A stretch of 64,000 bases of DNA from Streptomyces sp. MST-110588 (GTDB lineage Bacteria; Actinomycetota; Actinomycetes; Streptomycetales; Streptomycetaceae), in contig NZ_CP074380.1 in assembly GCF_022695595.1 (NCBI RefSeq), positions 3,670,001 through 3,734,000 on the forward strand, in the 5' to 3' direction. Position 1 is the stretch's first letter, and every line of letters begins with the position of its first letter. Of the stretch, positions 1 to 64,000 are shown in pieces. The notes under the pieces are model-generated. The model saw nothing but the letters and a program-made list of their open reading frames with translations, was not told where the DNA came from and did no database searches. A program made the position numbers and the translations under genes.

Positions 1-727
1 CGCCGGAGTCTCCCGTAGCGCGGTCTACCGCCGCTGGCCGTACAAGGACCTGTTCTTCAGCGATCTGCTGCGCGAGCTGGCCGGGGCCGCCGCCCCCGCC
101 GCCATCGCGGACGAGGCCGCGACCGAGCAGCTCAGGCGCTTCGCGCTGGAGCACCTGGACGGGTTCGAAACACCCGAGGCACGGCACGACCTCTTCGTCG
201 AACTGCTGCGCCGGGGCGCACAGCAGGACTTCGAGACGATCTACCGCTCCAAGGAATGGCGTACCTACCTGGCGCTGCACGCCACCTTCCTCGGACTGCC
301 GGACGGCGAGCTGCGTACCGACGTACAGCACGGCCTCGCCGCGTCCGAGCGCGCCTTCATCCACCGGATCGCCAGGTCGTACGAGGAGCTGGCGGCCCTT
401 CTGGGCTACCGGCTGCGCCCCGGGGCGGGCGCCACATTCGAGACCCTTGCCGGGCTGGTCAGCGCCACCATGCGCGGACTGGTGCTCACGGCGCTGTCCA
501 CACCCGACGTCGCGACCCGGACCACACCGGCCGGCCCCTTCGGCGCCCGGCACACGGACCGGTGGTCACAGCCCGCGCTGGGCATCGCCGGCCTCGCCTG
601 CGCGTTCCTGGAGCCCGATCTCACGATCGAGTGGAACCAGGAGCGGTTCGCGAAGGTCCGCGCCGCGCTGGAGGGCGGAAGCCGGCCGGCGACCGGGGCG
701 GGACGCAGGCGCGCAGCCGACGGCTGA
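1..727 (+). CDS. TetR-family regulator, C-terminal part (cut by window start)
   Basis: The reading frame is open from base 2 and ends in TGA at 725-727. The first visible residues, GVSRSAVYRRWPYKDLFF, match the recognition-helix end of a TetR N-terminal helix-turn-helix (S-x-x-xxYRRWP-K-LF), so roughly the first 30-40 residues lie outside the window. The remaining about 200 residues are the all-helical ligand-binding/dimerisation domain. The ligand and target are unknown. The last 107 bp overlap the 3' end of the convergent membrane-protein gene. Confidence 0.8.
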   Translation, partial: AGVSRSAVYRRWPYKDLFFSDLLRELAGAAAPAAIADEAATEQLRRFALEHLDGFETPEARHDLFVELLRRGAQQDFETIYRSKEWRTYLALHATFLGLPDGELRTDVQHGLAASERAFIHRIARSYEELAALLGYRLRPGAGATFETLAGLVSATMRGLVLTALSTPDVATRTTPAGPFGARHTDRWSQPALGIAGLACAFLEPDLTIEWNQERFAKVRAALEGGSRPATGAGRRRAADG

Positions 728-1331
728 CGGCGGCGGCGTGGACGCTCGCCACGACCAGGCACACGACGGTGACGGCCACGGCCGCGCCGATCGCCACGGC
801 GGTCCGCGCGGGGCTCGCCGGGCCCCCGGCCAGCAGCACAGTCACCGCCGTACCGCCTGCCAGGGCGACCCCGCACAGCACCCAGAGGAGGAAGACGTAC
901 TGCGCACGGCGGGGGCCCGGACCCGCGCCCGGTACGTGTCCTTGTACGGGACCGGCTCCCCGTACCACCGGGCCGCGGGCGGGGGCGCGGGCGGGGTCAG
1001 GGGCCGGCGCCTTGCCGTACAGCGCCGCCCAGCGCCGCTCCTCCTCCCGCTGTTCGCGCACGCGGCGGTCCAGGGCCAGTACGAGCAGTACCCCGGCCGC
1101 CACCGCGCCCGCCCCCGCCACGGCGCCGACGGCACTCCAGGGCACCGGCAGGAGCAGCACCACGGCGACCAGCGCGAGCGTTCCCCAGCCGGTCAGACAG
1201 GCAAGGGCCGTCAGCCGCCGGGAGAGGGGCCGGTCGGCCCCGGCGCGTACGTCCAGTGCCGCGGGCAGGTACCAGACACAGCCGGACGCGCACAGCACCC
1301 CGGCCCCCAGGGCGAAGACCGCGTGGGACAT
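621..1331 (-). CDS. hypothetical four-helix membrane protein
   Basis: This encodes 236 residues that I do not recognise. Hydrophobic stretches near residues 3-25, 42-85, 143-170 and 178-200 suggest four or five membrane helices. A basic/acidic segment (RRVREQREEERRW) sits between the second and third groups. The gene lies 60 bp downstream of ctaD on the same strand and could be cotranscribed with it. Its final 107 bp run into the convergent TetR gene, so the Pro/Arg-rich C-terminus may be little constrained. A membrane accessory protein linked to the respiratory gene is possible but unproven. Confidence 0.55.
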   Translation of the reverse strand: MSHAVFALGAGVLCASGCVWYLPAALDVRAGADRPLSRRLTALACLTGWGTLALVAVVLLLPVPWSAVGAVAGAGAVAAGVLLVLALDRRVREQREEERRWAALYGKAPAPDPARAPARGPVVRGAGPVQGHVPGAGPGPRRAQYVFLLWVLCGVALAGGTAVTVLLAGGPASPARTAVAIGAAVAVTVVCLVVASVHAAAVSRRLRACVPPRSPAGFRPPARRGPSRTAPGSTRS

Positions 1332-1391
1332 GGCTTCCTCCTCGTACTTCTCGTGCTTCTCGTACTCCCCGTGCTTCCCGTGCTCCTGGTC

Positions 1392-3269
1392 TCAGCGGTC
1401 CGTCGCCGCCGCGAGCTCCCGGTCGGCCGGGCCCGCCGGCGCCGCCTCGATGGCGGCGATCTCCGGGTAGTGCAGGTCGAAGGCCGGGGATTCGCTGCGT
1501 ATACGGGGCAGCGAGACGAAGTTGTGCCGGGGCGGCGGGCAGGAGGTAGCCCACTCCAGCGATCGCCCGTACCCCCACGGGTCGTCGGCCTGGACGGTCT
1601 CGCCGTACTTGGCGGTCTTCCAGACGTTGTAGAAGAACGGCAGGAAGGACATGCCCAGGAGGAATGAGCCCATGGTGGAGAGGGTGTTGAGCGTGGTGAA
1701 GCCGTCGGCGGCCAGATAGTCGGGGATGCGCCGGACCATGCCCTGCGCACCCAGCCAGTGCTGTACGAGGAAGGTCAGGTGGAAACCGACTGTCAGCGTC
1801 CAGAACGTGATCTTGCCGAGCCGTTCGTCCAGCATCTTGCCGGTGAACTTCGGCCACCAGAAGTGGAAGCCGGCGAACATCGCGTAAACGACCGTACCGA
1901 AGAGCGTGTAGTGGAAGTGCGCGACGACGAAGTAGGAATCGGAGGTGTGGAAGTCCATCGGCGGCGAGGCCAGGATCACGCCGGTCAGACCGCCGAAGAC
2001 GAAGGTGACCAGGAAGCCGGTGGCCCACAGCATCGGCGTCTCGAAGGACAGCGAGCCCTTCCACATCGTGCCGATCCAGTTGAAGAACTTCACGCCCGTC
2101 GGCACCGCGATCAGGAAGGTCATGAAGGAGAAGAACGGCAGCAGGACGCCGCCCGTGACGTACATGTGGTGCGCCCACACCGTCACCGACAGACCCGCGA
2201 TGGAGATCGTCGCGGCGATCAGTCCCCAGTAACCGAACAGCGGCTTGCGGGAGAAGACCGGGATGACCTCGGAGACGATCCCGAAGAACGGCAGCGCCAG
2301 GACGTACACCTCGGGGTGGCCGAAGAACCAGAACAGGTGCTGCCACAGCAGCGCGCCGCCGTTGGCCGGATCGAAGATCTGCGAGCCGAATTTGCGGTCG
2401 CACTCCAGCGCCAGCAGCGCGGCGGCCAGCACCGGGAAGACCAGCAGGATGAGCAGCGCGGTCAGCAGCACGTTCCAGGTGAAGATCGGCATCCGGAACA
2501 TCGTCATGCCGGGCGCGCGCATGCAGATGATGGTGGTGATGAAGTTGACGGCACCCAGGATGGAGCCGAAACCGGAGAGCGCCACACCCATGATCCACAT
2601 GTCGGCGCCGACGCCGGGTGAATGCACGGCGTCCGACAGCGGCGCGTACGCGAACCAGCCGAAGTCGGCCGCCCCTTGGGGCGTGAGGAAGCCCGCCGCG
2701 GCGATCAGCGAGCCGAACAGGAACAGCCAGTAGGACAGCATGTTCAGCCGCGGGAAGGCCACGTCCGGCGCGCCGATCTGCAACGGCATCAGCCAGTTCG
2801 CGAAGCCGGTGAACAGCGGCATGGCGAACAGCAGCAGCATCACCGAGCCATGCATGGTGAACGCCTGGTTGAACTGCTCGTTCGACATGATCTGCAGTCC
2901 CGGGCGGGCCAGTTCGGCGCGCATCAGGAGCGCCATCAGGCCGCCGACGAGGAAGAAGACGAACGCGGTGACGAGATAGAGCGTCCCGATCTTCTTGTGG
3001 TCGGTGGTCGTCAGCCAGTCCACGGGGAGACGGCGGCTGGTGGGGCGGGGGGCCGCGTCCTCGCCGTTCCGATCGATCCGACCGACGCGATCGGCGGTGC
3101 CGTCAGCCCCACCGGACCCACCGACCTTACCGACCCCACTGGTCCCGCCGACTCCACCAACCTCACCGGTTCCACGATCTCCCGACACCGCGCTCGACCG
3201 TTCGGGTTCCGGGCCCGCTCCCGGGCCTTCGGCCCGCCTGCCTTCCGTGTTCGTACCCAATCCGTCCAC
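1392..3269 (-). CDS. ctaD: cytochrome c oxidase subunit I (aa3 type)
   Basis: This is the catalytic subunit of the aa3 terminal oxidase. It reduces O2 to water at the haem a3-CuB centre in the cytoplasmic membrane. All hallmark ligands are visible: MHGSVM (haem a His), [10 protein letters not shown] (CuB His with the cross-linked Tyr), HHMY (CuB) and HFHYTLFG (haem a3 and haem a). I chose the GTG at 3269 because a GGTGGAGGG ribosome site lies about 9 nt upstream; this gives 625 aa. The conserved domain begins near residue 85 ([13 protein letters not shown]). The first 80 residues are a Gly/Thr/Val-rich tract built from 9-12 bp DNA repeats, longer than usual for the family. Subunits II and III are not nearby, so this may be one of two ctaD copies. 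Confidence 0.93.
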
Positions 3270-3433
3270 CGGGCCGCGCCCTCCACCTCTGTACGTGTTC
3301 CGCAGGGCCGGGAAGAGCCTTGAGACCACGGGGGAGGTGTACCGGCTCTTCCCGGCGGCCCCAGCATCAGCGGTGGACCACACCGGAAACAGGGCCGAAC
3401 AGTCCCTGCCCTGGACCCCGTCCTGGCCCCTGC

Positions 3434-3452
3434 CCGGGACCAGAGGTCCCGG
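3434..3452. promoter_or_regulatory. perfect inverted repeat upstream of ctaD
   Basis: An 8-3-8 perfect palindrome, CCGGGACC-AGA-GGTCCCGG, lies 165 bp upstream of the ctaD start. It resembles the GGGAC...GTCCC half sites of DevR/DosR-type regulators but has one extra central base. It could equally be a hairpin. A DevR-like regulator is encoded at 4849-5886. Confidence 0.35.
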
Positions 3453-3533
3453 CGGGGACGGCAGGGGCTTGTGCCCCCCGTCGTACCCTCCTGACCAGCT
3501 ATCAGGCCCGGGAGCAGGAGCAGTCAGCCATCC

Positions 3534-3773
3534 ATGTCCAGCACAGCCAATGACCGAAGTTCGGCCCACCGGCCGCCGTTACAGGTCCCCGACCCGGACC
3601 GGACGCACAGCGCCCTCGACGCCGTCACGGCCCCCGGCCACGGCCTCGAATCCCCACAACCCCCACGACCTCCACAACCACCACGACCTGACAACCAACG
3701 ACTCTCCTCCCTCGACATGACGCTGCAGAGCGCGGCACAGCTCATCGACCGCACCGAGGCGGTGACGGCGTGA
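3534..3773 (+). CDS. small hypothetical protein coupled to the GNAT gene
   Basis: A 79-codon ATG frame whose TGA overlaps the GTG start of the downstream GNAT gene (GTGA, 4-nt overlap), which suggests translational coupling. The N-terminal half is Pro/Arg-rich. The C-terminal 22 residues ([20 protein letters not shown]) look like an ordinary amphipathic helix. The ribosome site (GGAGCAGGAG) is about 14 nt from the ATG, further than ideal. I do not recognise the product, and the frame could be fortuitous. Confidence 0.4.
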
Positions 3774-4288
3774 TCCCCCTTACGGCCCGGACCATCGGCA
3801 CCAGACGGCTGGACCTGCTGCCGCTGCACGTCGAGCACGCCGAGGAGATGGCTGCCGTGCTGTCCGACCCGGCTCTGCACACCTTCATCGGCGGTACTCC
3901 GGACACCCCGCAAGCCCTGCGCTCGCGCTACCGGCGCATCTCCGCGGGCTCTCCCGATCCGGCCGTCTCCTGGCTGAACTGGGTGATCAGCCTTCGTAAC
4001 GAGTCCTGCCTGACAGGTACCGTGCAGGCGACGATCAGCCCCTCCGGCCATGGCCCCGTGGCCGAGGTCGCCTGGGTGGTGGGTTCCCCGTGGCAGGGGA
4101 GAGGCAACGCCACCGAAGCGGCCCGAGGACTCGTCGACTGGCTCAGCCGACAGCCGGTGCACACCGTCATCGCCCACATCCACCCCGAACACCGGGCATC
4201 CGCCGCCGTCGCCACCGCCGCCGGACTCACACCCACCGCCGAATGCCACGACGGCGAACTCCGATGGCACCGACACATCAGCCGATAG
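3770..4288 (+). CDS. GNAT-family N-acetyltransferase
   Basis: A 172-residue protein of the RimJ/RimL-like branch of the GNAT superfamily, which transfers acetyl from acetyl-CoA to an amino group. It begins with the typical RLDLLPL strand. The acetyl-CoA loop reads VVGSPWQGRGNATEA near residues 103-117 (Q/RxxGxG/A type), followed by the VIAHIHPEHRASAAVA strand-helix that places the small-molecule or peptide acceptor. The GTG start overlaps the stop of the preceding small frame. The substrate cannot be predicted. Confidence 0.8.
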   Translation: MIPLTARTIGTRRLDLLPLHVEHAEEMAAVLSDPALHTFIGGTPDTPQALRSRYRRISAGSPDPAVSWLNWVISLRNESCLTGTVQATISPSGHGPVAEVAWVVGSPWQGRGNATEAARGLVDWLSRQPVHTVIAHIHPEHRASAAVATAAGLTPTAECHDGELRWHRHISR

Positions 4289-4323
4289 CCCCAACGACCC
4301 CCAGCCCTTGACCACCACTCCCC

Positions 4324-4841
4324 ACGCCGCGAGCACCGCTCCACACCGCGAGCACCGCCCCATGCCGTGAGCACCGCTCTCATCCCGAACTCCGGGTCTC
4401 ATGGAGGAACGGCGCTCCGCACGGTGAGCACTGCTCCGAACGGTGAGCACCACAACGGCGCGTGGCGCGTGGTGCTTCGTACGGTGAGCACCGCCCCGTA
4501 TGGAGAGCAGTGCTCGCCATCGAGAGCACTGCTCACAACCGAGAGCAGCGCACAGAACAGGAAGCGGTGCTCAGAACAGCGAACGGTGCTCATCTCGGAG
4601 AGCGGCGCTCAGCACGGAGAGCAGTCATAAGGTTGGCGTTCAGCGCTCCGTATTGTGAGCACTGCTCCATATCGTGAGCGTCGCTCTGTAACGCGAACCC
4701 CGCTCCGCGCGGAGAGCACTGCTCCAGTCCGCGAACGCCGCTCCGTACCGCGAGCCCCGCTCCGCCCGGAGAGCGCTGCTCCGTGCCGCGAACACCGCTC
4801 CATACCGTGAACGCCGCTCCGCGCGGAGAGCACTGCTCTGC
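4324..4841. repeat. degenerate 19-nt palindromic tandem array (about 27 units)
   Basis: From 4481 to 4841 the sequence divides exactly into 19 consecutive 19-nt units. A further three clean units lie at 4324-4380 and one at 4421-4439, with irregular 40-41 nt stretches between them. The consensus is near ACCGTGAGCACTGCTCCGT. Its core, GAGCA-C-TGCTC, is a 5-1-5 palindrome, perfect in several copies. Because 19 is not a multiple of three, the array is not built as a coding repeat. It fills the space between two convergent genes, a GNAT gene and a response regulator. Confidence 0.9.
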
Positions 4842-4848
4842 GGCGGCG

Positions 4849-5886
4849 TCAGGCCAGGCCGCGGCGGGGCTTTTGGTCTCGTACTCGGCCGGCGATTACT
4901 GCGGCCTGGACGCGGCGGCCTACGCCCAGTTTGGAGAGGATCGAGGAGATACGATTTTTCACCGTCTTCTCCGCCAGGAACAGTCGGTCGGCGATCTGAC
5001 GGTTAGTCAGGCCTTCGCCGATCAGGTCCAGGATCTGCCGTTCGCGGGGTGAGAGGCGTTCGAGTTGCGATTCCTCGGAGTCCGGTGCGGCGTCCGGACG
5101 CTGCGCGTCCTGGGGGCCGCGCAGGCGGGCCATGACCCGTGCGGCCGTACGCGGGTCCAGGGTCGACTTGCCGGTGGCGACCGTGCGGACGGCGGTCACC
5201 AGGTCCGAGCCGTTGATCTGCTTGAGCACATAGCCCGCCGCGCCCGCCATGATGGCGTCGAAGAGTGCTTCGTCGTCGTCGAAGGACGTCAGCATCAGAC
5301 AGGCCAGTTCCGGCATGCGGGCCCGCAGTTCGCGGCATACCCCGATGCCCTCGTGGTCGCCGCCGCCTCCATGGTCCCCGAGGCGTACGTCGAGGACCGC
5401 CACGTGCGGCCGGGTGGCCGGCACCCGCGACAGGGCTTCCCGCGCCGTCGACGCCTCACCCACCACTTCGATGTCCTCTTCCGCTTCGAGGAGGTCGCGT
5501 ATCCCACGGCGTACCACTTCGTGGTCGTCGAGGATGAAGACCCGTAGCGGTGCGTCCGGCCCGGCGGCGGGCGACGCGGGCACGGTGTGCACGGCGGTGG
5601 CGGGTCCCGTACGGACGGGGTCGGAGCCTGGACGGACGCCGGACCCCGTACCGATCCCGGATCCCGTACGGATGCCGGGCCCCCCGCAAGCGCCTGGCCC
5701 CGTACGAGCGCCGGGTCCCGTCTGTGATCCGGGCCGCGCCGCGCGGACGGCCGGGCCGGCAGGCGCCGGGGGCACTGGGGGTACCCCCGGGCCCGCGGGC
5801 ACGCCCCGCGCCGGCGGGCCGGCGGGTACGCGGGCCCCGGTGGACGCGGAGGCGCGGAAGGGTGGGGACGGGACGCGGTTGTCCAT
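4849..5886 (-). CDS. NarL/DevR-family response regulator with long repetitive N-terminus
   Basis: The receiver domain starts near residue 112 (LRVFILDDHEVVRRGI). The phospho-acceptor Asp is in AVLDVRLGD and the switch Thr/Lys positions are in LMLTSF and YVLKQ. A LuxR-type helix-turn-helix ends the protein (LSPRERQILDLIGEGLTNRQ). Sequence and linker resemble DevR/DosR-type hypoxia/NO regulators (OsdR in Streptomyces). The first about 110 residues are Pro/Gly-rich, with seven hexapeptide-like repeats (GARTGP, GIRTGS, GIGTGS and variants). This is absent from typical 220-aa family members, so an internal start is possible, though I see no good ribosome site for one. It is divergent from a globin-reductase, a plausible target. 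No partner kinase is visible. Confidence 0.85.
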   Translation of the reverse strand: MDNRVPSPPFRASASTGARVPAGPPARGVPAGPGVPPVPPAPAGPAVRAARPGSQTGPGARTGPGACGGPGIRTGSGIGTGSGVRPGSDPVRTGPATAVHTVPASPAAGPDAPLRVFILDDHEVVRRGIRDLLEAEEDIEVVGEASTAREALSRVPATRPHVAVLDVRLGDHGGGGDHEGIGVCRELRARMPELACLMLTSFDDDEALFDAIMAGAAGYVLKQINGSDLVTAVRTVATGKSTLDPRTAARVMARLRGPQDAQRPDAAPDSEESQLERLSPRERQILDLIGEGLTNRQIADRLFLAEKTVKNRISSILSKLGVGRRVQAAVIAGRVRDQKPRRGLA

Positions 5887-6053
5887 TCGGTGCTCGCTCT
5901 GTCTGGGCGGTACTCACTTCGCCGGGCCGGGTGTGCGCGGTACCGGTCCGCCGGAGGAAGCCGCCGGCGGCGGAACCCTTCAGCGGCGAATGCCGCCGGC
6001 CCTCCGGCGGAGGGAGTGTGTCCGGGAAACGTACGCGCCGTGACGCGTTGGTG

Positions 6054-6070
6054 CGGCCCGGACCGGGCCG
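6054..6070. promoter_or_regulatory. inverted repeat CGGCCCG-GAC-CGGGCCG
   Basis: A perfect 7-3-7 palindrome in the divergent intergenic region. It is either an operator or a structured 5' leader element; the sequence alone does not decide. Confidence 0.3.
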
Positions 6071-6164
6071 TTTCGTGGGCCCTGCCACGTGTCGCCGATC
6101 GTCGCAGGGCCGGGCTTTCGCCGGGCCGCGAACCTAACCAACACCCGTCGGCCGACGCCCCGGA

Positions 6165-6180
6165 AGGGCCGAACGGCCCT
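6165..6180. promoter_or_regulatory. palindrome with DevR-box geometry
   Basis: AGGGCCGAACGGCCCT is a perfect 7-2-7 palindrome. Its inner 14 bp (GGGCCGAACGGCCC) has the spacing of the DevR/DosR consensus GGGACTWWAGTCCC. It lies 125 bp upstream of the globin-reductase start and 279 bp from the response-regulator start. Regulation by that regulator is an inference. Confidence 0.4.
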
Positions 6181-6304
6181 GCTGGACAGGGCCGGACGGG
6201 CAACGGCACCGAGTGCCATACTCGCCCTCCCTGCCGTTGTCGGGGCGGCGGTACCGGCTCACGAGGCCGTTGCCGCCACCTCCCCGTATGAGGAGCCGCT
6301 GACC

Positions 6305-7681
6305 ATGAATGTTGTGGACGGGAAGTACCACGCGCTACTGGCTCGGCACGACGCGATGCGGCTGCGCCGGCAACTCCTGAACCCGAGCCAGGGGCCCGCA
6401 CAGAACCCCGCACAGAACTCCGTGCAGAGCTCCGGACAGGGCCCGGTGCAGAGTCCGGGGGAGGATACGAACGGCCCCGGCGCACCGGCCGGTTACCGCG
6501 CCGCGCCCAACACCCTCGCCACAGGTGCGGCCACGGCCTTCTACAAGGGGGCCGCGACCGACCAGCTCCTGATCACCCAGTCCCTCGATCTGGTCACCCC
6601 CTTCGAGGACTTGATCAGCCACCTCTACGACGCCATGTTCGAGCAGTGGCCCTACCTGCGGTCACTGTTCCCGGAGTCGATGGAGTTCCAGCGCAAGCAC
6701 CTCGCCGCCATCTTCTGGTACCTGATCGAAAACCTGCACCGCCCGGACGAGATCGCCACGGTCTTCTCCCGGCTCGGCCGGGACCACCGCAAGCTCGGTG
6801 TGCGGCCGGTGCACTACGAGGCGTTCGAGATGTCGCTGTGCCAGGCGCTGCGCCGCACCGCCGGCCCGCGCTGGCAGGACGCCACCGAGCAGGCATGGCT
6901 GCGGATGCTGCGGTTCGCCGTGGCCGCCATGGTCCAGGGCGCGGAAGCCTCCCTCGGCGAGCCCGCCGACTGGCAGGCCACGGTCACCTCGCACGAGCTG
7001 CGCCGCCCCGACCTGGCCGTGCTGCGCGTACAGCCTCACGAGCCCTACCCCTACCGGGCCGGGCAGTACACCTCGGTCGCCTCCCCGCTCCTCCCCCAGA
7101 CCTGGCGGCAGTACTCGCTGGCCTGCGCGCCACGGCCGGACGGCGAGCTGGAGCTCCACGTACGGCGGGCCGGCCGGGGCGGGCTGAGCGAGGCCCTGGT
7201 GACCCGTACGCAGCCCGGCGACACGCTGCGCCTGGGCCCGGCCGGCGGCACGATGACACTCGACGAGGACGTCACGCGCGACCTGCTGCTGGTGGCGGGC
7301 GACACCGGCTGGGCCGCCGCCAAGGCCCTGCTGGAAGAGCTGTTCACCCATGGGGCGTACGGCCGCAGCGTGCACCTCTTCCTCGGTACGCGGGACACCT
7401 CCGGCCCGTACGACGCCGAGGTGCTGGCCGAACTGGAGCGCCGCCGCCCCTGGTTGCGGGTGGTGCCGGTGATCGGTACGGGCCCCGGGGCGGCCGGCTA
7501 CCGGGCGCTGGCCGAGGCCGTGTCCCAGCACGGCGACTGGTCCGAACACCTGGCGTACGTCAGCGGGCCGCCCGCACTGGTCGGCCCCACCGTGGCTCGT
7601 CTGGCCGCCACCCAGTTGCCCGCCGAGCGCATCCGTCACGACCCGCTGCCGGACGACCTCGCACCGGCGGTCCCGGTGTGA
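6305..7681 (+). CDS. globin-domain FAD/NAD(P) oxidoreductase (flavohaemoprotein-like)
   Basis: The start at 6305 has a GAGGAG site 9 nt upstream and gives 458 aa. A Gln/Pro-rich N-terminus of about 65 residues precedes a globin domain (roughly 70-215). The proximal haem His lies in RDHRKLGV and the helix ends in VHYEAFE. A ferredoxin-reductase module follows, with the FAD motif RQYS (WRQYSLAC) and the NAD site VAGDTGWAAAKALLEE. By homology with Hmp-type proteins it may detoxify NO to nitrate or act in microaerobic signalling. The 3' end of the FAD/NAD part is divergent from canonical Hmp. The neighbouring DevR-like regulator fits NO/hypoxia control. Confidence 0.85.
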   Translation: MNVVDGKYHALLARHDAMRLRRQLLNPSQGPAQNPAQNSVQSSGQGPVQSPGEDTNGPGAPAGYRAAPNTLATGAATAFYKGAATDQLLITQSLDLVTPFEDLISHLYDAMFEQWPYLRSLFPESMEFQRKHLAAIFWYLIENLHRPDEIATVFSRLGRDHRKLGVRPVHYEAFEMSLCQALRRTAGPRWQDATEQAWLRMLRFAVAAMVQGAEASLGEPADWQATVTSHELRRPDLAVLRVQPHEPYPYRAGQYTSVASPLLPQTWRQYSLACAPRPDGELELHVRRAGRGGLSEALVTRTQPGDTLRLGPAGGTMTLDEDVTRDLLLVAGDTGWAAAKALLEELFTHGAYGRSVHLFLGTRDTSGPYDAEVLAELERRRPWLRVVPVIGTGPGAAGYRALAEAVSQHGDWSEHLAYVSGPPALVGPTVARLAATQLPAERIRHDPLPDDLAPAVPV

Positions 7682-7786
7682 GGCCCCCGACCCGGCCCCG
7701 GCCCGTACACGGGACAGGCGCGCCGGAACAAGGGCATGCAGGGATAATCAGTGGCAAAACCACCGGGCCACTGAGACCATCGCCGC

Positions 7787-8548
7787 ATGTCACGCAGTTT
7801 CGAGGACCTGGTGGAAGAGGCCGAGACCGTCTCCGTGGAGGGCTGGGACTTCTCCTGGCTCGACGGCCGCGCCACCGAGCAGCGCCCTTCCTGGGGCTAC
7901 CAGCGTCTTATGAGCGACCGCCTGGCGCAGGCGTCCGCCGCGCTGGACATCCAGACGGGCGGTGGTGAGGTTCTCGCCGGCGCGCCGAAGCTGCCCCCGG
8001 TGATGGTGGCCACGGAATCCTGGCCACCCAATGTGGCCAAGGCCACCCGGCTGCTGCACCCGCGCGGCGCGGCCGTTGTCGCGGACGCCGACGAACCGCC
8101 GCTGCCGTTCGCCGACGGGGCCTTCGACCTGGTGACCAGCCGGCACCCGGCGACCGTCTGGTGGCAGGAGATCACCCGGGTGCTCCAGGGCGGCGGAACG
8201 TATCTCTCCCAGCAGGTCGGGCACTCCAGCGTCTTCGAGCTGGTCGAGTACTTCCTCGGGCCGCAGCCCGAACACGTACGGCGTTCACGTCACCCCGACG
8301 ACGCCCGCGCACAGGCCGAGGCCGCCGGGCTGGAGGTCCTTGACCTGCGTTTCGAGTCCCTGCGTACGGAGTTCTTCGACATCGGCGCGGTGATCTACTT
8401 CCTGCGGAAGGTGATCTGGATGGTGCCCGGCTTCACCGTCGAGGAGTACCGGGGCCCACTGCGGGAGCTGCATGAACGGATCCAGGACGAGGGCCCCTTC
8501 GTCGCCCACGCGACGCGCTACCTGATCGAGGCCCGCAAACCCGCCTGA
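7787..8548 (+). CDS. class I SAM-dependent methyltransferase
   Basis: A 253-residue methyltransferase-like protein. The acidic post-I/motif-II region (VVADADEPPLPFADGAFDLVTSR) and the later strand (GGTYLSQQVG) fit the Rossmann fold of Methyltransf_11-like enzymes. The glycine loop of motif I is poorly preserved (VMVATESWPPN), as in many actinobacterial relatives. A conserved C-terminal segment (YFLRKVIWMVPGF) probably closes the substrate pocket. It sits 105 bp after the globin-reductase gene on the same strand, with no strong ribosome site. The substrate is unknown. Confidence 0.75.
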   Translation: MSRSFEDLVEEAETVSVEGWDFSWLDGRATEQRPSWGYQRLMSDRLAQASAALDIQTGGGEVLAGAPKLPPVMVATESWPPNVAKATRLLHPRGAAVVADADEPPLPFADGAFDLVTSRHPATVWWQEITRVLQGGGTYLSQQVGHSSVFELVEYFLGPQPEHVRRSRHPDDARAQAEAAGLEVLDLRFESLRTEFFDIGAVIYFLRKVIWMVPGFTVEEYRGPLRELHERIQDEGPFVAHATRYLIEARKPA

Positions 8549-8641
8549 CTCTGTGCCCCGGCCGTTCCCCCGCGCCACCTCCGGCCGTTTCCGGCGCCGT
8601 CCGCGGCCGTTCCCGACGCCGCCCCCGGCCCCGTTCCCGGC

Positions 8642-9160
8642 CTACGCAGACGTGCCGGGCGCAACGGGCGCGTCCGGCGCGACCGGCGTGATCTCCACGA
8701 ACGGGATGTGATCGCGTCCGACGAGGTAGTAGTCCTCCGCGGTCCCGTCCGTCTCGATGCCGCAGACACCCATGAGCCGACGGGCCGTACGCGGATGGCG
8801 CGGCGCGTACTCGGCCATCGCCCGGCCCGATTCCTCGGGCGTCATGGGGCGGGCGACGGCGGCGGTACGGCGCCCGCCGACCTGGATGGTGACCTCGGGG
8901 GTGTGGAGGATGTTGCGGTACCACTGGGAGGTGGGGCCGAGGCCGGAGGCGAGGCGGTAGGCGCCGGTGCCCGGGGTGCGCCCGGTCACTTCCAGTACGA
9001 CCTGCCGGGGGCGCCCGCTCTTGCGCCCGGTGTGGGTGAGCAGCAGGACCCGGCCGCCCATCAGCCGCCCCAGGTGCCAGCGGTAGAGATGGATCGGCGC
9101 GCGGGCGAGCAGCCGACGCCACCCCGTAGGCGACGGAGTGGCTCTGACCTTACGGGGCAT
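8642..9160 (-). CDS. deazaflavin (F420)-dependent nitroreductase-family protein
   Basis: A 172-residue split-barrel protein of the Ddn/nitroreductase (F420-binding) family. The signature LLTHTGRKSGRPRQVVLEV (near residues 40-58) and the SQWYRNILHTPEVTIQVGGR segment are characteristic of F420-binding reductases. Members use reduced F420 to reduce quinones, nitroimidazoles or other small molecules; the substrate here is unknown. It lies just downstream of geosmin synthase on the same strand (69 bp), but no functional link to geosmin formation is known to me. Confidence 0.85.
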   Translation of the reverse strand: MPRKVRATPSPTGWRRLLARAPIHLYRWHLGRLMGGRVLLLTHTGRKSGRPRQVVLEVTGRTPGTGAYRLASGLGPTSQWYRNILHTPEVTIQVGGRRTAAVARPMTPEESGRAMAEYAPRHPRTARRLMGVCGIETDGTAEDYYLVGRDHIPFVEITPVAPDAPVAPGTSA

Positions 9161-9195
9161 GTCCGACCAACCCTCCTCACCTTCCAGCCTGCCGG

Positions 9196-11799
<2,604 letters not shown>

Positions 11800-11861
11800 T
11801 CAGCACTACCCCGTACGGCGGTCCCCCACTCGGCTCCCGAAACAGTCATACAAACGCACCA

Positions 11862-14270
11862 TCAGCGACTCCCCGGTGTCCCCTGGACCACCGCATCATG
11901 GCCCGGCGGCTGACCGTTCTCCGCCCAACTGTTCTCCGCCCGACCGTTCTCCGCCCGACCGCTCTCCGGTCGGTGGCCGAACAGCCGGCCCGCCCCACGC
12001 GACGGCCACCAGCTCCGCTCGCCCAGCAGCGTCAGCACCGACGGCAGGATCATGACGCGGACGACGAAGGCGTCCAGCAGAACGGCGACCGCCAGGCTGA
12101 ACCCGATCTGTTTCATCTCGGTCAGGTGCAGGAAGACGAAGGCGGCGAACACCGACACCATCACGATCGCCGCGCTGGTCACGACCTTGGCCGAGTTGCC
12201 GATCCCGGCCGGCACCGCCTTCCGGGTGGGCACGCCGCGCAGTACGGCCTCCCTGATCCGGCTGACCACGAACACCTGGTAGTCCATCGACAGCCCGAAG
12301 AGGATCACCAGGAGGAACAGCGGGACACGTGCGGCGATCCCGCCGAGGGACCGGAAGCCGAGCAGGTCCTCGGCCCACGTCCCCTGGAAGACCAGGACCA
12401 GCAGGCCGAGGGCGGAGGCGGCGGACAGCAGGTTGAGCACCGCCCCGAGCAGCCCGATGACCACCGACCGGAACGCGAGGACCGTCATCACGAAGGTCAG
12501 CAGCAGCAGGAACCCGACGACCAGCGGCAACTTCCGGTTCTGGTGGTCCACGTAGTCCACGGAACGCGGTACGTCACCGGTGACCCCGGCCTGCACGCCG
12601 GGCACCTTGCCGACCGTGGCGGGCAGGTAGTCCTCCCGCAGGTGTGCCAGCGACCGCAGCGCCTCCTCGGAGCTCGCCCGGTACGGAACCGACAGCTCCA
12701 GCGCGCTGATCCGGCCGTCGTCCGAGGTCCGTATCGAGGTCCGTATCGAGGTCCGTATCGAAGGCCGTACCGCGTTCCGCTCCGCGGGCTTGATGTGCCC
12801 TGTGTTCCCGGTGAACAGCGGGTCGGCCTGCGCACGGGCCGCCAGCTCCCGCAGCGCGTCGCCCACCTGGGACGTACGGGAGGGGTCGGCGCGTACGACG
12901 ACCTGATGCCGTACGCGCAGTTCGGGGAAGGCGGCGTGCAGCCGGTCGTACGTCCGCAGGGCCGCGATGTCACGCGAGAAGCTGTCCTTGCCGGGGTCGA
13001 CCAGCTTCAGGCCGGCGACCGGCAGGGCAAGGACGATCATGACGAGCACCGAGACGCACAGGGTGATCCGGGGGTGTTCGCTCGCGGGCCGGAGCATGGC
13101 GCGCCATACGCGCCCGGTTCCGGCTTGCGCACCGTTGCGTACGCGGGGCGCGCGGCCCTTGGCGATCCGGCGCGCGGCCCGGCGCTCGGCGCGGCGTCCG
13201 AGCGTGACCAGCAGGGCGGGCAACGCGGTCAGCGAGCTGACGACGGAGACCGAGACGACCAGGACGGTACCGGTGGCCAGCGAGGAGAAGATGACGTCCG
13301 AGGCGAGGTAGAGGGTGGCGGTGGAGACGATCACCGCGAGCCCGGAGACCGCGATCGCCCGGCCGGCCGTGGCCGCGGCCAGCTCCACCAGGGCCTCCGG
13401 CGCGAGCCGGCCGCCGTGCCGGGCCCGTTCCTCCCGCTCGCGCTTGAGGTAGAAGAGCGCGTAGTCGACGCCGACGGCCAGGCCGATCAGCAGGATGACG
13501 TTGGTGCCGACGCCCGCGTCCGGCAGGAGGTGCGAGGCCACCATCGACAGCCCGACCGTGGCGGTGATCGAGGACAGCGCCAGCAGCAGCGGCACCCCGG
13601 CCATCAGCACCGAGCCGAAGACGAGCAGCAGGGTGATCAGCGTGACCGGCAGCGTGATCACTTCGGAGAGCAGGAGGTCGTCGCCGCGCTGCTGGTCCAG
13701 GCCCTTGCCGATCGAAGGGGTACCGGTCTGCTCCACCCGCAGACCGGGGTGACTCTTGCGCACCGCCGCTGTCTGGGCGAGCAGCGGATCGACGTGCTTC
13801 TTGGCGTCCAGCTCCGCGCCCTTCATGGTCACCGTGACCAGGACGGTACGGCCGTCGGCGGAGCGGACCGGCGCGTCCACGTGCGCCACCTCCGGCAACC
13901 GCGCCATCCGGGCCCGTACGTCCCGGGCCGCGGCGTCCATCCGTACGTCCATCCGTACATCTGCCCGCGCGTCTTTCGTCGCGCCGGACCGCGCGCCCGT
14001 CTCCGCGCCGGCGCGGGCCGCCGACGTTCCTGAATCGGCGGAGATGACGACCTGCTCCACCGGTCTGCGCTGGAGGCCGCCCTCGGCTGCCATCACCTCG
14101 GCACGGCCGGCCTCCCCGACGCGGTAGTCCTCGGTGGTGGCGCTGTGGGTGCCGACCGCCGAGCCGATGCCGACACAGAGCACGACGAAGACCAGCCACC
14201 CCACGATCGCGCGCCAGGGGTGGCGGGCGCTCCAGGTCGCCACCGGCACGGTGATCGGCCGCTCTTTCAC
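11862..14270 (-). CDS. MMPL/RND-family membrane transporter
   Basis: An 802-residue export protein of the actinobacterial MMPL type (RND superfamily). The first transmembrane helix (IVGWLVFVVLCVGIG) is followed by a large extracytoplasmic loop. A helix bundle with the family motif GVDYALFYLKREREER comes next, then a second loop and a second bundle with GLSMDYQVFVVSRIREA. The two Asp-Tyr pairs carry protons in relatives. Substrates are often lipids or antibiotics; none can be inferred here. A GTG start at 14270 is used. A 12-bp tandem repeat in the second loop encodes SIRTSIRTSIRT, and the C-terminus holds an AENG repeat. Confidence 0.9.
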   Translation of the reverse strand: MKERPITVPVATWSARHPWRAIVGWLVFVVLCVGIGSAVGTHSATTEDYRVGEAGRAEVMAAEGGLQRRPVEQVVISADSGTSAARAGAETGARSGATKDARADVRMDVRMDAAARDVRARMARLPEVAHVDAPVRSADGRTVLVTVTMKGAELDAKKHVDPLLAQTAAVRKSHPGLRVEQTGTPSIGKGLDQQRGDDLLLSEVITLPVTLITLLLVFGSVLMAGVPLLLALSSITATVGLSMVASHLLPDAGVGTNVILLIGLAVGVDYALFYLKREREERARHGGRLAPEALVELAAATAGRAIAVSGLAVIVSTATLYLASDVIFSSLATGTVLVVSVSVVSSLTALPALLVTLGRRAERRAARRIAKGRAPRVRNGAQAGTGRVWRAMLRPASEHPRITLCVSVLVMIVLALPVAGLKLVDPGKDSFSRDIAALRTYDRLHAAFPELRVRHQVVVRADPSRTSQVGDALRELAARAQADPLFTGNTGHIKPAERNAVRPSIRTSIRTSIRTSDDGRISALELSVPYRASSEEALRSLAHLREDYLPATVGKVPGVQAGVTGDVPRSVDYVDHQNRKLPLVVGFLLLLTFVMTVLAFRSVVIGLLGAVLNLLSAASALGLLVLVFQGTWAEDLLGFRSLGGIAARVPLFLLVILFGLSMDYQVFVVSRIREAVLRGVPTRKAVPAGIGNSAKVVTSAAIVMVSVFAAFVFLHLTEMKQIGFSLAVAVLLDAFVVRVMILPSVLTLLGERSWWPSRGAGRLFGHRPESGRAENGRAENSWAENGQPPGHDAVVQGTPGSR
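12724..12768. repeat. 12-bp in-frame tandem repeat inside the MMPL gene
   Basis: Nearly four copies of GAGGTCCGTATC give SIRT repeats in the second extracytoplasmic loop, so copy number can change without a frameshift. Confidence 0.85.
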
Positions 14271-14538
14271 TGACCCCAGCTCCTCACGTATTCAGCTCCT
14301 CGCACACCCACTGGTGCACATGTCAGTGAAGAGTTACAGGTGTCGCATCAGGCCGTCAACCGTCGAAATCGGGGGTGGCGGGCCGGGGAACCGCCGTCGA
14401 AGTGGCCACCACGCAGGTGCGACACGGGTTCGAGCCGCCTTGACAGCCCGTCCCGTCATGCGAAAACCTCCGCTGACAGGTGACGTCGGTGCCGGTGGGA
14501 CGCCGGGCAGGAACGAGCGGGAAACGAGAAGGTGGGCC

Positions 14539-15033
14539 ATGAACAGCGAGGAGCTGCTGGCCCTGCTCGCCGCCGTGGGCCATGCGCAGCGCCTGCGGAT
14601 CATCGCCGAACTCGCCGACGGCCGGCTGTACGTCAGCGAGCTGGCCCGCCGCCTGGGCATGTCCCGGCCGCTGCTCTACATGCACTTGGACCGCCTGGAG
14701 AAGGCCGGCCTTCTGGTCGGACGGCTGGAACTGTCCGCGGACGGCAAGGCACTGAAGTACTTCGAACTCGCCCCGTTCGAGCTGCGCCTGAACGTGGAAA
14801 CAGTCCTCGCCGCCGTCCGGGAGGACCGGTCGGACAGCGAGGAAGGCATGGATTCCTCCGGGAGCACGGACAAGGGTGCGTCCGGAGGTACGGAGGAATC
14901 CCGGCGTACGGAGGAATCTCGCCGTACGAGCGAATCCGGACGTACGGGCAAATCCAGGCATTCGGGCGAGCCCGCAAACACCGGTGGACCGGTGGGCGCA
15001 GCAGGACCGAACGACCTTAAGGGGGACGCGTAA
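14539..15033 (+). CDS. ArsR-like winged-helix transcriptional regulator
   Basis: A 164-residue protein. The first about 95 residues form an ArsR-type winged helix: HAQRLRIIAEL, then the recognition helix LYVSELARRLGMSRPLLYMHLDRLEKAGLV. The wing is followed by a short helix and a disordered Ser/Glu/Arg/Gly tail with imperfect EESRRTEESRRT repeats. No Cys metal site is seen, so it is probably not a metal sensor. The stop overlaps the next gene's ATG (TAATG), indicating coupling with the small membrane protein. It diverges from the MMPL transporter, which may be a target. Confidence 0.8.
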   Translation: MNSEELLALLAAVGHAQRLRIIAELADGRLYVSELARRLGMSRPLLYMHLDRLEKAGLLVGRLELSADGKALKYFELAPFELRLNVETVLAAVREDRSDSEEGMDSSGSTDKGASGGTEESRRTEESRRTSESGRTGKSRHSGEPANTGGPVGAAGPNDLKGDA

Positions 15034-15269
15034 TGAGCGGTGGCATCATCATCCCGATAGCCATCTTCTTGATCGTCGGTGGTGCGATCACGGTGATCGT
15101 GGCTTCGTATTTCAAGCTCCAGCGGCACCGCGCCGACGCCGCGGCACTGGCCGAGTACCGCAAGCTCGCCGAGCGTGTCGTCGCCGGTCAGGAGGCGATG
15201 CGCGGGCGGCTGGACGACCTCGACGACCGGCTGAAGGCGATCGAAAAACTGCTGCACAGCGTGGGCTGA
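15033..15269 (+). CDS. small membrane protein with coiled-coil tail
   Basis: 78 residues: one N-terminal membrane helix (IIIPIAIFLIVGGAITVIV) followed by a charged helix with heptad-like spacing (AERVVAGQEAMRGRLDDLDD). Its layout resembles PspB-like small membrane proteins. Its ATG overlaps the stop of the ArsR-like gene by one base, so both are probably made together. The function is unknown. Confidence 0.75.
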   Translation: MSGGIIIPIAIFLIVGGAITVIVASYFKLQRHRADAAALAEYRKLAERVVAGQEAMRGRLDDLDDRLKAIEKLLHSVG

Positions 15270-15496
15270 GCCTTCTCCGCGGCACTCTCACGCTTCTTCC
15301 GTCCCAGGCCCTCGGCCCCTGACCCGGCACCTGGTCCCGGCCACGGCCCCCTGCGATCGCTACGGATCCCCTCCGCGCGCGAAGTCGCTTCCGACCGCCG
15401 TCTTTTTCCCGGACGGCGGCAACCCCGGTCGTCGCCGCACGTCGTCACGGGTGAAGGCGCCATCAGGCGTCGCCCGCCGACCGTGGAGCAGCCACC

Positions 15497-16086
15497 GTGA
15501 ATACGTGCCACACCTCCTCTGCCTCTCCCGCTACTCCTGCCTCCCCTGCCCCTGCCCCTGTCGCCTCCGACTCCGCCGTCCCCTCCATGCCCGGCGTCTC
15601 CCGCGCCGGCGCGAACCGGGGCGCGCGGGTCCTTGCACGCGCGGTGGCGACCGCCGGTCTGGTGGCGGCGCTCGCCGTGCCCGCCCTGGCACTGACGACG
15701 GCCGGCCCGGCACACGCCGACGACGCCCCGGCGAAGGCCCCGGCGCGCTCCGCGACACCGGTCCCGTCCGTGCCCCCGAAGCCGCAGCCGACCAGGTCCA
15801 CCCCCGGCACCCCCGGCCACCGGCCCACAGCCCGCCCGAGCCTCCCGGGCCAGGAGCCCACCGCCGTGCCCAGCACCCCGGGTCGTAAGCCCACCGCGAG
15901 CACCAGCGCCCCGGGGCACAAGGCCACCCCGAGCCCCGGCCCGCCCGGCCGTCGGAGAGCGAGAAGGAACTGGCGCGCACCGGCGCTTCCACCGCCACCA
16001 TCGCGTCACTGGCGGCCGGTGCCGTCGTACTGATCGCCGGCGGGGCCGGTGCCCGGTACGCCGTACGGCGGCGGAACCAGCCCTGA
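15497..16086 (+). pseudogene. LAXTG cell-wall-anchored protein, split by a frameshift
   Basis: A GTG-start frame gives a signal peptide (ATAGLVAALAVPALALTTAG, cleavage near AHADD) and a long Pro/Thr-rich stalk with repeats of the type PGHRPTA. It then runs on as an atypical Arg/Pro tail to 16033. In the -1 frame, from about 15960, the sequence reads ELARTGAS, a hydrophobic helix, and RYAVRRRNQP, then TGA at 16084-16086. That is a complete sorting signal with the LAXTG motif used by class E sortases. One base is apparently missing around the C-rich run at 15930-15960. Real mutation, assembly error and programmed shift are all possible. With the shift repaired it is a typical exposed wall protein of about 195 aa. 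Confidence 0.75.
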
Positions 16087-16231
16087 TGCCCGACGTGTCC
16101 CCGTAGAGGCACCGCACATCACCACACACCACCCCACACTTCCCGGGCCCCGCCTCTCACATCTCCTTCACAGCGCCCACCCCACGCCCCGGAAGCCGGC
16201 ACCGCGCGGACGCGCCCTCCCCCAGGAACCG

Positions 16232-16957
16232 ATGGAGTACACCGCTGCCCCGCCCAGCGCCCCGGTACGGATCGCCGTGCCGGGGCCGTGGCGTGCTCTG
16301 TGGCGACGCCTGTCGCGCAGCGCCCGCCCGGCGTCCCACGACATGTACGAGCCGGCGTACGCGCCGGGGTCCACGATCCCGGACCCGCCCGCGCCCGCCG
16401 TTCCGTACGCCGCCACCACGCCCCCACGCGCCTCCGGACCTCACACCGCCCCCGCTCCTAGTCCCGGACCGCAGCCGACGATCAGCGAGCTGTACCACGC
16501 GCAACGCCTGAACATGGTGCGGCTGGCGGTCCTGCTCGTGGACGACCGCGCCACGGCCGAGGACGTCGTCCAGGACGCCTTCGCCGCCCTCTACAGACGC
16601 CACGGCGAGCGGCTCGGCGAGGTCGACAACGCGCCGGCCTATCTGCGGACCGCCGTTGTCAACGCCGCGCGTTCGGTACTGCGGCGTCGGCGCACGGCTC
16701 GCGCGTACACGCCCCCGTACGAGGTCGACGCGCCGTCCGCCGAGGAGCACATCGTCCTCGACGAGGAGCACCGCGAGGTGCTGGCCGCGCTGGGGCAGTT
16801 GACCGCCCGCCGCCGCGAGGTGCTCGTCCTGCGGTACTGGAGCGATCTGACCGAGGCACAGATCGCGGCGACACTCGGCATCAGCCGCGGTTCGGTGAAG
16901 TCGATCGCCAGCCGGGCACTGGACTCCCTGGAAAAGATCTTGGAGGCCCGGTCATGA
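16232..16957 (+). CDS. ECF-type RNA polymerase sigma factor (SigE-like)
   Basis: The ATG at 16232 follows AGGAA and gives 241 aa. The first about 85 residues are a variable Pro-rich arm. Region 2 reads AVLLVDDRATAEDVVQDAFAALY and region 4 reads LTEAQIAATLGISRGSVKSIASRAL. Regions 1 and 3 are absent, as expected for extracytoplasmic-function sigma factors. The gene overlaps the following membrane-protein gene by 4 nt (ATGA), the usual sigma/anti-sigma arrangement. The frameshifted wall protein upstream could belong to the regulon; this is inference. Confidence 0.88.
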   Translation: MEYTAAPPSAPVRIAVPGPWRALWRRLSRSARPASHDMYEPAYAPGSTIPDPPAPAVPYAATTPPRASGPHTAPAPSPGPQPTISELYHAQRLNMVRLAVLLVDDRATAEDVVQDAFAALYRRHGERLGEVDNAPAYLRTAVVNAARSVLRRRRTARAYTPPYEVDAPSAEEHIVLDEEHREVLAALGQLTARRREVLVLRYWSDLTEAQIAATLGISRGSVKSIASRALDSLEKILEARS

Positions 16958-17574
16958 CCATGACTCCTCCCAAAGGCCCCGGCCACCACCTCGGGCCCGA
17001 CGGTGAACGGCCCGTCGAGACCCGGCTGCGGCGGGCCTTCGAAGCACGCGCGGCACTGATCGACGTCCGCGACCTGCGGCCCGCCGACCCGCCCGGCCCG
17101 CATCCGCGCCGTGGCGGAATCCTGCGCCTGCTGCGCTCACGCCCCTACGGGCTGCCGCTGGCCGCGGCGGCCACCGTGGCGGCCGTGGTCGCCGGCTGCC
17201 TCACCCTCGCGCCCGACCGCACGCCGTCGCGCCCCTCCCCCGCCTCGTCCCCCAGTACGCCGGCCCCGTCCCTCTCCTCCCACCCGTCCAGCCCGCCCAG
17301 TACGCCCGATACGACCGGTACACCCGGTACATCCCGCACGCCCGGCACCCCGAGTGCCTCCCGTCCCGGCACGGTCCGGCCCTCACCCAGCGCCCCCTCC
17401 GCGCCACCGGCCGTCGGCACCCCCCGCCCCGGGAGGTCCGGCGGCTCCCCCGGAACACCCGGCGGCACGCCGACCGGCAGCCCGGTCCCGCCGACCGGTG
17501 CGCCCCGGAAGGCTCCGACCCGCAGCGCCCCGCCCCCCTCTATGCCACCCGGCGCCGCCACCGCCCACCCATAA
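16954..17574 (+). CDS. putative anti-sigma-like single-pass membrane protein
   Basis: 206 residues overlapping the sigma gene by ATGA. A cytoplasmic N-terminus of about 60 residues (ETRLRRAFEARAALIDVRDLRP) precedes one membrane helix (GLPLAAAATVAAVVAGCLTL). A long Ser/Thr/Pro-rich extracytoplasmic tail follows. I see no zinc-binding HxxxCxxC motif, so it is not a canonical ZAS anti-sigma factor. Its place and topology still suggest control of the ECF factor. Confidence 0.7.
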   Translation: MTMTPPKGPGHHLGPDGERPVETRLRRAFEARAALIDVRDLRPADPPGPHPRRGGILRLLRSRPYGLPLAAAATVAAVVAGCLTLAPDRTPSRPSPASSPSTPAPSLSSHPSSPPSTPDTTGTPGTSRTPGTPSASRPGTVRPSPSAPSAPPAVGTPRPGRSGGSPGTPGGTPTGSPVPPTGAPRKAPTRSAPPPSMPPGAATAHP

Positions 17575-17899
17575 CCCACCCCCGTGACTCGCCCCCGTGA
17601 CCTGCCCACCATGACCCGCTCCTCCACCTGCCCACCATCCACTTCCCCCCTCCCCTCCCGCCTCATCCCTCTCCGCCGTGCCCCCTTCGAGGGAATCAGC
17701 CGTACGATCCGGTGATCGCCCTCCCCGAGCCGGCCCCGTACTGATCCAGCACCGGCCCCGCACCGGCCCCGCACGCCCCCGATCCCGCCCCGCCGGCGCC
17801 GTTCACTCGGGCCTTCGCTCCCGATATGCAGCCATTTGCCACCTTCGCACTCCTGTGGCATGGCTGCGCCCGGAGCCGCTCGCCCGGTAGGCTTTCCGT
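17575..17899. other. C-rich intergenic stretch
   Basis: 325 bp, strongly C-biased on the + strand, with imperfect direct repeats of GTGACYYGCCC type near 17585-17640. I see no gene, tRNA or clear terminator. Confidence 0.5.
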
Positions 17900-18196
17900 G
17901 TGATCTTCAAGCGCATCGGAAATGGGCGGCCGTACCCTGACCACGGCCGGGAGAGCACCCGCCAGTGGGCGGATGTCGCCCCTCGCCCGGTACGCCTTGA
18001 CCAGTTGGTGACCACCAAGCAGCAGCTCGACCTGGAGACGCTGCTCGCGGAGGACTCGACGTTCTACGGCGACCTGTTCGCCCACGTCGTGAAATGGCAG
18101 GGCGATCTCTACCTGGAGGACGGGCTGCACCGCGCCGTGCGTGCCGCGCTCCAGCAGCGCCAGGTCCTGCACGCCCGCGTGCTGGAACTCGGCTGA
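17900..18196 (+). CDS. conserved actinobacterial protein (ParB-like / VapB-annotated family)
   Basis: 98 residues from a GTG start. The sequence (MIFKRIGNGRPYPDHG, then DLYLEDGLHRAVRAALQQ) belongs to a small protein highly conserved next to upp in Streptomyces. From memory it is often annotated as a VapB-type antitoxin. The LEDGLHRAVRAAL segment resembles the DGxHR signature of ParB-like nucleotide-binding folds. No toxin gene is adjacent, so an antitoxin role is doubtful. Confidence 0.7.
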   Translation: MIFKRIGNGRPYPDHGRESTRQWADVAPRPVRLDQLVTTKQQLDLETLLAEDSTFYGDLFAHVVKWQGDLYLEDGLHRAVRAALQQRQVLHARVLELG

Positions 18197-18300
18197 CCCG
18201 GCGTCCCGGCGCTCCGTGCCCCCGAGGACCCATGCCCCCTACATGCCCGGGTGCCCGGCGCCACGGCACGCCCGGGACGTCGCGGCGCCGCAATCCGGCC

Positions 18301-18342
18301 CCTGTAACCCCGTAACCCCTGCGACTCCTGTAACCCCGTAAC
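18301..18342. repeat. 16-nt direct repeat upstream of the LytR_C gene
   Basis: CCTGTAACCCCGTAAC occurs exactly at 18301-18316 and 18327-18342, 26 nt apart, 90-130 bp before the start of the LytR_C-domain gene. It is a possible regulatory repeat. Confidence 0.5.
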
Positions 18343-18431
18343 AGGGCTTGATTGCGCCTTTTGGGTTGGGTCTCGCGCCACGCGTTGATCATTTAGTAGG
18401 CACGGGCCCGGCCCAGCACTACGCTGCGCCC

Positions 18432-19094
18432 ATGAGCATGCTGACGCCCCCTGGCATGGGCGGTAAGAAGTACCGCATCACGGGCGACAGGTATCCGCGG
18501 ATGCGCCGTCCCCGACACCGCCGGCGGATCGTTCTCACGATCGTCGCCGCCGTCTGCGCCCTCGGCCTGGCCGGCTGGGGCACCCTGCAGCTCATCGATG
18601 TCTTCGGCGGCAAAGAGGACACCGCCCAGGCGGCCCATGCCAAGAAATGCCGGGAGGAGAAGGGGCGGGCCCAGGCCGCCCACGGCGGCGCCGGGCACGC
18701 CGCGGCCGGCGGAAAACCGCTCCCCCGGCCCGCCACCATCACCGTCAACGTCTTCAACGCCACCGCGCGCGGCGGTCTGGCCAAATCGACGGCGGACGAG
18801 CTGAAGAAGCGCGGGTTCAAGGTCGGCAAGGTGGGCAACGCGCCGCCCGCGTACGACAAGAAGGTCAAGGGCACCGGACTGCTGCTCGGGCCGCAGACCG
18901 CCGCCGAGGGCTCGCTGCGCGTCCTGGGCACCCAACTGGCCGGGGCCGAGCACAAGACCGACGGCCGTAAGACCGGCGATGTCGACCTGATCATCGGCGA
19001 CACGTTCAAGCAACTGGCCAAGCGGCCGGACGCCGACGCGGCACTGGCCGCCCTGAGCCGCCCGTCACCCGCGCCGTCGGCCTCCGCCTGTTGA
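18432..19094 (+). CDS. membrane-anchored LytR C-terminal-domain protein
   Basis: 220 residues: a basic N-terminus, one membrane helix (IVLTIVAAVCALGLAGWGTL), a linker, and a LytR_C domain (ITVNVFNATARGGLAKSTADELKKRGF, residues about 100-195). LytR_C domains occur at the C-terminus of LCP ligases and, as here, alone. They are thought to work in cell-envelope polymer attachment outside the membrane. The ATG at 18432 is used. A second LytR_C domain occurs in the LCP protein at 32114-33781. Confidence 0.85.
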   Translation: MSMLTPPGMGGKKYRITGDRYPRMRRPRHRRRIVLTIVAAVCALGLAGWGTLQLIDVFGGKEDTAQAAHAKKCREEKGRAQAAHGGAGHAAAGGKPLPRPATITVNVFNATARGGLAKSTADELKKRGFKVGKVGNAPPAYDKKVKGTGLLLGPQTAAEGSLRVLGTQLAGAEHKTDGRKTGDVDLIIGDTFKQLAKRPDADAALAALSRPSPAPSASAC

Positions 19095-19225
19095 GAGGCC
19101 GGGTCGGCCGGGCCGCGGGCCCCCTCGCCGGCCAACCCGACGAGAAGACCCGCACACTCCTGGGACAGGCGTGAACTCTCGGGACGGACGTGAAATCCCG
19201 GGCCGGACGGTGCCCGTCAGCCTCG

Positions 19226-19864
19226 TCAGCCTCCCGCCGTGCCGTACATACGGTCGCCGGCGTCACCCAGACCCGGGACGATGTAGCGGTCCGCGTTGAG
19301 ACGCTCGTCCACGGCCGCGGTGACGACCGTCACCGGCGCCCCGGCCAGCTCCCGCTCCATGACCTCGACGCCTTCCGGCGCGGCCAGCAGGCAGATCGCC
19401 GTGACGTCGTCCGCGCCGCGCCCGATCAGTTCGCGGATGGCCGCGACCAGCGTGCCGCCGGTGGCCAGCATCGGATCCACCACGTACACCTGGCGCCCGG
19501 AGAGGTCGTCGGGCATCCGCGTGGCGTACGTGTGCGCCTCGTACGTCTCCTCGTTGCGGACCATGCCCATGAAGCCGACCTCGGCGGTGGGCAGCAGCCG
19601 CACCATGCCGTCCAGCATGCCCAGACCCGCCCGCAGAATCGGTACGACCAGGGGGCGCGGGTGGGACAGCCGCACTCCGGTGGTCGCCGTCACCGGGGTC
19701 TCGATGTCGACCTGTTCGGTGCGCACATCACGGGTGGCCTCGTACGCGAGCAGGGTCACCAGCTCGTCGGCGAGACGCCGGAAGGTCGGGGAGTCGGTGC
19801 GCTTGTCGCGCAGTGTGGTGAGTTTGTGCGCCACCAGCGGGTGGTCGACGACATGGATCCGCAT
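19226..19864 (-). CDS. upp: uracil phosphoribosyltransferase
   Basis: 212 residues converting uracil plus PRPP to UMP in pyrimidine salvage. Typical features are [16 protein letters not shown] at the start, the PRPP loop [13 protein letters not shown] (family DPMLATGGT), and [10 protein letters not shown] at the C-terminus. These match Upp throughout. The ATG at 19864 is chosen because the conserved N-terminus begins there. It is divergent from a small conserved gene and convergent with the LytR_C gene, a common core-genome arrangement. Confidence 0.97.
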
Positions 19865-20022
19865 GACATCGACAGTAGCCGAGCCCAGGGGCCCCGGCTT
19901 CCGCCCACCGTCCGGCACCGACCACCGTCGCGTTGGCATCAAACCACCGGTTCGGGGGAAAGTGAGCACATACGCCCGGTCTGTCGCATGGGCTCCGGGC
20001 GAAGACCTCGGCCCGAGGTGGT

Positions 20023-20427
20023 GTGTGCAGCGTGCCCGACCGGAACGACCGGAACGACCGGAGCAACCGAAACAACCGGAGCGACCGGAACACCAGGACC
20101 GCCCGCAGTTCTCGTACCACTCACAACAAAAGCAGCAACCAGCCCACTGACCCCGCACAACCCGCCCAGCCGGCCCAACTCGCCCAATCCGCTCGGCGGA
20201 ACCAGTCCGCCCGGCCGAACCAGCCCGCCCAGTCCGACCACCCCGGGCATGCCGCCGCCTCCGCCTCCACCCCGGAGCCCGAGAGCGATGCGGCACGCCG
20301 AAGGCGCCGCGCCCAGTTTCTCCGCGAGCTGAACGAGGCCAAGGAGTTGCGCGAGCGCGTACAGCCGCGCCGGGCGAGGGCCGCACGGATGCGTCAGGCC
20401 ATGAGGATGCGTACGTTCCGCTGGTAG
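20023..20427 (+). CDS. small basic conserved protein with repeat-expanded N-terminus
   Basis: 134 codons from the GTG at 20023; the start is uncertain. The last about 55 residues ([20 protein letters not shown], then [14 protein letters not shown]) look like a conserved, highly basic helical protein that I have met beside upp in other Streptomyces. The N-terminal 50 residues come from 9-bp DNA repeats ([17 protein letters not shown]), followed by PAQ repeats. The function is unknown; a nucleic-acid-binding role is only a guess from charge. Confidence 0.6.
20037..20090. repeat. six 9-bp tandem repeats (CGACCGGAA type)
   Basis: Six consecutive 9-bp units lie in frame inside the small basic protein gene and code for Arg/Asn/Asp-rich tripeptides. 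Confidence 0.85.
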
Positions 20428-20617
20428 CCGGAGACCCCACCCGCACCCCCTGTCACACCAGACGTGACCGACATCTCTCGCAACGGTCGCACGACGCAAC
20501 GCCGAAGACCCCGCGCAATCGCGTTGTTTCTGCCACGATTCCGATGGGCGGGGACCTTCGGCGCCACAACGCCGCCCCGCCCGACCCGGCACGCCTATGA
20601 CCAGTGGGAGAGTCACG

Positions 20618-21157
20618 GTGTACTTCGCCGCACTGCTCGCGCGCACCGAAGACGGGTGGGAAGCGAGCGACACAGAGCTCGACGATGTGGAGACCCTGAC
20701 CGATCTGGCCGACCTGGCCCGAGAGGCGGCGGTCGATGACGACACGGTGGTGGCGCTCATCGAGCAGGAGGGCACGTGGTTCGGAGTCGTCCGGGTGGAC
20801 GGCGAGGACGATCCGCGGATCTTCATCTCGAATGCCGCCGCCGCCGCCCGCAGCTCGTACGGCGCGATGCTGACCGACGAACTGCTCGGCCGCGACGAGC
20901 CGGTCGCGGACGACCTGGACAGCCTCGACCTGGACGGTACGGAGGACGGCGAACCCGAGTCGGCGGGAGAGGAGGCGGAGGAGACGGATCCGGCCGGTGC
21001 CGACGATCCCGTCGTCCCGCACGGCCCGCTCGGTGACCCCGGACTCCTGGCCGACCTCGGAGTCGGCAGGAGCGCACTGCTGGCTCTGGACACCGACGCG
21101 CTGTCCGAGATCGCCGACGCCCTCGGCTGTACGGATGTCCTGGAGGCCGTGAGGTAA
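20618..21157 (+). CDS. tRNA adenosine deaminase-associated protein
   Basis: 179 residues beginning VYFAALLARTEDGWEASD. The GTG at 20618 has a GGGAGAG site 5 nt upstream. It is very acidic in the middle (DLDSLDLDGTEDGEPESAGEE) and ends with a short helical domain (LGVGRSALLALDTDALSEIAD). This family is found immediately upstream of tadA in actinomycetes and is named for that position; its biochemical role is not established. It is 25 bp from tadA and almost certainly cotranscribed. Confidence 0.85.
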   Translation: MYFAALLARTEDGWEASDTELDDVETLTDLADLAREAAVDDDTVVALIEQEGTWFGVVRVDGEDDPRIFISNAAAAARSSYGAMLTDELLGRDEPVADDLDSLDLDGTEDGEPESAGEEAEETDPAGADDPVVPHGPLGDPGLLADLGVGRSALLALDTDALSEIADALGCTDVLEAVR

Positions 21158-21182
21158 GCGCGCGTCACCCAGACTGGGAGGC

Positions 21183-21737
21183 ATGAGAGCTCCCCTGCCC
21201 GACCCCCACCCGCCCATGGCGCCCGACCCGCTGCGCGACCCCTGGATCGCACCCATGCGACGGGCGCTGGACGAGGCTGCCCTCGCTCCCGGGACCGGCG
21301 ACGTCCCGGTGGGCGCCGTCGTGCTGTCCGCGGACGGTACGGTGATCGGCACCGGCCGCAACGAACGCGAGGCCACCGGCGACCCGACCGCCCACGCCGA
21401 GGTCCTCGCCATCCGCGCCGCCGCCCGCACCCTGGGAGAACAGGCATCGCACGGCGTTTCCGCCGCAGACGGCGGCGGAAGGCGGCCGGGGGAGTGGCGC
21501 CTCACCGGCTGCACCCTCGTCGTGACGCTGGAACCCTGCACGATGTGCGCGGGTGCCATCGTCCTCTCCCGCCTGGACCGCCTCGTCTACGGCGCCCGCG
21601 ACGAAAAAGCCGGCGCGGTCGGCTCCCTGTGGGACGTGGCCCGCGACCGCCGCCTCAACCACCGCCCCGAGGTCATCACCGACGTCCTCGCCCACGACTG
21701 CGCCCACCTCCTCACCACCTTCTTCCGCACCCCCTGA
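21183..21737 (+). CDS. tadA: tRNA-specific adenosine(34) deaminase
   Basis: 184 residues. It deaminates A34 to inosine in tRNA-Arg(ACG), allowing CGU/CGC/CGA reading. The zinc/catalytic motif HAE is in DPTAHAEVLAIR, and the second zinc motif is PCTMCAGAIV. The ATG follows GGGAGG. A short insert (about residues 85-105, GVSAADGGGRRPGEW) lengthens the loop between the two motifs. The window also encodes a tRNA-Arg(ACG) at 58472-58544, its expected substrate. Confidence 0.96.
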   Translation: MRAPLPDPHPPMAPDPLRDPWIAPMRRALDEAALAPGTGDVPVGAVVLSADGTVIGTGRNEREATGDPTAHAEVLAIRAAARTLGEQASHGVSAADGGGRRPGEWRLTGCTLVVTLEPCTMCAGAIVLSRLDRLVYGARDEKAGAVGSLWDVARDRRLNHRPEVITDVLAHDCAHLLTTFFRTP

Positions 21738-21818
21738 CCCACCCCGTCCCCCAAGCCCGCGACCCCCCACCCGAAACCGATTTCGGCGCACAGCCCCCAG
21801 TGGGCTAAGCTCTCTCTC

Positions 21819-21905
21819 GGTAGCGTGTCCGAGCGGCCGAAGGAGCACGCCTCGAAAGCGTGTGAGGGGGCAACTCCTCCGTGGGTTCAAATCCCACCGC
21901 TACCG
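21819..21905 (+). tRNA. tRNA-Ser (anticodon CGA)
   Basis: An 87-nt cloverleaf with a long variable arm. The acceptor GGTAGCG pairs with CGCTACC, the anticodon loop is CTCGAAA, and the T loop is GGTTCAAATCC. The discriminator is G and no CCA is encoded. Confidence 0.97.
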
Positions 21906-21916
21906 CTCGAAGAGAA

Positions 21917-21955
21917 CCGCCCCTGACCTGCGAAAACAGGTCGGGGGCGGTTTTT
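21917..21955 (+). terminator. rho-independent terminator after tRNA-Ser
   Basis: The stem CCGCCCCTGACCTG / CAGGTCGGGGGCGG with loop CGAAAA is followed by TTTTT, 12 nt after the tRNA. Confidence 0.9.
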
Positions 21956-22224
21956 CGTTGCCATCCCGTGCAGCACATTTGCAGCACGAGCCCCTCGCAT
22001 GGTGGCGCATATGGCATCAATACGGGCGCGACAGAGCGCCAACGGTCGGCAGACGGAACTACCACGTGTTGCTCTGCGGCATCTTCCCGGCGGCCGTAGA
22101 CGCCGATAAGCCGCTCCGGGTGTCGAACCCCTGCATCCACACAGGATGACCGCGCGGCGGATGCGTCCCGCATGCAGCAGGTGACGTGCGGAGGTCCTGG
22201 GCGCTGTGGGGTGCTCCGTGCCGG

Positions 22225-23031
22225 TCACGCACGGGAGGCGAGGGGCCGCCATTCGTTCCATGTGTCCAGCCGCTTGCGGTAGGCCGCCTCGACAATCGGA
22301 TAGGGGTAGGTGCCGAGGAAGAGCCGCAGGGGTGGTGTGTCGGTGTCGACGAGTTCGAGGACGACGGCGGCGGTGGCTCGCGCGTCCTGAGGTGTACGGG
22401 CGGACGCGCCGGCCCGGCGCGCGGCGCGGACGGGTTCGTAGGCGGGGAGCGGTTCGGTGTGCACCGCGGAGGCGCCCGACCAGTCGGTGCCGTAGGGGCC
22501 GGGTTCGACCAGGGTCACGTTGATCCCGAACGGGGCGACCTCCTGGGCCAGGGCCTCGCTCATCCCTTCCAGGGCCCACTTGGAGGCGTTGTACAGCCCG
22601 AGCGTGGGGAAGGCGGCGAGGCCGCCGAGGCTGGAGACCTGCAGGATGTGGCCGCTGCCCTGGGCCCGCAGGTAGGGCAGGGCCGCCTGCGTCACCCACA
22701 GTGGGCCGAACAGGTTGGTGTCGAGCTGGGTGCGAGCCTGTTCCTCGGTGGTTTCCTCCACCATGCCGAACAGGCCGTAGCCCGCGTTGTTGACGACCAC
22801 GTCGAGGCGGCCGAAGGTCTCGGCGGCCCGCTGCACCGCGGCAGTCGCGGCGGTGCGGTCGGTCACGTCGAGGCGGAGCGGGAGCACGTTGTTCCCGTGG
22901 GCGTCCACGAGGGGCCGCAGGGTCTCCAGATCACGGGCGGTGGCGGCGACGCGGTCGCCGCGGTCGAGAGCGGCCTCGGCCCAGATACGGCCGAAGCCGC
23001 GGGACGCGCCGGTGATGAACCAGGTCTTCAT
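22225..23031 (-). CDS. short-chain dehydrogenase/reductase
   Basis: 268 residues, a classical SDR that oxidises or reduces an unknown carbonyl/hydroxyl with NAD(P). The cofactor loop is TGASRGFGR, NNAGYG follows, the catalytic Ser is in LQVSSLGG, and YNASK supplies Tyr and Lys. The loop LVEPGPYGTDWSG closes the active site. The ATG at 23031 is used. It diverges from an XRE-type regulator with 63 bp between the starts, a regulator/target arrangement common in actinomycetes. Confidence 0.93.
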   Translation of the reverse strand: MKTWFITGASRGFGRIWAEAALDRGDRVAATARDLETLRPLVDAHGNNVLPLRLDVTDRTAATAAVQRAAETFGRLDVVVNNAGYGLFGMVEETTEEQARTQLDTNLFGPLWVTQAALPYLRAQGSGHILQVSSLGGLAAFPTLGLYNASKWALEGMSEALAQEVAPFGINVTLVEPGPYGTDWSGASAVHTEPLPAYEPVRAARRAGASARTPQDARATAAVVLELVDTDTPPLRLFLGTYPYPIVEAAYRKRLDTWNEWRPLASRA

Positions 23032-23094
23032 GGCATCGAGCCTGCGCCGTCTGCACCTGCGCAGCCAGCACCCCCACGGGGTTACCCTCGCACC

Positions 23095-23880
23095 ATGGCG
23101 GCCGACAATCTTCTGGGAGAGTTCCTCAAGGCCCGGCGCGCACAGGTCGATCCGGCGGACGTGGCGGTGTCCGTCGGCGGACGTCGCCGGGTGGCAGGAC
23201 TGCGCCGGGAGGAACTGGCCCGGCTCGCCGGAATCAGCGAGCCGTACCTGGTCCGGCTCGAACAGGGCGTCGACCGGCACCCCTCGCCCCAGGTGCTGCG
23301 CTCCCTCGCGCAGGCGCTGGAGCTGGACGCTGACGCCTCCGCTCACCTGCACGCCCTCGTCGCACCCGCCCCTGTGCCGCCGTCGCGGTCCGAGGTCTCC
23401 GCGGACGTGCACCGGCTGCTCGACTCGTGGGCGGACCGCCCTGCGTATGTACGCGACCGGTGCTTCGACGTGCTGGCGGCGAACAAGCGGGCCCGCGCGC
23501 TCGCCCCGATGTACGAGCCCGGGCGCAACCTGGTCCGGGCGGTGTTCCTCGATCCGGCGTCCCGCCGGCTCTTCCCCGACTGGGCGGAGGTAGCCGCGCA
23601 GACCGCAGCGGCCCTGCGCGCCGAAGCCGACCCACGCGACCCCAGGACCGTCCGCTTGGTCGCCGAGCTGGAGACGGACGAGGAGTTCCATCGTCTGTGG
23701 CTACGGCACGAGACACGGCCCGCCCGTGACGAACTCAAGCGCTTCGCGCACCCGGTCGTCGGCCGCCTCGCCCTGCGAAGGCAGGCGCTCACCGTCGGCG
23801 GCGCCGAGCAACAGGTGATCATCGTTTACCAGGCGACCGCCGGGAGTCCGTCCGAAGCGGCCCTGTCGCGTCTTCTGTGA
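23095..23880 (+). CDS. XRE-family regulator with MmyB-like ligand domain
   Basis: 261 residues. The N-terminal helix-turn-helix (GLRREELARLAGISEPYLVRLEQG, split here across the GLRREEL and SEPYLVRLEQG motifs) is typical of the MmyB-like subgroup. It is joined to a C-terminal domain of about 170 residues (RDRCFDVLAANKRARAL; LRHETRPARDELKRFAHP) that binds fatty-acid-like ligands in characterised relatives. It has no Shine-Dalgarno site, so the mRNA may be leaderless. It probably controls the divergent SDR gene. Confidence 0.85.
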   Translation: MAADNLLGEFLKARRAQVDPADVAVSVGGRRRVAGLRREELARLAGISEPYLVRLEQGVDRHPSPQVLRSLAQALELDADASAHLHALVAPAPVPPSRSEVSADVHRLLDSWADRPAYVRDRCFDVLAANKRARALAPMYEPGRNLVRAVFLDPASRRLFPDWAEVAAQTAAALRAEADPRDPRTVRLVAELETDEEFHRLWLRHETRPARDELKRFAHPVVGRLALRRQALTVGGAEQQVIIVYQATAGSPSEAALSRLL

Positions 23881-24045
23881 CGCCCGGACATCTGTGACGC
23901 CCAGACGCCTGCCGTCGGCCAGGCAGTCCGCTCGCCTCGGGTCGATGGCCGTGCTCTGCACGAGGAGGGGACAGACGAGGGCGCATGAGTGCTGCCGAAG
24001 CCCAAGGTGGCAAACCCGCAGAACGAGCACGACGCGATACGCGCC

Positions 24046-24633
24046 TCAGCGCACGGCTGCGGCTGCGGCTGCGGCTGCGGCTGCGCGTACTTCGGCGAGC
24101 GCTTGCCGCGCCAGCGGGCCGAAGTCCTCGCCGTTGTCGGTGTCGATCCACTGATCAAAGGCGATCTCCCAGGCAAGCGTGCCCAGTTTCGCGGCCACAC
24201 GCGCAGCCAGGCCCGGGACTCCGCGGCGGTTGAGGGCCTCGATCATCGAGGCGGTGAGGTCGAGCCTTTTCAGGGCTTCGCGTTCCCGCAGTTCCGTATG
24301 GGCGTTCAGCACGGCCTGGCGCCGGCGGCTGAACTCGCGGCGGTCGGCGGTGAAGAACGTCCGGCCGAGCGCATCGAGGGCGTCCGCCACCACGTCGAGC
24401 GGCCCGGCCGCCGGCGGCGCCGAGGCGATCCCTTCGACGAGCAGACCGGTCACCGTGCCTCTGCCGAAGAGCACCTCGCGCTTGTCCGGGAAGTACCGGA
24501 AAAACGTGCTCTTGGTGAGCCCCGCGCGCTCCGCGATCTCGATCACGGTCGTGTTCTCGTAACCGCGCTCCTCGAAGAGGTCGAGGGCGGCGGCGGCGAG
24601 TCGTCCTGGTGCGTCGGGTTGCCAGCGAGCCAT
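24046..24633 (-). CDS. TetR-family repressor
   Basis: 195 residues with an N-terminal TetR helix-turn-helix (ALDLFEERGYENTTVIEIAE, then AGLTKSTFFRYFPDKREVLF). The C-terminal region is regulatory. The last 15 residues are nearly all Ala, encoded by a GGCTGC hexamer repeat. It diverges from an NADP-dependent oxidoreductase, and the 82-bp gap contains a strong palindrome (24650-24689) that is its probable operator. Confidence 0.9.
   Translation of the reverse strand: MARWQPDAPGRLAAAALDLFEERGYENTTVIEIAERAGLTKSTFFRYFPDKREVLFGRGTVTGLLVEGIASAPPAAGPLDVVADALDALGRTFFTADRREFSRRRQAVLNAHTELREREALKRLDLTASMIEALNRRGVPGLAARVAAKLGTLAWEIAFDQWIDTDNGEDFGPLARQALAEVRAAAAAAAAAAVR
24055..24084. repeat. five GGCTGC hexamer repeats
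   Basis: Five exact copies lie at the 3' end of the TetR gene and encode a poly-Ala C-terminus. Confidence 0.9.
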
Positions 24634-24649
24634 GCGAGCAGTGTACGGG

Positions 24650-24689
24650 ACTTGGTCCCATCACTGATGTAGTGTCGATGAGACCAAGT
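24650..24689. promoter_or_regulatory. palindromic operator between TetR and oxidoreductase genes
   Basis: The arms ACTTGGTCCCATCA and CGATGAGACCAAGT form a 14-nt inverted repeat with two mismatches. In addition, GTCCCATCACTG occurs twice as a direct repeat at 24655 and 24688. Its position between divergent starts fits autorepression plus control of the oxidoreductase. Confidence 0.75.
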
Positions 24690-24715
24690 CCCATCACTGG
24701 CCAGGAGAGGTCACG

Positions 24716-25636
24716 ATGAGCAAAGCTGTCCGTTACCGGCGATTCGGCGGTCCCGAAGTACTCGAACTGCAGGAGATACCCGAGCCGCACGCCGCACCGG
24801 ACGAGGTCCGCGTCCGGGTCACGGCCGCCGGGCTGAATCCGATGGACTGGCAGATCACCACACAGCCCGACATGGCGGCGCGGTTCGGCATCACCTTGCC
24901 GGCCGGGTTCGGCAGCGACTTCGCCGGAGTGGTGGACGAGGTGGGCGCCCAAGCCACGGGATTCGCGGCCGGGGACCGGGTGTACGGGGCTGCGATCGGC
25001 CGGTCCGTCGCCGATTTCGTACTGGTCAAGACGCCCGCGACGACGCTATGGCCCACCCCGGAGGGCATCGGCGACCAAGTGGCGGGCGTGCTACCGGTGT
25101 CCGGTCTGACGGCCTCCGCCGCGCTCGCCTCCATCGGGCTCCGCGCCGGGGACACCGTCCTGATCGGTGGGGCGGCGGGTGGCGTGGGCATCTTCGCCGT
25201 GCAGTTGGCGAAGCTTGCGGGTGCCCGGGTGCTCGGCACCGCCTCCGAGGGCACGTTCGGATTCCTGCGCGGGCTCGGCGCCGAACCCGTGGCGTACGGC
25301 CCCGGCCTGGCGGACCGGGTGCGGGCCCTGGCGCCCGAGGGGATCACCGCCGCGACCGACCTGTTCGGAAGGGAGGCGGCCGAGACCGCGCTCAAGCTCG
25401 GCGTGGCACCCGAGCGGATCTCCGTCGTGGCCGACGGCCCCGCCCCGCCGCCTGGCGTGCGCAAGGCGGGCGCCCTCGATGCGGGGCCCGGCGCCCTGGA
25501 ACGGATCACCGACGCGATCCGTTCCGGCGAGATCACGGTGCCGATCGCGGCGACCTTCCCCGTCGAGCAGATCCGCGAAGCCGTGACGACGCAGGCAGAG
25601 AGGCATGTCCACGGCAAAATCGTGATCGCCCTGTGA
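24716..25636 (+). CDS. NADP-dependent MDR-family oxidoreductase (quinone reductase-like)
   Basis: 306 residues of the medium-chain reductase superfamily without structural or catalytic zinc ligands. The N-terminal GroES-like domain begins VRYRRFGGPEVLELQE, and the Rossmann cofactor site is GGAAGGVGIFAVQLAKLAGA. The C-terminus (HVHGKIVIAL) is typical of quinone oxidoreductase-like members. It probably reduces quinones or enones using NADPH. Divergent TetR control suggests induction by an electrophile or a xenobiotic. Confidence 0.9.
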   Translation: MSKAVRYRRFGGPEVLELQEIPEPHAAPDEVRVRVTAAGLNPMDWQITTQPDMAARFGITLPAGFGSDFAGVVDEVGAQATGFAAGDRVYGAAIGRSVADFVLVKTPATTLWPTPEGIGDQVAGVLPVSGLTASAALASIGLRAGDTVLIGGAAGGVGIFAVQLAKLAGARVLGTASEGTFGFLRGLGAEPVAYGPGLADRVRALAPEGITAATDLFGREAAETALKLGVAPERISVVADGPAPPPGVRKAGALDAGPGALERITDAIRSGEITVPIAATFPVEQIREAVTTQAERHVHGKIVIAL

Positions 25637-25717
25637 ACCGGCACAAGGGGAACTCGGCGACCAGGTTCAGGGCGCGTATCGCGACAGCGCGTACGGGAAG
25701 CCGCTGGGACAACGGCG

Positions 25718-25747
25718 GCCCCTGACCTGGCAGATCAGGTCAGGGGC
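25718..25747 (+). terminator. terminator after the oxidoreductase gene
   Basis: A perfect 12-bp stem, GCCCCTGACCTG / CAGGTCAGGGGC, with loop GCAGAT, lies in a convergent gap. It and the next 25 bases closely resemble the region after tRNA-Ser at 21917-21975. Confidence 0.75.
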
Positions 25748-25890
25748 GAGGTTTCGTTGCTGTCCCGTGCAGCTCGGATGCATGCGAACGGCAGGGAAAC
25801 GGCAGGGACACGAGGGCACGCCACCGCAAAGGCGTCCCGTGCGAAGGCGTCCCGGTGGCGCCGTGTGCGGCGGTCTGTGTGCCGCCGGGC

Positions 25891-26322
25891 TCAGCGCACG
25901 TGCACCGTTGCCGGGCCGGAGACCCTCTGGCGTACGGGGTGCTTGTCGTTCGGGCTGAGCAGGCCGTAGACCACCGCGCGGTACTGCTGGGTGCCGCGGT
26001 GCGTGGCCTTGACGTGTCCGGTGGCCTTGGCCTCGGCTCCCCTCTCGGTGACGGTGCCGCAGGTCAGCCGGTGCCACGCCGACCCGCCACTGCGGTTCTC
26101 CAGGCATATCCGCAAAAAGCTGGAGGCGTCGTCGTCCCCGTGTGCCGCGACCGTGAAGGTCTTGCCGACCCGTGCGGTGTGCGGCGCCGTGATCTCCACG
26201 CCGCCCTTGGCGAACGCCGGTGCGGTGGCCAGCGCCACCGACGCCAGACCCAGCGCGCCGATCACCGCCATCCGGCCGCCGTGCGCCTTCATCCCGGTCT
26301 TTCCGATCCTGGTCATGGTCAT
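25891..26322 (-). CDS. small secreted protein
   Basis: 143 residues with a signal peptide (MAVIGALGLASVALATAPAFA, cleavage after AFA). The mature part of about 100 residues is probably beta-rich, with two Cys (RICLENR, RLTCGTV) that could form a disulfide. GGGAAAACC precedes the ATG. I do not recognise the family; the mature domain resembles small beta-sandwich extracellular proteins. It may be cotranscribed after the lipoprotein gene (80 bp gap). Confidence 0.7.
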   Translation of the reverse strand: MTMTRIGKTGMKAHGGRMAVIGALGLASVALATAPAFAKGGVEITAPHTARVGKTFTVAAHGDDDASSFLRICLENRSGGSAWHRLTCGTVTERGAEAKATGHVKATHRGTQQYRAVVYGLLSPNDKHPVRQRVSGPATVHVR

Positions 26323-26402
26323 GGTTTTCCCTCACACCTACGTGGCTCTTGACGGGGTTTGCACCTTCAAGGCGTGGCGTACGTACGGACTTTGGCCGGG
26401 GG

Positions 26403-27191
26403 TCAGCCGATGGGGTTGACGAAGGTGGCCGGGTGGGTGGCGCTCCTCTGGTCGACGAGCGGGCCCCAGGGCCACTTCAGGGTCAGGGAGGTGGTCTCGT
26501 TGGGCGGGGTGACGACCGCGTAGGCGGGCTGGTAGAAGCCCTCCTCGTTCCCCTTGGTCAGGGCGAGGTTGATGGTGAAGTCGGTGGAGTCGCCAGGGTT
26601 CAGGGTGATCGAGCCGTGCCGGGCCGAGGAACGGGCCAGCGACCAGCGCTGCCCCCCGTTCTCCGAGGTGAGATCCACACCGGCGAACCCGCCGATCGTG
26701 CAGGCACGGCTGCCCTTGTTGGTCAGCACGATGCTGGTGGTCGTCGCCCTGGACGCATGCGGATCCGGAACGGCGTCCCCGCCGGTGGCGAAGACCGCCT
26801 TCAGGCCCGAGGTGTGGCAGCGCTGGATGCCCGCGCCCGCCTTGCCGCCGCCCCGGGCAGCGTGCGACCGGGCCGACGGCTGGCCCGCGGCCCCCGCCTT
26901 GGCGCCGGAGTCCGCCTTGCCGCCGAGTTCCGCCTTGGCACCGGAACCCGTCTGAGGCTCGGACCCCGGCACGGCCGCGGACGAGTCCGCAGCGCCGGAG
27001 TCCGCGGCGGCCACTGCCGTACCGGCCTGGCCCGCGGCCTTCGTCCCGGCGGCGTCCGAACCGGAGCAGGCGGTCAAGGTGAGACCGGCGGCAGCGGTCA
27101 GGGCTGCGGCGGCGATGCGCAGGGTGCGGCGGCGAGCGGTACGGGCGGTACGTGCGGTACGTGCGGTACGGACGATGGTGCTGGAGCTCAT
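26403..27191 (-). CDS. DUF4232-domain lipoprotein
   Basis: 262 residues with an Arg-rich N-terminus, a lipobox (TLTACSG) for lipid attachment, an Ala/Gly/Ser-rich spacer, and a DUF4232 domain (about 125-260; IQRCHTSGLKAVF, then SIVLTNKGSRACTIGGFAGVD). These are secreted domains of unknown function abundant in Streptomyces. The ATG at 27191 follows GGGGGA. The first 17 residues contain a TAR repeat from 9-bp DNA units. It acts on the outer face of the membrane. Confidence 0.88.
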   Translation of the reverse strand: MSSSTIVRTARTARTARTARRRTLRIAAAALTAAAGLTLTACSGSDAAGTKAAGQAGTAVAAADSGAADSSAAVPGSEPQTGSGAKAELGGKADSGAKAGAAGQPSARSHAARGGGKAGAGIQRCHTSGLKAVFATGGDAVPDPHASRATTTSIVLTNKGSRACTIGGFAGVDLTSENGGQRWSLARSSARHGSITLNPGDSTDFTINLALTKGNEEGFYQPAYAVVTPPNETTSLTLKWPWGPLVDQRSATHPATFVNPIG

Positions 27192-27360
27192 TTCGGGTCC
27201 CCCGGGCAGTCGGTGACGTTGTCTCCTCGGTACGACACCCACTCTGTCCGGGCCCCTTAGCGCTGCACTGCCGTACCGCTAACGTCCGGCTAACGCCTAC
27301 GCAGCGGGCCAAGGAGGTCATCGTGCCGCTCCGGCGTCAACCGGGGGTGGAGGCGTACTG

Positions 27361-27537
27361 GTGCTGGCCGGCATGGCGCTGCGGATGTGCTTCGCCTTGG
27401 CCGCCGATCACGGTGCCGGTGACGCCATCGCCCACTTCAGCCGTGACCACGGGGGCGGGCGGGCGTTCTCCCGGCTGGTGCCGCACCGCCCGCCCACAGG
27501 CGCCAGGAGGACGTCGTATGCGCGAGCTGCTGACTGA
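27361..27537 (+). CDS. possible small membrane-like ORF overlapping the DUF1275 gene start
   Basis: A 58-codon GTG frame (VLAGMALRMCFALAADHGAG, continuing to TGA at 27535) with a good GGTGGAGG site 7 nt upstream. It overlaps the next gene by 20 bp. The amino-acid composition is more natural here than in the other two frames. I do not recognise it; a chance ORF or a relic remains possible. The rest of the 27192-27517 gap shows only a repeated CTAACG motif. Confidence 0.3.
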   Translation: MLAGMALRMCFALAADHGAGDAIAHFSRDHGGGRAFSRLVPHRPPTGARRTSYARAAD

Positions 27538-28282
27538 CGCGGCCCGTACGCTCGTACCGCCCGAAGGGGACCGGCACGGCCCGCTGCCGCCGCTCCTGCT
27601 GGCCCTGACCGTGGTCACCGGCCTCGTCGACGCCGTGAGCTATCTGGCGCTCGGACACGTCTTCGTGGCCAACATGACCGGGAACGTGGTCTTCCTGGGC
27701 TTCGCCCTGGCAGGCGCCAAGGGCCTCTCGGCGCTCTCCTCCCTCGTCTCGATGGCCGCGTTCCTCGTGGGCGCGCTGGCCGGGGGCCGGCTCGGCACCC
27801 GGTTCGCGGCGCATCGCGGGCGGCTGCTCGCCACCGCGACGGCGCTCCAGGCGATCCTCGTCGCCGTAGCCGTGATCGTCGCCGCCGTCGCGCACGGAGC
27901 TCTCACGCCGGGCGTGCGGTACGCGCTGATCGCGCTCCTCGGCCTGGCCATGGGTCTGCAGAACGCGGTCGTACGGCGCCTGGGCGTCCCGGACCTCACC
28001 ACGACCGTACTGACTCTGACCCTGACGGGGCTGGCCGCCGACTCCGCCCCGGCCGGCGGTACGGCACCGCGGCCCGGCCGCCGCGTCCTGTCCGTACTGG
28101 CCATGCTCGCCGGGGCACTCGCCGGAGCCCTGCTCCTGCTGCACACCGGGCTCGCCCCCGCGCCGGGCCTTGCCCTCACCCTGGGGCTCGCCCTGCTGCT
28201 GCTCATCGCGGCCTCGGTGACCACCCGCTGCCTGGCGCGCGCCGGGACCTCCGGGGCTCCCTGGACCCGGCCACCGTCCTGA
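27518..28282 (+). CDS. DUF1275 (YoaK-like) membrane protein
   Basis: 254 residues. The ATG at 27518 follows a perfect AGGAGG. About six or seven membrane helices are visible, with the family signature near the first two (GLVDAVSYLALGHVFVANMTGNVVF). The internal segment AMGLQNAVVRRLGVPDLTTTVLT is also diagnostic. The family is often described as permease-like, but its substrate is unknown. Confidence 0.88.
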   Translation: MRELLTDAARTLVPPEGDRHGPLPPLLLALTVVTGLVDAVSYLALGHVFVANMTGNVVFLGFALAGAKGLSALSSLVSMAAFLVGALAGGRLGTRFAAHRGRLLATATALQAILVAVAVIVAAVAHGALTPGVRYALIALLGLAMGLQNAVVRRLGVPDLTTTVLTLTLTGLAADSAPAGGTAPRPGRRVLSVLAMLAGALAGALLLLHTGLAPAPGLALTLGLALLLLIAASVTTRCLARAGTSGAPWTRPPS

Positions 28283-28439
28283 TATACGGCCCCGCCGCCA
28301 CCGACGGCCTGACCCACGCCACCCGTACGCACATACGTACGGGCATACGGGCGGGCGCCCACAACTACCCAACCCCTGCGCCCACCCCACAACGATAATG
28401 TTCAATACGCAATCACCCCGTCACCGGAAGGCGCCGTAA

Positions 28440-29423
28440 ATGAGCAACATCGAAGCGAAACCAGCCGAGTTGCGCTGCGCACCGGAGAGCGGGGACGGGG
28501 AGCCGGCGCCGGTGGTCGACATTCTCACCGCGCGCGACGTTCCGCTGGGCGGCCCGCGGGCCATGACCGTACGCCGTACGCTGCCCCAGCGCGCCCGTAC
28601 GCTGATCGGCGCCTGGTGCTTCGCCGACCACTACGGCCCCGACGAGGTCACCGAAACCGGCGGCATGGTCGTCGCGCCCCATCCGCACACCGGCCTGCAG
28701 ACGGTCAGTTGGCTGTTCAGCGGAGAGATCGAGCACCGCGACAGCCTGGGCAGCCACGCGTTCGTACGGCCGGGCGAACTGAACCTCATGACGGGCGGAT
28801 ACGGCATCAGCCACTCGGAGGTCTCCACCGCGCGCACCACCGTTCTGCACGGGGTGCAGTTGTGGGTGGCGCTGCCCGAGGAACACCGTTACACGGAACG
28901 GGACTTCCAGCACCACGTGCCCCGTCCCGTACGGGTCGACGGGGCGGAAATCAGGGTGTTCCTGGGGGCGCTCGCCGGTGACGTCTCTCCGGTACGTACG
29001 TTCACGCCGCTGCTCGGCGCCGAAATCACCCTCGAACCGGGCGCCACGACCACCCTCACCGTTGACCCCGCTTTCGAACACGGCCTCCTCGTCGACCACG
29101 GAAGCGTCCGCATGGCCGGCACCCTCCTGCGCCCCGCCGAACTGGGCTACCTCCCCACCGGCCCGGACACCCTGACCCTGACCAACGAATCGACGGACAC
29201 CGCCCGTACGATCCTGCTCGGCGGCACCCCCTTCGAGGAGGAAATCCTCATGTGGTGGAACTTCATCGGCCGTACCCACGAGGACATCGTCCAGGCCCGG
29301 GAAGACTGGCAGAACGCCTCCACCCGCTTCGGCACGGTCCCCGGCTACAACGGCGACCGCCTGCCCGCCCCCACCCTCCCGAACATCACCATCAAGCCGC
29401 GCAGGAACCCGCCACGACAGTGA
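28440..29423 (+). CDS. pirin-family protein
   Basis: 327 residues with the bicupin pirin fold. The metal-binding N-terminal cupin shows APHPHTGLQTVSWLFSGEIEHRDSLG (quoted here by its motifs HPHTGL and HRDSLG), then GYGISHSE and LHGVQLWVALP. The C-terminal pirin domain ends in the family segment WWNFIGRTHEDI. Pirins bind Fe or similar metals; some have quercetinase activity, others regulate. The role here is unknown. The gene ends directly at a decayed CRISPR remnant. Confidence 0.92.
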   Translation: MSNIEAKPAELRCAPESGDGEPAPVVDILTARDVPLGGPRAMTVRRTLPQRARTLIGAWCFADHYGPDEVTETGGMVVAPHPHTGLQTVSWLFSGEIEHRDSLGSHAFVRPGELNLMTGGYGISHSEVSTARTTVLHGVQLWVALPEEHRYTERDFQHHVPRPVRVDGAEIRVFLGALAGDVSPVRTFTPLLGAEITLEPGATTTLTVDPAFEHGLLVDHGSVRMAGTLLRPAELGYLPTGPDTLTLTNESTDTARTILLGGTPFEEEILMWWNFIGRTHEDIVQAREDWQNASTRFGTVPGYNGDRLPAPTLPNITIKPRRNPPRQ

Positions 29424-29484
29424 CGCGCCGCGATATGTGGGTGGGGGACAACAGCGGCTACCGCCCGATGAGCATGGCCTGCGC

Positions 29485-29513
29485 GGGACCGCCCCCGCGC
29501 GTGCGGGGACCAC
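29485..29513 (-). CRISPR. solitary type I-E-like CRISPR repeat with leader
   Basis: The 29-nt GGGACCGCCCCCGCGCGTGC...GGGGACCAC differs from the array repeat at 52709-53165 only at a few internal bases. It is followed at 29514-29570 by a leader-like stretch sharing TGACCTG and the 16-nt GTTTTTGCTTACTTTC with the leader of that array. That 16-mer lies 38 nt from the repeat here and 37 nt there. One 32-nt spacer-sized segment (29453-29484) and a poor repeat-like sequence (29424-29452, ending GGGGGACAAC) lie on the leader-distal side. Confidence 0.8.
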
Positions 29514-29570
29514 CAGGAATTGACCTGCGGTTCTGTTCGTCGGGCAGGCTGTTTTTGCTTACTTTCGCGG
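29514..29570 (-). promoter_or_regulatory. CRISPR leader of the solitary repeat
   Basis: It contains GTTTTTGCTTACTTTC at 29551-29566, identical to 53202-53217 beside the main array. This conserved block would be the leader promoter/integration motif reading to the left. Confidence 0.7.
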
Positions 29571-29722
29571 AGGCCGGCATCGCGGTCAATCAGCGCGCAT
29601 CACGCCCCTGGCCGGTCCGAGGCCGACGCTCGTGCTCGCCGCCGGGTGGCAGGAAGCAGCGGACGGCGGCTGGTGGTGGTAAAACGGGTGCGTTTCGGAA
29701 GTTTGGTTGTAAAGGTGGGGGC

Positions 29723-31015
29723 ATGAGTACTTCGCAAGGTGCCGCTTTTGATCACGGGCCGGATTCCGTATCCGGGGCAGATTCCGATTTCGGCGCAGGG
29801 GCCGGCTCTCCAGGGGAGTGGGTAAGTACGCCCGTCACCGCGGACTTGGTCCGTGGGGCGTTGGAGTTGGAGCGTACGGAGCGCGGCGTGCTGCCGCACC
29901 GGTTGCCCGGGTGGGCGCGGGCGCAGTGTTCCGATGGTCAGTTGGCGATGGTGGAGTCGCAGCCGTCGGGCGTACGGCTGGTGTTCCGTACCCGGGCCAC
30001 CGCCGTCGAACTGGACACGCTGCCCACCAAGCGGGTCTACGTGGGCGCCCCGCCCCTTCCGGACGGCGTGTACGACCTGCTCGTCGACGGCCGCCCGGCC
30101 GGGCAGGCGACTGTGCCGGGCGGGAACACCCTGGTCATCGACATGACCGCCGGGACCGCCGAGCACCGGGCCGGCCCGTCCGGTACCGTCCGCTTCGCCG
30201 GCCTGGCCGACGGCGTCAAGGACGTCGAGATCTGGCTGCCGCACAACGAGACGACCGAAATCCTCGCCCTGCGCACGGACGCTCCCATCGAGCCGGTGCC
30301 GCCCGGGGACCGCAGGGTGTGGCTGCACCACGGCAGTTCGATCAGCCACGGATCGGACGCCGCGAGCCCCACCACCACCTGGCCCGCACTGGCCGCCGGG
30401 CTCGGCGGCGTGGAGCTGATCAATCTGGGCCTGGGCGGCAGCGCCCTGCTCGACCCGTTCACCGCCCGTACGCTGCGGGACACCCCTGCCGACCTGATCA
30501 GTGTCAAGATCGGCATCAATCTCGTCAACGCCGACGTGATGCGGCTGCGCGCCTTCACCCCGGCGGTGCACGGTTTCCTCGACACCATCCGCGAGGGGCA
30601 CCCGACCACCCCACTGCTGGTCGTCTCGCCCATCTACTGCGCCATCCACGAGGACACTCCGGGCCCCAGCGCTCCGGACTTCAGCACCATCGGTGAGGGA
30701 AGGCTCCAGTTCCGGGCGGCGGGCGACCCGGCGGAACGGGCCGCCGGGAAGCTGACGCTCAACGTCATCCGGGACGAGCTGAGCCGCCTGGTGAAGCAGC
30801 GGGCGACCGACGATCCGAACCTGCATCTCCTCGACGGCCGCGACCTCTACGGCGAGGCGGACTTCGCCGAGTTGCCGCTGCCCGATCAGCTCCACCCGGA
30901 CGCCGCGACCCACCGCCGCATCGGCGAGCGCTTCGCCGCCCTGGCCTTTGGGCCGAGCGGGCCGTTCACCGACGGCCCGTTCACCGACGGCCCGTCCACC
31001 GACGAGCCTGCCTGA
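29723..31015 (+). CDS. SGNH/GDSL-family esterase or hydrolase
   Basis: 430 residues; the ATG at 29723 follows AAAGGTGGGG. An N-terminal beta-sandwich of about 190 residues (RLVFRTRATAVELDTLPTKR) precedes an SGNH hydrolase. Block I Ser is in HHGSSISHG, Gly/Asn blocks are in NLGLGGSALL and GINLVNADV, and the catalytic Asp/His are in LPDQLHPDAATHRRI. This two-domain layout resembles CE3/CE2-like carbohydrate esterases, but no signal peptide is seen, so it probably acts in the cytoplasm. The C-terminus is an FTDGP repeat. Confidence 0.87.
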   Translation: MSTSQGAAFDHGPDSVSGADSDFGAGAGSPGEWVSTPVTADLVRGALELERTERGVLPHRLPGWARAQCSDGQLAMVESQPSGVRLVFRTRATAVELDTLPTKRVYVGAPPLPDGVYDLLVDGRPAGQATVPGGNTLVIDMTAGTAEHRAGPSGTVRFAGLADGVKDVEIWLPHNETTEILALRTDAPIEPVPPGDRRVWLHHGSSISHGSDAASPTTTWPALAAGLGGVELINLGLGGSALLDPFTARTLRDTPADLISVKIGINLVNADVMRLRAFTPAVHGFLDTIREGHPTTPLLVVSPIYCAIHEDTPGPSAPDFSTIGEGRLQFRAAGDPAERAAGKLTLNVIRDELSRLVKQRATDDPNLHLLDGRDLYGEADFAELPLPDQLHPDAATHRRIGERFAALAFGPSGPFTDGPFTDGPSTDEPA

Positions 31016-31023
31016 TCGCTTCG

Positions 31024-31068
31024 AAAAAAAGCCGAAGCCCCAAATCCGGTTGGGGCTTCGGCTTTTTT
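31024..31068. terminator. bidirectional terminator between convergent genes
   Basis: AAAAAAAGCCGAAGCCCCAA / TTGGGGCTTCGGCTTTTTT forms a near-perfect hairpin with A and T runs on both sides. It can stop both the SGNH hydrolase gene and the facing membrane-protein gene. Confidence 0.95.
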
Positions 31069-31101
31069 CGAAGGCGGTCAGGCACTCAAACCGTCGGGCC
31101 G

Positions 31102-31656
31102 TCAGTGGTTGCGGCGGCGGAACGCTTTTCGAATGAAGTGGACGATCAGCCAGATGACCAGGATCACCAGGACCAGGACGACCACGAGCACGATGATCAG
31201 GAAGATGCCGAGCTTCTGGAAGAAGCCGCGCTTCTTCTTCTCCTTCTTCTTCGGCTTGGATTCCTCGGACTTCGACTTCGACTTCGAGTCGGCGCTCGTC
31301 CCGTAGTTCAGCGCCGAGGTGACGTGGGAGGCGGAGGCGGAGAGCCGCGATCCGGAGTGGTCGGACGCGGTAGTGGCAGCCGCGACGGCCTTTGAGGAGC
31401 TCTGGAGCGTCGCCGGGGCGGCCGTGGCCGGGGCCGCTGCCATGAGGCCCAGGACAAAGGCCAGGAGTACGGCCGCGGCACGGCGCGGAGAGCGCGGGGC
31501 GCGGCAGGCGCGCGTATCAGCGGTGCGCTGGTTCTGAGCGGCCACGGTTACGGCAGCGGTCGCAGTCGCAGCCCGAGTCGCAGTCGCGGCCCGAGTCGCA
31601 GTCGCGGCCCGAGTCGCAGTCGTGGTGCCCGCGGTGGTGGACGTGCTGGTGGTCAT
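31102..31656 (-). CDS. membrane protein with repeat-expanded N-terminus
   Basis: 184 residues from an ATG preceded by GGGGGAT. The first 35 residues are TATRAA repeats made by an 18-bp DNA repeat. A signal-like helix follows (AAAVLLAFVLGLMAAAPATA), then a Ser-rich stretch, a Lys-rich patch (SKPKKKEKKKRGFF) and a strong C-terminal membrane helix (LIIVLVVVLVLVILVIWLIV) with a basic end. The function is unknown. It is separated from tatA by 25 bp and may be the second gene of that unit. Confidence 0.65.
   Translation of the reverse strand: MTTSTSTTAGTTTATRAATATRAATATRAATATAAVTVAAQNQRTADTRACRAPRSPRRAAAVLLAFVLGLMAAAPATAAPATLQSSSKAVAAATTASDHSGSRLSASASHVTSALNYGTSADSKSKSKSEESKPKKKEKKKRGFFQKLGIFLIIVLVVVLVLVILVIWLIVHFIRKAFRRRNH
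31563..31616. repeat. three 18-bp tandem repeats
   Basis: CAGTCGCRGCCCGAGTCG is repeated three times in frame and encodes the TATRAA units of the membrane protein. Confidence 0.9.
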
Positions 31657-31681
31657 GGGTATCCCCCTTGGGTTTGATGCG

Positions 31682-31984
31682 TCACCCAGTATGGGGGGTG
31701 TCCGAGGTGGCCGAGTGGGGACGGGGGTCCGGCGCCGGGGACGGCAGCGGGGCCGGCGGCGCCGTGACCGGCGGCGTCGCGGACGTCGACGGAGCCTCAG
31801 GCTTCGGCGTGGCTTCGGAGTTCGCCGGGGCTTCGGACTTCATGGCGCGGGTCTCGCTCTTGAAGATCCGCAGCGATTTGCCCAGCGCGCGAGCGGTGTC
31901 CGGCAGCTTCTTGGAGCCGAACAGCAGGATCACCACCAGGACCACGATCAGCAGGTGCCAGGGCTCCAGCCCGTTGCGCAGCAT
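31682..31984 (-). CDS. tatA: TatA/TatE-type twin-arginine translocase subunit
   Basis: 100 residues. The short N-terminal membrane helix ([20 protein letters not shown]) ends in the FGxKKLP hinge of TatA. The amphipathic helix [16 protein letters not shown] follows, then a Pro/Ala-rich tail. TatA forms the pore for folded twin-arginine substrates. tatB and tatC are not adjacent, so this may be an additional TatA copy. It is divergent from the LCP gene (129 bp). Confidence 0.9.
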
Positions 31985-32113
31985 GCCGGTACGTCCTCTC
32001 TCTCGTCTCTCGTCCTCGCCCTTGATCAAAGTTGCTACATTGCGCAACTATACAACCAAGGGTCGGTGCGAACCGTCTTCTTCTGTGAGAAGCCGCGCGG
32101 ATGGGGTGCACGA

Positions 32114-33781
32114 ATGTCAGCAAGCAGCCACAAAGCAGCGGACGGACACGGAGACGGACGCGGCGGACGGAACGGCCACGGCAACGGCAGCGGCAGCGGC
32201 AGCGGCAGCGGCGGGCGACGGCCCTGGAGGGTTCTGGGGGTCCTGGCCGCGGCTCTCCTCGTACTGATCGTCGCGGGCGCCGGCTGGGTCTACCTCAAAC
32301 TCGACGGCAACATCTCCGTCTTCGACGCGGACGGGGTCAGCCCACAGCGCCCCGGCACGGGCGCGGGCGGCCAGAACATCCTGGTCATCGGCTCGGACTC
32401 GCGGTCGGGCGGCAACCGCGCACTCGGCGGCGGCAAGGAGGAGATCGGCCGCTCGGACACCGCGTTCCTGCTGCACATATACGGTGACAGCAAGCATGCC
32501 GTCGCCGTGTCGATACCCCGGGACGCCCTCGTCGCCCTGCCGCCGTGCCGGCTGCCCGACGGGCGGTGGACCGCGCCGCGCGCCCAGGCGATGTTCAACT
32601 CGGCCTTCTCGGTGGGCGGTACGGCCAAGGGCAACCCCGCCTGCACGCAGAACACCGTCGAGAAGATGGCCGGCGTACGGGTCGACCACACCGTGGTCGT
32701 CGACTTCGAGGGCTTCTCGAAGCTGACCTCCGCCGTCGGCGGCGTACCGGTGTGTCTGCCCAAGGACGTGTACGAGGGCGACCTCAACCCGCACCTCGGC
32801 TCGCCCGGCAAGCGCATCTTCGCCAAGGGGCCGCAGACCGTCTCGGGACAGCGGGCGCTGGATTACGTACGCATCCGGCACGGTATCGGCGACGGCTCCG
32901 ACATCGGCCGCATCCGGCGCCAGCAGGCGTTCGTCGGCAGCCTGATCAAAAAGGTCAAGGAGCAGGGCCTGAACCCGGCCACCCTGCTGCCGCTCGCCGA
33001 CGCGGCCACCAAGTCCATGACCGTGGACCCGGGCCTGGACTCGGCCGACAAGCTGCTGTCGTTCGCGATGTCGCTGAAGGACATCGATCTGCACAACACC
33101 AAGTTCGTGACGGTGCCCTGGCGTTACCAGGGGGAGCGGGTGGCCGTCGTGCAGTCGCAGGCGGACGAGCTGTGGGCGGCCATCAAGGCGGACCGGGCCA
33201 TCGGCGGTTCCTCGTCCGCCGGCTCGTCCGCCGGCTCGGGCGGTGGTTCCGGCACCGGTCCGGCCGGTGACGCGACGTCCGGTACGGCTTCCGGCTCCGG
33301 CCCCGCCTCCGGGTCGGCTGCGGCTCCCGGCCACGGAGCCATGCCCGGCCGGGGCATCAGCGTCGCCGTCTACAACGGGACCACGACGACTGGTTTGGCG
33401 GCCCGCGCGGCCGACCGGCTGCGCGCCGACGGCTTCACCGTCACCACCGCCACGACCGCGCGCTCCCAGGACCACGCCACCACCGTGGTCGAGTACGGCG
33501 CGGGCGAGGAGGCCCGGGCGGCGGTCGTCGCCGGCAGCCTGGCCAGCGCGAAGATGGTCCGCGTCGGCCCTCCCGGCATCAGGGTCGTGCTCGGTCGTAC
33601 GTACGTGGCCGAGGCCGGTGCTGGGGCCGAGGCCGGTGCTGGAGCCGGGGGCGGAGCCGATGCCGGGAGCCGGGCAGACGGTACGGCCACTGCCGCACCC
33701 GGAGCCGGCGCCTCCAAGGCGAACGGCGGCAAGGTGCGCTCGGCCGACGACGACATCTGTTCGGGCCTGTCCTACGGGTGA
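32114..33781 (+). CDS. LytR-CpsA-Psr (LCP) ligase with LytR_C domain
   Basis: 555 residues. A cytoplasmic Gly/Ser/Asn-rich start precedes one membrane helix (VLGVLAAALLVLIVAGAGWVY). The LCP domain (about 85-300) has conserved SDSRSGGNR, RSDTAFLLHI, SIPRDALV and RIRHGIGDGSDIGRIRRQQAF (family R/D residues for pyrophosphate-lipid binding). A Ser/Gly linker leads to a LytR_C domain (about 415-500, ISVAVYNGTTTTGLAARAAD). LCP enzymes attach teichoic acid-type or other glycopolymers to peptidoglycan outside the membrane. Confidence 0.93.
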   Translation: MSASSHKAADGHGDGRGGRNGHGNGSGSGSGSGGRRPWRVLGVLAAALLVLIVAGAGWVYLKLDGNISVFDADGVSPQRPGTGAGGQNILVIGSDSRSGGNRALGGGKEEIGRSDTAFLLHIYGDSKHAVAVSIPRDALVALPPCRLPDGRWTAPRAQAMFNSAFSVGGTAKGNPACTQNTVEKMAGVRVDHTVVVDFEGFSKLTSAVGGVPVCLPKDVYEGDLNPHLGSPGKRIFAKGPQTVSGQRALDYVRIRHGIGDGSDIGRIRRQQAFVGSLIKKVKEQGLNPATLLPLADAATKSMTVDPGLDSADKLLSFAMSLKDIDLHNTKFVTVPWRYQGERVAVVQSQADELWAAIKADRAIGGSSSAGSSAGSGGGSGTGPAGDATSGTASGSGPASGSAAAPGHGAMPGRGISVAVYNGTTTTGLAARAADRLRADGFTVTTATTARSQDHATTVVEYGAGEEARAAVVAGSLASAKMVRVGPPGIRVVLGRTYVAEAGAGAEAGAGAGGGADAGSRADGTATAAPGAGASKANGGKVRSADDDICSGLSYG

Positions 33782-33789
33782 GGCACCCC

Positions 33790-33823
33790 TTACAGGTGCC
33801 TGCGGGTTACAGGTGCCTGCGGG
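33790..33823. repeat. exact 17-bp tandem duplication at a gene end
   Basis: TTACAGGTGCCTGCGGG occurs twice back to back (33790-33806 and 33807-33823). The TAA of the P-type ATPase lies in the second copy. Confidence 0.9.
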
Positions 33824-36800
33824 CGCGGACGCCCCGGCGCGTCCCGGCCACCGCCAGCGCCAAGGCGGCACCGTACAGTCCCAGGACACCCGCCAGCAGC
33901 GGGTAATAGAGGAGCGGCGGTGCCGCCATGCCCAGGGCCGGGCCCAGTGGTGACAGCGGCAGCAGTACGCCGATGGCGGCGAGCGCGCAGGCGGCGGGGC
34001 GGACCGGCCCGTGTCCGAGCCAACGGGACGTACGGCCACGGTCTTCCATACGGCTACGGCCTGCCGTACGGCCACGGCCACAGTCCTCCGTACGGCCACG
34101 GCCTGCCGTACGCAGCAGATACATCACCAGCGCCTGCGTGAGCAGATTCTCGGTGAACCACCCGGCGTGGAAAGCCGCTTGGCCGCCCGGGGAACCGGTG
34201 TCACCCGCACCGTGCACCGCCGTCGCCAGGATGCCGAAGGTGGCGAGGTCGGCGGCGGCGTTGAGCAGGCCGAAGCCGGTGAGGAAGCGCAGCAGACGGG
34301 CGGGGCGCAGCGCCATGGGCCCGCGCAGCGCGGCGGGGTCCGGCCGGTCGAAGGCGAAGGCGAGCTGGACGGCGTCGAAGCACAGGTTCTGCACCAGGAC
34401 CTGCGCCGGGAGCATCGGCAGGAAGGGCAGCAGCAGCCCCGCGGCGAGCATCGCGATGACGTTGCCGAGGTTGGAGGAGAGGGTGCCGCGCAGGTACGTG
34501 GTGATGTTGGCGGTGCTGTGCCGGCCGGCCTCGATCGCCCGGCCGATGGCGCTCAGGTCCTTGGAGGCGAGCACCACATCGGCCGTCTCGCGCGCCGTGT
34601 CGACGGCGTCGCGGGGGCAGATTCCCACGTCGGCGGCGTACAGCGCGGGCAGGTCGTTGACGCCGTCGCCCAGGAAGCCGACGGTGCTCCCTTCCGTACG
34701 CAGCACACCGACGATCCGCGCCTTGTGCTCGGGCGTACAGCGCGCGAACGCCGTGGTCCGGGCGGCGAGGCGGGCCAGTTCCTGATCGGTCAGGCCGTCG
34801 ATCCGATCGGCGTTGACCACGGAGACCGGGACCGGGACCGGCCCTGAGCCCGAACCCACGCCCGGGCTCGAACCCACGTCCGAGCCCGGCCCCGGCTCCG
34901 CATCCGGCCCCGTTCCCAGGCCCAGGTCGCGGCAGACCCGTGCCACGGTCCCCGGGTGGTCGCCGGTGAGGACCTTCACCGCCACACCACGTCGGGCCAG
35001 TGCCGCCGACGCCTCGGCGGCGGTGGGCGCGAGGGCGTCCCGCAGTCCGATGAAACCGACGAGGGTCAGGCCGTACTCGTCGGCCGGGGTACAGGAGCGA
35101 GGGCGCGCGGGCTGCTCGGCCAGTGCCACGGCCAGCAGCCGCAGGCCGTCGGCGGCCCGCTCCTCGACGAGCCTGGTCAGCCGGGCGCGGGCGGCGTCGT
35201 CCAGTTCGCTGTCCGCCCACTCACCGTGCCACGGAACGCCGTGCTGCGACTCGCCGTGCTGCAACTCGTCGTGCTGCGACTCGTCGTCCTGGCCGGTGGC
35301 CCGTACGCGTACCCGTACACAGCGCGCGAGGACCTCCTCGGGGGCGCCTTTGACGACGAGGGTGTACGGGCGCGCGCGGGGGCGTGTACGCCGTTGCGTA
35401 CGCCCGGAGGCCGTACTGACACCGGAATCGGAGCCGGAACCGCAGCCGGAGCCGGAACCTGGGCCGATCACCGCGTCCGCCCACACCCGGGCTCCCGGCT
35501 GTCGCGAGGCGCCCGGATGATCCAGGGGAACCGGGGAGTCCACGGGGTCCAGAGCAACAGGCCGTCGCACCACCGCCGAGGAGATACGGCGGACCGGGTC
35601 GAACGGCAGCGCGGCCACACCGTCGTACGCGGCCGGGTCCGGCCTGCCCCCGCCGGCCACCACCGCCTCCTCCCTTGCTTCCGCACCCGCTTCCGCTTCC
35701 ACCTCCGCCTCCGCCTCCGCCGCGTCGAGGATCGCCTCGTCCAGGGCGTCCGGTACGGGCAGGTCGGCGAGCTGGAGCGTCCACAAGCTGTTGACCGCCG
35801 CCCAGTGCAGCGCGTCCGGGCCGGGCCGGCCGTCCGGGTCGAGGGAGCAGTCCAGGACGGGGCGGTCCTGGGTGAGGGTGCCGGTCTTGTCCGTACAGAG
35901 CACGTCGACCGCGCCGAGGTCGTGCAGTGCGGGCAGCCGCTTGACGATCACCTCGCCGCCGCGCGCCAGCCGCGCCGCGCCACGGGCCAGCGCGGCGGTG
36001 ACGACGACCGGCAGCATCTCGGGCGTCAGCCCGACCGCCACCGCGACGGCGAACGGCAGCGTCTCCAGCCCGCGCCCGCGCAGCGCGGCGTCGGCCATCA
36101 GCACCAGCGGCGGGGTCAGCAGCATGAAGCGGATCAGGATCCAGGAGACGCCGTTCACGGAACGGTCGAACGCGCTCTCCCGGCGCCGCCGCGCGGGGCT
36201 GCCGGACGCCGCCCGGTGGCTGTCGGCCAGGGCGGTACGCGCGCCGGTCGCCAGCACCACTCCGGTACCGCTGCCGGACACCACACCGCTGCCCTGGAAA
36301 CAGAGGTGCGGCTGTTCGAACAGGTTCGCGGCTGCCGGTGGCGCGTCGACCGCGCGTTTGGGCACCGGCGCGGACTCGCCGGTCAGCGCGGCCTGGCGCA
36401 CGGTGAGGCCGGTCGCGCGGAGCAGCCGCAGGTCCGCAGGGATCACGTCACCTGGCGCGAGGCGGACCACATCACCCGGGACGAGCTGGTCGACGGGAAT
36501 TTCCCGAAACGATTCCGCGGGCGGGACGGCCGAGGTGGGCGTATCCGGTGGACCGGCGGGGCGGCGCGCTACCGACGCCGTATCGGGCAGCAGCTCGCGC
36601 AGCGCTTCCGTGGCACGCTCGGCCCGGTACTCCCCGCCGGCCCGCAGCACACAGCTCACCACGACCAGGACGCCGATCACGCAGGCCGTGCCCCAGGAGG
36701 CGACGGCCGCCGAGACCAGGGCCAGACAGAGCAGCACCGTCGTGAACGGGTCGCGCAGACTGCGCAGGAACCGCCGGAGCCGGCCGGCGCGGCGCCGGGC

Positions 36801-37190
36801 CACGAGCGTGTTCTCGCCGTGGCGCGCGAGACGCTCCTCGGCCTGCGCCTCCGTCAGTCCGCGCGGCCCGCTCTCCAGCAGCCGCAGCACTTCCAGGGTC
36901 GTGAGCGCGGTGGACGATACGGGTGAGGTTGCGGTGGCAGGTGCGGTTGCGGGTGCAGTTGAGGTGGCGGGTGCGGTCGAAGCGGTGGATGTGGCTGAGG
37001 GGGCGAGGGAGGCGAATCCGGCGCCCGGCCCACGTACGTCATCGACCCGCTCCGTACGACCTCCGAAGCCGATGCCAGTGCCAGTGCCAGTGCCGGAGTC
37101 GGTGCCGGAGCCGGTCCCGGCCGCCGTGACCTCGTCAGGCGCCCAGACCACGGACTCGTCCCGGCACCGCGCGTCCGTCGCTACCGTCAA
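33807..37190 (-). CDS. magnesium-type P-type ATPase with long N-terminal extension
   Basis: A P3B-like cation ATPase similar to MgtA. The phosphorylation loop is CTDKTGTLTQDRP, the actuator motif is ALTGESAPVPKR, and the hinge is FLGDGVNDLPALYAADVGI. An N-terminal cation-ATPase domain starts near residue 95, and helices at both ends span the membrane. At up to 1127 aa it exceeds the usual about 900: an N-terminal Gly/Thr/Ala-rich tract and internal Glu/Ala- and Gly/Ser-rich inserts account for this. The start is uncertain: TTG at 37190 (used) or GTG at 37151. Either lies inside the 3' end of the ArsR gene, suggesting coupling and metal-responsive control. Confidence 0.9.
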   Translation of the reverse strand: MTVATDARCRDESVVWAPDEVTAAGTGSGTDSGTGTGTGIGFGGRTERVDDVRGPGAGFASLAPSATSTASTAPATSTAPATAPATATSPVSSTALTTLEVLRLLESGPRGLTEAQAEERLARHGENTLVARRRAGRLRRFLRSLRDPFTTVLLCLALVSAAVASWGTACVIGVLVVVSCVLRAGGEYRAERATEALRELLPDTASVARRPAGPPDTPTSAVPPAESFREIPVDQLVPGDVVRLAPGDVIPADLRLLRATGLTVRQAALTGESAPVPKRAVDAPPAAANLFEQPHLCFQGSGVVSGSGTGVVLATGARTALADSHRAASGSPARRRRESAFDRSVNGVSWILIRFMLLTPPLVLMADAALRGRGLETLPFAVAVAVGLTPEMLPVVVTAALARGAARLARGGEVIVKRLPALHDLGAVDVLCTDKTGTLTQDRPVLDCSLDPDGRPGPDALHWAAVNSLWTLQLADLPVPDALDEAILDAAEAEAEVEAEAGAEAREEAVVAGGGRPDPAAYDGVAALPFDPVRRISSAVVRRPVALDPVDSPVPLDHPGASRQPGARVWADAVIGPGSGSGCGSGSDSGVSTASGRTQRRTRPRARPYTLVVKGAPEEVLARCVRVRVRATGQDDESQHDELQHGESQHGVPWHGEWADSELDDAARARLTRLVEERAADGLRLLAVALAEQPARPRSCTPADEYGLTLVGFIGLRDALAPTAAEASAALARRGVAVKVLTGDHPGTVARVCRDLGLGTGPDAEPGPGSDVGSSPGVGSGSGPVPVPVSVVNADRIDGLTDQELARLAARTTAFARCTPEHKARIVGVLRTEGSTVGFLGDGVNDLPALYAADVGICPRDAVDTARETADVVLASKDLSAIGRAIEAGRHSTANITTYLRGTLSSNLGNVIAMLAAGLLLPFLPMLPAQVLVQNLCFDAVQLAFAFDRPDPAALRGPMALRPARLLRFLTGFGLLNAAADLATFGILATAVHGAGDTGSPGGQAAFHAGWFTENLLTQALVMYLLRTAGRGRTEDCGRGRTAGRSRMEDRGRTSRWLGHGPVRPAACALAAIGVLLPLSPLGPALGMAAPPLLYYPLLAGVLGLYGAALALAVAGTRRGVRARRHL

Positions 37191-37536
37191 GGCGATCGAC
37201 GCGATCGGCGAGCCGGCCGACCAGCATCCGTACCACCGACACCACGTCCGGATCGTCGACCAGGTACACCACCCGGCGCCCCTCCCGCCGGGACCGCACC
37301 AGACCCGCGAGCTTCAGCTTCGCCAGGTGCTGGCTCACCGCGGGCAGCGCGCCGCCCACCCGCGCGGCGAGGCCGGTCACATCGCTCTCGCCCTGGGCCA
37401 GTACCCATACGATGTGGAGCCGCGCGGGCGAGGCCAGCAGCCCGAAGGTCGCCGCCGCCTCCGTCAGTACCGCGGCGGAGGGATCCGTCAGTACCTCGGG
37501 GGACGGGTCCGTCACGTCCTCGACGCCTCTCGCCAC
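37135..37536 (-). CDS. ArsR-family regulator upstream of the P-type ATPase
   Basis: 133 residues; the GTG at 37536 has GGAGAG 6 nt upstream. The winged helix shows LLASPARLHIVWVLAQGESDVTGLAARVG, with recognition helix ALPAVSQHLAKLKLAGLVRSRR and wing GRRVVYLVDDPDVV (given in parts). No Cys is present; metal sensing would need Asp/His/Glu ligands such as DDPD or the C-terminal Asp residues. Its 3' end overlaps the ATPase start, so it probably represses this operon in response to a cation. Confidence 0.85.
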   Translation of the reverse strand: MARGVEDVTDPSPEVLTDPSAAVLTEAAATFGLLASPARLHIVWVLAQGESDVTGLAARVGGALPAVSQHLAKLKLAGLVRSRREGRRVVYLVDDPDVVSVVRMLVGRLADRVDRLDGSDGRAVPGRVRGLGA

Positions 37537-37588
37537 TGCCGCTCTCCGTCCGCCCGGGCCGTCGCCCTCACCCCCGAAAAGGCCCAGT

Positions 37589-37757
37589 CTAGGGCGTTTC
37601 TGATGGATCTCCGTGGAAGACGGAGCGGTGTTCGGTGCGTGCGCTCGGCGTGCGGTGTGAAGGGTCATGTGGCGGAGCCACCTGTCCCTTTGCGCCGTGC
37701 GGCGAGGGTGCGTGCCGGGCGTCGCGAGGCCGCGGAGATCCGTCAGAAGCGCCCTAG
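37589..37757. mobile_element. 169-bp MITE with 25-nt terminal inverted repeats
   Basis: The left end CTAGGGCGTTTCTGATGGATctccg (37589-37613) and the right end 37733-37757 are reverse complements at 23 of 25 positions. Both outer ends finish in CTAG, which fits a YTAR-type target duplication as used by IS5-group elements. The 119-bp interior has no transposase frame. It sits between the ArsR promoter region and the next gene set. Confidence 0.85.
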
Positions 37758-38270
37758 GGGCCCGGGAGCCGCTTCCCGGGGCACTCCCGGCAGCAGGGGA
37801 AACAAGGAGCACAAGGAGAACGAGGAACACGAGGGGGCACGGAAAGAGGCTCAGGTCGGGGGAAGCGGCACCGGGGGAACAGGCCGCCTCCCCCGTTGAG
37901 GGCCGGACCTCACAGTCCACGCCGGGCTCGGGGGAAGCCGCGGCGTGGACCCCGCAGCGAGGTCCTGTTCCCGGGCCCTGCGCGGACTCCTGCCAGATCC
38001 CGCGGGGCACACATCCATGCTGGGCCCCGGACGCCCGTCCGCCGAGCGGCAAAGGGCCCCGTCGGGCGGGTCATTGGTCCTTAAAGAGCGCATCAGTGCG
38101 AACGGCGCGTGACACAGCACGTGACACGGTTCCTGACACAGCGCGTGAGAGCAGAGTCTCAAACGCGCTGGTGATACGTGAGGGCTTTTGTGAGGCAGGT
38201 GTGGTTAGACTCGCCCGTCCGTGCAGGGTGCCGGGGAGGCGCACGCATTGCCGTAGGGGAGACGGAGCAG
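37758..38270. other. gene-poor interval right of the MITE
   Basis: About 510 bp in which no frame has coding character on either strand. It holds purine-rich AACAAGGAGCACAAGGAGAACG repeats near 37800 (units of about 10-12 nt). Near 38105-38150 the motif CGTGACACAGC recurs imperfectly three times. The promoter of the small membrane protein gene must lie near its right end. Confidence 0.5.
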
Positions 38271-38435
38271 ATGGCGCAGGCGAAGAAGATCGGGCTGTAC
38301 GTGATCGTCGTCTTCGTGCTCTACACGATCATCACGTCCCCGGCGCGTGCCGCCGATCTCGTCCAGATAGGGTTCGAGGGCATTTCGTCCGCCGCTCACG
38401 GCGTCGGGCAGTTCATGACCGCACTGATCGCGTAG
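38271..38435 (+). CDS. 54-residue membrane protein
   Basis: The ATG at 38271 is preceded by GGAGACGGAG. The sequence is one helix (IGLYVIVVFVLYTIITSP) followed by an amphipathic tail (LVQIGFEGISSAAHGVGQFM). Such proteins are widespread in Streptomyces but I know no function. It is probably cotranscribed with the Dabb gene 59 bp downstream. Confidence 0.7.
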   Translation: MAQAKKIGLYVIVVFVLYTIITSPARAADLVQIGFEGISSAAHGVGQFMTALIA

Positions 38436-38494
38436 GCGGCGGGAGCCCCTCCCGGGCGGCGGCGCCTCGTCCGTACGTACGGAGGGAAGTTCCG

Positions 38495-38788
38495 GTGATA
38501 CGCCACCTGGTCCTTTTCAAGCTCAACGAGGGCGTCCGGCGGGACGAGCCGCGGGTCGTGGCCGGCGCCCGTGCCTTCCAGGAACTGAAGTCGCACATTC
38601 CGGAGCTGGAGTTCTGGGAGTGCGCCTGGAACATCACCGACCGGCCCATCGCGTACGACTTCGCCGTCAACTCGGCCGTGGCGGACGCCGACGCGCTCAA
38701 GCGCTACATCGAGCACCCGGCCCATCAGGCCGCCGCGGCCCAGTGGCGCGAGTTCGCCACCTGGGTGATCGCCGACTACGAGTTCTGA
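38495..38788 (+). CDS. Dabb (stress-responsive A/B barrel) protein
   Basis: 97 residues from a GTG with GGAGGGA 7 nt upstream. The single ferredoxin-like Dabb domain starts VIRHLVLFKLNEGV and ends HPAHQAAAAQWREFATWVIA. The conserved His residues in RHLVLFK and EHPAH define the active-site face in the family. Some relatives are polyketide cyclases, others stress proteins; no pathway can be assigned here. Confidence 0.88.
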   Translation: MIRHLVLFKLNEGVRRDEPRVVAGARAFQELKSHIPELEFWECAWNITDRPIAYDFAVNSAVADADALKRYIEHPAHQAAAAQWREFATWVIADYEF

Positions 38789-38849
38789 GTCCGCCCGGTC
38801 TGCCGGGAGGCGCGAGAGCTCCACGCCGGGGCCACGCCGGGGCCGCGCC

Positions 38850-38881
38850 AGGGCCGTACGGAGAAACCCGTACGGCCCTTT
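38850..38881 (+). terminator. terminator after the Dabb gene
   Basis: A 12-bp stem, AGGGCCGTACGG / CCGTACGGCCCT, is followed by TT. The rest of the 38789-39130 gap shows TTGACA at 38948 without a clear -10 element, and otherwise nothing. Confidence 0.8.
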
Positions 38882-39130
38882 CGCATACCTGTTCCGCCTT
38901 GCTGAACAGCGCCCCGGTTCGTACGCATCGTGAGGCTATCGCCAAGGCTTGACATAAAGCGATCCACGCGGCTCACACCCGCCCGCGCACGCCCCCGCGC
39001 ACCCCGTTCACGGCTCCGCCATGTGCTCAACTCTGCCCTCAACACGGTGTTATGCGGTGCTTGCACACAGTGCACATGTCTTGTGATGCTATGACCGCTT
39101 TTGCCGGATGAATGGACAGTGAAGGGTGGC

Positions 39131-39940
39131 GTGACCGTGACGTCTCGTACTGCGCCCAAGGCTCCATCCCGCGAGAGCCGGAGCGCGGACACGCGAGCGC
39201 TCACGCAAGTCCTCTTCGCCGAGCTGGCGGGCCTGGATCCGGGGACGCCCGAGCACACACGGGTCCGTGCCGCCCTGATCGAGGCCAATCTGCCGCTGGT
39301 GCGCTATGCGGCGGCACGTTTCCGCAGCCGCAACGAGCCGATGGAGGACGTCGTCCAGGTCGGCACGATCGGGCTGATCAACGCGATCGACCGGTTCGAC
39401 CCCGACCGCGGGGTGCAGTTCCCGACGTTCGCGATGCCCACGGTGGTCGGCGAGATCAAACGTTACTTCCGCGACAACGTACGTACCGTCCACGTGCCGC
39501 GCCGGCTCCACGAGCTGTGGGTGCAGGTCAACGGCGCGACCGAGGACCTGACCGTGCTGCACGGCCGCTCACCCAGTACGGCGGAGATCGCCGAACGCCT
39601 CAAGATCGGCGAGGACGAGGTGCTGGCCTGCCTGGAGGCCGGGCGGTCGTATCACGCCACTTCTTTGGAGGCGGCGCAGGAGGGTGACGGGCTGCCCGGC
39701 CTGCTGGACCGCCTCGGTTACGAGGATCCGGAGCTGGCCGGCGTCGAGCACCGCGACCTCGTACGGCATCTGCTCGTACAACTGCCCGAGCGCGAACAGC
39801 GGATTCTGCTGCTGCGGTACTACAACAACTTGACGCAATCGCAAATCAGCGCGGAGCTGGGGGTGTCGCAGATGCATGTCTCGCGGCTACTGTCGCGGAG
39901 CTTCGCCCGGCTGCGGTCCGCAAACAGGATCGAGGCATAA
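39131..39940 (+). CDS. sigF: SigF-family sigma factor
   Basis: A group 3 (SigB/F/G-type) sigma factor of 269 aa. Region 2 includes [20 protein letters not shown] and [17 protein letters not shown], and region 3 starts at [12 protein letters not shown]. Region 4 reads [25 protein letters not shown]. It closely resembles S. coelicolor SigF as I remember it, which acts late in spore maturation. The GTG at 39131 (VTVTS) follows GGGTGG; a second GTG two codons later is possible. A near-identical second sigma gene follows, and no anti-sigma gene is adjacent. Confidence 0.88.
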
Positions 39941-40130
39941 CCGGGAAGAGCGACCCGTTCCTGCACAGATATGTCGACTTGGCGCTACAGCGCGTTGCCG
40001 ACATGTGACATTCTGCAGGAACTGCGTTTGCCACGGCGCCGCCTCCGGTATTCAGGTGGAGGCATACGTTCCCGGCCCGGCGAGGACCGGGGACGCCACA
40101 GCGACCCGACCGCGACCTCAAGGGGGTGGC

Positions 40131-40967
40131 ATGTCCGTAGAACTGGGCAGCTCGAAGGTGCTTGCCGCGATTCCCGCACCGGCACCGCATGTGCACGACG
40201 ACGACGCCATCAACACCCGCACGCTCTCCCGCTCCCTGTTCCTGCGGCTGGCCACGCTCGACAAGGACAGCGCGGAACGTACGTACGTCCGCGACACCTT
40301 GATCGAACTGAACCTGCCGCTCGTCCGCTACGCGGCGGCGCGTTTCCGCAGCCGCAACGAGCCGATGGAGGACATCGTCCAGGTCGGCACGATCGGACTG
40401 ATCAAGGCCATCGACCGTTTCGACTGCGAACGCGGCGTGGAATTCCCCACGTTCGCGATGCCGACGGTGGTCGGCGAGATCAAACGCTTCTTCCGGGACA
40501 CCTCCTGGTCCGTACGCGTACCGCGCCGGCTCCAGGAACTGCGGCTGGCCCTGACGAAGGCCAGCGACGAACTCGCCCAGAAGCTCGACCGCTCGCCGAC
40601 CGTGACCGAACTGGCCGAGTGCCTGGGGGTGTCGGAGGAGGACGTGGTCGACGGGCTGGCGGTGGGCAACGCCTACACGGCCTCGTCGCTGGACTCCCCC
40701 TCGCCCGAGGACGACGGCGGCGAGGGTTCGCTCGCGGACCGGCTCGGGTACGAGGACAGCGCGCTGGAGGGGGTCGAGTACCGCGAGTCGCTCAAGCCGC
40801 TGCTGGCCAAACTCCCGCCGCGGGAGCGCCAGATCATCATGCTGCGCTTCTTCGCGAACATGACGCAGTCGCAGATCGGTGAGGAGGTCGGCATCTCGCA
40901 GATGCATGTCTCGCGCCTGCTCACCAGGACGCTTGCGCATCTGCGCGAAGGACTCATCTCCGACTGA
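40131..40967 (+). CDS. sigN: second SigF-type sigma factor (SigN-like)
   Basis: 278 residues from an ATG with AGGGGGTGG upstream. The regions are as in the preceding paralogue: [32 protein letters not shown], and LTRTL following the [18 protein letters not shown] helix-turn-helix. The two genes are 190 bp apart and clearly arose by duplication. In S. coelicolor the neighbour of sigF is sigN, which works in a specialised compartment of aerial hyphae; I assign this one by synteny from memory. No RsbW-like kinase is encoded next to it. Confidence 0.8.
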   Translation: MSVELGSSKVLAAIPAPAPHVHDDDAINTRTLSRSLFLRLATLDKDSAERTYVRDTLIELNLPLVRYAAARFRSRNEPMEDIVQVGTIGLIKAIDRFDCERGVEFPTFAMPTVVGEIKRFFRDTSWSVRVPRRLQELRLALTKASDELAQKLDRSPTVTELAECLGVSEEDVVDGLAVGNAYTASSLDSPSPEDDGGEGSLADRLGYEDSALEGVEYRESLKPLLAKLPPRERQIIMLRFFANMTQSQIGEEVGISQMHVSRLLTRTLAHLREGLISD

Positions 40968-41018
40968 CGCCGGGCGCCGGTCCGCCGTCACGGGGCGGGG
41001 CGGCCGGCGCGGATGGCT

Positions 41019-41137
41019 CGTACGGGAAGGTTGTCGCCCTCATGGGAAGGCGATCGCCCGTAGGGGAAGCTGATCACCCGTACGGCAAGCTGATCGTTCC
41101 TGCGAGGTGAACCACCCGTACGGGATGGAGCGTTCGA
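41019..41137. repeat. 20-nt degenerate tandem repeats
   Basis: Six units of 20, 20, 20, 20, 18 and 21 nt (type CGTACGGGAAGCTGATCACC) follow the second sigma gene, in the gap facing a convergent gene. No gene is seen in the rest of 40968-41429, which contains further CGTACGG-rich sequence. Confidence 0.8.
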
Positions 41138-41429
41138 CGTACGGAACGTATGCGAGCCGTCCCGGACCGGTAAGTGCGGAACTCGTACGGGACCCGGACA
41201 AGGACCCGTACAAGCGCCGTACAGGCCGTACAGAAAGACACCCGCCGGGCATCCAACGCCCGCGCGCCCCCGCCCGCTTGAGGCAGCTTCCGCTTTCCGG
41301 CGGAAAGCGCCCGCCGGGGCGTCACCCCGCGAGCGCCGGCCCCTGGCGATGCTCCAGGGCTCCCCGAACGCCCAGGCCCCGGCCCCAGGCACCAGGCCCC
41401 GGGCAGCCCCGCTCCGAGCGCCCCAGGTC

Positions 41430-41645
41430 TTAGAAGAGGGCCAGCCACGCCGCCGCGGCCACGGCCGCGATCACGACCACGACGCCCACGATGAGCCCGA
41501 TGCGCGGGCCGGCGGCAGCCTGCGGCGCCGCGGCCCGGCGCCCTCCGCCCTGCGGCGTGCCCTCGTCGACGAAGGCGCGGAACATCTGCGTGCTGCCGGC
41601 CGGGTCGTGGTTGCCGTCGGCCGGGTTCTGCGGGTAGTTCGCCAT
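41430..41645 (-). CDS. 71-residue tail-anchored membrane protein
   Basis: A cytoplasmic N-terminus (MANYPQNPADGNHDPAGSTQ) and an Ala/Arg linker lead to one C-terminal membrane helix (IGLIVGVVVVIAAVAAAAWL) ending two residues before the stop. No clear ribosome site is present. I do not recognise the family. Confidence 0.65.
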   Translation of the reverse strand: MANYPQNPADGNHDPAGSTQMFRAFVDEGTPQGGGRRAAAPQAAAGPRIGLIVGVVVVIAAVAAAAWLALF

Positions 41646-41792
41646 AGGGCAGGACCCTAGCGAACAAGGGCATCGAAGGCACCCCTGGGCCTCACTCATC
41701 ACTGGCCGGCGGCTTTACGGGGCCCATCGCGCTCCTTGACCACGCCACGGCCCACTCTTTTCGCTCCTTTTACCCTTCTGGTCCGATATACG

Positions 41793-41835
41793 TTTGCCTT
41801 CAGCAACCAAATGACTCTATGGTTGCCCTAAGCAA
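41793..41835. promoter_or_regulatory. paired MarR operator boxes
   Basis: TTGCCTTCAGCAA (41793-41805) and TTGCCCTAAGCAA (41823-41835) are 13-nt palindromes with identical TTGC/GCAA arms. Their centres are 30 bp apart, and each is followed by an AAATGA motif. They lie 24-66 bp before the MarR start and probably bind its product. Confidence 0.8.
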
Positions 41836-41858
41836 CAAATGAATGCGTGGAGGTGCCC

Positions 41859-42332
41859 ATGGCCGCTCAGAGTCAGTACGAGGAGCTGGCCCGGCAGCTC
41901 AGTGCCATCGGTGCCGTCAAGCGCGAAATGGGACGCATCCTCCCCCACGACTGCCCGCCCGCCTCGGCCGGTGTGCTCACCCTGCTCGATCGTTACGGCG
42001 AGATGCGGATGAGCAGGCTCGCCGAACTGCTGGCGATCGACATGTCGGTCACAAGTCGACATGTCGCTCATGTCGCGGAGCGCGGCTGGATCGAGCGAGA
42101 GGCCGATCCACTGGACAAGAGGTCGCGGCTGCTGCGCCTGACGCCGAGCGGCCGGGAACTCCTGGCGGAGCTCTCCGAGCGCTACACGGAATCACTCGCC
42201 CGGTACCTGGACGACTGGTCCGACGCCGACGTCGGCCGTCTCAACGAGCTGCTCGCCAGGCTGCGTGACAGCTTCGGCGACTGCCGTCCCCGGGCGCACC
42301 ACGACTCCACCACCCGTACACCCGCAGTATGA
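41859..42332 (+). CDS. MarR-family regulator of the efflux operon
   Basis: 157 residues; the ATG at 41859 follows GGAGGTGCCC. The winged helix shows MRMSRLAELLAIDMSVTSRH and the wing DPLDKRSRLLRLTPSGREL, the MarR signature DxRxxxxxLT. It is followed after a few bases by the MFS gene, so it likely represses this operon until a drug-like ligand binds. Two palindromes in its own promoter support autoregulation. Confidence 0.92.
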   Translation: MAAQSQYEELARQLSAIGAVKREMGRILPHDCPPASAGVLTLLDRYGEMRMSRLAELLAIDMSVTSRHVAHVAERGWIEREADPLDKRSRLLRLTPSGRELLAELSERYTESLARYLDDWSDADVGRLNELLARLRDSFGDCRPRAHHDSTTRTPAV

Positions 42333-42343
42333 AAAGGAACCAC

Positions 42344-44926
42344 ATGGCTACGACCACACCGTCCGGTGTGCGGGGCGGCCACGCCAAGCGCGGGGGCCAC
42401 CCGGCCCCCGACGGAGCCCCGATGTCGCACCGACAGATCATGGAGGCGCTGTCCGGGCTGCTGCTCGGCATGTTCGTCGCCATCCTCTCGTCGACGATCG
42501 TCTCCAACGCCCTGCCCGAGATCATCCACGACCTCAAGGGCGGCCAGAGCGCCTACACCTGGGTCGTGACGGCATCGCTGCTGGCGATGACCGCCGCCAC
42601 CCCGCTGTGGGGCAAGCTCTCCGACCTGTTCAGCAAGAAGCTGCTGGTGCAGGTCGCCCTGATCATCTACGTACTGGGCTCGGCCGCGGCCGGACTCTCG
42701 CAGAACGCCGGCATGCTCATCGCCTGCCGTGTCATCCAGGGCATAGGCGTGGGCGGTCTGTCCGCCCTGGCCCAGATCGTCATGGCCGCCATGATCTCCC
42801 CGCGTGAGCGTGGGCGGTACAGCGGCTACCTCGGCGCCACCTTCGCCGTCGCCACCGTCGGCGGCCCGCTGCTGGGCGGCGTCATCACCGACACCAGTTG
42901 GCTCGGCTGGCGCTGGTGCTTCTACGTCGGCGTGCCCTTCGCGGTGATCGCGCTGATCGTGCTCCAGAAGACCCTCAAGCTCCCGGTCGTCAAGCGGCAG
43001 GTCAAGGTCGACTGGGCGGGCGCCTTCTTCATCAGCGCGGCGGTCTCGCTGCTGCTGGTGTGGGTGACGCTGGCCGGTGACAAGTACGACTGGATCTCCT
43101 GGCAGACCTTCGTGATGGTCGGCGGCGCGATCGTGCTCGGCGCGGTCTTCGTGTTCGTGGAGTCCAAGGCGAGCGAGCCGATCATCCCGCTGCGGCTGTT
43201 CCGCAACAAGACGATCACCCTCGCCTCGCTGGCCTCGCTGTTCGTCGGTATCGCGATGTTCACCGGCACCGTCTTCTTCAGCCAGTACTTCCAGCTCGCC
43301 CGCGACAAGTCGCCGACGATGTCCGGCATCATGACCATCCCGATGATCGGCGGCCTGTTCGTCTCCTCGACGGTTTCCGGCCAGGTCATCACCAAGACCG
43401 GCAAGTGGAAGGCGTGGCTGGTCTCCGGCGGCGTCCTGGTCACCGCCGGCCTGGGCCTGCTGGGCACCATCCGCTACGACACCGAGTACTGGCACATCGC
43501 GATCTTCATGGCCCTGATGGGCCTGGGCATCGGCATGATGATGCAGAACCTGGTGCTGTGCACCCAGAACCAGGTCGCCCCGCAGGACCTGGGCTCCGCG
43601 TCCTCCGTCGTCACCTTCTTCCGCTCCCTCGGTGGTGCGGTGGGCGTCTCGGCGCTCGGTGCGGTGCTCGCCAACCGCGTCACCCACTACGTCAAGGAGG
43701 GCCTGACCGAGCTGGGTCCCAAGGCCGCACACCTGGCCAAGGGCTCCGGCGGTGGCGGCGGCATCCCCGACCTGGCCGCGCTGCCCGCCCCGCTGCGTAC
43801 GGTCATGCAGAGCGCGTACGGCCACGGTGTCGGCGACGTCTTCCTCTACGCGGCGCCCTGCGCGCTGCTGGCCTTCCTCCTCACGCTTTTCATCAAGGAG
43901 GTCGCGCTGAAGACCCGCGGCGGCCTGGCGCAGTCCGCCGAGCCGCAGGGCGCGGACACCGCCGTCCCCGCGGCCGGTGCCACGGCTCCCGCCGCGGCGC
44001 GGGCCGAGGAGCCGGTGCCCGCCATGGCCGGCGCGCCGTCCGTCGCGGACGACGGGGACGGCCGGGCGCCCTCCTGGGCGCGGCAGGCCCAGGCCACCGA
44101 CACCCAGCCGCTGGCGGCGTACGCGTCCGCCGGTGCCCCGGAGGCTCCCGGCACCCCGTCCGGTCCCTCCGTGCACGGTTTTGTACGCAACGCCGAGGGC
44201 AACCCCGTGCCGCGCTCCGCGGTGACGCTGATCTCGCTCAGCGGTCAGCAGCTCGGCCGCTCGGCGGTCCAGGCCAACGGCTCGTACGTGCTCAGCGCCC
44301 CCGGCGCCGGCTCGTACGTCTTCATCGCGGCGGCCGACGGCCACCAGCCGCAGGCGTCCACCATCGTCATCGGTGACCAGCCCCTGAGCTACGACGTGCT
44401 GCTCAGCGGCACCAGCGGCCTGACCGGCCAGGTGCGCGGCGCGGTGACCGGCGAGCCGGTGGAGGGTGCGATGGTCGTGGTCACCGACGTACGCGGTGAG
44501 GTGCTGGCCACCGGCACGACCGGCCCCGAGGGCCACTTCGCCTTCGAGGAGCTGGCGAGCGGCTCCTTCACCGTCGCGGTGAACGCCGCGAGCTTCCGGC
44601 CGACCGCACTGCCGGTCGAGGTCGGCGGGCAGGGCACGACCCGTATCGAGGTCGAGCTGCTGTCCGGCGCGCGGGTGCAGGGCGTCGTACGGGCGGGCGC
44701 GCAGCGCCGTCCGCTGCCGGACGCGCGGGTCACGCTGGTGGACGCGGCGGGCAACGTCGTGGCCACCTCGACGACCGGTGAGGACGGCGCGTACGCCTTC
44801 ACCGACCTGGACGCGGGCGACTACACGGTCATCGCGAGCGGCTACCCGCCGGTCGCGGGCGGCCTGACGGTCGACGCACGCGGGGTCGACGGCTTCGACG
44901 TCGAACTCGCCCACCCCGGGGACTGA
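42344..44926 (+). CDS. DHA2-type MFS exporter fused to three carboxypeptidase-regulatory-like domains
   Basis: 860 residues. The first about 525 form a 14-helix DHA2 (EmrB/QacA) drug:proton antiporter, with motif A near LWGKLSDLFSKKLL and the motif C-like GGPLLGGVITD. After a linker of about 100 residues come three beta-sandwich CarboxypepD_reg-like repeats: VHGFVRNAEGNPVPRSAVTL, LTGQVRGAVTGEPVEGAMVV and VQGVVRAGAQRRPLPDARVT. The ATG at 42344 (AAAAGGA upstream) is preferred over one at 42329 overlapping the MarR stop. Such a fusion is unusual for pumps; the tail side of the membrane depends on helix count. Confidence 0.9.
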   Translation: MATTTPSGVRGGHAKRGGHPAPDGAPMSHRQIMEALSGLLLGMFVAILSSTIVSNALPEIIHDLKGGQSAYTWVVTASLLAMTAATPLWGKLSDLFSKKLLVQVALIIYVLGSAAAGLSQNAGMLIACRVIQGIGVGGLSALAQIVMAAMISPRERGRYSGYLGATFAVATVGGPLLGGVITDTSWLGWRWCFYVGVPFAVIALIVLQKTLKLPVVKRQVKVDWAGAFFISAAVSLLLVWVTLAGDKYDWISWQTFVMVGGAIVLGAVFVFVESKASEPIIPLRLFRNKTITLASLASLFVGIAMFTGTVFFSQYFQLARDKSPTMSGIMTIPMIGGLFVSSTVSGQVITKTGKWKAWLVSGGVLVTAGLGLLGTIRYDTEYWHIAIFMALMGLGIGMMMQNLVLCTQNQVAPQDLGSASSVVTFFRSLGGAVGVSALGAVLANRVTHYVKEGLTELGPKAAHLAKGSGGGGGIPDLAALPAPLRTVMQSAYGHGVGDVFLYAAPCALLAFLLTLFIKEVALKTRGGLAQSAEPQGADTAVPAAGATAPAAARAEEPVPAMAGAPSVADDGDGRAPSWARQAQATDTQPLAAYASAGAPEAPGTPSGPSVHGFVRNAEGNPVPRSAVTLISLSGQQLGRSAVQANGSYVLSAPGAGSYVFIAAADGHQPQASTIVIGDQPLSYDVLLSGTSGLTGQVRGAVTGEPVEGAMVVVTDVRGEVLATGTTGPEGHFAFEELASGSFTVAVNAASFRPTALPVEVGGQGTTRIEVELLSGARVQGVVRAGAQRRPLPDARVTLVDAAGNVVATSTTGEDGAYAFTDLDAGDYTVIASGYPPVAGGLTVDARGVDGFDVELAHPGD

Positions 44927-44934
44927 CCCCGGCC

Positions 44935-44963
44935 CCCGGAGCTGACCGACGGTCGGCTCCGGG
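44935..44963 (+). terminator. hairpin between the exporter and YceI genes
   Basis: CCCGGAGC-T-GACC / GGTC-G-GCTCCGGG with loop GAC lies 9 nt after the exporter stop. It could partly terminate transcription or stabilise the upstream mRNA. No T run follows. Confidence 0.55.
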
Positions 44964-45138
44964 CCCCGGAGCGCGGCTCCGGGCAACCGATCCCCGGCCC
45001 GCGGCGCATCGTTCGAGCGGAGGCGCGCCCCGGGCCGGGACCCAGGACCCCGGGCGGCGGCTCGGCGCACAGGCAGGGGACGGCCTGCGAGCTGCTGCCC
45101 GGGGCCCGACATGTACGAGGCGAGAAACGGGAGCGGGA

Positions 45139-45981
45139 ATGACTTCGACGGGCGCGGGAGCGGCAGGCGTACGGGCGCGGATCCGCACGCGGGACGGGTG
45201 GGCGGTGCAGCACGCGGTGCTGACCGTCACCGACATGACGGGCGCGCAGATGGTGCGCGCCTCGGCCGACCAGGACGGTGTCGTACGGGAGGCGCAGCCG
45301 CTGGCCCCCGGCCCGTACACGGTGATCGTGACGGCCGTCGGGTACGCGCCGGTGGCCTCCAGCGCGATCGTCACGGCGAGCGGCCGGCTGGACGCGGGCA
45401 CGGTGGTGCTGGCCCGCCAGGGTGGCGCGGAGCTGCCGCCGCCGGGGGCCTGGACCGTCGACCCGATGCACTCCACGGTCGCGGCGGTCGCCCAGCACCT
45501 GGGCATCTCCAGCGTGCACGGCCGTTTCACCGAGTTCGGCGGCCGGATCGAGATCGCCGAGGACCTGGAGAAGTCCACGGTCGAGGCGGTCATCAAGGCC
45601 GCGACCATCGACACGGGCAACGAGATGCGCGACGGCCATCTGCGGTCGGCGGACTTCCTGAACGTCGCGGAGTTCCCGGAGATCACCTACCGCAGCTCCG
45701 GGCTGGAGCCGGCCGGGCCGGACCGCTGGACCGTGCACGGCGAGCTGTCGCTGCACGGTGTCGTACGGCCGGTGGACCTGAACCTGAGCTACCTCGGTAC
45801 GGGTCCCGACCCGTGGGGCGGGGTGCGCGCGGCCTTCCACGCCACCGCGGAACTGAGCCGCGAGGACTTCAAGATGAACTACAACCAGGTCGTGGCGGCC
45901 GGGATCGCGGCGATCGGCACGACGCTGCGGGTGGAGCTGGACATCCAGGCCGTACAGGGCGAGAGCCTGCCGACGGCGTGA
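45139..45981 (+). CDS. YceI-family protein with N-terminal carboxypeptidase-regulatory-like domain
   Basis: 280 residues. Residues about 10-95 form a CarboxypepD_reg-like sandwich (VRARIRTRDGWAVQHAVLTV), the same module type found three times in the pump upstream. Residues about 100-275 are a YceI lipocalin-like beta-barrel (WTVDPMHSTVAAVAQHLGIS; GELSLHGVVRPVDLNLSYLG). YceI proteins bind polyisoprenoids in solved structures. No signal peptide is seen, so it is probably cytoplasmic. The GGGAGCGGGA site precedes the ATG. It belongs to the MarR locus. Confidence 0.92.
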   Translation: MTSTGAGAAGVRARIRTRDGWAVQHAVLTVTDMTGAQMVRASADQDGVVREAQPLAPGPYTVIVTAVGYAPVASSAIVTASGRLDAGTVVLARQGGAELPPPGAWTVDPMHSTVAAVAQHLGISSVHGRFTEFGGRIEIAEDLEKSTVEAVIKAATIDTGNEMRDGHLRSADFLNVAEFPEITYRSSGLEPAGPDRWTVHGELSLHGVVRPVDLNLSYLGTGPDPWGGVRAAFHATAELSREDFKMNYNQVVAAGIAAIGTTLRVELDIQAVQGESLPTA

Positions 45982-46041
45982 CGCGGGGCGTACAACGGCG
46001 GGAGCGGAGCATGTAACGGCGTTACGGGCGTTACGGCACGC

Positions 46042-46776
46042 TCAGCGGCGGTCGGGCCGTGGGCCGAAATCCTTCGGGGTGGGCGGCCTGCGGCCCGTCT
46101 GCGTCACCAACTCCACGCTGATGTCGCGCAGTTTGACGTTGCGCCCCTGGGAGGCGCGGCGCAGGATCTCCAGCGCGGTGTCCGCGTCGACCCGGCCACG
46201 CGCCATCACGATCCCGATCGCCTGGTCGATGACGCTGCGCGAGAGCATCGCCCGCCGCAGGTCCTCGGTCAGCTCCATGTGCCGCTGGATGCGCAGGGCG
46301 ACGCCCACGGCACCGGCGGCCTGCGCGGACAGCAGCCGTGCGGTGTCCATCTCGTCCTCGAACGCCTTGGGGACCCTGGCGTAGAGATTGAGCGCGCCCA
46401 GACAGGCGCGGCCGTCCTTCAAGGGCAGCGCGAGGACGGACCGCACGCCGTACGCCCGCGCGTCCCGTATGTACTCCGGCCAGCGGCTCTCGTCGTGGAC
46501 GTCCGCCACGTGCTGCTCGCAGCCCTCGCTTATGCTGGTCAGGCAGGGGCCGCCGTTCTCCCCGTACTGGATCTCGTCCAGCCGCCGGGCGTCACCGTCG
46601 CTGCTGGCTGCGGTGGTCACCTGGCCGTGGCGGCACAGTGTGACGCTGCTGGAGTGCACGTGTTCGAGACTTTCCACGGCCCGGTCGGTCAGGTCCTTGA
46701 GGAAGGCGTCGAGGTCTTCGCTGTCGGCCAGTGACCGGTGCAGCGCGAGCAGATCCAATCCGTTGCCTTGAGTCAT
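46042..46776 (-). CDS. GAF-ANTAR transcription antitermination regulator (1)
   Basis: 244 residues. A GAF sensor (about 15-160; GGPCLTSISEGCEQHVADVHDE given by motifs GGPCLTS and VADVHDE) precedes a C-terminal ANTAR RNA-binding domain (LRRAMLSRSVIDQAIGIVMA; TALEILRRASQGRNVKLRDI). ANTAR proteins bind paired hairpins in nascent RNA and prevent termination. No hairpin pair target was identified nearby. A second protein of the same type lies 148 bp upstream on the same strand, so the two are probably paralogues. Confidence 0.9.
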   Translation of the reverse strand: MTQGNGLDLLALHRSLADSEDLDAFLKDLTDRAVESLEHVHSSSVTLCRHGQVTTAASSDGDARRLDEIQYGENGGPCLTSISEGCEQHVADVHDESRWPEYIRDARAYGVRSVLALPLKDGRACLGALNLYARVPKAFEDEMDTARLLSAQAAGAVGVALRIQRHMELTEDLRRAMLSRSVIDQAIGIVMARGRVDADTALEILRRASQGRNVKLRDISVELVTQTGRRPPTPKDFGPRPDRR

Positions 46777-46924
46777 CGTGCCGCCGCGAGTACCCCTGTA
46801 CGGTTCTCCGACACCCCCTCGGCGCCGGTGTGTACGGGCGCGATCACCTACCGTGGCCGCCGGGCGCGCACCTCCACCATGGCTCCGCCGGGCGCGGCTG
46901 CCTGCCCGGCGGCGGCCCCGCCTC

Positions 46925-47659
46925 CTACCCGTTGGCCGGCTGCGGACCCTGCGTCCCGTTGGCCGTCTCCACGATCCGCAGCGCGATGTCGCGCACCTTC
47001 ACGTTCTCCTTCTGCGAGGCGCGCACCAGCCGCCCGAACGCCTCGGTGCCGTTGATGTCGAGCTTGCCCATCAGCACCCCGGTCGCCTGCCCGATCACAT
47101 CGCGGGTCTGCATGGCCTCGGTGAGCTGCTCCTGCACCATGGCCGACTCCAGGGCGATGCCGACGTATGCGCTCAGCAGCCGCCCGATGCGTACGGAATG
47201 CCGGTCGAAGGCGCGCGGTGCGCGGGCGTAGACGGTCAGCACGCTGGTGCGGCGCGCGGTGCCGCGCAGCCGGAAGGACAGCGCGGAGCGCAGCCCCACG
47301 AGGCTGAGTTGCGGGTCGCTCTCGCCGCGCTCGATGACGGTGCTGCCGCTCTCGTGGAAGCGGTCGAGCAGGTGGTCGGGGAAGCGGTCGTGGGACTGGT
47401 CGACCGTCCGTACGATCTCGTCCGTCCATGCCAGGGTGCGGATCTGGTCGTTGCGGTCGGCCGCGGAGATGCCGGCGTACTCGGCGGCGGGCACGGTCCG
47501 TACGGCGAGGTTGACGGCGGTACGCATGGTCGCGCGGGGGCCGTCCGCGACGTGCAGCTCGACCGCAGCCGCCGTCAGCGACTCGGCCAGCCCAAAGGCG
47601 TCGCCGGAAAACGACACTTCGGAAGTATGTAGGGAATCCACCACGAACCTCTTCGGCAT
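46925..47659 (-). CDS. GAF-ANTAR transcription antitermination regulator (2)
   Basis: 244 residues from the ATG at 47659; starts at 47677 or further upstream are also open. A GAF domain (VPAAEYAGISAADRNDQIRT; LRSALSFRLRGTARRTSVLT) is followed by ANTAR (LTEAMQTRDVIGQATGVLMG; RLVRASQKENVKVRDIALRI). It is 148 bp upstream of the first GAF-ANTAR gene on the same strand and divergent from a STAS gene. The trio may form a stress-sensing unit; this is inference from position. Confidence 0.88.
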   Translation of the reverse strand: MPKRFVVDSLHTSEVSFSGDAFGLAESLTAAAVELHVADGPRATMRTAVNLAVRTVPAAEYAGISAADRNDQIRTLAWTDEIVRTVDQSHDRFPDHLLDRFHESGSTVIERGESDPQLSLVGLRSALSFRLRGTARRTSVLTVYARAPRAFDRHSVRIGRLLSAYVGIALESAMVQEQLTEAMQTRDVIGQATGVLMGKLDINGTEAFGRLVRASQKENVKVRDIALRIVETANGTQGPQPANG

Positions 47660-47922
47660 GCATGGCCGTAAGGCCATACGCAGGAGAGCTCCGCAGCACA
47701 TTCCCGACTGCGAGCACACGAATGGGCAACACTCTACCGTCCACGGACTCTTGGGGTCGATCTCGGTCGGAATGCTCCGTGGCGCGCCCGCACGTGGTGC
47801 AATGGAGTGCCCGGGTCAGGAAGCGGCCCTGTTGAGGGGGTCCGCCCCCGGCGCAGGTCTGCCCGTCCGGCGTGCCCGCCCTGCCGGACCCCACGGTCAC
47901 TGGTTGGACAGGTGTGAAACCG

Positions 47923-48291
47923 ATGACACATCACTTGGTGGCGCACGACCTCGCGCGCTGCACCCTTCTCTCCCTGCCCGAGGAAGTCGACTTCGCCAAC
48001 GCCGGCGCGCTGTACGAGGACGCCAGCGGCATCGTCGACGCACGGTCCGAAACGTTGGACGCGCTCATCCTGGACCTGACGGCCACGTCCTTCATCGACA
48101 CCAGCGCGCTGGAACTGATCGCTTCCGTGAAGGAGCACGCCTGGGAACGCAGCCGCGCCCCGCTGCGGGTGGCGGCCCGTACGCCCCAAGTGTGCCGGTT
48201 GCTGGACATGGTCCATATCCGCAGGGACGTCCCTGTTTACGATGACCTGGCCGAGGCGCTGCTGGGCGGCCCGGCGAGCTTTCCCCGCTGA
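47923..48291 (+). CDS. STAS-domain protein (anti-anti-sigma-like)
   Basis: 122 residues forming one STAS domain. LILDLTATSFIDTSALELIA carries the Ser (DTSAL) that is phosphorylated in SpoIIAA/RsbV-type anti-anti-sigma factors. It may bind an RsbW-type kinase encoded elsewhere and so release a SigF-group sigma factor; two such sigma genes lie 7-9 kb away. The ATG at 47923 is preceded by AGGTG; a GTG three codons earlier is an alternative. Confidence 0.88.
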   Translation: MTHHLVAHDLARCTLLSLPEEVDFANAGALYEDASGIVDARSETLDALILDLTATSFIDTSALELIASVKEHAWERSRAPLRVAARTPQVCRLLDMVHIRRDVPVYDDLAEALLGGPASFPR

Positions 48292-48357
48292 CGGCACGCG
48301 CCGGTGCCGACTCCGCACCGGCGCGTGCGCCCTGAACCGCCGAGGCACGTACGGGAG

Positions 48358-48457
48358 CACCGGCGCGCACCCGCGGTCACCGGCGCGTACTCGGAATCAC
48401 CGGCGCGCACCCGCCGTCATCGGCGCGCGCCCGGATTCACCGGCGCACTCACGCCAC
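48358..48457. repeat. five 20-nt tandem repeats
   Basis: Five exact-length units of type CACCGGCGCGCACCCGCGGT, with more degenerate copies to the left from 48316, fill the gap between the STAS gene and the end of the convergent TetR gene and overlap the latter's stop. Confidence 0.9.
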
Positions 48458-49225
48458 CGTGCGCCCCGCGTCACGCAGTGCTTCGATCCCCGCGATCTGC
48501 AAGTCGAGTGCGAACGCGAAGTCGCGCTCGCTCAGCTCCTTCGCGCTCAGCCCGCGGTCGGCGTCCAGGGCCTTGGAGGACATCTGCCAGGTCTCGGCGA
48601 ATTCCGGCAGGCTCCGGATCGTCCCCATGACCTGTTCCAAGTAGTCGTCCAGGGAGATGCCCACCTCGCGGCAGCGCGCCTCGTGCAGGGCCTCGACGGC
48701 GCTGAACCCGTACACGAACTGGAAGACGGCGGCCAGCGCGCCGGAGATCTTCTCCTGCGGCAGACCGCTGCGCTGCATGGCGCGCAGCGTGACGTTGTTG
48801 AAGGCGATCGAACGCGGTCCGATGTTGAGGTACTCGCCCAGCAGGCGGGCCACCCAGGGGTGGGCCAGCAGCATCCTGCGGTACTCCCCCGCGAGTTGCC
48901 GCAGGTGATCGCGCCAGTCCGCGCCCTCGTCCGCCTCGTCGGGCAGGGTCATCTCGCCGGTCACCGCGTCGATGGCCAGCTCCAGCAGGGCGTCCTTGGT
49001 GTCGACGTACCAATAGACCGACATGGCGGTGACACCCAGCTCGGCGGCGAGCCGGCGCATCGAGAACTTCGCGAGCCCCTCGGCGTCCAGCAGCCGGACG
49101 GTGGCCGCCACCACCTTGTCCAGGTCCAGCCCGGCCGGCTGGTCCGCCTTCCGTTTGAGGGGAGGGCGCTCGGCCAGCCAGACACTCTTGAGCTGCTTGC
49201 CGGCGCGGCTGTCCGTCGCTGCCAT
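48449..49225 (-). CDS. TetR-family regulator next to the MFS gene
   Basis: 258 residues; the ATG at 49225 follows GGAGGG. The helix-turn-helix shows VAATVRLLDAEGLAKFSMRR and LGVTAMSVYWYVDTKDALLE, typical of the TetR/ActII subgroup with a long C-terminal ligand domain (VFQFVYGFSAVEALHEARC). It lies 44 bp from the 3' end of the MFS gene on the same strand, which it likely represses, perhaps from a common transcript. Confidence 0.9.
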   Translation of the reverse strand: MAATDSRAGKQLKSVWLAERPPLKRKADQPAGLDLDKVVAATVRLLDAEGLAKFSMRRLAAELGVTAMSVYWYVDTKDALLELAIDAVTGEMTLPDEADEGADWRDHLRQLAGEYRRMLLAHPWVARLLGEYLNIGPRSIAFNNVTLRAMQRSGLPQEKISGALAAVFQFVYGFSAVEALHEARCREVGISLDDYLEQVMGTIRSLPEFAETWQMSSKALDADRGLSAKELSERDFAFALDLQIAGIEALRDAGRTVA

Positions 49226-49269
49226 GGCGCGCCCTCCTTCGTTCCGTTCGCAGTGGTGCGCACTCGATG

Positions 49270-50958
49270 CTATTCCGGCCGGCCGCCCGCGGGCCCCGGC
49301 CGGACGGCCTCTTCGGCGGCCCCGCCCTTCTCGGGCCCGGACGCCGCGGACCGCACAGTTGACGCCTCATCGGACGGATCGCCGGCCGGTGCGCCGGACC
49401 GGGCGCCGGACGCAGCCGCGGACGGGTTCTGCTCCGGTTCCGGTGCCGACGAAGGCGTACGCTCCGTACGACGCAGCAGTACGGCAGCGAGCATTCCGCC
49501 CAGGAAGACGGCCCCGGCGCCGACCAGTTGGCTCACCTCGATGCCCGCCGCGAAGGCGTCCTGCACACTCACCCGCTCCGCGTCCGTACGCGCCAGGGCG
49601 AGGGCCGCGGGCAGCGAGCCGGCACCGGCCGCGACGGCCGGCAGCAGCGCCGCGAAGCGGGAGTTGAGGACCGCGCCCAGGACGGCGACGCCCAGGCTCT
49701 GGCCGAACTCCATCAGCGTGCCGTTGACGCCCGCGCCCACGCCCGCCTTCTCCGGCGGGATCGCGGACATGATGGCGTTGGCCATGGTGGGCATCGCCAC
49801 CGCGATGCCGGCACCCATCACCACCAGGCCGAACAGCATGCCTCCGTAGCTGTGGCCGCCGAGGGTGGCGATGGCGGCGAGCCCGCCCGCGAGCAGCGTC
49901 ATCCCCGTGACGATCATGCCCGGGGTGCCGAGCTTGGGCAGCAGTTTGGCGCTCAGGCCGGTGAAGTTCAGCAGGACGACGGTCAGGGCGAGCGGCGCCA
50001 TCCGCAGCCCCGCGTCCAGGGCCCCGTACCCGAGGACCAGTTGGAGGTGCTGGCTGAGCAGGAACAGCGAGCCGCCCATGCCGAACGCCACGAGGATGCC
50101 GCCGGAGACCGCGCCGATGAACCGGGCGTCACGGAAGAAGTGCATGTCCAGCATCGGGTGCGGGACGTGCAGCTCCCACAGGGTGAACGCCGTCAGGGCG
50201 ACCAGGCCGACCGCGGCGGAGACGAGGACCTGGCCCGACAGCCAGCCATGCTCGGGTCCGGTGATGATCGCGTAGACCACACCGACCATGCCGATCGTGG
50301 ACAGCAGCGCGCCCAGCAGATCGGGACGGTGTTCGCTGCCGCTCTTGGACTCCGGCACCAGTTTCAGGACGGCGACGAAACCGAGGAGCGCGACCGGAAT
50401 GTTGATCAGGAAGAGCGCACCCCACCAGAAGTGGTCCAGCAGCGCACCGCCGATCAGCGGCCCGGTGGCGAAGCCGAGCGAGCTGACCGAGCTCCAGATG
50501 CCGATGGCCTTGGGGCGGTCCTTGTCGTCGAAGGTCTGCATGACGACGGCGAGCGTGGTGGTCACCAGCAGTGCGCCGCCGACACCCATGGCCGCCCGGG
50601 CGGCTATCAACTGCCCCGGCGACTGGGCGAGGGCCGCCCCCAGCGACGCGGCGCCGAAGAGGAGCAGGCCGGTGGCGAGCATCTTCTTGCGCCCGTAGCG
50701 GTCGGCGGCGTTTCCGGCGGTCAGCAGCAGTCCGGACTGGACCAGCGAGTACGCGCTGATCATCCACTGGACGTCGGCGGTGCTCGCGCCCAGCTCCCCG
50801 GTGAGGGAAGGCACGGCGACGGTCAGAACGGTGTTGTCGAGCAGGACGGTTAATTCCGCCAGGCAGATGACACCCAGGATCAGCCAGCGCGTCGAACTGC
50901 GGGGCGGGCTCCCGGGCGGGGTGCCTGATGGGGTGGCTGTCTCGGCCACGGTGGACAT
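49270..50958 (-). CDS. DHA2-type MFS drug exporter
   Basis: 562 residues with about 14 membrane helices. Signatures are ELTVLLDNTVLTVAVPSL in helix 1 (motif D1-like), GNAADRYGRKKML (motif A) and LGFATGPLIGGALLDHFWWG (motif C). Residues from about 500 are a hydrophilic Ser/Ala/Gly/Pro tail. The ATG at 50958 follows AGGGAG. The protein extrudes drug-like molecules in exchange for protons; the substrate is unknown. The TetR gene follows downstream. Confidence 0.92.
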   Translation of the reverse strand: MSTVAETATPSGTPPGSPPRSSTRWLILGVICLAELTVLLDNTVLTVAVPSLTGELGASTADVQWMISAYSLVQSGLLLTAGNAADRYGRKKMLATGLLLFGAASLGAALAQSPGQLIAARAAMGVGGALLVTTTLAVVMQTFDDKDRPKAIGIWSSVSSLGFATGPLIGGALLDHFWWGALFLINIPVALLGFVAVLKLVPESKSGSEHRPDLLGALLSTIGMVGVVYAIITGPEHGWLSGQVLVSAAVGLVALTAFTLWELHVPHPMLDMHFFRDARFIGAVSGGILVAFGMGGSLFLLSQHLQLVLGYGALDAGLRMAPLALTVVLLNFTGLSAKLLPKLGTPGMIVTGMTLLAGGLAAIATLGGHSYGGMLFGLVVMGAGIAVAMPTMANAIMSAIPPEKAGVGAGVNGTLMEFGQSLGVAVLGAVLNSRFAALLPAVAAGAGSLPAALALARTDAERVSVQDAFAAGIEVSQLVGAGAVFLGGMLAAVLLRRTERTPSSAPEPEQNPSAAASGARSGAPAGDPSDEASTVRSAASGPEKGGAAEEAVRPGPAGGRPE

Positions 50959-51067
50959 AAGGGGCTCCCTGTGCGGTGCGTGCGTACGGGCATGCGCACG
51001 CTGCAGACGCGCGGACGTTGCAGACGTGCGGACGTGCAGGGGTGCAAGTGCGGGCGCGACGGCCCAC

Positions 51068-51101
51068 ATACACCGTACAGGGATCGCTATACGCCGTACA
51101 G
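51068..51101. promoter_or_regulatory. 13-nt direct repeat upstream of the MFS gene
   Basis: ATACACCGTACAG (51068-51080) and ATACGCCGTACAG (51089-51101) are spaced exactly 21 bp, on one face of the helix. They lie 110-143 bp upstream of the MFS start and just after the orphan winged-helix gene, so either TetR or that protein could bind. Confidence 0.5.
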
Positions 51102-51111
51102 CGACTTTTTC

Positions 51112-51471
51112 TCAGCGCACGGACGCCGAACCCGGCTTGATCAGATACCCCAGCCCCCTCCGCGTGTGAATCATCGGATCCCGCCCCGCATCGATCTTCC
51201 GACGTAGATAGGAGATGTACAGCTCGACCACATTGGCCCGGCCGCCGAAGTCGTAGCTCCAGACCCGGTCCAGGATCTGCGACTTGCTCAGCACCCGGCA
51301 CGGATTGCGCATCAGGAACCGCAGCAGCTCGAACTCGGTCGGCGACAGACCGATCTCCTCCCCGCCGCGCCACACCGCACGACTGTCCTCATCCATCAAC
51401 AGATCCCCAACACTCAACCGGGGCCCGCTGGACGCATACGGAGAGAAGTGGCGCCGCGGCGCCGAGGTCAT
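51112..51471 (-). CDS. stand-alone OmpR/PhoB-type winged-helix protein
   Basis: 119 residues from the second of two nearby ATGs (51471), which has the better GGTGGGGG spacing. The protein is only a Trans_reg_C DNA-binding domain: LSPTEFELLRFLMRNPCRVL, VELYISYLRRKIDAG and the wing HTRRGLGYLIKP. No receiver domain precedes it; the upstream 270 bp contain no coding sequence of that kind. It is either a remnant of a response regulator or a constitutively active regulator, perhaps of the MFS gene downstream on the same strand. Confidence 0.85.
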   Translation of the reverse strand: MTSAPRRHFSPYASSGPRLSVGDLLMDEDSRAVWRGGEEIGLSPTEFELLRFLMRNPCRVLSKSQILDRVWSYDFGGRANVVELYISYLRRKIDAGRDPMIHTRRGLGYLIKPGSASVR

Positions 51472-51748
51472 GGACATGCCCCCACCATGCCCGCCCGCCC
51501 TGAAAACCCCCTTTCCCCTCCCTATAAATCCCCTAAGAAACCACCCCTCACAGATCCCCCGAGAAACCAGCCCACCCCCCGCAACCGCCCCCTCAACCCC
51601 TCAACCCCTCAATCCCACAATCCCTCCCCCCGCCGGCCGGCTGGGCCGCCCCCGCGCGGTCCAGCCGGCCAACACCCCATCAGCATGGCACCCACCACTG
51701 ACAATCGCCCTGACCAGCTCGTTCACCGAACCCGCGGCCCACCAGCCC

Positions 51749-52633
51749 TTAAAACAACCCCTCCTGACAGCCCGCGCCCGCACCTCCCGGCCGCACGGAA
51801 ACAGTCGTCACCCCACCCGCCGCGCCCCTCAACACCCATCCCGCCAACAACCGCCCATCCACCACAAACACCCCACCCCCAACATCACTCACATACACAT
51901 CACCTCCCACCCCAGCCACCACCTCCCCCACAATCTCCTCCCCCGCCGCCAACGCCACGACCTCCCCGGCCCCCACGGGCACCCGCGCCAGCCCGAAAAG
52001 CTCCCCCTGGTCCTCGTACGCGAAAGGCACCGGCTCCAACGCCTCCGGCCATCCCGCCAGCCCCTGCGCCGCCGCATGCAGTGCGGCCAGCGCGGCAGCC
52101 CGCTCCGGCACCGGCGGCAACGCCGCACGCCCCGCCCGCTTCTCCGCCTTCCCGAACCGGTCCCGCACCTCCAGCGCGCTCCCCAGCAACGCCTCCGCCC
52201 GCCGCGCCGCCATCAACGGCCCCCGCCCCAGCCACGCGTACCCGACGGCCCCCTGCTCCACCAGCCGCGCCGCCCCCCGCGCCACGCCCGTGATCCCCAC
52301 CTTCACCAACCCGGCCCCGAAATACGCCAAATACACCCCATAGGGCCGCGGATCATCACCCATCGTGTCCGCAGCCACCGACCGGGACCGGTCCAACCGC
52401 GCACAATCCGCACACCGACCGCTCGCACTCCCCCCGTCGAGCACCGCCCCGTACGGACACAAAATCCACCGCCCCCCGCGCCGCACCCCCACACAGCGCC
52501 GCTCCCCCACCACCGCAAACGCCAGCCCCCGCCCCGCCGCCAACGCACTGAACCGCTCCTCGCCCCGCTCAGGCGAATACCACCCCAGCCCCTGCCGCAC
52601 CCCCCGCCACCACACCCCCGTACACCACCACAC
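51749..52633 (-). CDS. DUF2797 protein
   Basis: 294 residues. The family start (MWWCTGVWWRGVRQGLGWYS), four Cys near the N-terminus (ERRCVG, WILCPYG, GRCADCARLD) that may bind zinc, and VYLAYFGAGLVKVGITGVAR identify DUF2797. The last motif resembles a GIY-YIG-type fold, but the function is unknown. The gene ends next to a 270-bp C/A-rich non-coding stretch (51478-51748) and starts 76 bp from the distal end of the CRISPR array. Confidence 0.85.
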   Translation of the reverse strand: MWWCTGVWWRGVRQGLGWYSPERGEERFSALAAGRGLAFAVVGERRCVGVRRGGRWILCPYGAVLDGGSASGRCADCARLDRSRSVAADTMGDDPRPYGVYLAYFGAGLVKVGITGVARGAARLVEQGAVGYAWLGRGPLMAARRAEALLGSALEVRDRFGKAEKRAGRAALPPVPERAAALAALHAAAQGLAGWPEALEPVPFAYEDQGELFGLARVPVGAGEVVALAAGEEIVGEVVAGVGGDVYVSDVGGGVFVVDGRLLAGWVLRGAAGGVTTVSVRPGGAGAGCQEGLF

Positions 52634-52708
52634 CCACCCACCCTACGGCCGCCCCACCGGCCCCGCCGCGGACGCGACCGACCATTCGACGGCGTTCACG
52701 TAACCGCC

Positions 52709-53165
52709 CAGACCACCCCCGCACACGCGGGAACCACATCCACGTCCTCGACCATGTCACCGAGGACTGGGGACCACCCCCGCACACGCGGAGACCACAC
52801 TCTCCTGGTCGACATGGACGGAACGGCCCGGGGACCACCCCCGCACACGCGGGGACCACTGCGCCGTCCAGCCGGGTATCCACCAGGGCTCGGGACCACC
52901 CCCGCAACACGCGGGGACCACTCCAGGTCTCCAATCAGAATGTGCGGCGGCCGGGGACCACCCCCGCACACGCGGGGACCACCGGTCGACGGCGATCAGC
53001 GCGGCCCGGCTGAAGGGACCACCCCCGCACACGCGGGGACCACCGGTGGGTACGGTGTTGAGTTTTTCCCCCACCGGGACCACCCCCGCACACGCGGGGA
53101 CCACGACCCTGGCGGCACCGGCGCGTTCACCACGACGGGACCACCCCCGCACACGCGGGGACCAC
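52709..53165 (-). CRISPR. type I-E CRISPR array, 8 repeats and 7 spacers
   Basis: The 29-nt repeats (GGGACCACCCCCGCACACGC...GGGGACCAC on the + strand) start at 52709, 52770, 52831, 52892, 52954, 53015, 53076 and 53137. All seven spacers are 32 nt. The fourth repeat has one inserted A. Repeats 1 and 2 carry substitutions, marking the left as the old, trailer end. On the minus strand the repeat reads GTGGTCCCCGCGTGTGCGGG..., with the CCCCGC/GCGGGG stem and an 8-nt 5' handle GTGGTCCC typical of I-E. No cas gene lies within the window. Confidence 0.98.
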
Positions 53166-53240
53166 AGGAGCTGACCTGGGCTTTCAGTCGGCGAGAGGGC
53201 CGTTTTTGCTTACTTTCCGAGAACTCGACATAACACCTAC
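53166..53240 (-). promoter_or_regulatory. CRISPR leader
   Basis: Adjacent to the perfect repeat end, it contains GTTTTTGCTTACTTTC at 53202-53217, shared with the solitary repeat locus near 29.5 kb. The array is inferred to be transcribed leftwards from here. Confidence 0.8.
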
Positions 53241-53289
53241 TCCGGGCATGGCCTACTCATCGCATCAAGGTAATCGCCACGGTCGACAG

Positions 53290-54396
53290 TCAACAGGCCA
53301 GTCCGCTGCCCGACTTGGCCAAGAGCCGTCGGCCCCCGGCGCCTGCGGGACCCACCCGTGCCCCGCCGTCCGGGGGCGCCCCCGCTCCCGCAGCGCCCAC
53401 CCCCGGCCCCGGCCCCGGGCCCCGGAACGTCGCTCTGTATGCGCTGGGTGAGACCCCCAAAGCAGCCTGGAGGTGCTGTCTCAGGGAAGCCGCCGTACCG
53501 AAGCCGGCCTCGGCGGCGATTCGGTCGATCGTCAGGTCCGTCTCCTCCAGCAACTGGCGGGCCCGCTCCACCCGTTGCTGGGTCAGCCACTGCAACGGCG
53601 AGATGCCGGCCTCCTCCCGGAACCTGCGCGTAAAGGTCCGTACGCTCATCGATTCGCGCGCCGCCAGCTCTCGCAGGCTGACCGGCCGGTCCAGGTGCTC
53701 CAGCGCCCAGGCCCGTGCCGCGCCCGTGGAGGAGAGCTGCGGCTCGGGAACCGGCCGCCGGATGTACTGAGCCTGTCCGCCGTCACGGTGCGGCGGTACG
53801 ACCGTGCGCCGGGCCACGTCGTTGGCGACCGCCGCCCCGTGGTCGCACCGGACCATGTACAGGCACAGGTCGATGCCGGAGGCGACGCCCGCCGCCGTCA
53901 GGACGTTCCCCTCGTCCGCGTAGAGCACATCCGCGTCCAGCGCCACCGCAGGGAACCGCCGCCGGAACTCCTGGGCCGACTTCCAGTGCGTGGTCGCCCG
54001 CCGCCCGTCCAGCAGCCCGGCCGCGGCCAGGACGAAGGAACCCGTACAGATCGAGGCGACACGCGCACCAGGCCGGATGCGGGCCATCGCCTCGGCCACC
54101 GACGGGAGCAGCCGCCCCTCGTCGTCCATGCCGTAGCTCTCCTGGGAGGCCGGTACGACCACGGTGTCGGCCTCTTCCAGCGCCTCGGGCCCGTGCGCCA
54201 CGTAGATCGTGAAGTCGGCGTCCGTACGTGTCTCACCCGGCTCCGGCGCACACGTCAGCACCTCGTACAGGGGTTCGCCCCCCGCCCCCTGGGCGTGCCC
54301 GAACACCCGGTGCACGATCCCGACCTCGATCGGCAGCAGACCGTGCCGTACCAGTACGGCGACCCGATGACGACCGTCATCCGCGAAAGCGCTCAT
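53290..54396 (-). CDS. GlxA-type AraC-family regulator (DJ-1/PfpI plus AraC)
   Basis: 368 residues. Residues about 10-185 form a class I glutamine amidotransferase-like (DJ-1/PfpI) domain with the nucleophile-elbow Cys in ASICTGSFVLAAAGLLDG. An AraC helix-turn-helix pair follows (LRELAARESMSVRTFTRRFR; IDRIAAEAGFGTAASLRQHL). The C-terminus is a Gly/Ala/Pro-rich tail of about 40 residues. GlxA-like proteins in Streptomyces include AdpA, but this one is shorter, so I do not call it adpA. The target is unknown. Confidence 0.9.
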   Translation of the reverse strand: MSAFADDGRHRVAVLVRHGLLPIEVGIVHRVFGHAQGAGGEPLYEVLTCAPEPGETRTDADFTIYVAHGPEALEEADTVVVPASQESYGMDDEGRLLPSVAEAMARIRPGARVASICTGSFVLAAAGLLDGRRATTHWKSAQEFRRRFPAVALDADVLYADEGNVLTAAGVASGIDLCLYMVRCDHGAAVANDVARRTVVPPHRDGGQAQYIRRPVPEPQLSSTGAARAWALEHLDRPVSLRELAARESMSVRTFTRRFREEAGISPLQWLTQQRVERARQLLEETDLTIDRIAAEAGFGTAASLRQHLQAALGVSPSAYRATFRGPGPGPGVGAAGAGAPPDGGARVGPAGAGGRRLLAKSGSGLAC

Positions 54397-54523
54397 ACCC
54401 CCGCCCCCATCCCCCGATCCTCACGGCCGGGCCCTCATCACCCGTCCCCACCCGTCCCTCATGGCCCGATCGTTGCACAGCGCGATCATTGGGCCAACGT
54501 CCCCAGCGCTCACGCAACGACAA

Positions 54524-54564
54524 CAGGCCCGGTATACGTACAGCGAGTACGTATACCGGGCCTG
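54524..54564 (-). terminator. 18-bp perfect hairpin after tRNA-fMet
   Basis: The arms at 54524-54541 and 54547-54564 (CAGGCCCGGTATACGTAC and its exact complement) enclose a 5-nt loop. It lies 12 nt downstream of the minus-strand tRNA and has no U run. Confidence 0.75.
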
Positions 54565-54575
54565 TCATTCAGCAG

Positions 54576-54649
54576 TAGCGGGGACAGGATTTGAACCTGC
54601 GACCTCTGGGTTATGAGCCCAGCGAGCTACCGAGCTGCTCCACCCCGCG
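54576..54649 (-). tRNA. initiator tRNA-fMet (CAT)
   Basis: 74 nt without CCA. The anticodon stem has the three G-C pairs typical of initiators (TGGG-CTCATAA-CCCA), and the first acceptor position is an unpaired C-T, the usual initiator 1-72 mismatch. The T loop is GGTTCAAATCC. Confidence 0.96.
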
Positions 54650-54747
54650 TCGGTGAACCCGACCTTACGCCACCACCCCACCACCTGGGAAATCCTTTAC
54701 GGAACCGACAGGCGATCCGGGGCCGGTGTGCGGCGGCCACAGGTCCC

Positions 54748-55284
54748 TCAGGCGGCCTGGACAGTCTGACCGGCCTGGACGGTACCGGCGGTCTGGACGG
54801 TACCGGCGGCCTGGACCGTCTCGCCGGTCCGGGCGTCCCGGGCGGCGCCGGGGGTCAGGCCCAGGGCGCGGAAGGTGACGCGCTGGTCGAACCACAGCAG
54901 CGCCATCGTCGTACCCGCCATGACGACCGCGAAGAGGACATGCCCGACCGTGGAGGTGACCTGGGTGCCCAGAGCGCCCAGCAGCGCGTGTGCGCCCATC
55001 CGGAAGGCGATCAGACCGATGGCGATGAAACGGGTACGGGAGTTCTTCAGCAGCGCCTTCACCAGCTTGATCCGGCGGCGCAGCACGGTCAGGCCGACGG
55101 TGATGTTCACCGCCGCGAAGCCCAGGATCACCATCCAGGCACCGGACCACGCGTGGCACAGGTCGTAGGCGGCCCCCATGACCCCCTCGAAGGCAAAGAA
55201 CCACACCGGCAGCGGCTTGACGTTCGCGAGCTCCTCCGCGGAAACCTGCGTCGACTTCTTCTCGGCCTTCGTGAAGATCTTCAT
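54748..55284 (-). CDS. hypothetical membrane protein
   Basis: 178 residues; the ATG at 55284 follows GGGGAC. The N-terminus is Lys-rich (MKIFTKAEKKSTQVS), followed by about four membrane helices near PLPVWFFAFEGVMGAAYDLC, GAWMVILGFAAVNITVGLTV, FIAIGLIAFRMGAHALLGAL and TVGHVLFAVVMAGTTMALLW. The C-terminal tail is a GTVQA repeat encoded by about 18-bp DNA repeats (54751-54822). I do not recognise the function. Confidence 0.7.
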   Translation of the reverse strand: MKIFTKAEKKSTQVSAEELANVKPLPVWFFAFEGVMGAAYDLCHAWSGAWMVILGFAAVNITVGLTVLRRRIKLVKALLKNSRTRFIAIGLIAFRMGAHALLGALGTQVTSTVGHVLFAVVMAGTTMALLWFDQRVTFRALGLTPGAARDARTGETVQAAGTVQTAGTVQAGQTVQAA

Positions 55285-55658
55285 GTCCGTCCCCTGGTGA
55301 AGTGGTGAAGTACTGCTGCCCTGTGATGTCTCCATCCTGGTAAAACCCCGGTCTTCCCGGCAGCATCAAGCGTCCCTACCTCGCCAGGACAAATGTCATG
55401 GCGCCCGGCCGTCGGCGCCGGCAGGGCGTTCGCCGATCACCGTTACGGGAGCGAAGAACCGCAGGATGCGCTACTGGGCCTGGCGGCGAAGCATGCGGCG
55501 CACGCGGCCGGCACGCCGAGCAGAGGCGAGTTCACGGCCCAGGCCACCCCTTGCTGACACCCCTGCTGATACGTACGGTCGCCCCGTATGCGAACCCGCC
55601 GACGTGACAGTCGTGTTGACTCGCAGCGGGACAGCCCTGCGGGTTATCAGAACCTGCG
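55285..55658. other. intergenic region without visible features
   Basis: About 370 bp holding the promoter side of the membrane-protein gene. I see no gene, tRNA, repeat or clear hairpin. Confidence 0.5.
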
Positions 55659-55910
55659 TTGCTGGAACGGCGCCCCCCAGAAGCCACGGGATCCGAACCG
55701 CTCGAAAGAGTCCGCACCTCGGCCGCGGAAAGGCGTCTCGCCGCCATCAACCGCCGCAAGGTCAAGAAAATAGCCTTCTGGGTCGGCATGCTCGCCTGTC
55801 TTGTGTGCTCGCTCGCCGTGATCGCAGGTCTCGTCCAGGGCTATTACGAGATGGGCCATCCACCCGGCGGCTGGTGTCAGGACGATTCCCCCAAGCGTGT
55901 GAAGCCCTGA
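55659..55910 (+). CDS. possible small single-pass membrane protein
   Basis: 83 codons from a TTG (start uncertain). A basic helix (AAERRLAAINRRKVKKIAFW) runs into a membrane helix (VGMLACLVCSLAVIAGLVQG), then a short tail with PPGGWCQDD. The topology is convincing, but no ribosome site is seen and I do not recognise the family. Confidence 0.45.
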   Translation: MLERRPPEATGSEPLERVRTSAAERRLAAINRRKVKKIAFWVGMLACLVCSLAVIAGLVQGYYEMGHPPGGWCQDDSPKRVKP

Positions 55911-55960
55911 CCAGGCTCAACCAGATTGACTTGAAGCATGTGGGTCGCATGTTCGCGCTC

Positions 55961-56041
55961 ACGCCGGCCCCTCCGGCGTGGTCCGCTCCCCTCCGTGGCG
56001 GTCCGGGAGCGATCCCACGGCCACCCCGCCCGCAGGGCGGG
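55961..56041 (-). terminator. two hairpins downstream of the NUDIX/ATPase gene group
   Basis: ACGCCGG-CCCCT-CCGGCGT (55961-55979) and CCCGCCC-GCA-GGGCGGG (56025-56041) lie in the convergent gap after the minus-strand gene ending at 56068. They are probable terminators without U runs. Confidence 0.5.
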
Positions 56042-56067
56042 CTTGAACCAGTAGAGAAAGTTGTAAC

Positions 56068-56457
56068 TCAGGCTGGCGGGAGGGGCTTGAAGTCTTCTGT
56101 GCAGGCGGGGAGTGCGGTGCCGTGCCGGTGGGCTAGGGGGAGGAAGAGTACGGGGCGGATGGTCCAGGTGATGCGGGTGGTGGCCTGGGTGACGGTCACC
56201 GTGTAAGGCTGTCGGTGGAGCAGGGCTGCCCTGGCCTTCATGCGTCCTTCGCAGAGCCAGGTCCAGGCTTCGCGGGAGGCGTCGGGGTCGAGGGCCGGTG
56301 TGATGGTGCGGAGGGCGACGGCTACCCACCTGTCGGCCTGGTGGGCCGAGTAGGCGTCGAAGGATGCGTGCAGGGCCGGCTTCTCGGTCGGGTTCGCGAG
56401 GTCCTGCGTCCAGCACTCGCACCAGTAGCCGCGGCGGGGCTTGTCGGTCTTCAGCAT
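56068..56457 (-). CDS. hypothetical protein overlapping the ATPase gene
   Basis: 129 residues from an ATG with AGGAG 7 nt upstream, overlapping the 3' end of the HATPase gene by 7 nt. It is rich in Trp, Thr and His (GYWCECWTQDLANPTEKPAL; EAWTWLCEGRMKARAALLHR). I do not recognise a domain. Overlap and strand suggest it is translated together with the ATPase-like regulator. Confidence 0.7.
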   Translation of the reverse strand: MLKTDKPRRGYWCECWTQDLANPTEKPALHASFDAYSAHQADRWVAVALRTITPALDPDASREAWTWLCEGRMKARAALLHRQPYTVTVTQATTRITWTIRPVLFLPLAHRHGTALPACTEDFKPLPPA

Positions 56458-56879
56458 GGGTGGGCTCCTGGCCGGTTGCTCGTGAAGAGTTCTGCGGTGA
56501 CGGTGTGGGCGCCCTGGCTGCTGTGGACCACCACGCGGTGAGCGATCGCGTTGACCATGCCGAGCCCGCGGCCGTGCTCGGCCTCCTCGTTTTGGTCCTC
56601 GACCTTGGGGTACGTGCCTGCGCCGCCGTCGTCGGTGACCGACAGGGCGATGACCTGTGGAGTGACCGCAAGGGACAGGTGGAAGCTGCCGGAGTCCCGC
56701 CCGCTGGCGGTGTGCAGGATCGCGTTCGAGCTCAGCTCGCTCACGAGCAGTTCGGCGTCCTCGGCCAGCGGGGAATCGCGCAGTACGTCGCGGGTCCATC
56801 GGCGGGCCCGGCTCACCTCTTCCGGGGAACCTGGGCAACTGAGCCCCCAGACCCGAACCCTACTCATATACTCGTGCAT
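56451..56879 (-). CDS. HATPase_c anti-sigma-like ATP-binding protein
   Basis: 142 residues; the ATG at 56879 has GAAGGAG 5 nt upstream. It is a GHKL/HATPase domain of the RsbW-like type: the N box is in LLVSELSSNAILHTASGRDS, the G1 box in VTDDGGAGTYPK, and the G2-like box in EHGRGLGMVNAIAHRVVV. Such small Streptomyces ATPases may phosphorylate anti-anti-sigma (STAS) proteins or act in other switches. The partner is unknown. Confidence 0.88.
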   Translation of the reverse strand: MHEYMSRVRVWGLSCPGSPEEVSRARRWTRDVLRDSPLAEDAELLVSELSSNAILHTASGRDSGSFHLSLAVTPQVIALSVTDDGGAGTYPKVEDQNEEAEHGRGLGMVNAIAHRVVVHSSQGAHTVTAELFTSNRPGAHPC

Positions 56880-56925
56880 ACAAGCTCCTTCGCGCTGGTA
56901 GGCCGCCATGTACAGCGGGTTCGGG

Positions 56926-57357
56926 CTAGACGAGTTTCACGCCGTCGTGGGCGCGGACGGCCGGCGGGGCAGTCGCGTCGAGCGCGTCCAGGACGCGGAT
57001 CGCGTACGCCTCGTCGGCGAGTTCGGTGACTTCCTCGCGGGTGGCCCACCGCAGCGCGCGGGTCTCGTCCCCGGTGGCGGGGGTGCCGTCGGCGGCCCGG
57101 CAGCGGAAGACCAGAGACACGATCAGGCCCGTCATGTTCTTGTAGACACCGGTCAAGGTCGCTGGAAGATCGATCTTGATGCCGGTCTCTTCGAGGACTT
57201 CGCGCTGAAGGGCTTCCGGGATGGTTTCCTCGCGTTCGAGGACTCCGCCCGGCGGTTCCCAGTGGCCGTTGTCGCGGCGCTTGATCAGGAGAGCCCGGCC
57301 CTGGTCGTCGACGATGACTCCGGCGACGCTCACGGAGTGCGGACGGTCGGTGCTCAC
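56926..57357 (-). CDS. NUDIX hydrolase
   Basis: 143 residues from a GTG with GAGGAAC upstream. The NUDIX box is present (GGVLEREETIPEALQREVLE followed by ETG), so it should hydrolyse a nucleoside diphosphate linked to another moiety with Mg. It lies between the ATPase gene and the divergent GntR gene. NUDIX genes are frequent passengers of actinomycete integrative elements (established observation), which fits the context. Confidence 0.92.
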   Translation of the reverse strand: MSTDRPHSVSVAGVIVDDQGRALLIKRRDNGHWEPPGGVLEREETIPEALQREVLEETGIKIDLPATLTGVYKNMTGLIVSLVFRCRAADGTPATGDETRALRWATREEVTELADEAYAIRVLDALDATAPPAVRAHDGVKLV

Positions 57358-57419
57358 GTTCCTCGGCCCTTTCGGATGGCTAGGCTCTCCACCGTAGCAA
57401 CAGCACTCGCCCACTCGTC

Positions 57420-57429
57420 TAGATATCTA
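57420..57429. promoter_or_regulatory. palindromic GntR operator TAGATATCTA
   Basis: A perfect 10-bp palindrome in an AT-rich patch, 14 bp before the GntR start, within the divergent promoter region. It partly abuts the AAAGGAG ribosome site. Confidence 0.6.
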
Positions 57430-57443
57430 AAGGAGTAGTCCAC

Positions 57444-58229
57444 GTGACGTCTCTTCCGAGCGTTCTTGGCGCTCTCGACCCCATGAGTGATCGTGCGGTT
57501 TTCCGGCAGATCGCCGATCAGCTTCGCGAGGCCATCGACCGTGGCCGGTTCAGGGAAGGGGAAAAGCTGCCCTCGGAAGCCGAGCTGGTGGAGCACTACG
57601 GGGTTTCCCGTATGACGGTGCGGAACTCCTTCTCGGTCCTCCAGGGCGAGGGCCTGGTCCATGCCGAGCACGGCAAGGGTGTCTTCGTCCGGCCGCGCCC
57701 GCCCGTCCACCGCCTCGCCTCCGACCGCTTCGCCCGGCGCCACCGCGAGCAGGGCAAGTCCGCGTTCACCGTGGAGGCCGATGCCGCCGGCAGCCATCCC
57801 ACGGTGGACGGCCTGGAGGTCAAGGAGGAGAAGGCCAGCCAGGACATCTCCGCCCGGCTCGGCTCCGTACGGCGGGTGCTCGCCCGGCGCCGCCGCTACC
57901 TGCTCGATGGCCGGCCGGTCGAGTTCGCCACCTCCTACCTGCCGCTCGACATCGCCCGCGGCACGCAGATCGCCGAGCCCAACCCCGGCCCCGGCGGCAT
58001 CTACGCCCGGCTTGAAGAGCTGGGCCACCACCTCGACCACTTCGAGGAGGAGATCCGCGCCCGGATGCCCTCACCCGCCGAGGTCAAGACACTGCAACTG
58101 GCCTCCGGCGTCCCGGTGATCCGCCTGATCCGCACGGCGTACGACACAGAGAAGCGGGCCGTGGAGGTCTGCGACACGGTGATGGCGGCGGACGCCTACG
58201 TCCTCTCCTACCAGCTCCCGGCCACCTGA
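57444..58229 (+). CDS. GntR-family regulator with UTRA domain (KorSA-like)
   Basis: 261 residues; the GTG is preceded by AAAGGAG at 8 nt. The N-terminal winged helix shows FRQIADQLREAIDRGRFREG, LPSEAELVEHYGVSRMTVRN and the wing VHAEHGKGVFV. A UTRA ligand domain follows (residues about 95-255; RRYLLDGRPVEFATSYLPLD). HutC-subgroup proteins of this type include KorSA of integrative plasmids. It diverges from the NUDIX-ATPase genes and likely controls them through the TAGATATCTA site. Confidence 0.9.
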   Translation: MTSLPSVLGALDPMSDRAVFRQIADQLREAIDRGRFREGEKLPSEAELVEHYGVSRMTVRNSFSVLQGEGLVHAEHGKGVFVRPRPPVHRLASDRFARRHREQGKSAFTVEADAAGSHPTVDGLEVKEEKASQDISARLGSVRRVLARRRRYLLDGRPVEFATSYLPLDIARGTQIAEPNPGPGGIYARLEELGHHLDHFEEEIRARMPSPAEVKTLQLASGVPVIRLIRTAYDTEKRAVEVCDTVMAADAYVLSYQLPAT

Positions 58230-58428
58230 CCGGCGGTGCGCGAGGCACCCCGATTGAGCCTGGCAACCTGTGACCCGCATGTTCGCTCCGCGGGCTCGTC
58301 GGGGCGGGCTGCGGCTGATCCCGCTCCAGAAGACGCGGAACACATGCGAGCGGCGCTCGACAGTCTTTCGGGAGCTGTGAGCGGCACCGGCTGGCCCGGT
58401 TGCTGTTTTCGCTGCTGTACGGCACGAC

Positions 58429-58462
58429 AAAGCCCCCGTCCGGGTGACCCGGCGGGGGCTTT
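58429..58462 (-). terminator. terminator after tRNA-Arg
   Basis: AAAGCCCCCG / CGGGGGCTTT arms enclose a second stem CCGGGTGACCCGG, giving a strong two-stage hairpin 10 nt after the minus-strand tRNA. Confidence 0.9.
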
Positions 58463-58471
58463 GACCTGCTG

Positions 58472-58544
58472 TGCGCTCGGCAGGATTCGAACCTGCAACC
58501 TTCTGATCCGTAGTCAGATGCTCTATCCGTTAAGCTACGAGCGC
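58472..58544 (-). tRNA. tRNA-Arg (ACG)
   Basis: 73 nt: acceptor GCGCTCG / CGAGCGC, anticodon loop CTACGGA, T loop GGTTCGAATCC, no encoded CCA. A34 would be converted to inosine by TadA. Confidence 0.97.
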
Positions 58545-58953
58545 TTGGCTTTCCGGCGGTTTTTCTTGCCGGTCGGCGTTGCGGGAACAACATTACATGA
58601 CCTGCGCCGTGAGGCGAAATCCGATTCCCTGACCGCCTCTGACCTGCGGAAACGCGGTTGGGGGCGGGGGCGGGGCGGGTGGTCCGGGTGGGGGAGCCTT
58701 CGATGATCCGGGCGGGAATCGGGCAGGTGTGGCCCTTGGCGGGGGAAGCGGCGGGGAAGTAGACGGGCAGCCGGGTGCTGATGCTGCCTGCCTGGTCCTG
58801 TTGGTGCTGTGAGGCCGGTCCTTGGTGTGCGCCGGGTTTGTCGGCAGGTGTGTCGGCGGGTGCGTCACGGCGCGTACGGGTGAGGGCGTACGAGAGAAGG
58901 CGTACGGGAACGGGCGGGCGAGTGGGGGCACCGTCGGTGGGGCGTACGGATGG
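58545..58953. other. interval between tRNA-Arg and tRNA-Ser
   Basis: About 410 bp. Near 58617-58660 is a GACCTGCGGAAACGCGG segment resembling the tRNA-Ser(CGA) terminator but degenerate. I see no gene on either strand; GT-rich sequence dominates. Confidence 0.5.
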
Positions 58954-58995
58954 AAAAAGGTTCAGGCCCTGGTCTGTGGGACCAGGGCCTGAACC
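58954..58995 (-). terminator. terminator after tRNA-Ser(GCT)
   Basis: A perfect 16-bp stem (GGTTCAGGCCCTGGTC and complement) with loop TGTGG is followed, in the minus direction, by a T5 run. Confidence 0.95.
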
Positions 58996-59001
58996 GTGAA
59001 G

Positions 59002-59092
59002 CGGAGGCGGAGGGATTTGAACCCTCGATGGGCTTTAAAACCCAAACCGCATTAGCAGTGCGGCGCCATAGACCGGACTAGGCGACGCCTCC
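59002..59092 (-). tRNA. tRNA-Ser (GCT)
   Basis: 91 nt with a long variable arm: acceptor GGAGGCG / CGCCTCC, anticodon loop CTGCTAA, T loop GGTTCAAATCC, discriminator G. Confidence 0.97.
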
Positions 59093-59528
59093 ACACACCC
59101 CACCCGCGCGTAAGCGCTTCGTGGCGTGTCCAGAATGATGGCACAGCTCAGTGTGCTGCGACCAATCGCCCCCTACGGTACTAGGCAGGTGGGCCACCGG
59201 GCAAAGGTCTTCCGCGCCGGGACAGCGCGCGCCCCGGGCTGGGTCGGCGGGGCCCCGGGCGGAGTCGGCGGCGCCCGGGCGGGGACGGCGGGGCGCTCAT
59301 GGGGGCTTACACATCTCGCACACCGCACGTACACGGTTTGCACGCGGCTCACGCACGGTTCGTACACGTCTCGAACATGGCGTCCCGTACGGCGCGGCGC
59401 GCAACGTCATGGGCCGCGGCGCGTTAAACGTGCCGGGAGCTCTTGCGGGCGAGAGAGCCCCGTAGTGCCTCTGCAGGTCTTCGTATGTCCCTCAGACGAC
59501 GCCCCTCCCCGCGCACCTGGAGTCCGTG
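59093..59528. other. interval between tRNA-Ser and the inhibitor gene
   Basis: About 430 bp. It contains the promoters of the divergent tRNA and inhibitor genes; no clear -10/-35 pair stands out. Near 59325-59385 GCACG/TACACG motifs recur irregularly. No gene is seen. Confidence 0.5.
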
Positions 59529-60017
59529 ATGCCGCTCCGCCGACCGTCTCTGTTCGCCGCGGTCATCGCCGCCGCCTCCGTGGCGTCCCTCGCGTCCGCG
59601 GTGTCGCCGGCCGTCGCGTCGGCCGCCACCGCGCCGGCCGCCGCCGCTCCGATTCCGCTGTTGCCGTCGCGGACGGCTCCCACGGCCGGGGATCACCTCA
59701 CCGTCACCGTCAGCCACTCCGGCGGTCCGGCCACCGACGGCACGTACGAGCTGCGCTGTCACCCCGCCGGCGGCACCCACCCGGCCGCCCGGTCCGCCTG
59801 CGCGCTGCTGGACCGGCTGACGACCTGGGGCTCCGATCCGTTCGCGCCGGTGGCCTCGGACTCCCAGTGCACGATGCAGTACGGCGGCCCGGCCACCGCC
59901 CGCGTCACAGGCGTCTGGGCCGGCCGCCCCGTGAAAGCGAACTTCAAGCGGTCCAACGGATGTGAGATCAGCCGCTGGGACCGTTTCGAGCCGCTGCTGC
60001 CGGCGACCGCTTCATGA
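59529..60017 (+). CDS. secreted subtilisin inhibitor-like (SSI) protein
   Basis: 162 residues; the ATG follows GGAG at 6 nt. A signal peptide (LFAAVIAAASVASLASAVSP, cleavage near ASA) precedes an SSI domain: GTYELRCHPAGGTHP, SACALLDRLTTWGSDPFAPV, then the reactive loop CTMQY and VTGVWAGRPVKANFKRSNGC. By comparison with SSI (CPMVY), the P1 residue would be Met, which favours subtilisin- or chymotrypsin-like proteases. The four Cys give two disulfides. The C-terminus (ISRWDRFEPLLPA) differs from the usual MNAHGSSVFAF-like end. Confidence 0.88.
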   Translation: MPLRRPSLFAAVIAAASVASLASAVSPAVASAATAPAAAAPIPLLPSRTAPTAGDHLTVTVSHSGGPATDGTYELRCHPAGGTHPAARSACALLDRLTTWGSDPFAPVASDSQCTMQYGGPATARVTGVWAGRPVKANFKRSNGCEISRWDRFEPLLPATAS

Positions 60018-60024
60018 GGGCGGG

Positions 60025-60120
60025 GAGGGATGTGGGGAGAGGTGTGGGGATAGACGTGCGGAGAGGTGTGCGGAGAGGTGTGGGGAGGGATGTGCGGAGA
60101 GGCGCGCGGAGGGATTGGGT
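60025..60120. repeat. eight 12-bp tandem repeats
   Basis: Eight consecutive units of type GAGAGGTGTGCG begin 8 bp after the inhibitor stop codon; further G-rich sequence continues to 60180. The rest of the gap to 60360 shows no gene. Confidence 0.9.
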
Positions 60121-60360
60121 GCGGATTTTTGGGGAGGACTTGGTGAGGGATTCGGTGAGGAACTTCGGGAGGGAGTAGCGCGGCAGGTCAGGACGCGGGG
60201 CACATGTCGGGCGTGCGGCGAGTCGCGCGGAGCCGTGCCGGTACCTCCCCCTCATCCGTCTCCGCGCCCTCATACAGTGCCCGTAGACTCCTTTCCAGTG
60301 ACCCGCCACGGACGTGACGGTGAGATCTGCAAGGTGCGGTAACAGGGAGGAAGCGTCGTC

Positions 60361-63300
60361 GTGAGCAGCAGGCCATCCCGAGGCGCTGCTCGCCTCGCAG
60401 CCATACTCGACGCCCTGCCCGACGCGCTGTTGCTCGTCAACTGCAACGGCACGGTCGTCAACGCCAACACCATCGCGCTGGAGACGTTCGAGGCTCCTGG
60501 AACCGCCCTGGTGGGCCGTGGGCTGCTCGACCTCCTGCCGTCCTTCGACTCCAAGCGCATCCCCGGTTCCATGCGGCGCCGGGACGAGGAGATGGACGGC
60601 CCCCGGACGAAGCCGACGCGGATGGTCGCGCGGCGCACCGACGGCACCGAGCTGCTGGTCGAGGTCACCAGCGCCAACCTGGAGGACGGGCGCACCCCGT
60701 ACGAGTCCGCCTTCGAGGCCGCGTACGCCGATCACCGCAACGGGTACACCGGCGACGAGCTGCTGATGCTGGTCGTACGGGACCTGACCGGGACGCTGGA
60801 CACCGAGACCGAGCTGGCGCGTCAGCAGCGGCAGACGGAGATGATCCTGCGCGCGGCGGCCGAGGGCGTGGTCGGCGTCGACGACGAGGGCAAGGTCGTC
60901 CTGGTCAACCCCTCCGCGGCCCAGATCCTGGGCTACCGGGCGAGCGAGCTGGGCGGCCGGGAGCTGCACCCGCTCATCCACCACTCGCGGCCGGACGGCT
61001 CGCCGCTGCCGTGGGAGGAGACGCCGCTGGCGGACACCCTGAAGTCCGGGCGCAAGCACCGGGTTCGGGGGCAGGTGCTGTGGCACAAGGACGGCCGTTC
61101 GGTCGCGGTGGACCTGACGACGGCGCCGGTACGGGACGGGGACCAGCTCGTCGGCGCGGTGATGACCTTCACCGACCGGCGGCCCTATGACGCGCTGGCG
61201 GCCCGCCACGCGCAGTTGCTGGCCGTCCTGGACCAGTCGCTGCGCGGTCCGCTGGAGGAGCTGAAGGCCGAGCTGAGCACGCTGGCGGCCGATCCGGCAG
61301 GCCAGTTGTGGCCGGAGGCGAACCAGATCCTGCACCACCTCGCCGCGGGCTACACCCGGATGACGACGCTGGTGGACAACGTACTGAGCTTCCAGCGGCT
61401 GGACGCGGGCCGCGAGCGGCTGAAGCGTACGAAGGTCTCGCTGGACGATGTGGTGGCGGCGGGCGTGGAGGGTGCGGTCGAGCTGATCGGGCCGGGCCGC
61501 GCGCAGTTCGCCGTACACGCGCCTCCCATAGAGGCCGAGGTGGACGCGGAGCGGATCGCCCAGGCGCTGGCACATCTGATCGCGGATGTGGCGGGTGTGG
61601 ACGCCACGGGCAATGCGGGCGGCGGCGGTACGGGTGCCGCGCGCAATGCGGGCCGGGCGAGCGGCACGGCGTCTGCGGCGGGTGGGGCTGGTGGGACCGG
61701 CTCGGGGGCGGGCGCGCGCGCCGGGACCGGTGCTGGTGCCGGGGCCGGGGCCGGTGCTGGGGACTCCACGATCGTGGTCGCGGCGGCCAAGCGCGGTGAC
61801 GTCGTACGGATCGAGGTACGCGGGCCGTACGGCGGCGGCGACCCGGTCCATCACCCCATCGTGCGCGGGATCGTGCGGCAGCACGGCGGCGTGCTGCAGA
61901 CGCACGAGGTGCCGGGCGCGGGCGGCAGCTCGTACGTACTGGAGGTGCCGGTCACGGCGGACGGCTCGGCCGCGACCGGGGACCGGGCACGCGAGGCGAC
62001 CGGGAACGAGACGACCGTGATGCCGGTGCCCGCCGAGCGGGCTCGGGGCACGGACGAGGGCCGGGGCGGGGGCCAGGACGCGGGCGCGGGCGCGGCCGGA
62101 GCCGTGGGGGCGGCCGGGCGGGGCGGGCGGCCTGTGCCTGTGCCGGGTACGGGGCGGGGCCCGACTGCGGGTGGTCGTGGTCACGGTGGGCCGGACGAGT
62201 CGGCCGGTGGGGTCGAAGGTGCGGCGCCGGGGGCTTTGGGGGTTCCGGGCTCTTCGGGTGCTCCGGGTGCTTCGAACTCTTCGCGTACTTCTGACGCTTC
62301 TGGGGCGTCGGGGTTTGACGGGGCTTCGGCTGCGGCTGGCGCGGTCGGCCGGGACTCGGCGGGCGGGGTGGAGCCGGCGAACGCGGCGGGGAACGCCGGC
62401 CCCGGTGCCTCGGAGGACATGCCCTCCGGGCGTCGGCGCGCACGGCACTCCGGCACGCCGGGACAGCGGCCGGACGAACAGCGGCCGGACGAGGACACGC
62501 CTCGTGCGGGCGTACCGGGCACCGGTGTGCCAGGTACCAACGTGCCAGGCATCGGCGTTCCGGGCATCGGCATTCCCGGTATCGGTATCCCGGGGCAGAA
62601 CACCGGTCCGCACAGTGGCGGCACGGCCTCTTCCGGCCCCCGGCCCGGCGCCACGGGGCAGGCCGGGGCCGACGGGCCCTCCGGAACCGGAAGCGGTACG
62701 GGGGGTGGCCGCCGTCCTCTGGGTCAGGTGCCGAACGCCCGTACGGCGCCGGGGGTTCACGGTTCAGCGGCGGATTCGTACGGCGGTGTCGCCCCGCGCC
62801 ACGACCAGGAGCACGACACCGGCGCAGGTACCGGCACCGGCACCGGCGCGGGCCACGGTGGCGGCGGCCGGCCCGGCATGAGTACGGAACCGGGGCCGGG
62901 CGGCGCCGGGACCGTACCGCCGAGCGGGCGGCGGCGCGGACAGCCGGAGGCGGCCGAGGACAGCGCGCTGTCCTCGCTCCCGGCCGGGCTGGGTGGCGAA
63001 TCCGTCCAGGGGTCCGCGGTGGCCCACCCCGGGGCACCGGCGCAGCCCACCGGCCGGCGGGCGCGCCGTCCGCTCGCCGACGCGAGCGAGCGAGCGGTGC
63101 CCGGCAGCCGGCAGCCCGCGCACCAGCCGCTGCCCTCCCCCGCGCAGCCGCACACGCCCTCTCAGGTGCCTGTTCAGCAGGTGTGGCAGGCGGGGCAGGC
63201 GAAGGGTGCGTCGCCCACCGGCTCGTCTTCCGATCCGTCCACCGGCTCGTCCCCCGGTTCGTCCGCCGGCTCCTCTTCCGGTCCGTCCGTCGGTGGCCGT

Positions 63301-64000
63301 ACGGCGTTCGCGCTGCCGCCCGCCGCCGCGGACCAGACTCCGGAGTCCCTGGCGGCGGCGCTGCCGACCGTGGCCGGCCAGTTGCCCGCGCAGGCGGCCG
63401 GGCCGCAGGACGACGGCGTGGGCACGGGACGGCGCCGGGCGCGCCGGGCCGTGGCCGAAGGTCCGGTCGCGGGCGGGTCGGGCGATGCGGCCATGCCGGG
63501 GCAGCCTGCCGGTGCCCTGAATTCGGCGCAGGCGCAGGGCGGTTGGGGCTCCGAGCCGACCGGACGCCGTCGTGCACGGCGGGCCGCGGCCGAGGAGCGG
63601 GCTGCGGCGGCGATGGCCGACACGGAGTCGACGGGAACGTTCGTCGCGGGTCCCGAGGGCCTGGTCGCCCACCCGGCCGGGCCGGTGCCCGGACCGGCGA
63701 CCGGACCGGGCACCACCGGCAACGCGACGGGTACGGGTGCGGCTACAGGTACGGACACGGGTACGGATGCCGAGGCCGGGCCCGGGGTGGGCGGCGAGGC
63801 CGGACCTCTCGCCCGTACGGCCTCTGAAGGCGCCATGGGCACGGTTCCCGGCGAAGAGCACGGGACGGCGCCCGGCGACCTGTCGAGGGCCGGGGACCCG
63901 GTGCCCGCTCCCACGGGCCGCCGGCGCGGCCGGCCCAGCCCGGTCGAGGCCCCGCAGGCCGCCGAAGCCGCTCAGGCCACTCAGGAACAGGCGACGGCCC
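60361..64000 (+). CDS. very long PAS-domain protein with degenerate kinase core (3' end outside window)
   Basis: An open frame of 1213 codons with no stop in the window. The GTG at 60361 follows GGGAGG. Two PAS domains (about 10-140 and 155-275; ILDALPDALLLVNCNGTVVN and ILRAAAEGVVGVDDEGKVVL) precede a histidine-kinase-like segment (about 285-540). In that segment the H box reads LDQSLRGPLEEL, with no His where SHELRTPL is expected. The N box (QALAHLIADVAG) lacks Asn, and no GxGxG box is seen. From about 540 onwards the protein is a Gly/Ala/Pro-rich disordered region with at least six basic motifs of type TGRRRARR or TGRRRGRP. It probably acts as a scaffold or sensor rather than an active kinase. 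Confidence 0.85.
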   Translation, partial: MSSRPSRGAARLAAILDALPDALLLVNCNGTVVNANTIALETFEAPGTALVGRGLLDLLPSFDSKRIPGSMRRRDEEMDGPRTKPTRMVARRTDGTELLVEVTSANLEDGRTPYESAFEAAYADHRNGYTGDELLMLVVRDLTGTLDTETELARQQRQTEMILRAAAEGVVGVDDEGKVVLVNPSAAQILGYRASELGGRELHPLIHHSRPDGSPLPWEETPLADTLKSGRKHRVRGQVLWHKDGRSVAVDLTTAPVRDGDQLVGAVMTFTDRRPYDALAARHAQLLAVLDQSLRGPLEELKAELSTLAADPAGQLWPEANQILHHLAAGYTRMTTLVDNVLSFQRLDAGRERLKRTKVSLDDVVAAGVEGAVELIGPGRAQFAVHAPPIEAEVDAERIAQALAHLIADVAGVDATGNAGGGGTGAARNAGRASGTASAAGGAGGTGSGAGARAGTGAGAGAGAGAGDSTIVVAAAKRGDVVRIEVRGPYGGGDPVHHPIVRGIVRQHGGVLQTHEVPGAGGSSYVLEVPVTADGSAATGDRAREATGNETTVMPVPAERARGTDEGRGGGQDAGAGAAGAVGAAGRGGRPVPVPGTGRGPTAGGRGHGGPDESAGGVEGAAPGALGVPGSSGAPGASNSSRTSDASGASGFDGASAAAGAVGRDSAGGVEPANAAGNAGPGASEDMPSGRRRARHSGTPGQRPDEQRPDEDTPRAGVPGTGVPGTNVPGIGVPGIGIPGIGIPGQNTGPHSGGTASSGPRPGATGQAGADGPSGTGSGTGGGRRPLGQVPNARTAPGVHGSAADSYGGVAPRHDQEHDTGAGTGTGTGAGHGGGGRPGMSTEPGPGGAGTVPPSGRRRGQPEAAEDSALSSLPAGLGGESVQGSAVAHPGAPAQPTGRRARRPLADASERAVPGSRQPAHQPLPSPAQPHTPSQVPVQQVWQAGQAKGASPTGSSSDPSTGSSPGSSAGSSSGPSVGGRTAFALPPAAADQTPESLAAALPTVAGQLPAQAAGPQDDGVGTGRRRARRAVAEGPVAGGSGDAAMPGQPAGALNSAQAQGGWGSEPTGRRRARRAAAEERAAAAMADTESTGTFVAGPEGLVAHPAGPVPGPATGPGTTGNATGTGAATGTDTGTDAEAGPGVGGEAGPLARTASEGAMGTVPGEEHGTAPGDLSRAGDPVPAPTGRRRGRPSPVEAPQAAEAAQATQEQATA

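What the first reader, a model, noticed from the sequence alone, without database searches (positions are those of the whole stretch)
29424..29570. Solitary CRISPR repeat with intact leader, 23 kb from the main array
One 29-nt I-E-like repeat at 29485-29513 is followed by sequence sharing TGACCTG and the exact 16-mer GTTTTTGCTTACTTTC with the leader of the 52.7-kb array. That 16-mer sits at nearly the same distance (38 versus 37 nt). On the other side a 32-nt spacer-sized segment is bounded by a weak repeat-like sequence (14 of 29 matches, best at its GGGGGAC-AC end). This looks like a collapsed second array, or a single repeat still able to accept spacers. It could also be a cargo-free CRISPR repeat used for regulation of the flanking pirin and hydrolase genes.
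Basis: seen in the sequence. Interest (0 to 1): 0.75.

Follow-up and report, generated by a model that had tools for sequence, protein, structure and literature searches.

The report
A one-spacer leftover CRISPR array
A single CRISPR repeat with its own leader in a Streptomyces chromosome is best read as the shrunken remnant of one of several scattered memory arrays, and comparing its leader with relatives uncovered a short, possibly translated reading frame inside these leaders.

Summary
In detail: a 29-nt I-E repeat (29485-29513, minus strand) sits beside a leader matching 29 of 31 conserved leader positions. It is one of six leader-bearing I-E loci scattered over this 7.9-Mb chromosome. The only Cse1 operon, 2.1 Mb away, is of the known reverse-transcriptase-associated Streptomyces kind. 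Two genome-wide queries found no cas1, so spacers probably cannot be added here now. In two sister Streptomyces, six of six leader loci in about 400 kb are orthologous but mostly differ in repeat number; a locus with one repeat and a decayed terminal repeat in one species is allelic to seven repeat units in the other. So this locus is best read as a contracted, frozen array. Regulation of pirin or hydrolase found no support. By-product: 50 of 53 distinct leaders carry a short ORF in one frame ending 18-24 nt before repeat 1, none in the other frames; a missing usual stop is replaced by a neighbouring in-frame one in 10 of 12. Substitutions show no amino-acid selection, so translation is plausible, not shown. 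Here the ORF lacks its stop and a ribosome-binding motif.

The parts
29485..29513 (-). the only full I-E repeat of the locus; CCCCGC/GCGGGG stem kept, 4-nt loop
   Evidence: folds at -17.2 kcal/mol
29514..29580 (-). leader, homologous to the leaders of the five other arrays of this genome; 29 of 31 conserved positions match after setting aside one extra base at the repeat junction
29551..29566 (-). conserved leader core GAAAGTAAGCAAAAAC (minus strand)
29453..29484 (-). 32-nt spacer-sized segment; no target found
29424..29452 (-). candidate decayed terminal repeat: 14 of 29 overall (chance level), 8 of 9 at its 5' end at the exact period; no repeat hairpin; starts right after the pirin stop codon
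29458..29580 (-). leader reading frame: ATG at 29578-29580, MPASAKVSKNSLPDEQNRRSIPG..., the canonical stop is absent and the frame runs through the repeat to TAG in the spacer; no Shine-Dalgarno 4-mer
   Evidence: coordinates and end read by hand
52709..53165 (-). main array of the window, 8 repeats by walking
53166..53231 (-). leader of the main array, with the short leader ORF MSSSRKVSKNGPLAD* (53184-53231)
   Evidence: coordinates read by hand
28440..29423 (+). pirin gene, convergent with the locus
   Evidence: PF02678, PF05726
29723..31015 (+). GDSL-like lipase/acylhydrolase gene, divergent from the leader
   Evidence: PF13472

Best explanation
The locus is a type I-E CRISPR array contracted to leader, one repeat, one spacer and a decayed terminal repeat. 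Inferred: spacers were lost by recombination between repeats faster than they were gained. Shown: it is one of six leader-bearing arrays in the chromosome; the one Cse1-bearing effector operon found is far away and of the reverse-transcriptase-associated Streptomyces kind; and no cas1 was found. Inferred: that operon serves the arrays in trans, and without the integrase the array is frozen. It may still give one crRNA from its intact repeat hairpin, but the missing terminal hairpin, the shifted junction and the broken leader ORF point to an array going out of use.
For: Leader and repeat homology with near-invariant spacing in other Streptomyces. Six leader loci in the genome with 3, 14, 1, 8, 2 and 10 repeats (the third of the 0.97-Mb array, read from the printed tail, and the second of the 4.11-Mb array are degenerate). 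Effector operon cas3-cse1-cse2-cas7-cas5-cas6 present and cas1 not found. Sister species G031/G178: 6 of 6 leader loci in 400 and 405 kb have matching flanks on both sides and mostly differ in repeat number; G031 3849377 (leader-R-S-terminal repeat) is allelic to 7 repeat units plus the same terminal repeat in G178, by reading. The leader ORF stop is missing only here among the 33 canonical leaders.
Against: The terminal repeat is weak and not significant by overall identity. No relative with the same site was found, so the longer ancestor of this very locus is not seen. Array-specific loop variants are normal in this genome, so the changed repeat is no proof of decay. The array turnover was seen in a different lineage, whose cas1 status genome-wide is unknown.
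Confidence: 0.82

Rival explanations
1. A live acceptor: leader plus one repeat kept as a landing site for naive spacer acquisition, with the integrase supplied by something absent from the assembly.
For: The leader is conserved at 29 of 31 positions; arrays of sister species turn over at fixed sites.
Against: No cas1 in the genome by two queries; 1-nt shift at the junction seen in none of the other 17 matches; leader ORF broken.
Confidence: 0.08
2. A regulatory crRNA-like element (CreA/CreR-like, names recalled) that guides Cascade to a neighbouring or cas promoter.
For: One spacer between a good and a poor repeat, beside two genes, in a genome that keeps Cascade.
Against: Best partial matches in the neighbourhood, window and cas region are no better than with shuffled spacers (p 0.76, 0.33, 1.0); the only full-seed match with an AAN PAM is far off in the window, 15 of 32 in all, p 0.13. 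Genome-wide with 3 mismatches in 21 nt: 3 other hits against 2 for the reversed control. No fetched relative holds pirin and hydrolase together.
Confidence: 0.05
3. A chance palindrome with a chance AT-rich block, not CRISPR.
For: GC-rich palindromes are frequent in such genomes (recalled).
Against: 0 expected for the repeat and 0.01 for the 16-mer in window shuffles; phased homology to other leaders.
Confidence: 0.01

Closest known systems
Orphan and minimal type I-E CRISPR arrays; multiple arrays distributed on Streptomyces plasmid pSHK1 (Guo 2011, as cited in passages of PMC12231136)
   Same: I-E repeat, leader, arrays scattered away from the cas genes
   Different: only one full repeat is left, and the genome has no detectable cas1
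Reverse-transcriptase-associated type I-E of Streptomyces (PADLOC PDLC01135; passages of PMC5513706, PMC6013744, PMC8934634)
   Same: RT with WGDD next to cas3, AbiEii, cas3-cse1-cse2-cas7-cas5-cas6 in the same genome
   Different: the solitary locus is 2.1 Mb away; a conserved neighbouring gene pair (CorA-like plus an unknown) and scattered short arrays are added here
Streptomyces I-E variant with tnsB/tnsC in place of cas1/cas2 (Faure 2019b, as cited in passages of PMC12231136)
   Same: complete effector module without adaptation genes
   Different: no transposase or AAA family matched the two conserved neighbouring genes
CRISPR leaders with Rho-dependent termination relieved by an sRNA (passages of PMC6700203, P. 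aeruginosa I-F)
   Same: the leader transcript as a control point of crRNA output
   Different: in the passages seen the ORF is in the sRNA, not in the leader; here a short ORF lies in the leader itself

Membership tests
Type I-E CRISPR array | 29-nt I-E repeat with stem-loop | tested here: met
Type I-E CRISPR array | leader next to the first repeat | tested here: met
   29 of 31 conserved positions, one extra base
Type I-E CRISPR array | at least two repeats separated by a unique spacer at 61-nt period | tested here: inconclusive
   second repeat 14 of 29, 5' end 8 of 9 at the exact period
Type I-E CRISPR array | I-E effector genes in the genome | tested here: met
Active, adapting CRISPR array | cas1 in the genome | tested here: not met
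   cas2 was not searched genome-wide on its own
RT-associated Streptomyces I-E system (as the serving machinery) | RT of PDLC01135 beside cas3 | tested here: met
   in the genome, not at this locus
I-E with tnsB/tnsC | tnsB and tnsC beside the operon | tested here: not met
   no transposase or AAA match in the two conserved genes; other neighbours not scanned for it
CreA/CreR-like regulatory RNA | partial complementarity to a nearby or cas promoter | tested here: not met
CreA/CreR-like regulatory RNA | transcribed small RNA | not testable with these tools
   no RNA data

The most novel reading that the evidence does not exclude
CRISPR leaders of Streptomyces and relatives contain a conserved, translated short ORF (about 15 codons, M-[SP]-x-S-x-[EK]-V-S-K-N-...-stop; about 24 codons in one lineage). 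Its stop lies 18-24 nt before the first repeat, so pre-crRNA starts life as a tiny mRNA and ribosomes on the leader control array transcription, for instance by keeping Rho off.
Probability: 0.5. Interest if true: 0.78.

Novelty: new member of a known kind. Interest (0 to 1): 0.5.

Why it matters
The locus itself is an ordinary end state of a CRISPR array, but it shows how such loci can arise: fixed chromosomal sites where leader-anchored arrays grow and shrink, down to one repeat. It also draws attention to the reverse-transcriptase-linked I-E systems, several of them without cas1 found and with scattered short arrays; two papers call experimental study of these RTs interesting (passages of PMC5513706 and PMC8934634). 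If the leader ORF is translated, it would be a new layer of control of crRNA production and would explain why these leaders are conserved beyond the part nearest the repeat.

Tried and rejected
Protospacer search: 0 hits in viral contigs with a pattern free at five positions and with two exact 20-mers; phages one record, 20 of 32 nt at E=3; plasmids 99 records at E up to 10, of which 20 were listed, with E 0.7-9, judged chance; the other 79 were not seen. The 299-bp region as a mobile element: one plasmid with a 35-bp CRISPR-repeat match. Same site in relatives: 24 of 61 genomes had some match, own included, none of another genome spanning the site, with at most ten candidates scored per genome; in the 392-genome search the printed list was cut and showed hydrolase and pirin hits apart; only own-genome loci held both genes among those fetched by then. 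Rfam at gathering threshold: three tRNAs in the window, nothing here. Solved structures for the two conserved cas-neighbour proteins: none. For five of the eight G031 pieces, the G178 stretches guessed by position did not contain the counterpart, which says nothing about absence. Amino-acid selection on the leader ORF was tested and not found: over 25 disjoint pairs substitutions by codon position were 84/69/56, and 25 of 113 single-base codon differences were synonymous in frame 0, against 43 of 92 in frame 1 and 29 of 102 in frame 2. That is a result against a conserved peptide; it leaves room for translation as such, or for a DNA motif.

Rows dropped: 29 of the 82 sequences harvested were dropped as internal repeats, 53 kept. 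In one search my hydrolase reading was one base out of frame and was not used; it was corrected. One search counted the G237 single repeat as two because of an overlapping match 21 nt away; one search counts one.

Full report
What is there. On the minus strand the window reads leader, then a 29-nt repeat (29513 to 29485), a 32-nt segment (29484-29453) and a candidate second repeat (29452-29424) that begins right after the stop codon of a pirin gene. The repeat keeps the I-E stem (-17.2 kcal/mol); the candidate second repeat has none (-1.7 kcal/mol). The second repeat matches the first at 14 of 29 positions, which 47% of shuffled sequences reach within 12 offsets. Only its first nine bases, 8 of 9 at the exact 61-nt period, are better than chance (0.13% of shuffles over 3 offsets; chosen after looking).

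The leader block is tied to CRISPR. The 16-mer with up to 2 mismatches occurs five times in the whole genome, always beside a repeat, and never in the reversed control. At 3 mismatches the window has one more hit, at 19958, without a repeat. A repeat-plus-leader pattern was found in 8 of 392 Streptomyces genomes, the own included, 18 places in all; 17 have a total length of 57 and this one 58. In the species-representative collection 19 stretches matched; 15 are Streptomyces or Actinacidiphila arrays, and 4 from other phyla have no repeat and are chance. Against 27 other leaders that I chose from the fetched loci, the solitary leader matches 29 of 31 conserved positions once the extra base is set aside; the others match 26 to 31.

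The genome. The chromosome carries six leader-bearing I-E loci at 0.97, 3.12, 3.70 (this one), 3.72, 4.11 and 7.13 Mb, with 3, 14, 1, 8, 2 and 10 repeats, some of the terminal ones degenerate. The only Cse1 hit is at 5.785 Mb, in an operon cas3-cse1-cse2-cas7-cas5-cas6. Next to it lie a reverse transcriptase that PADLOC names as associated with a distinct I-E system from Streptomyces (E=3e-184), an AbiEii-like gene, a CorA-like protein and an unknown protein. No cas1 was found with Pfam PF01867. Nor was it found with the I-E Cas1 of G183, which matched in 5 of the 8 leader-bearing genomes: G183 itself, G144 (82%), G173 (78%), G382 (47%) and two fragments of 73 and 79% in different frames in G361. 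All 8 of these genomes have Cse1.

The reverse-transcriptase module. Its RT occurs in 7 of 392 Streptomyces genomes, and in all seven the same ten genes lie within the fetched 20 kb or so, in differing order. cas1-cas2 lie within 4 kb of it in two (G036, G381). Near the other modules none was seen: 100 kb for G088, 505 kb scattered over G031, 665 kb of G178. For G000 and G237 the genome-wide Cas1 searches were negative. Papers: passages of PMC5513706, PMC6013744 and PMC8934634 describe this RT beside I-E effector genes, the last mentions AbiEii. Passages of PMC12231136 describe adaptation-less I-E variants in Streptomyces. The pair of CorA-like and unknown genes matched no transposase or AAA family, so I do not equate it with the tnsB/tnsC variant.

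Contraction seen in relatives. G031 and G178 are 92-94% identical over the RT region. In 400 kb of G031 and 405 kb of G178 there are six leader loci each, in the same order and strand, and for all six pairs both flanks match. The repeat walker counted 6/5, 2/4, 4/3, 4/11, 3/6 and 1/1. In the last pair two shortened repeats stop the walker in G178; reading one search gives seven repeat units plus a terminal repeat shared with G031, which has one plus that terminal repeat. By reading, the first pair shares units at the trailer end; I saw no shared spacer in the others, but did not compute it. A seventh pair outside this stretch has 4 and at least 7 repeats. So leader-repeat-spacer-decayed repeat, the layout of the finding, is one allele of an array that is longer in a sister species. 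New spacers at these sites imply an integrase at work at some time since the two species parted (inference).

What it does. The spacer has no recognizable target. It shows no better complementarity to the neighbourhood, the window or the cas region than shuffled spacers. I therefore commit to a contracted, probably frozen array. That it contracted by recombination between repeats, and that it may still be transcribed, are inferences.

A reading frame in the leader. Nearly all these leaders can be read in one frame from ATG, GTG or TTG to a stop 18-24 nt before repeat 1. Over 53 distinct leaders, including the window's two, a stop in the last 39 nt occurs in 51 in that frame and in 1 and 2 in the others; an upstream start in frame in 52, 19 and 13; a complete ORF in 50, 0 and 0 (the last count is partly forced, because the core contains stops in other frames). 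In 16 clusters at 75% identity, 15, 0 and 1 have the stop. Twelve leaders lack the stop at -21; ten of these have one at -24 or -18, against 1 of 41 of the rest (Fisher p=3.6e-8, not corrected for kinship; five clusters involved). Shine-Dalgarno 4-mers precede the start in 11 of 29 canonical leaders (3.4 expected) and in 12 of 17 G031/G178 leaders with a start at -93 (4.6 expected). As the search windows overlap, offsets 1 to 3 nt downstream still give 10 to 12, 3 nt upstream gives 6 and 6, and offsets 12 nt or more away give 0 to 4. With the frame rule fixed beforehand I looked at 13 of the 22 plasmid records. By reading, 11 of the 13 loci have a sequence with the CAGG-like leader end, 13 sequences in all: 10 show the ORF in that frame, among them one Nocardiopsis; two show an ORF in another frame and one shows none. 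This count was made by eye. Against translation: no third-position excess and no synonymous excess. The window's solitary leader has the ATG and the core but neither stop nor Shine-Dalgarno 4-mer; 18 of the 29 other canonical leaders with a start at -66 also lack the 4-mer. Searches for CRISPR leader ORFs or peptides in the held library (the listings show 20, 20 and 15 papers) listed no paper on this by title or abstract; most subscription journals are not held. The nearest is PMC6700203 (passages), where Rho terminates in the leader and an sRNA relieves it.

Verdict. The finding is real and mostly ordinary: a minimal member of the I-E array family. The leader ORF is the part that could be new; I put it at even odds.

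Noticed in passing
G000:C1:5776-5791 kb (L072, L073), outside the window: Ten-gene RT-associated I-E module (CorA-like, unknown, AbiEii, RT, cas3 to cas6) kept together in 7 of 7 RT-bearing Streptomyces genomes; the 434-aa unknown protein has no Pfam or PADLOC match.
   Followed up: partly
G031 and G178, L190-L197, L208-L260: Many scattered short arrays, each with its own leader, including two clusters of three at orthologous sites within 400 kb; only ten candidates per genome were scored, so there may be more.
   Followed up: partly
leaders of 53 arrays; window 29458-29580 and 53184-53231: Conserved short reading frame inside the CRISPR leader, with stop compensation but no amino-acid selection.
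   Followed up: yes
window 29423-29424: Pirin relatives in some Streptomyces are followed by a small acetyltransferase gene (PF14542 in the two tested); here the CRISPR locus starts right at the pirin stop codon instead.
   Followed up: partly
window near 52892-52921: One repeat of the main array carries one extra base in its loop.
   Followed up: no
G361:C12:620246-620967: Cas1 homologue split over two frames in another leader-bearing Streptomyces; described only.
   Followed up: no
G237:C53:7258-13767 (L170): Three two-repeat arrays about 3 kb apart with similar leaders.
   Followed up: partly
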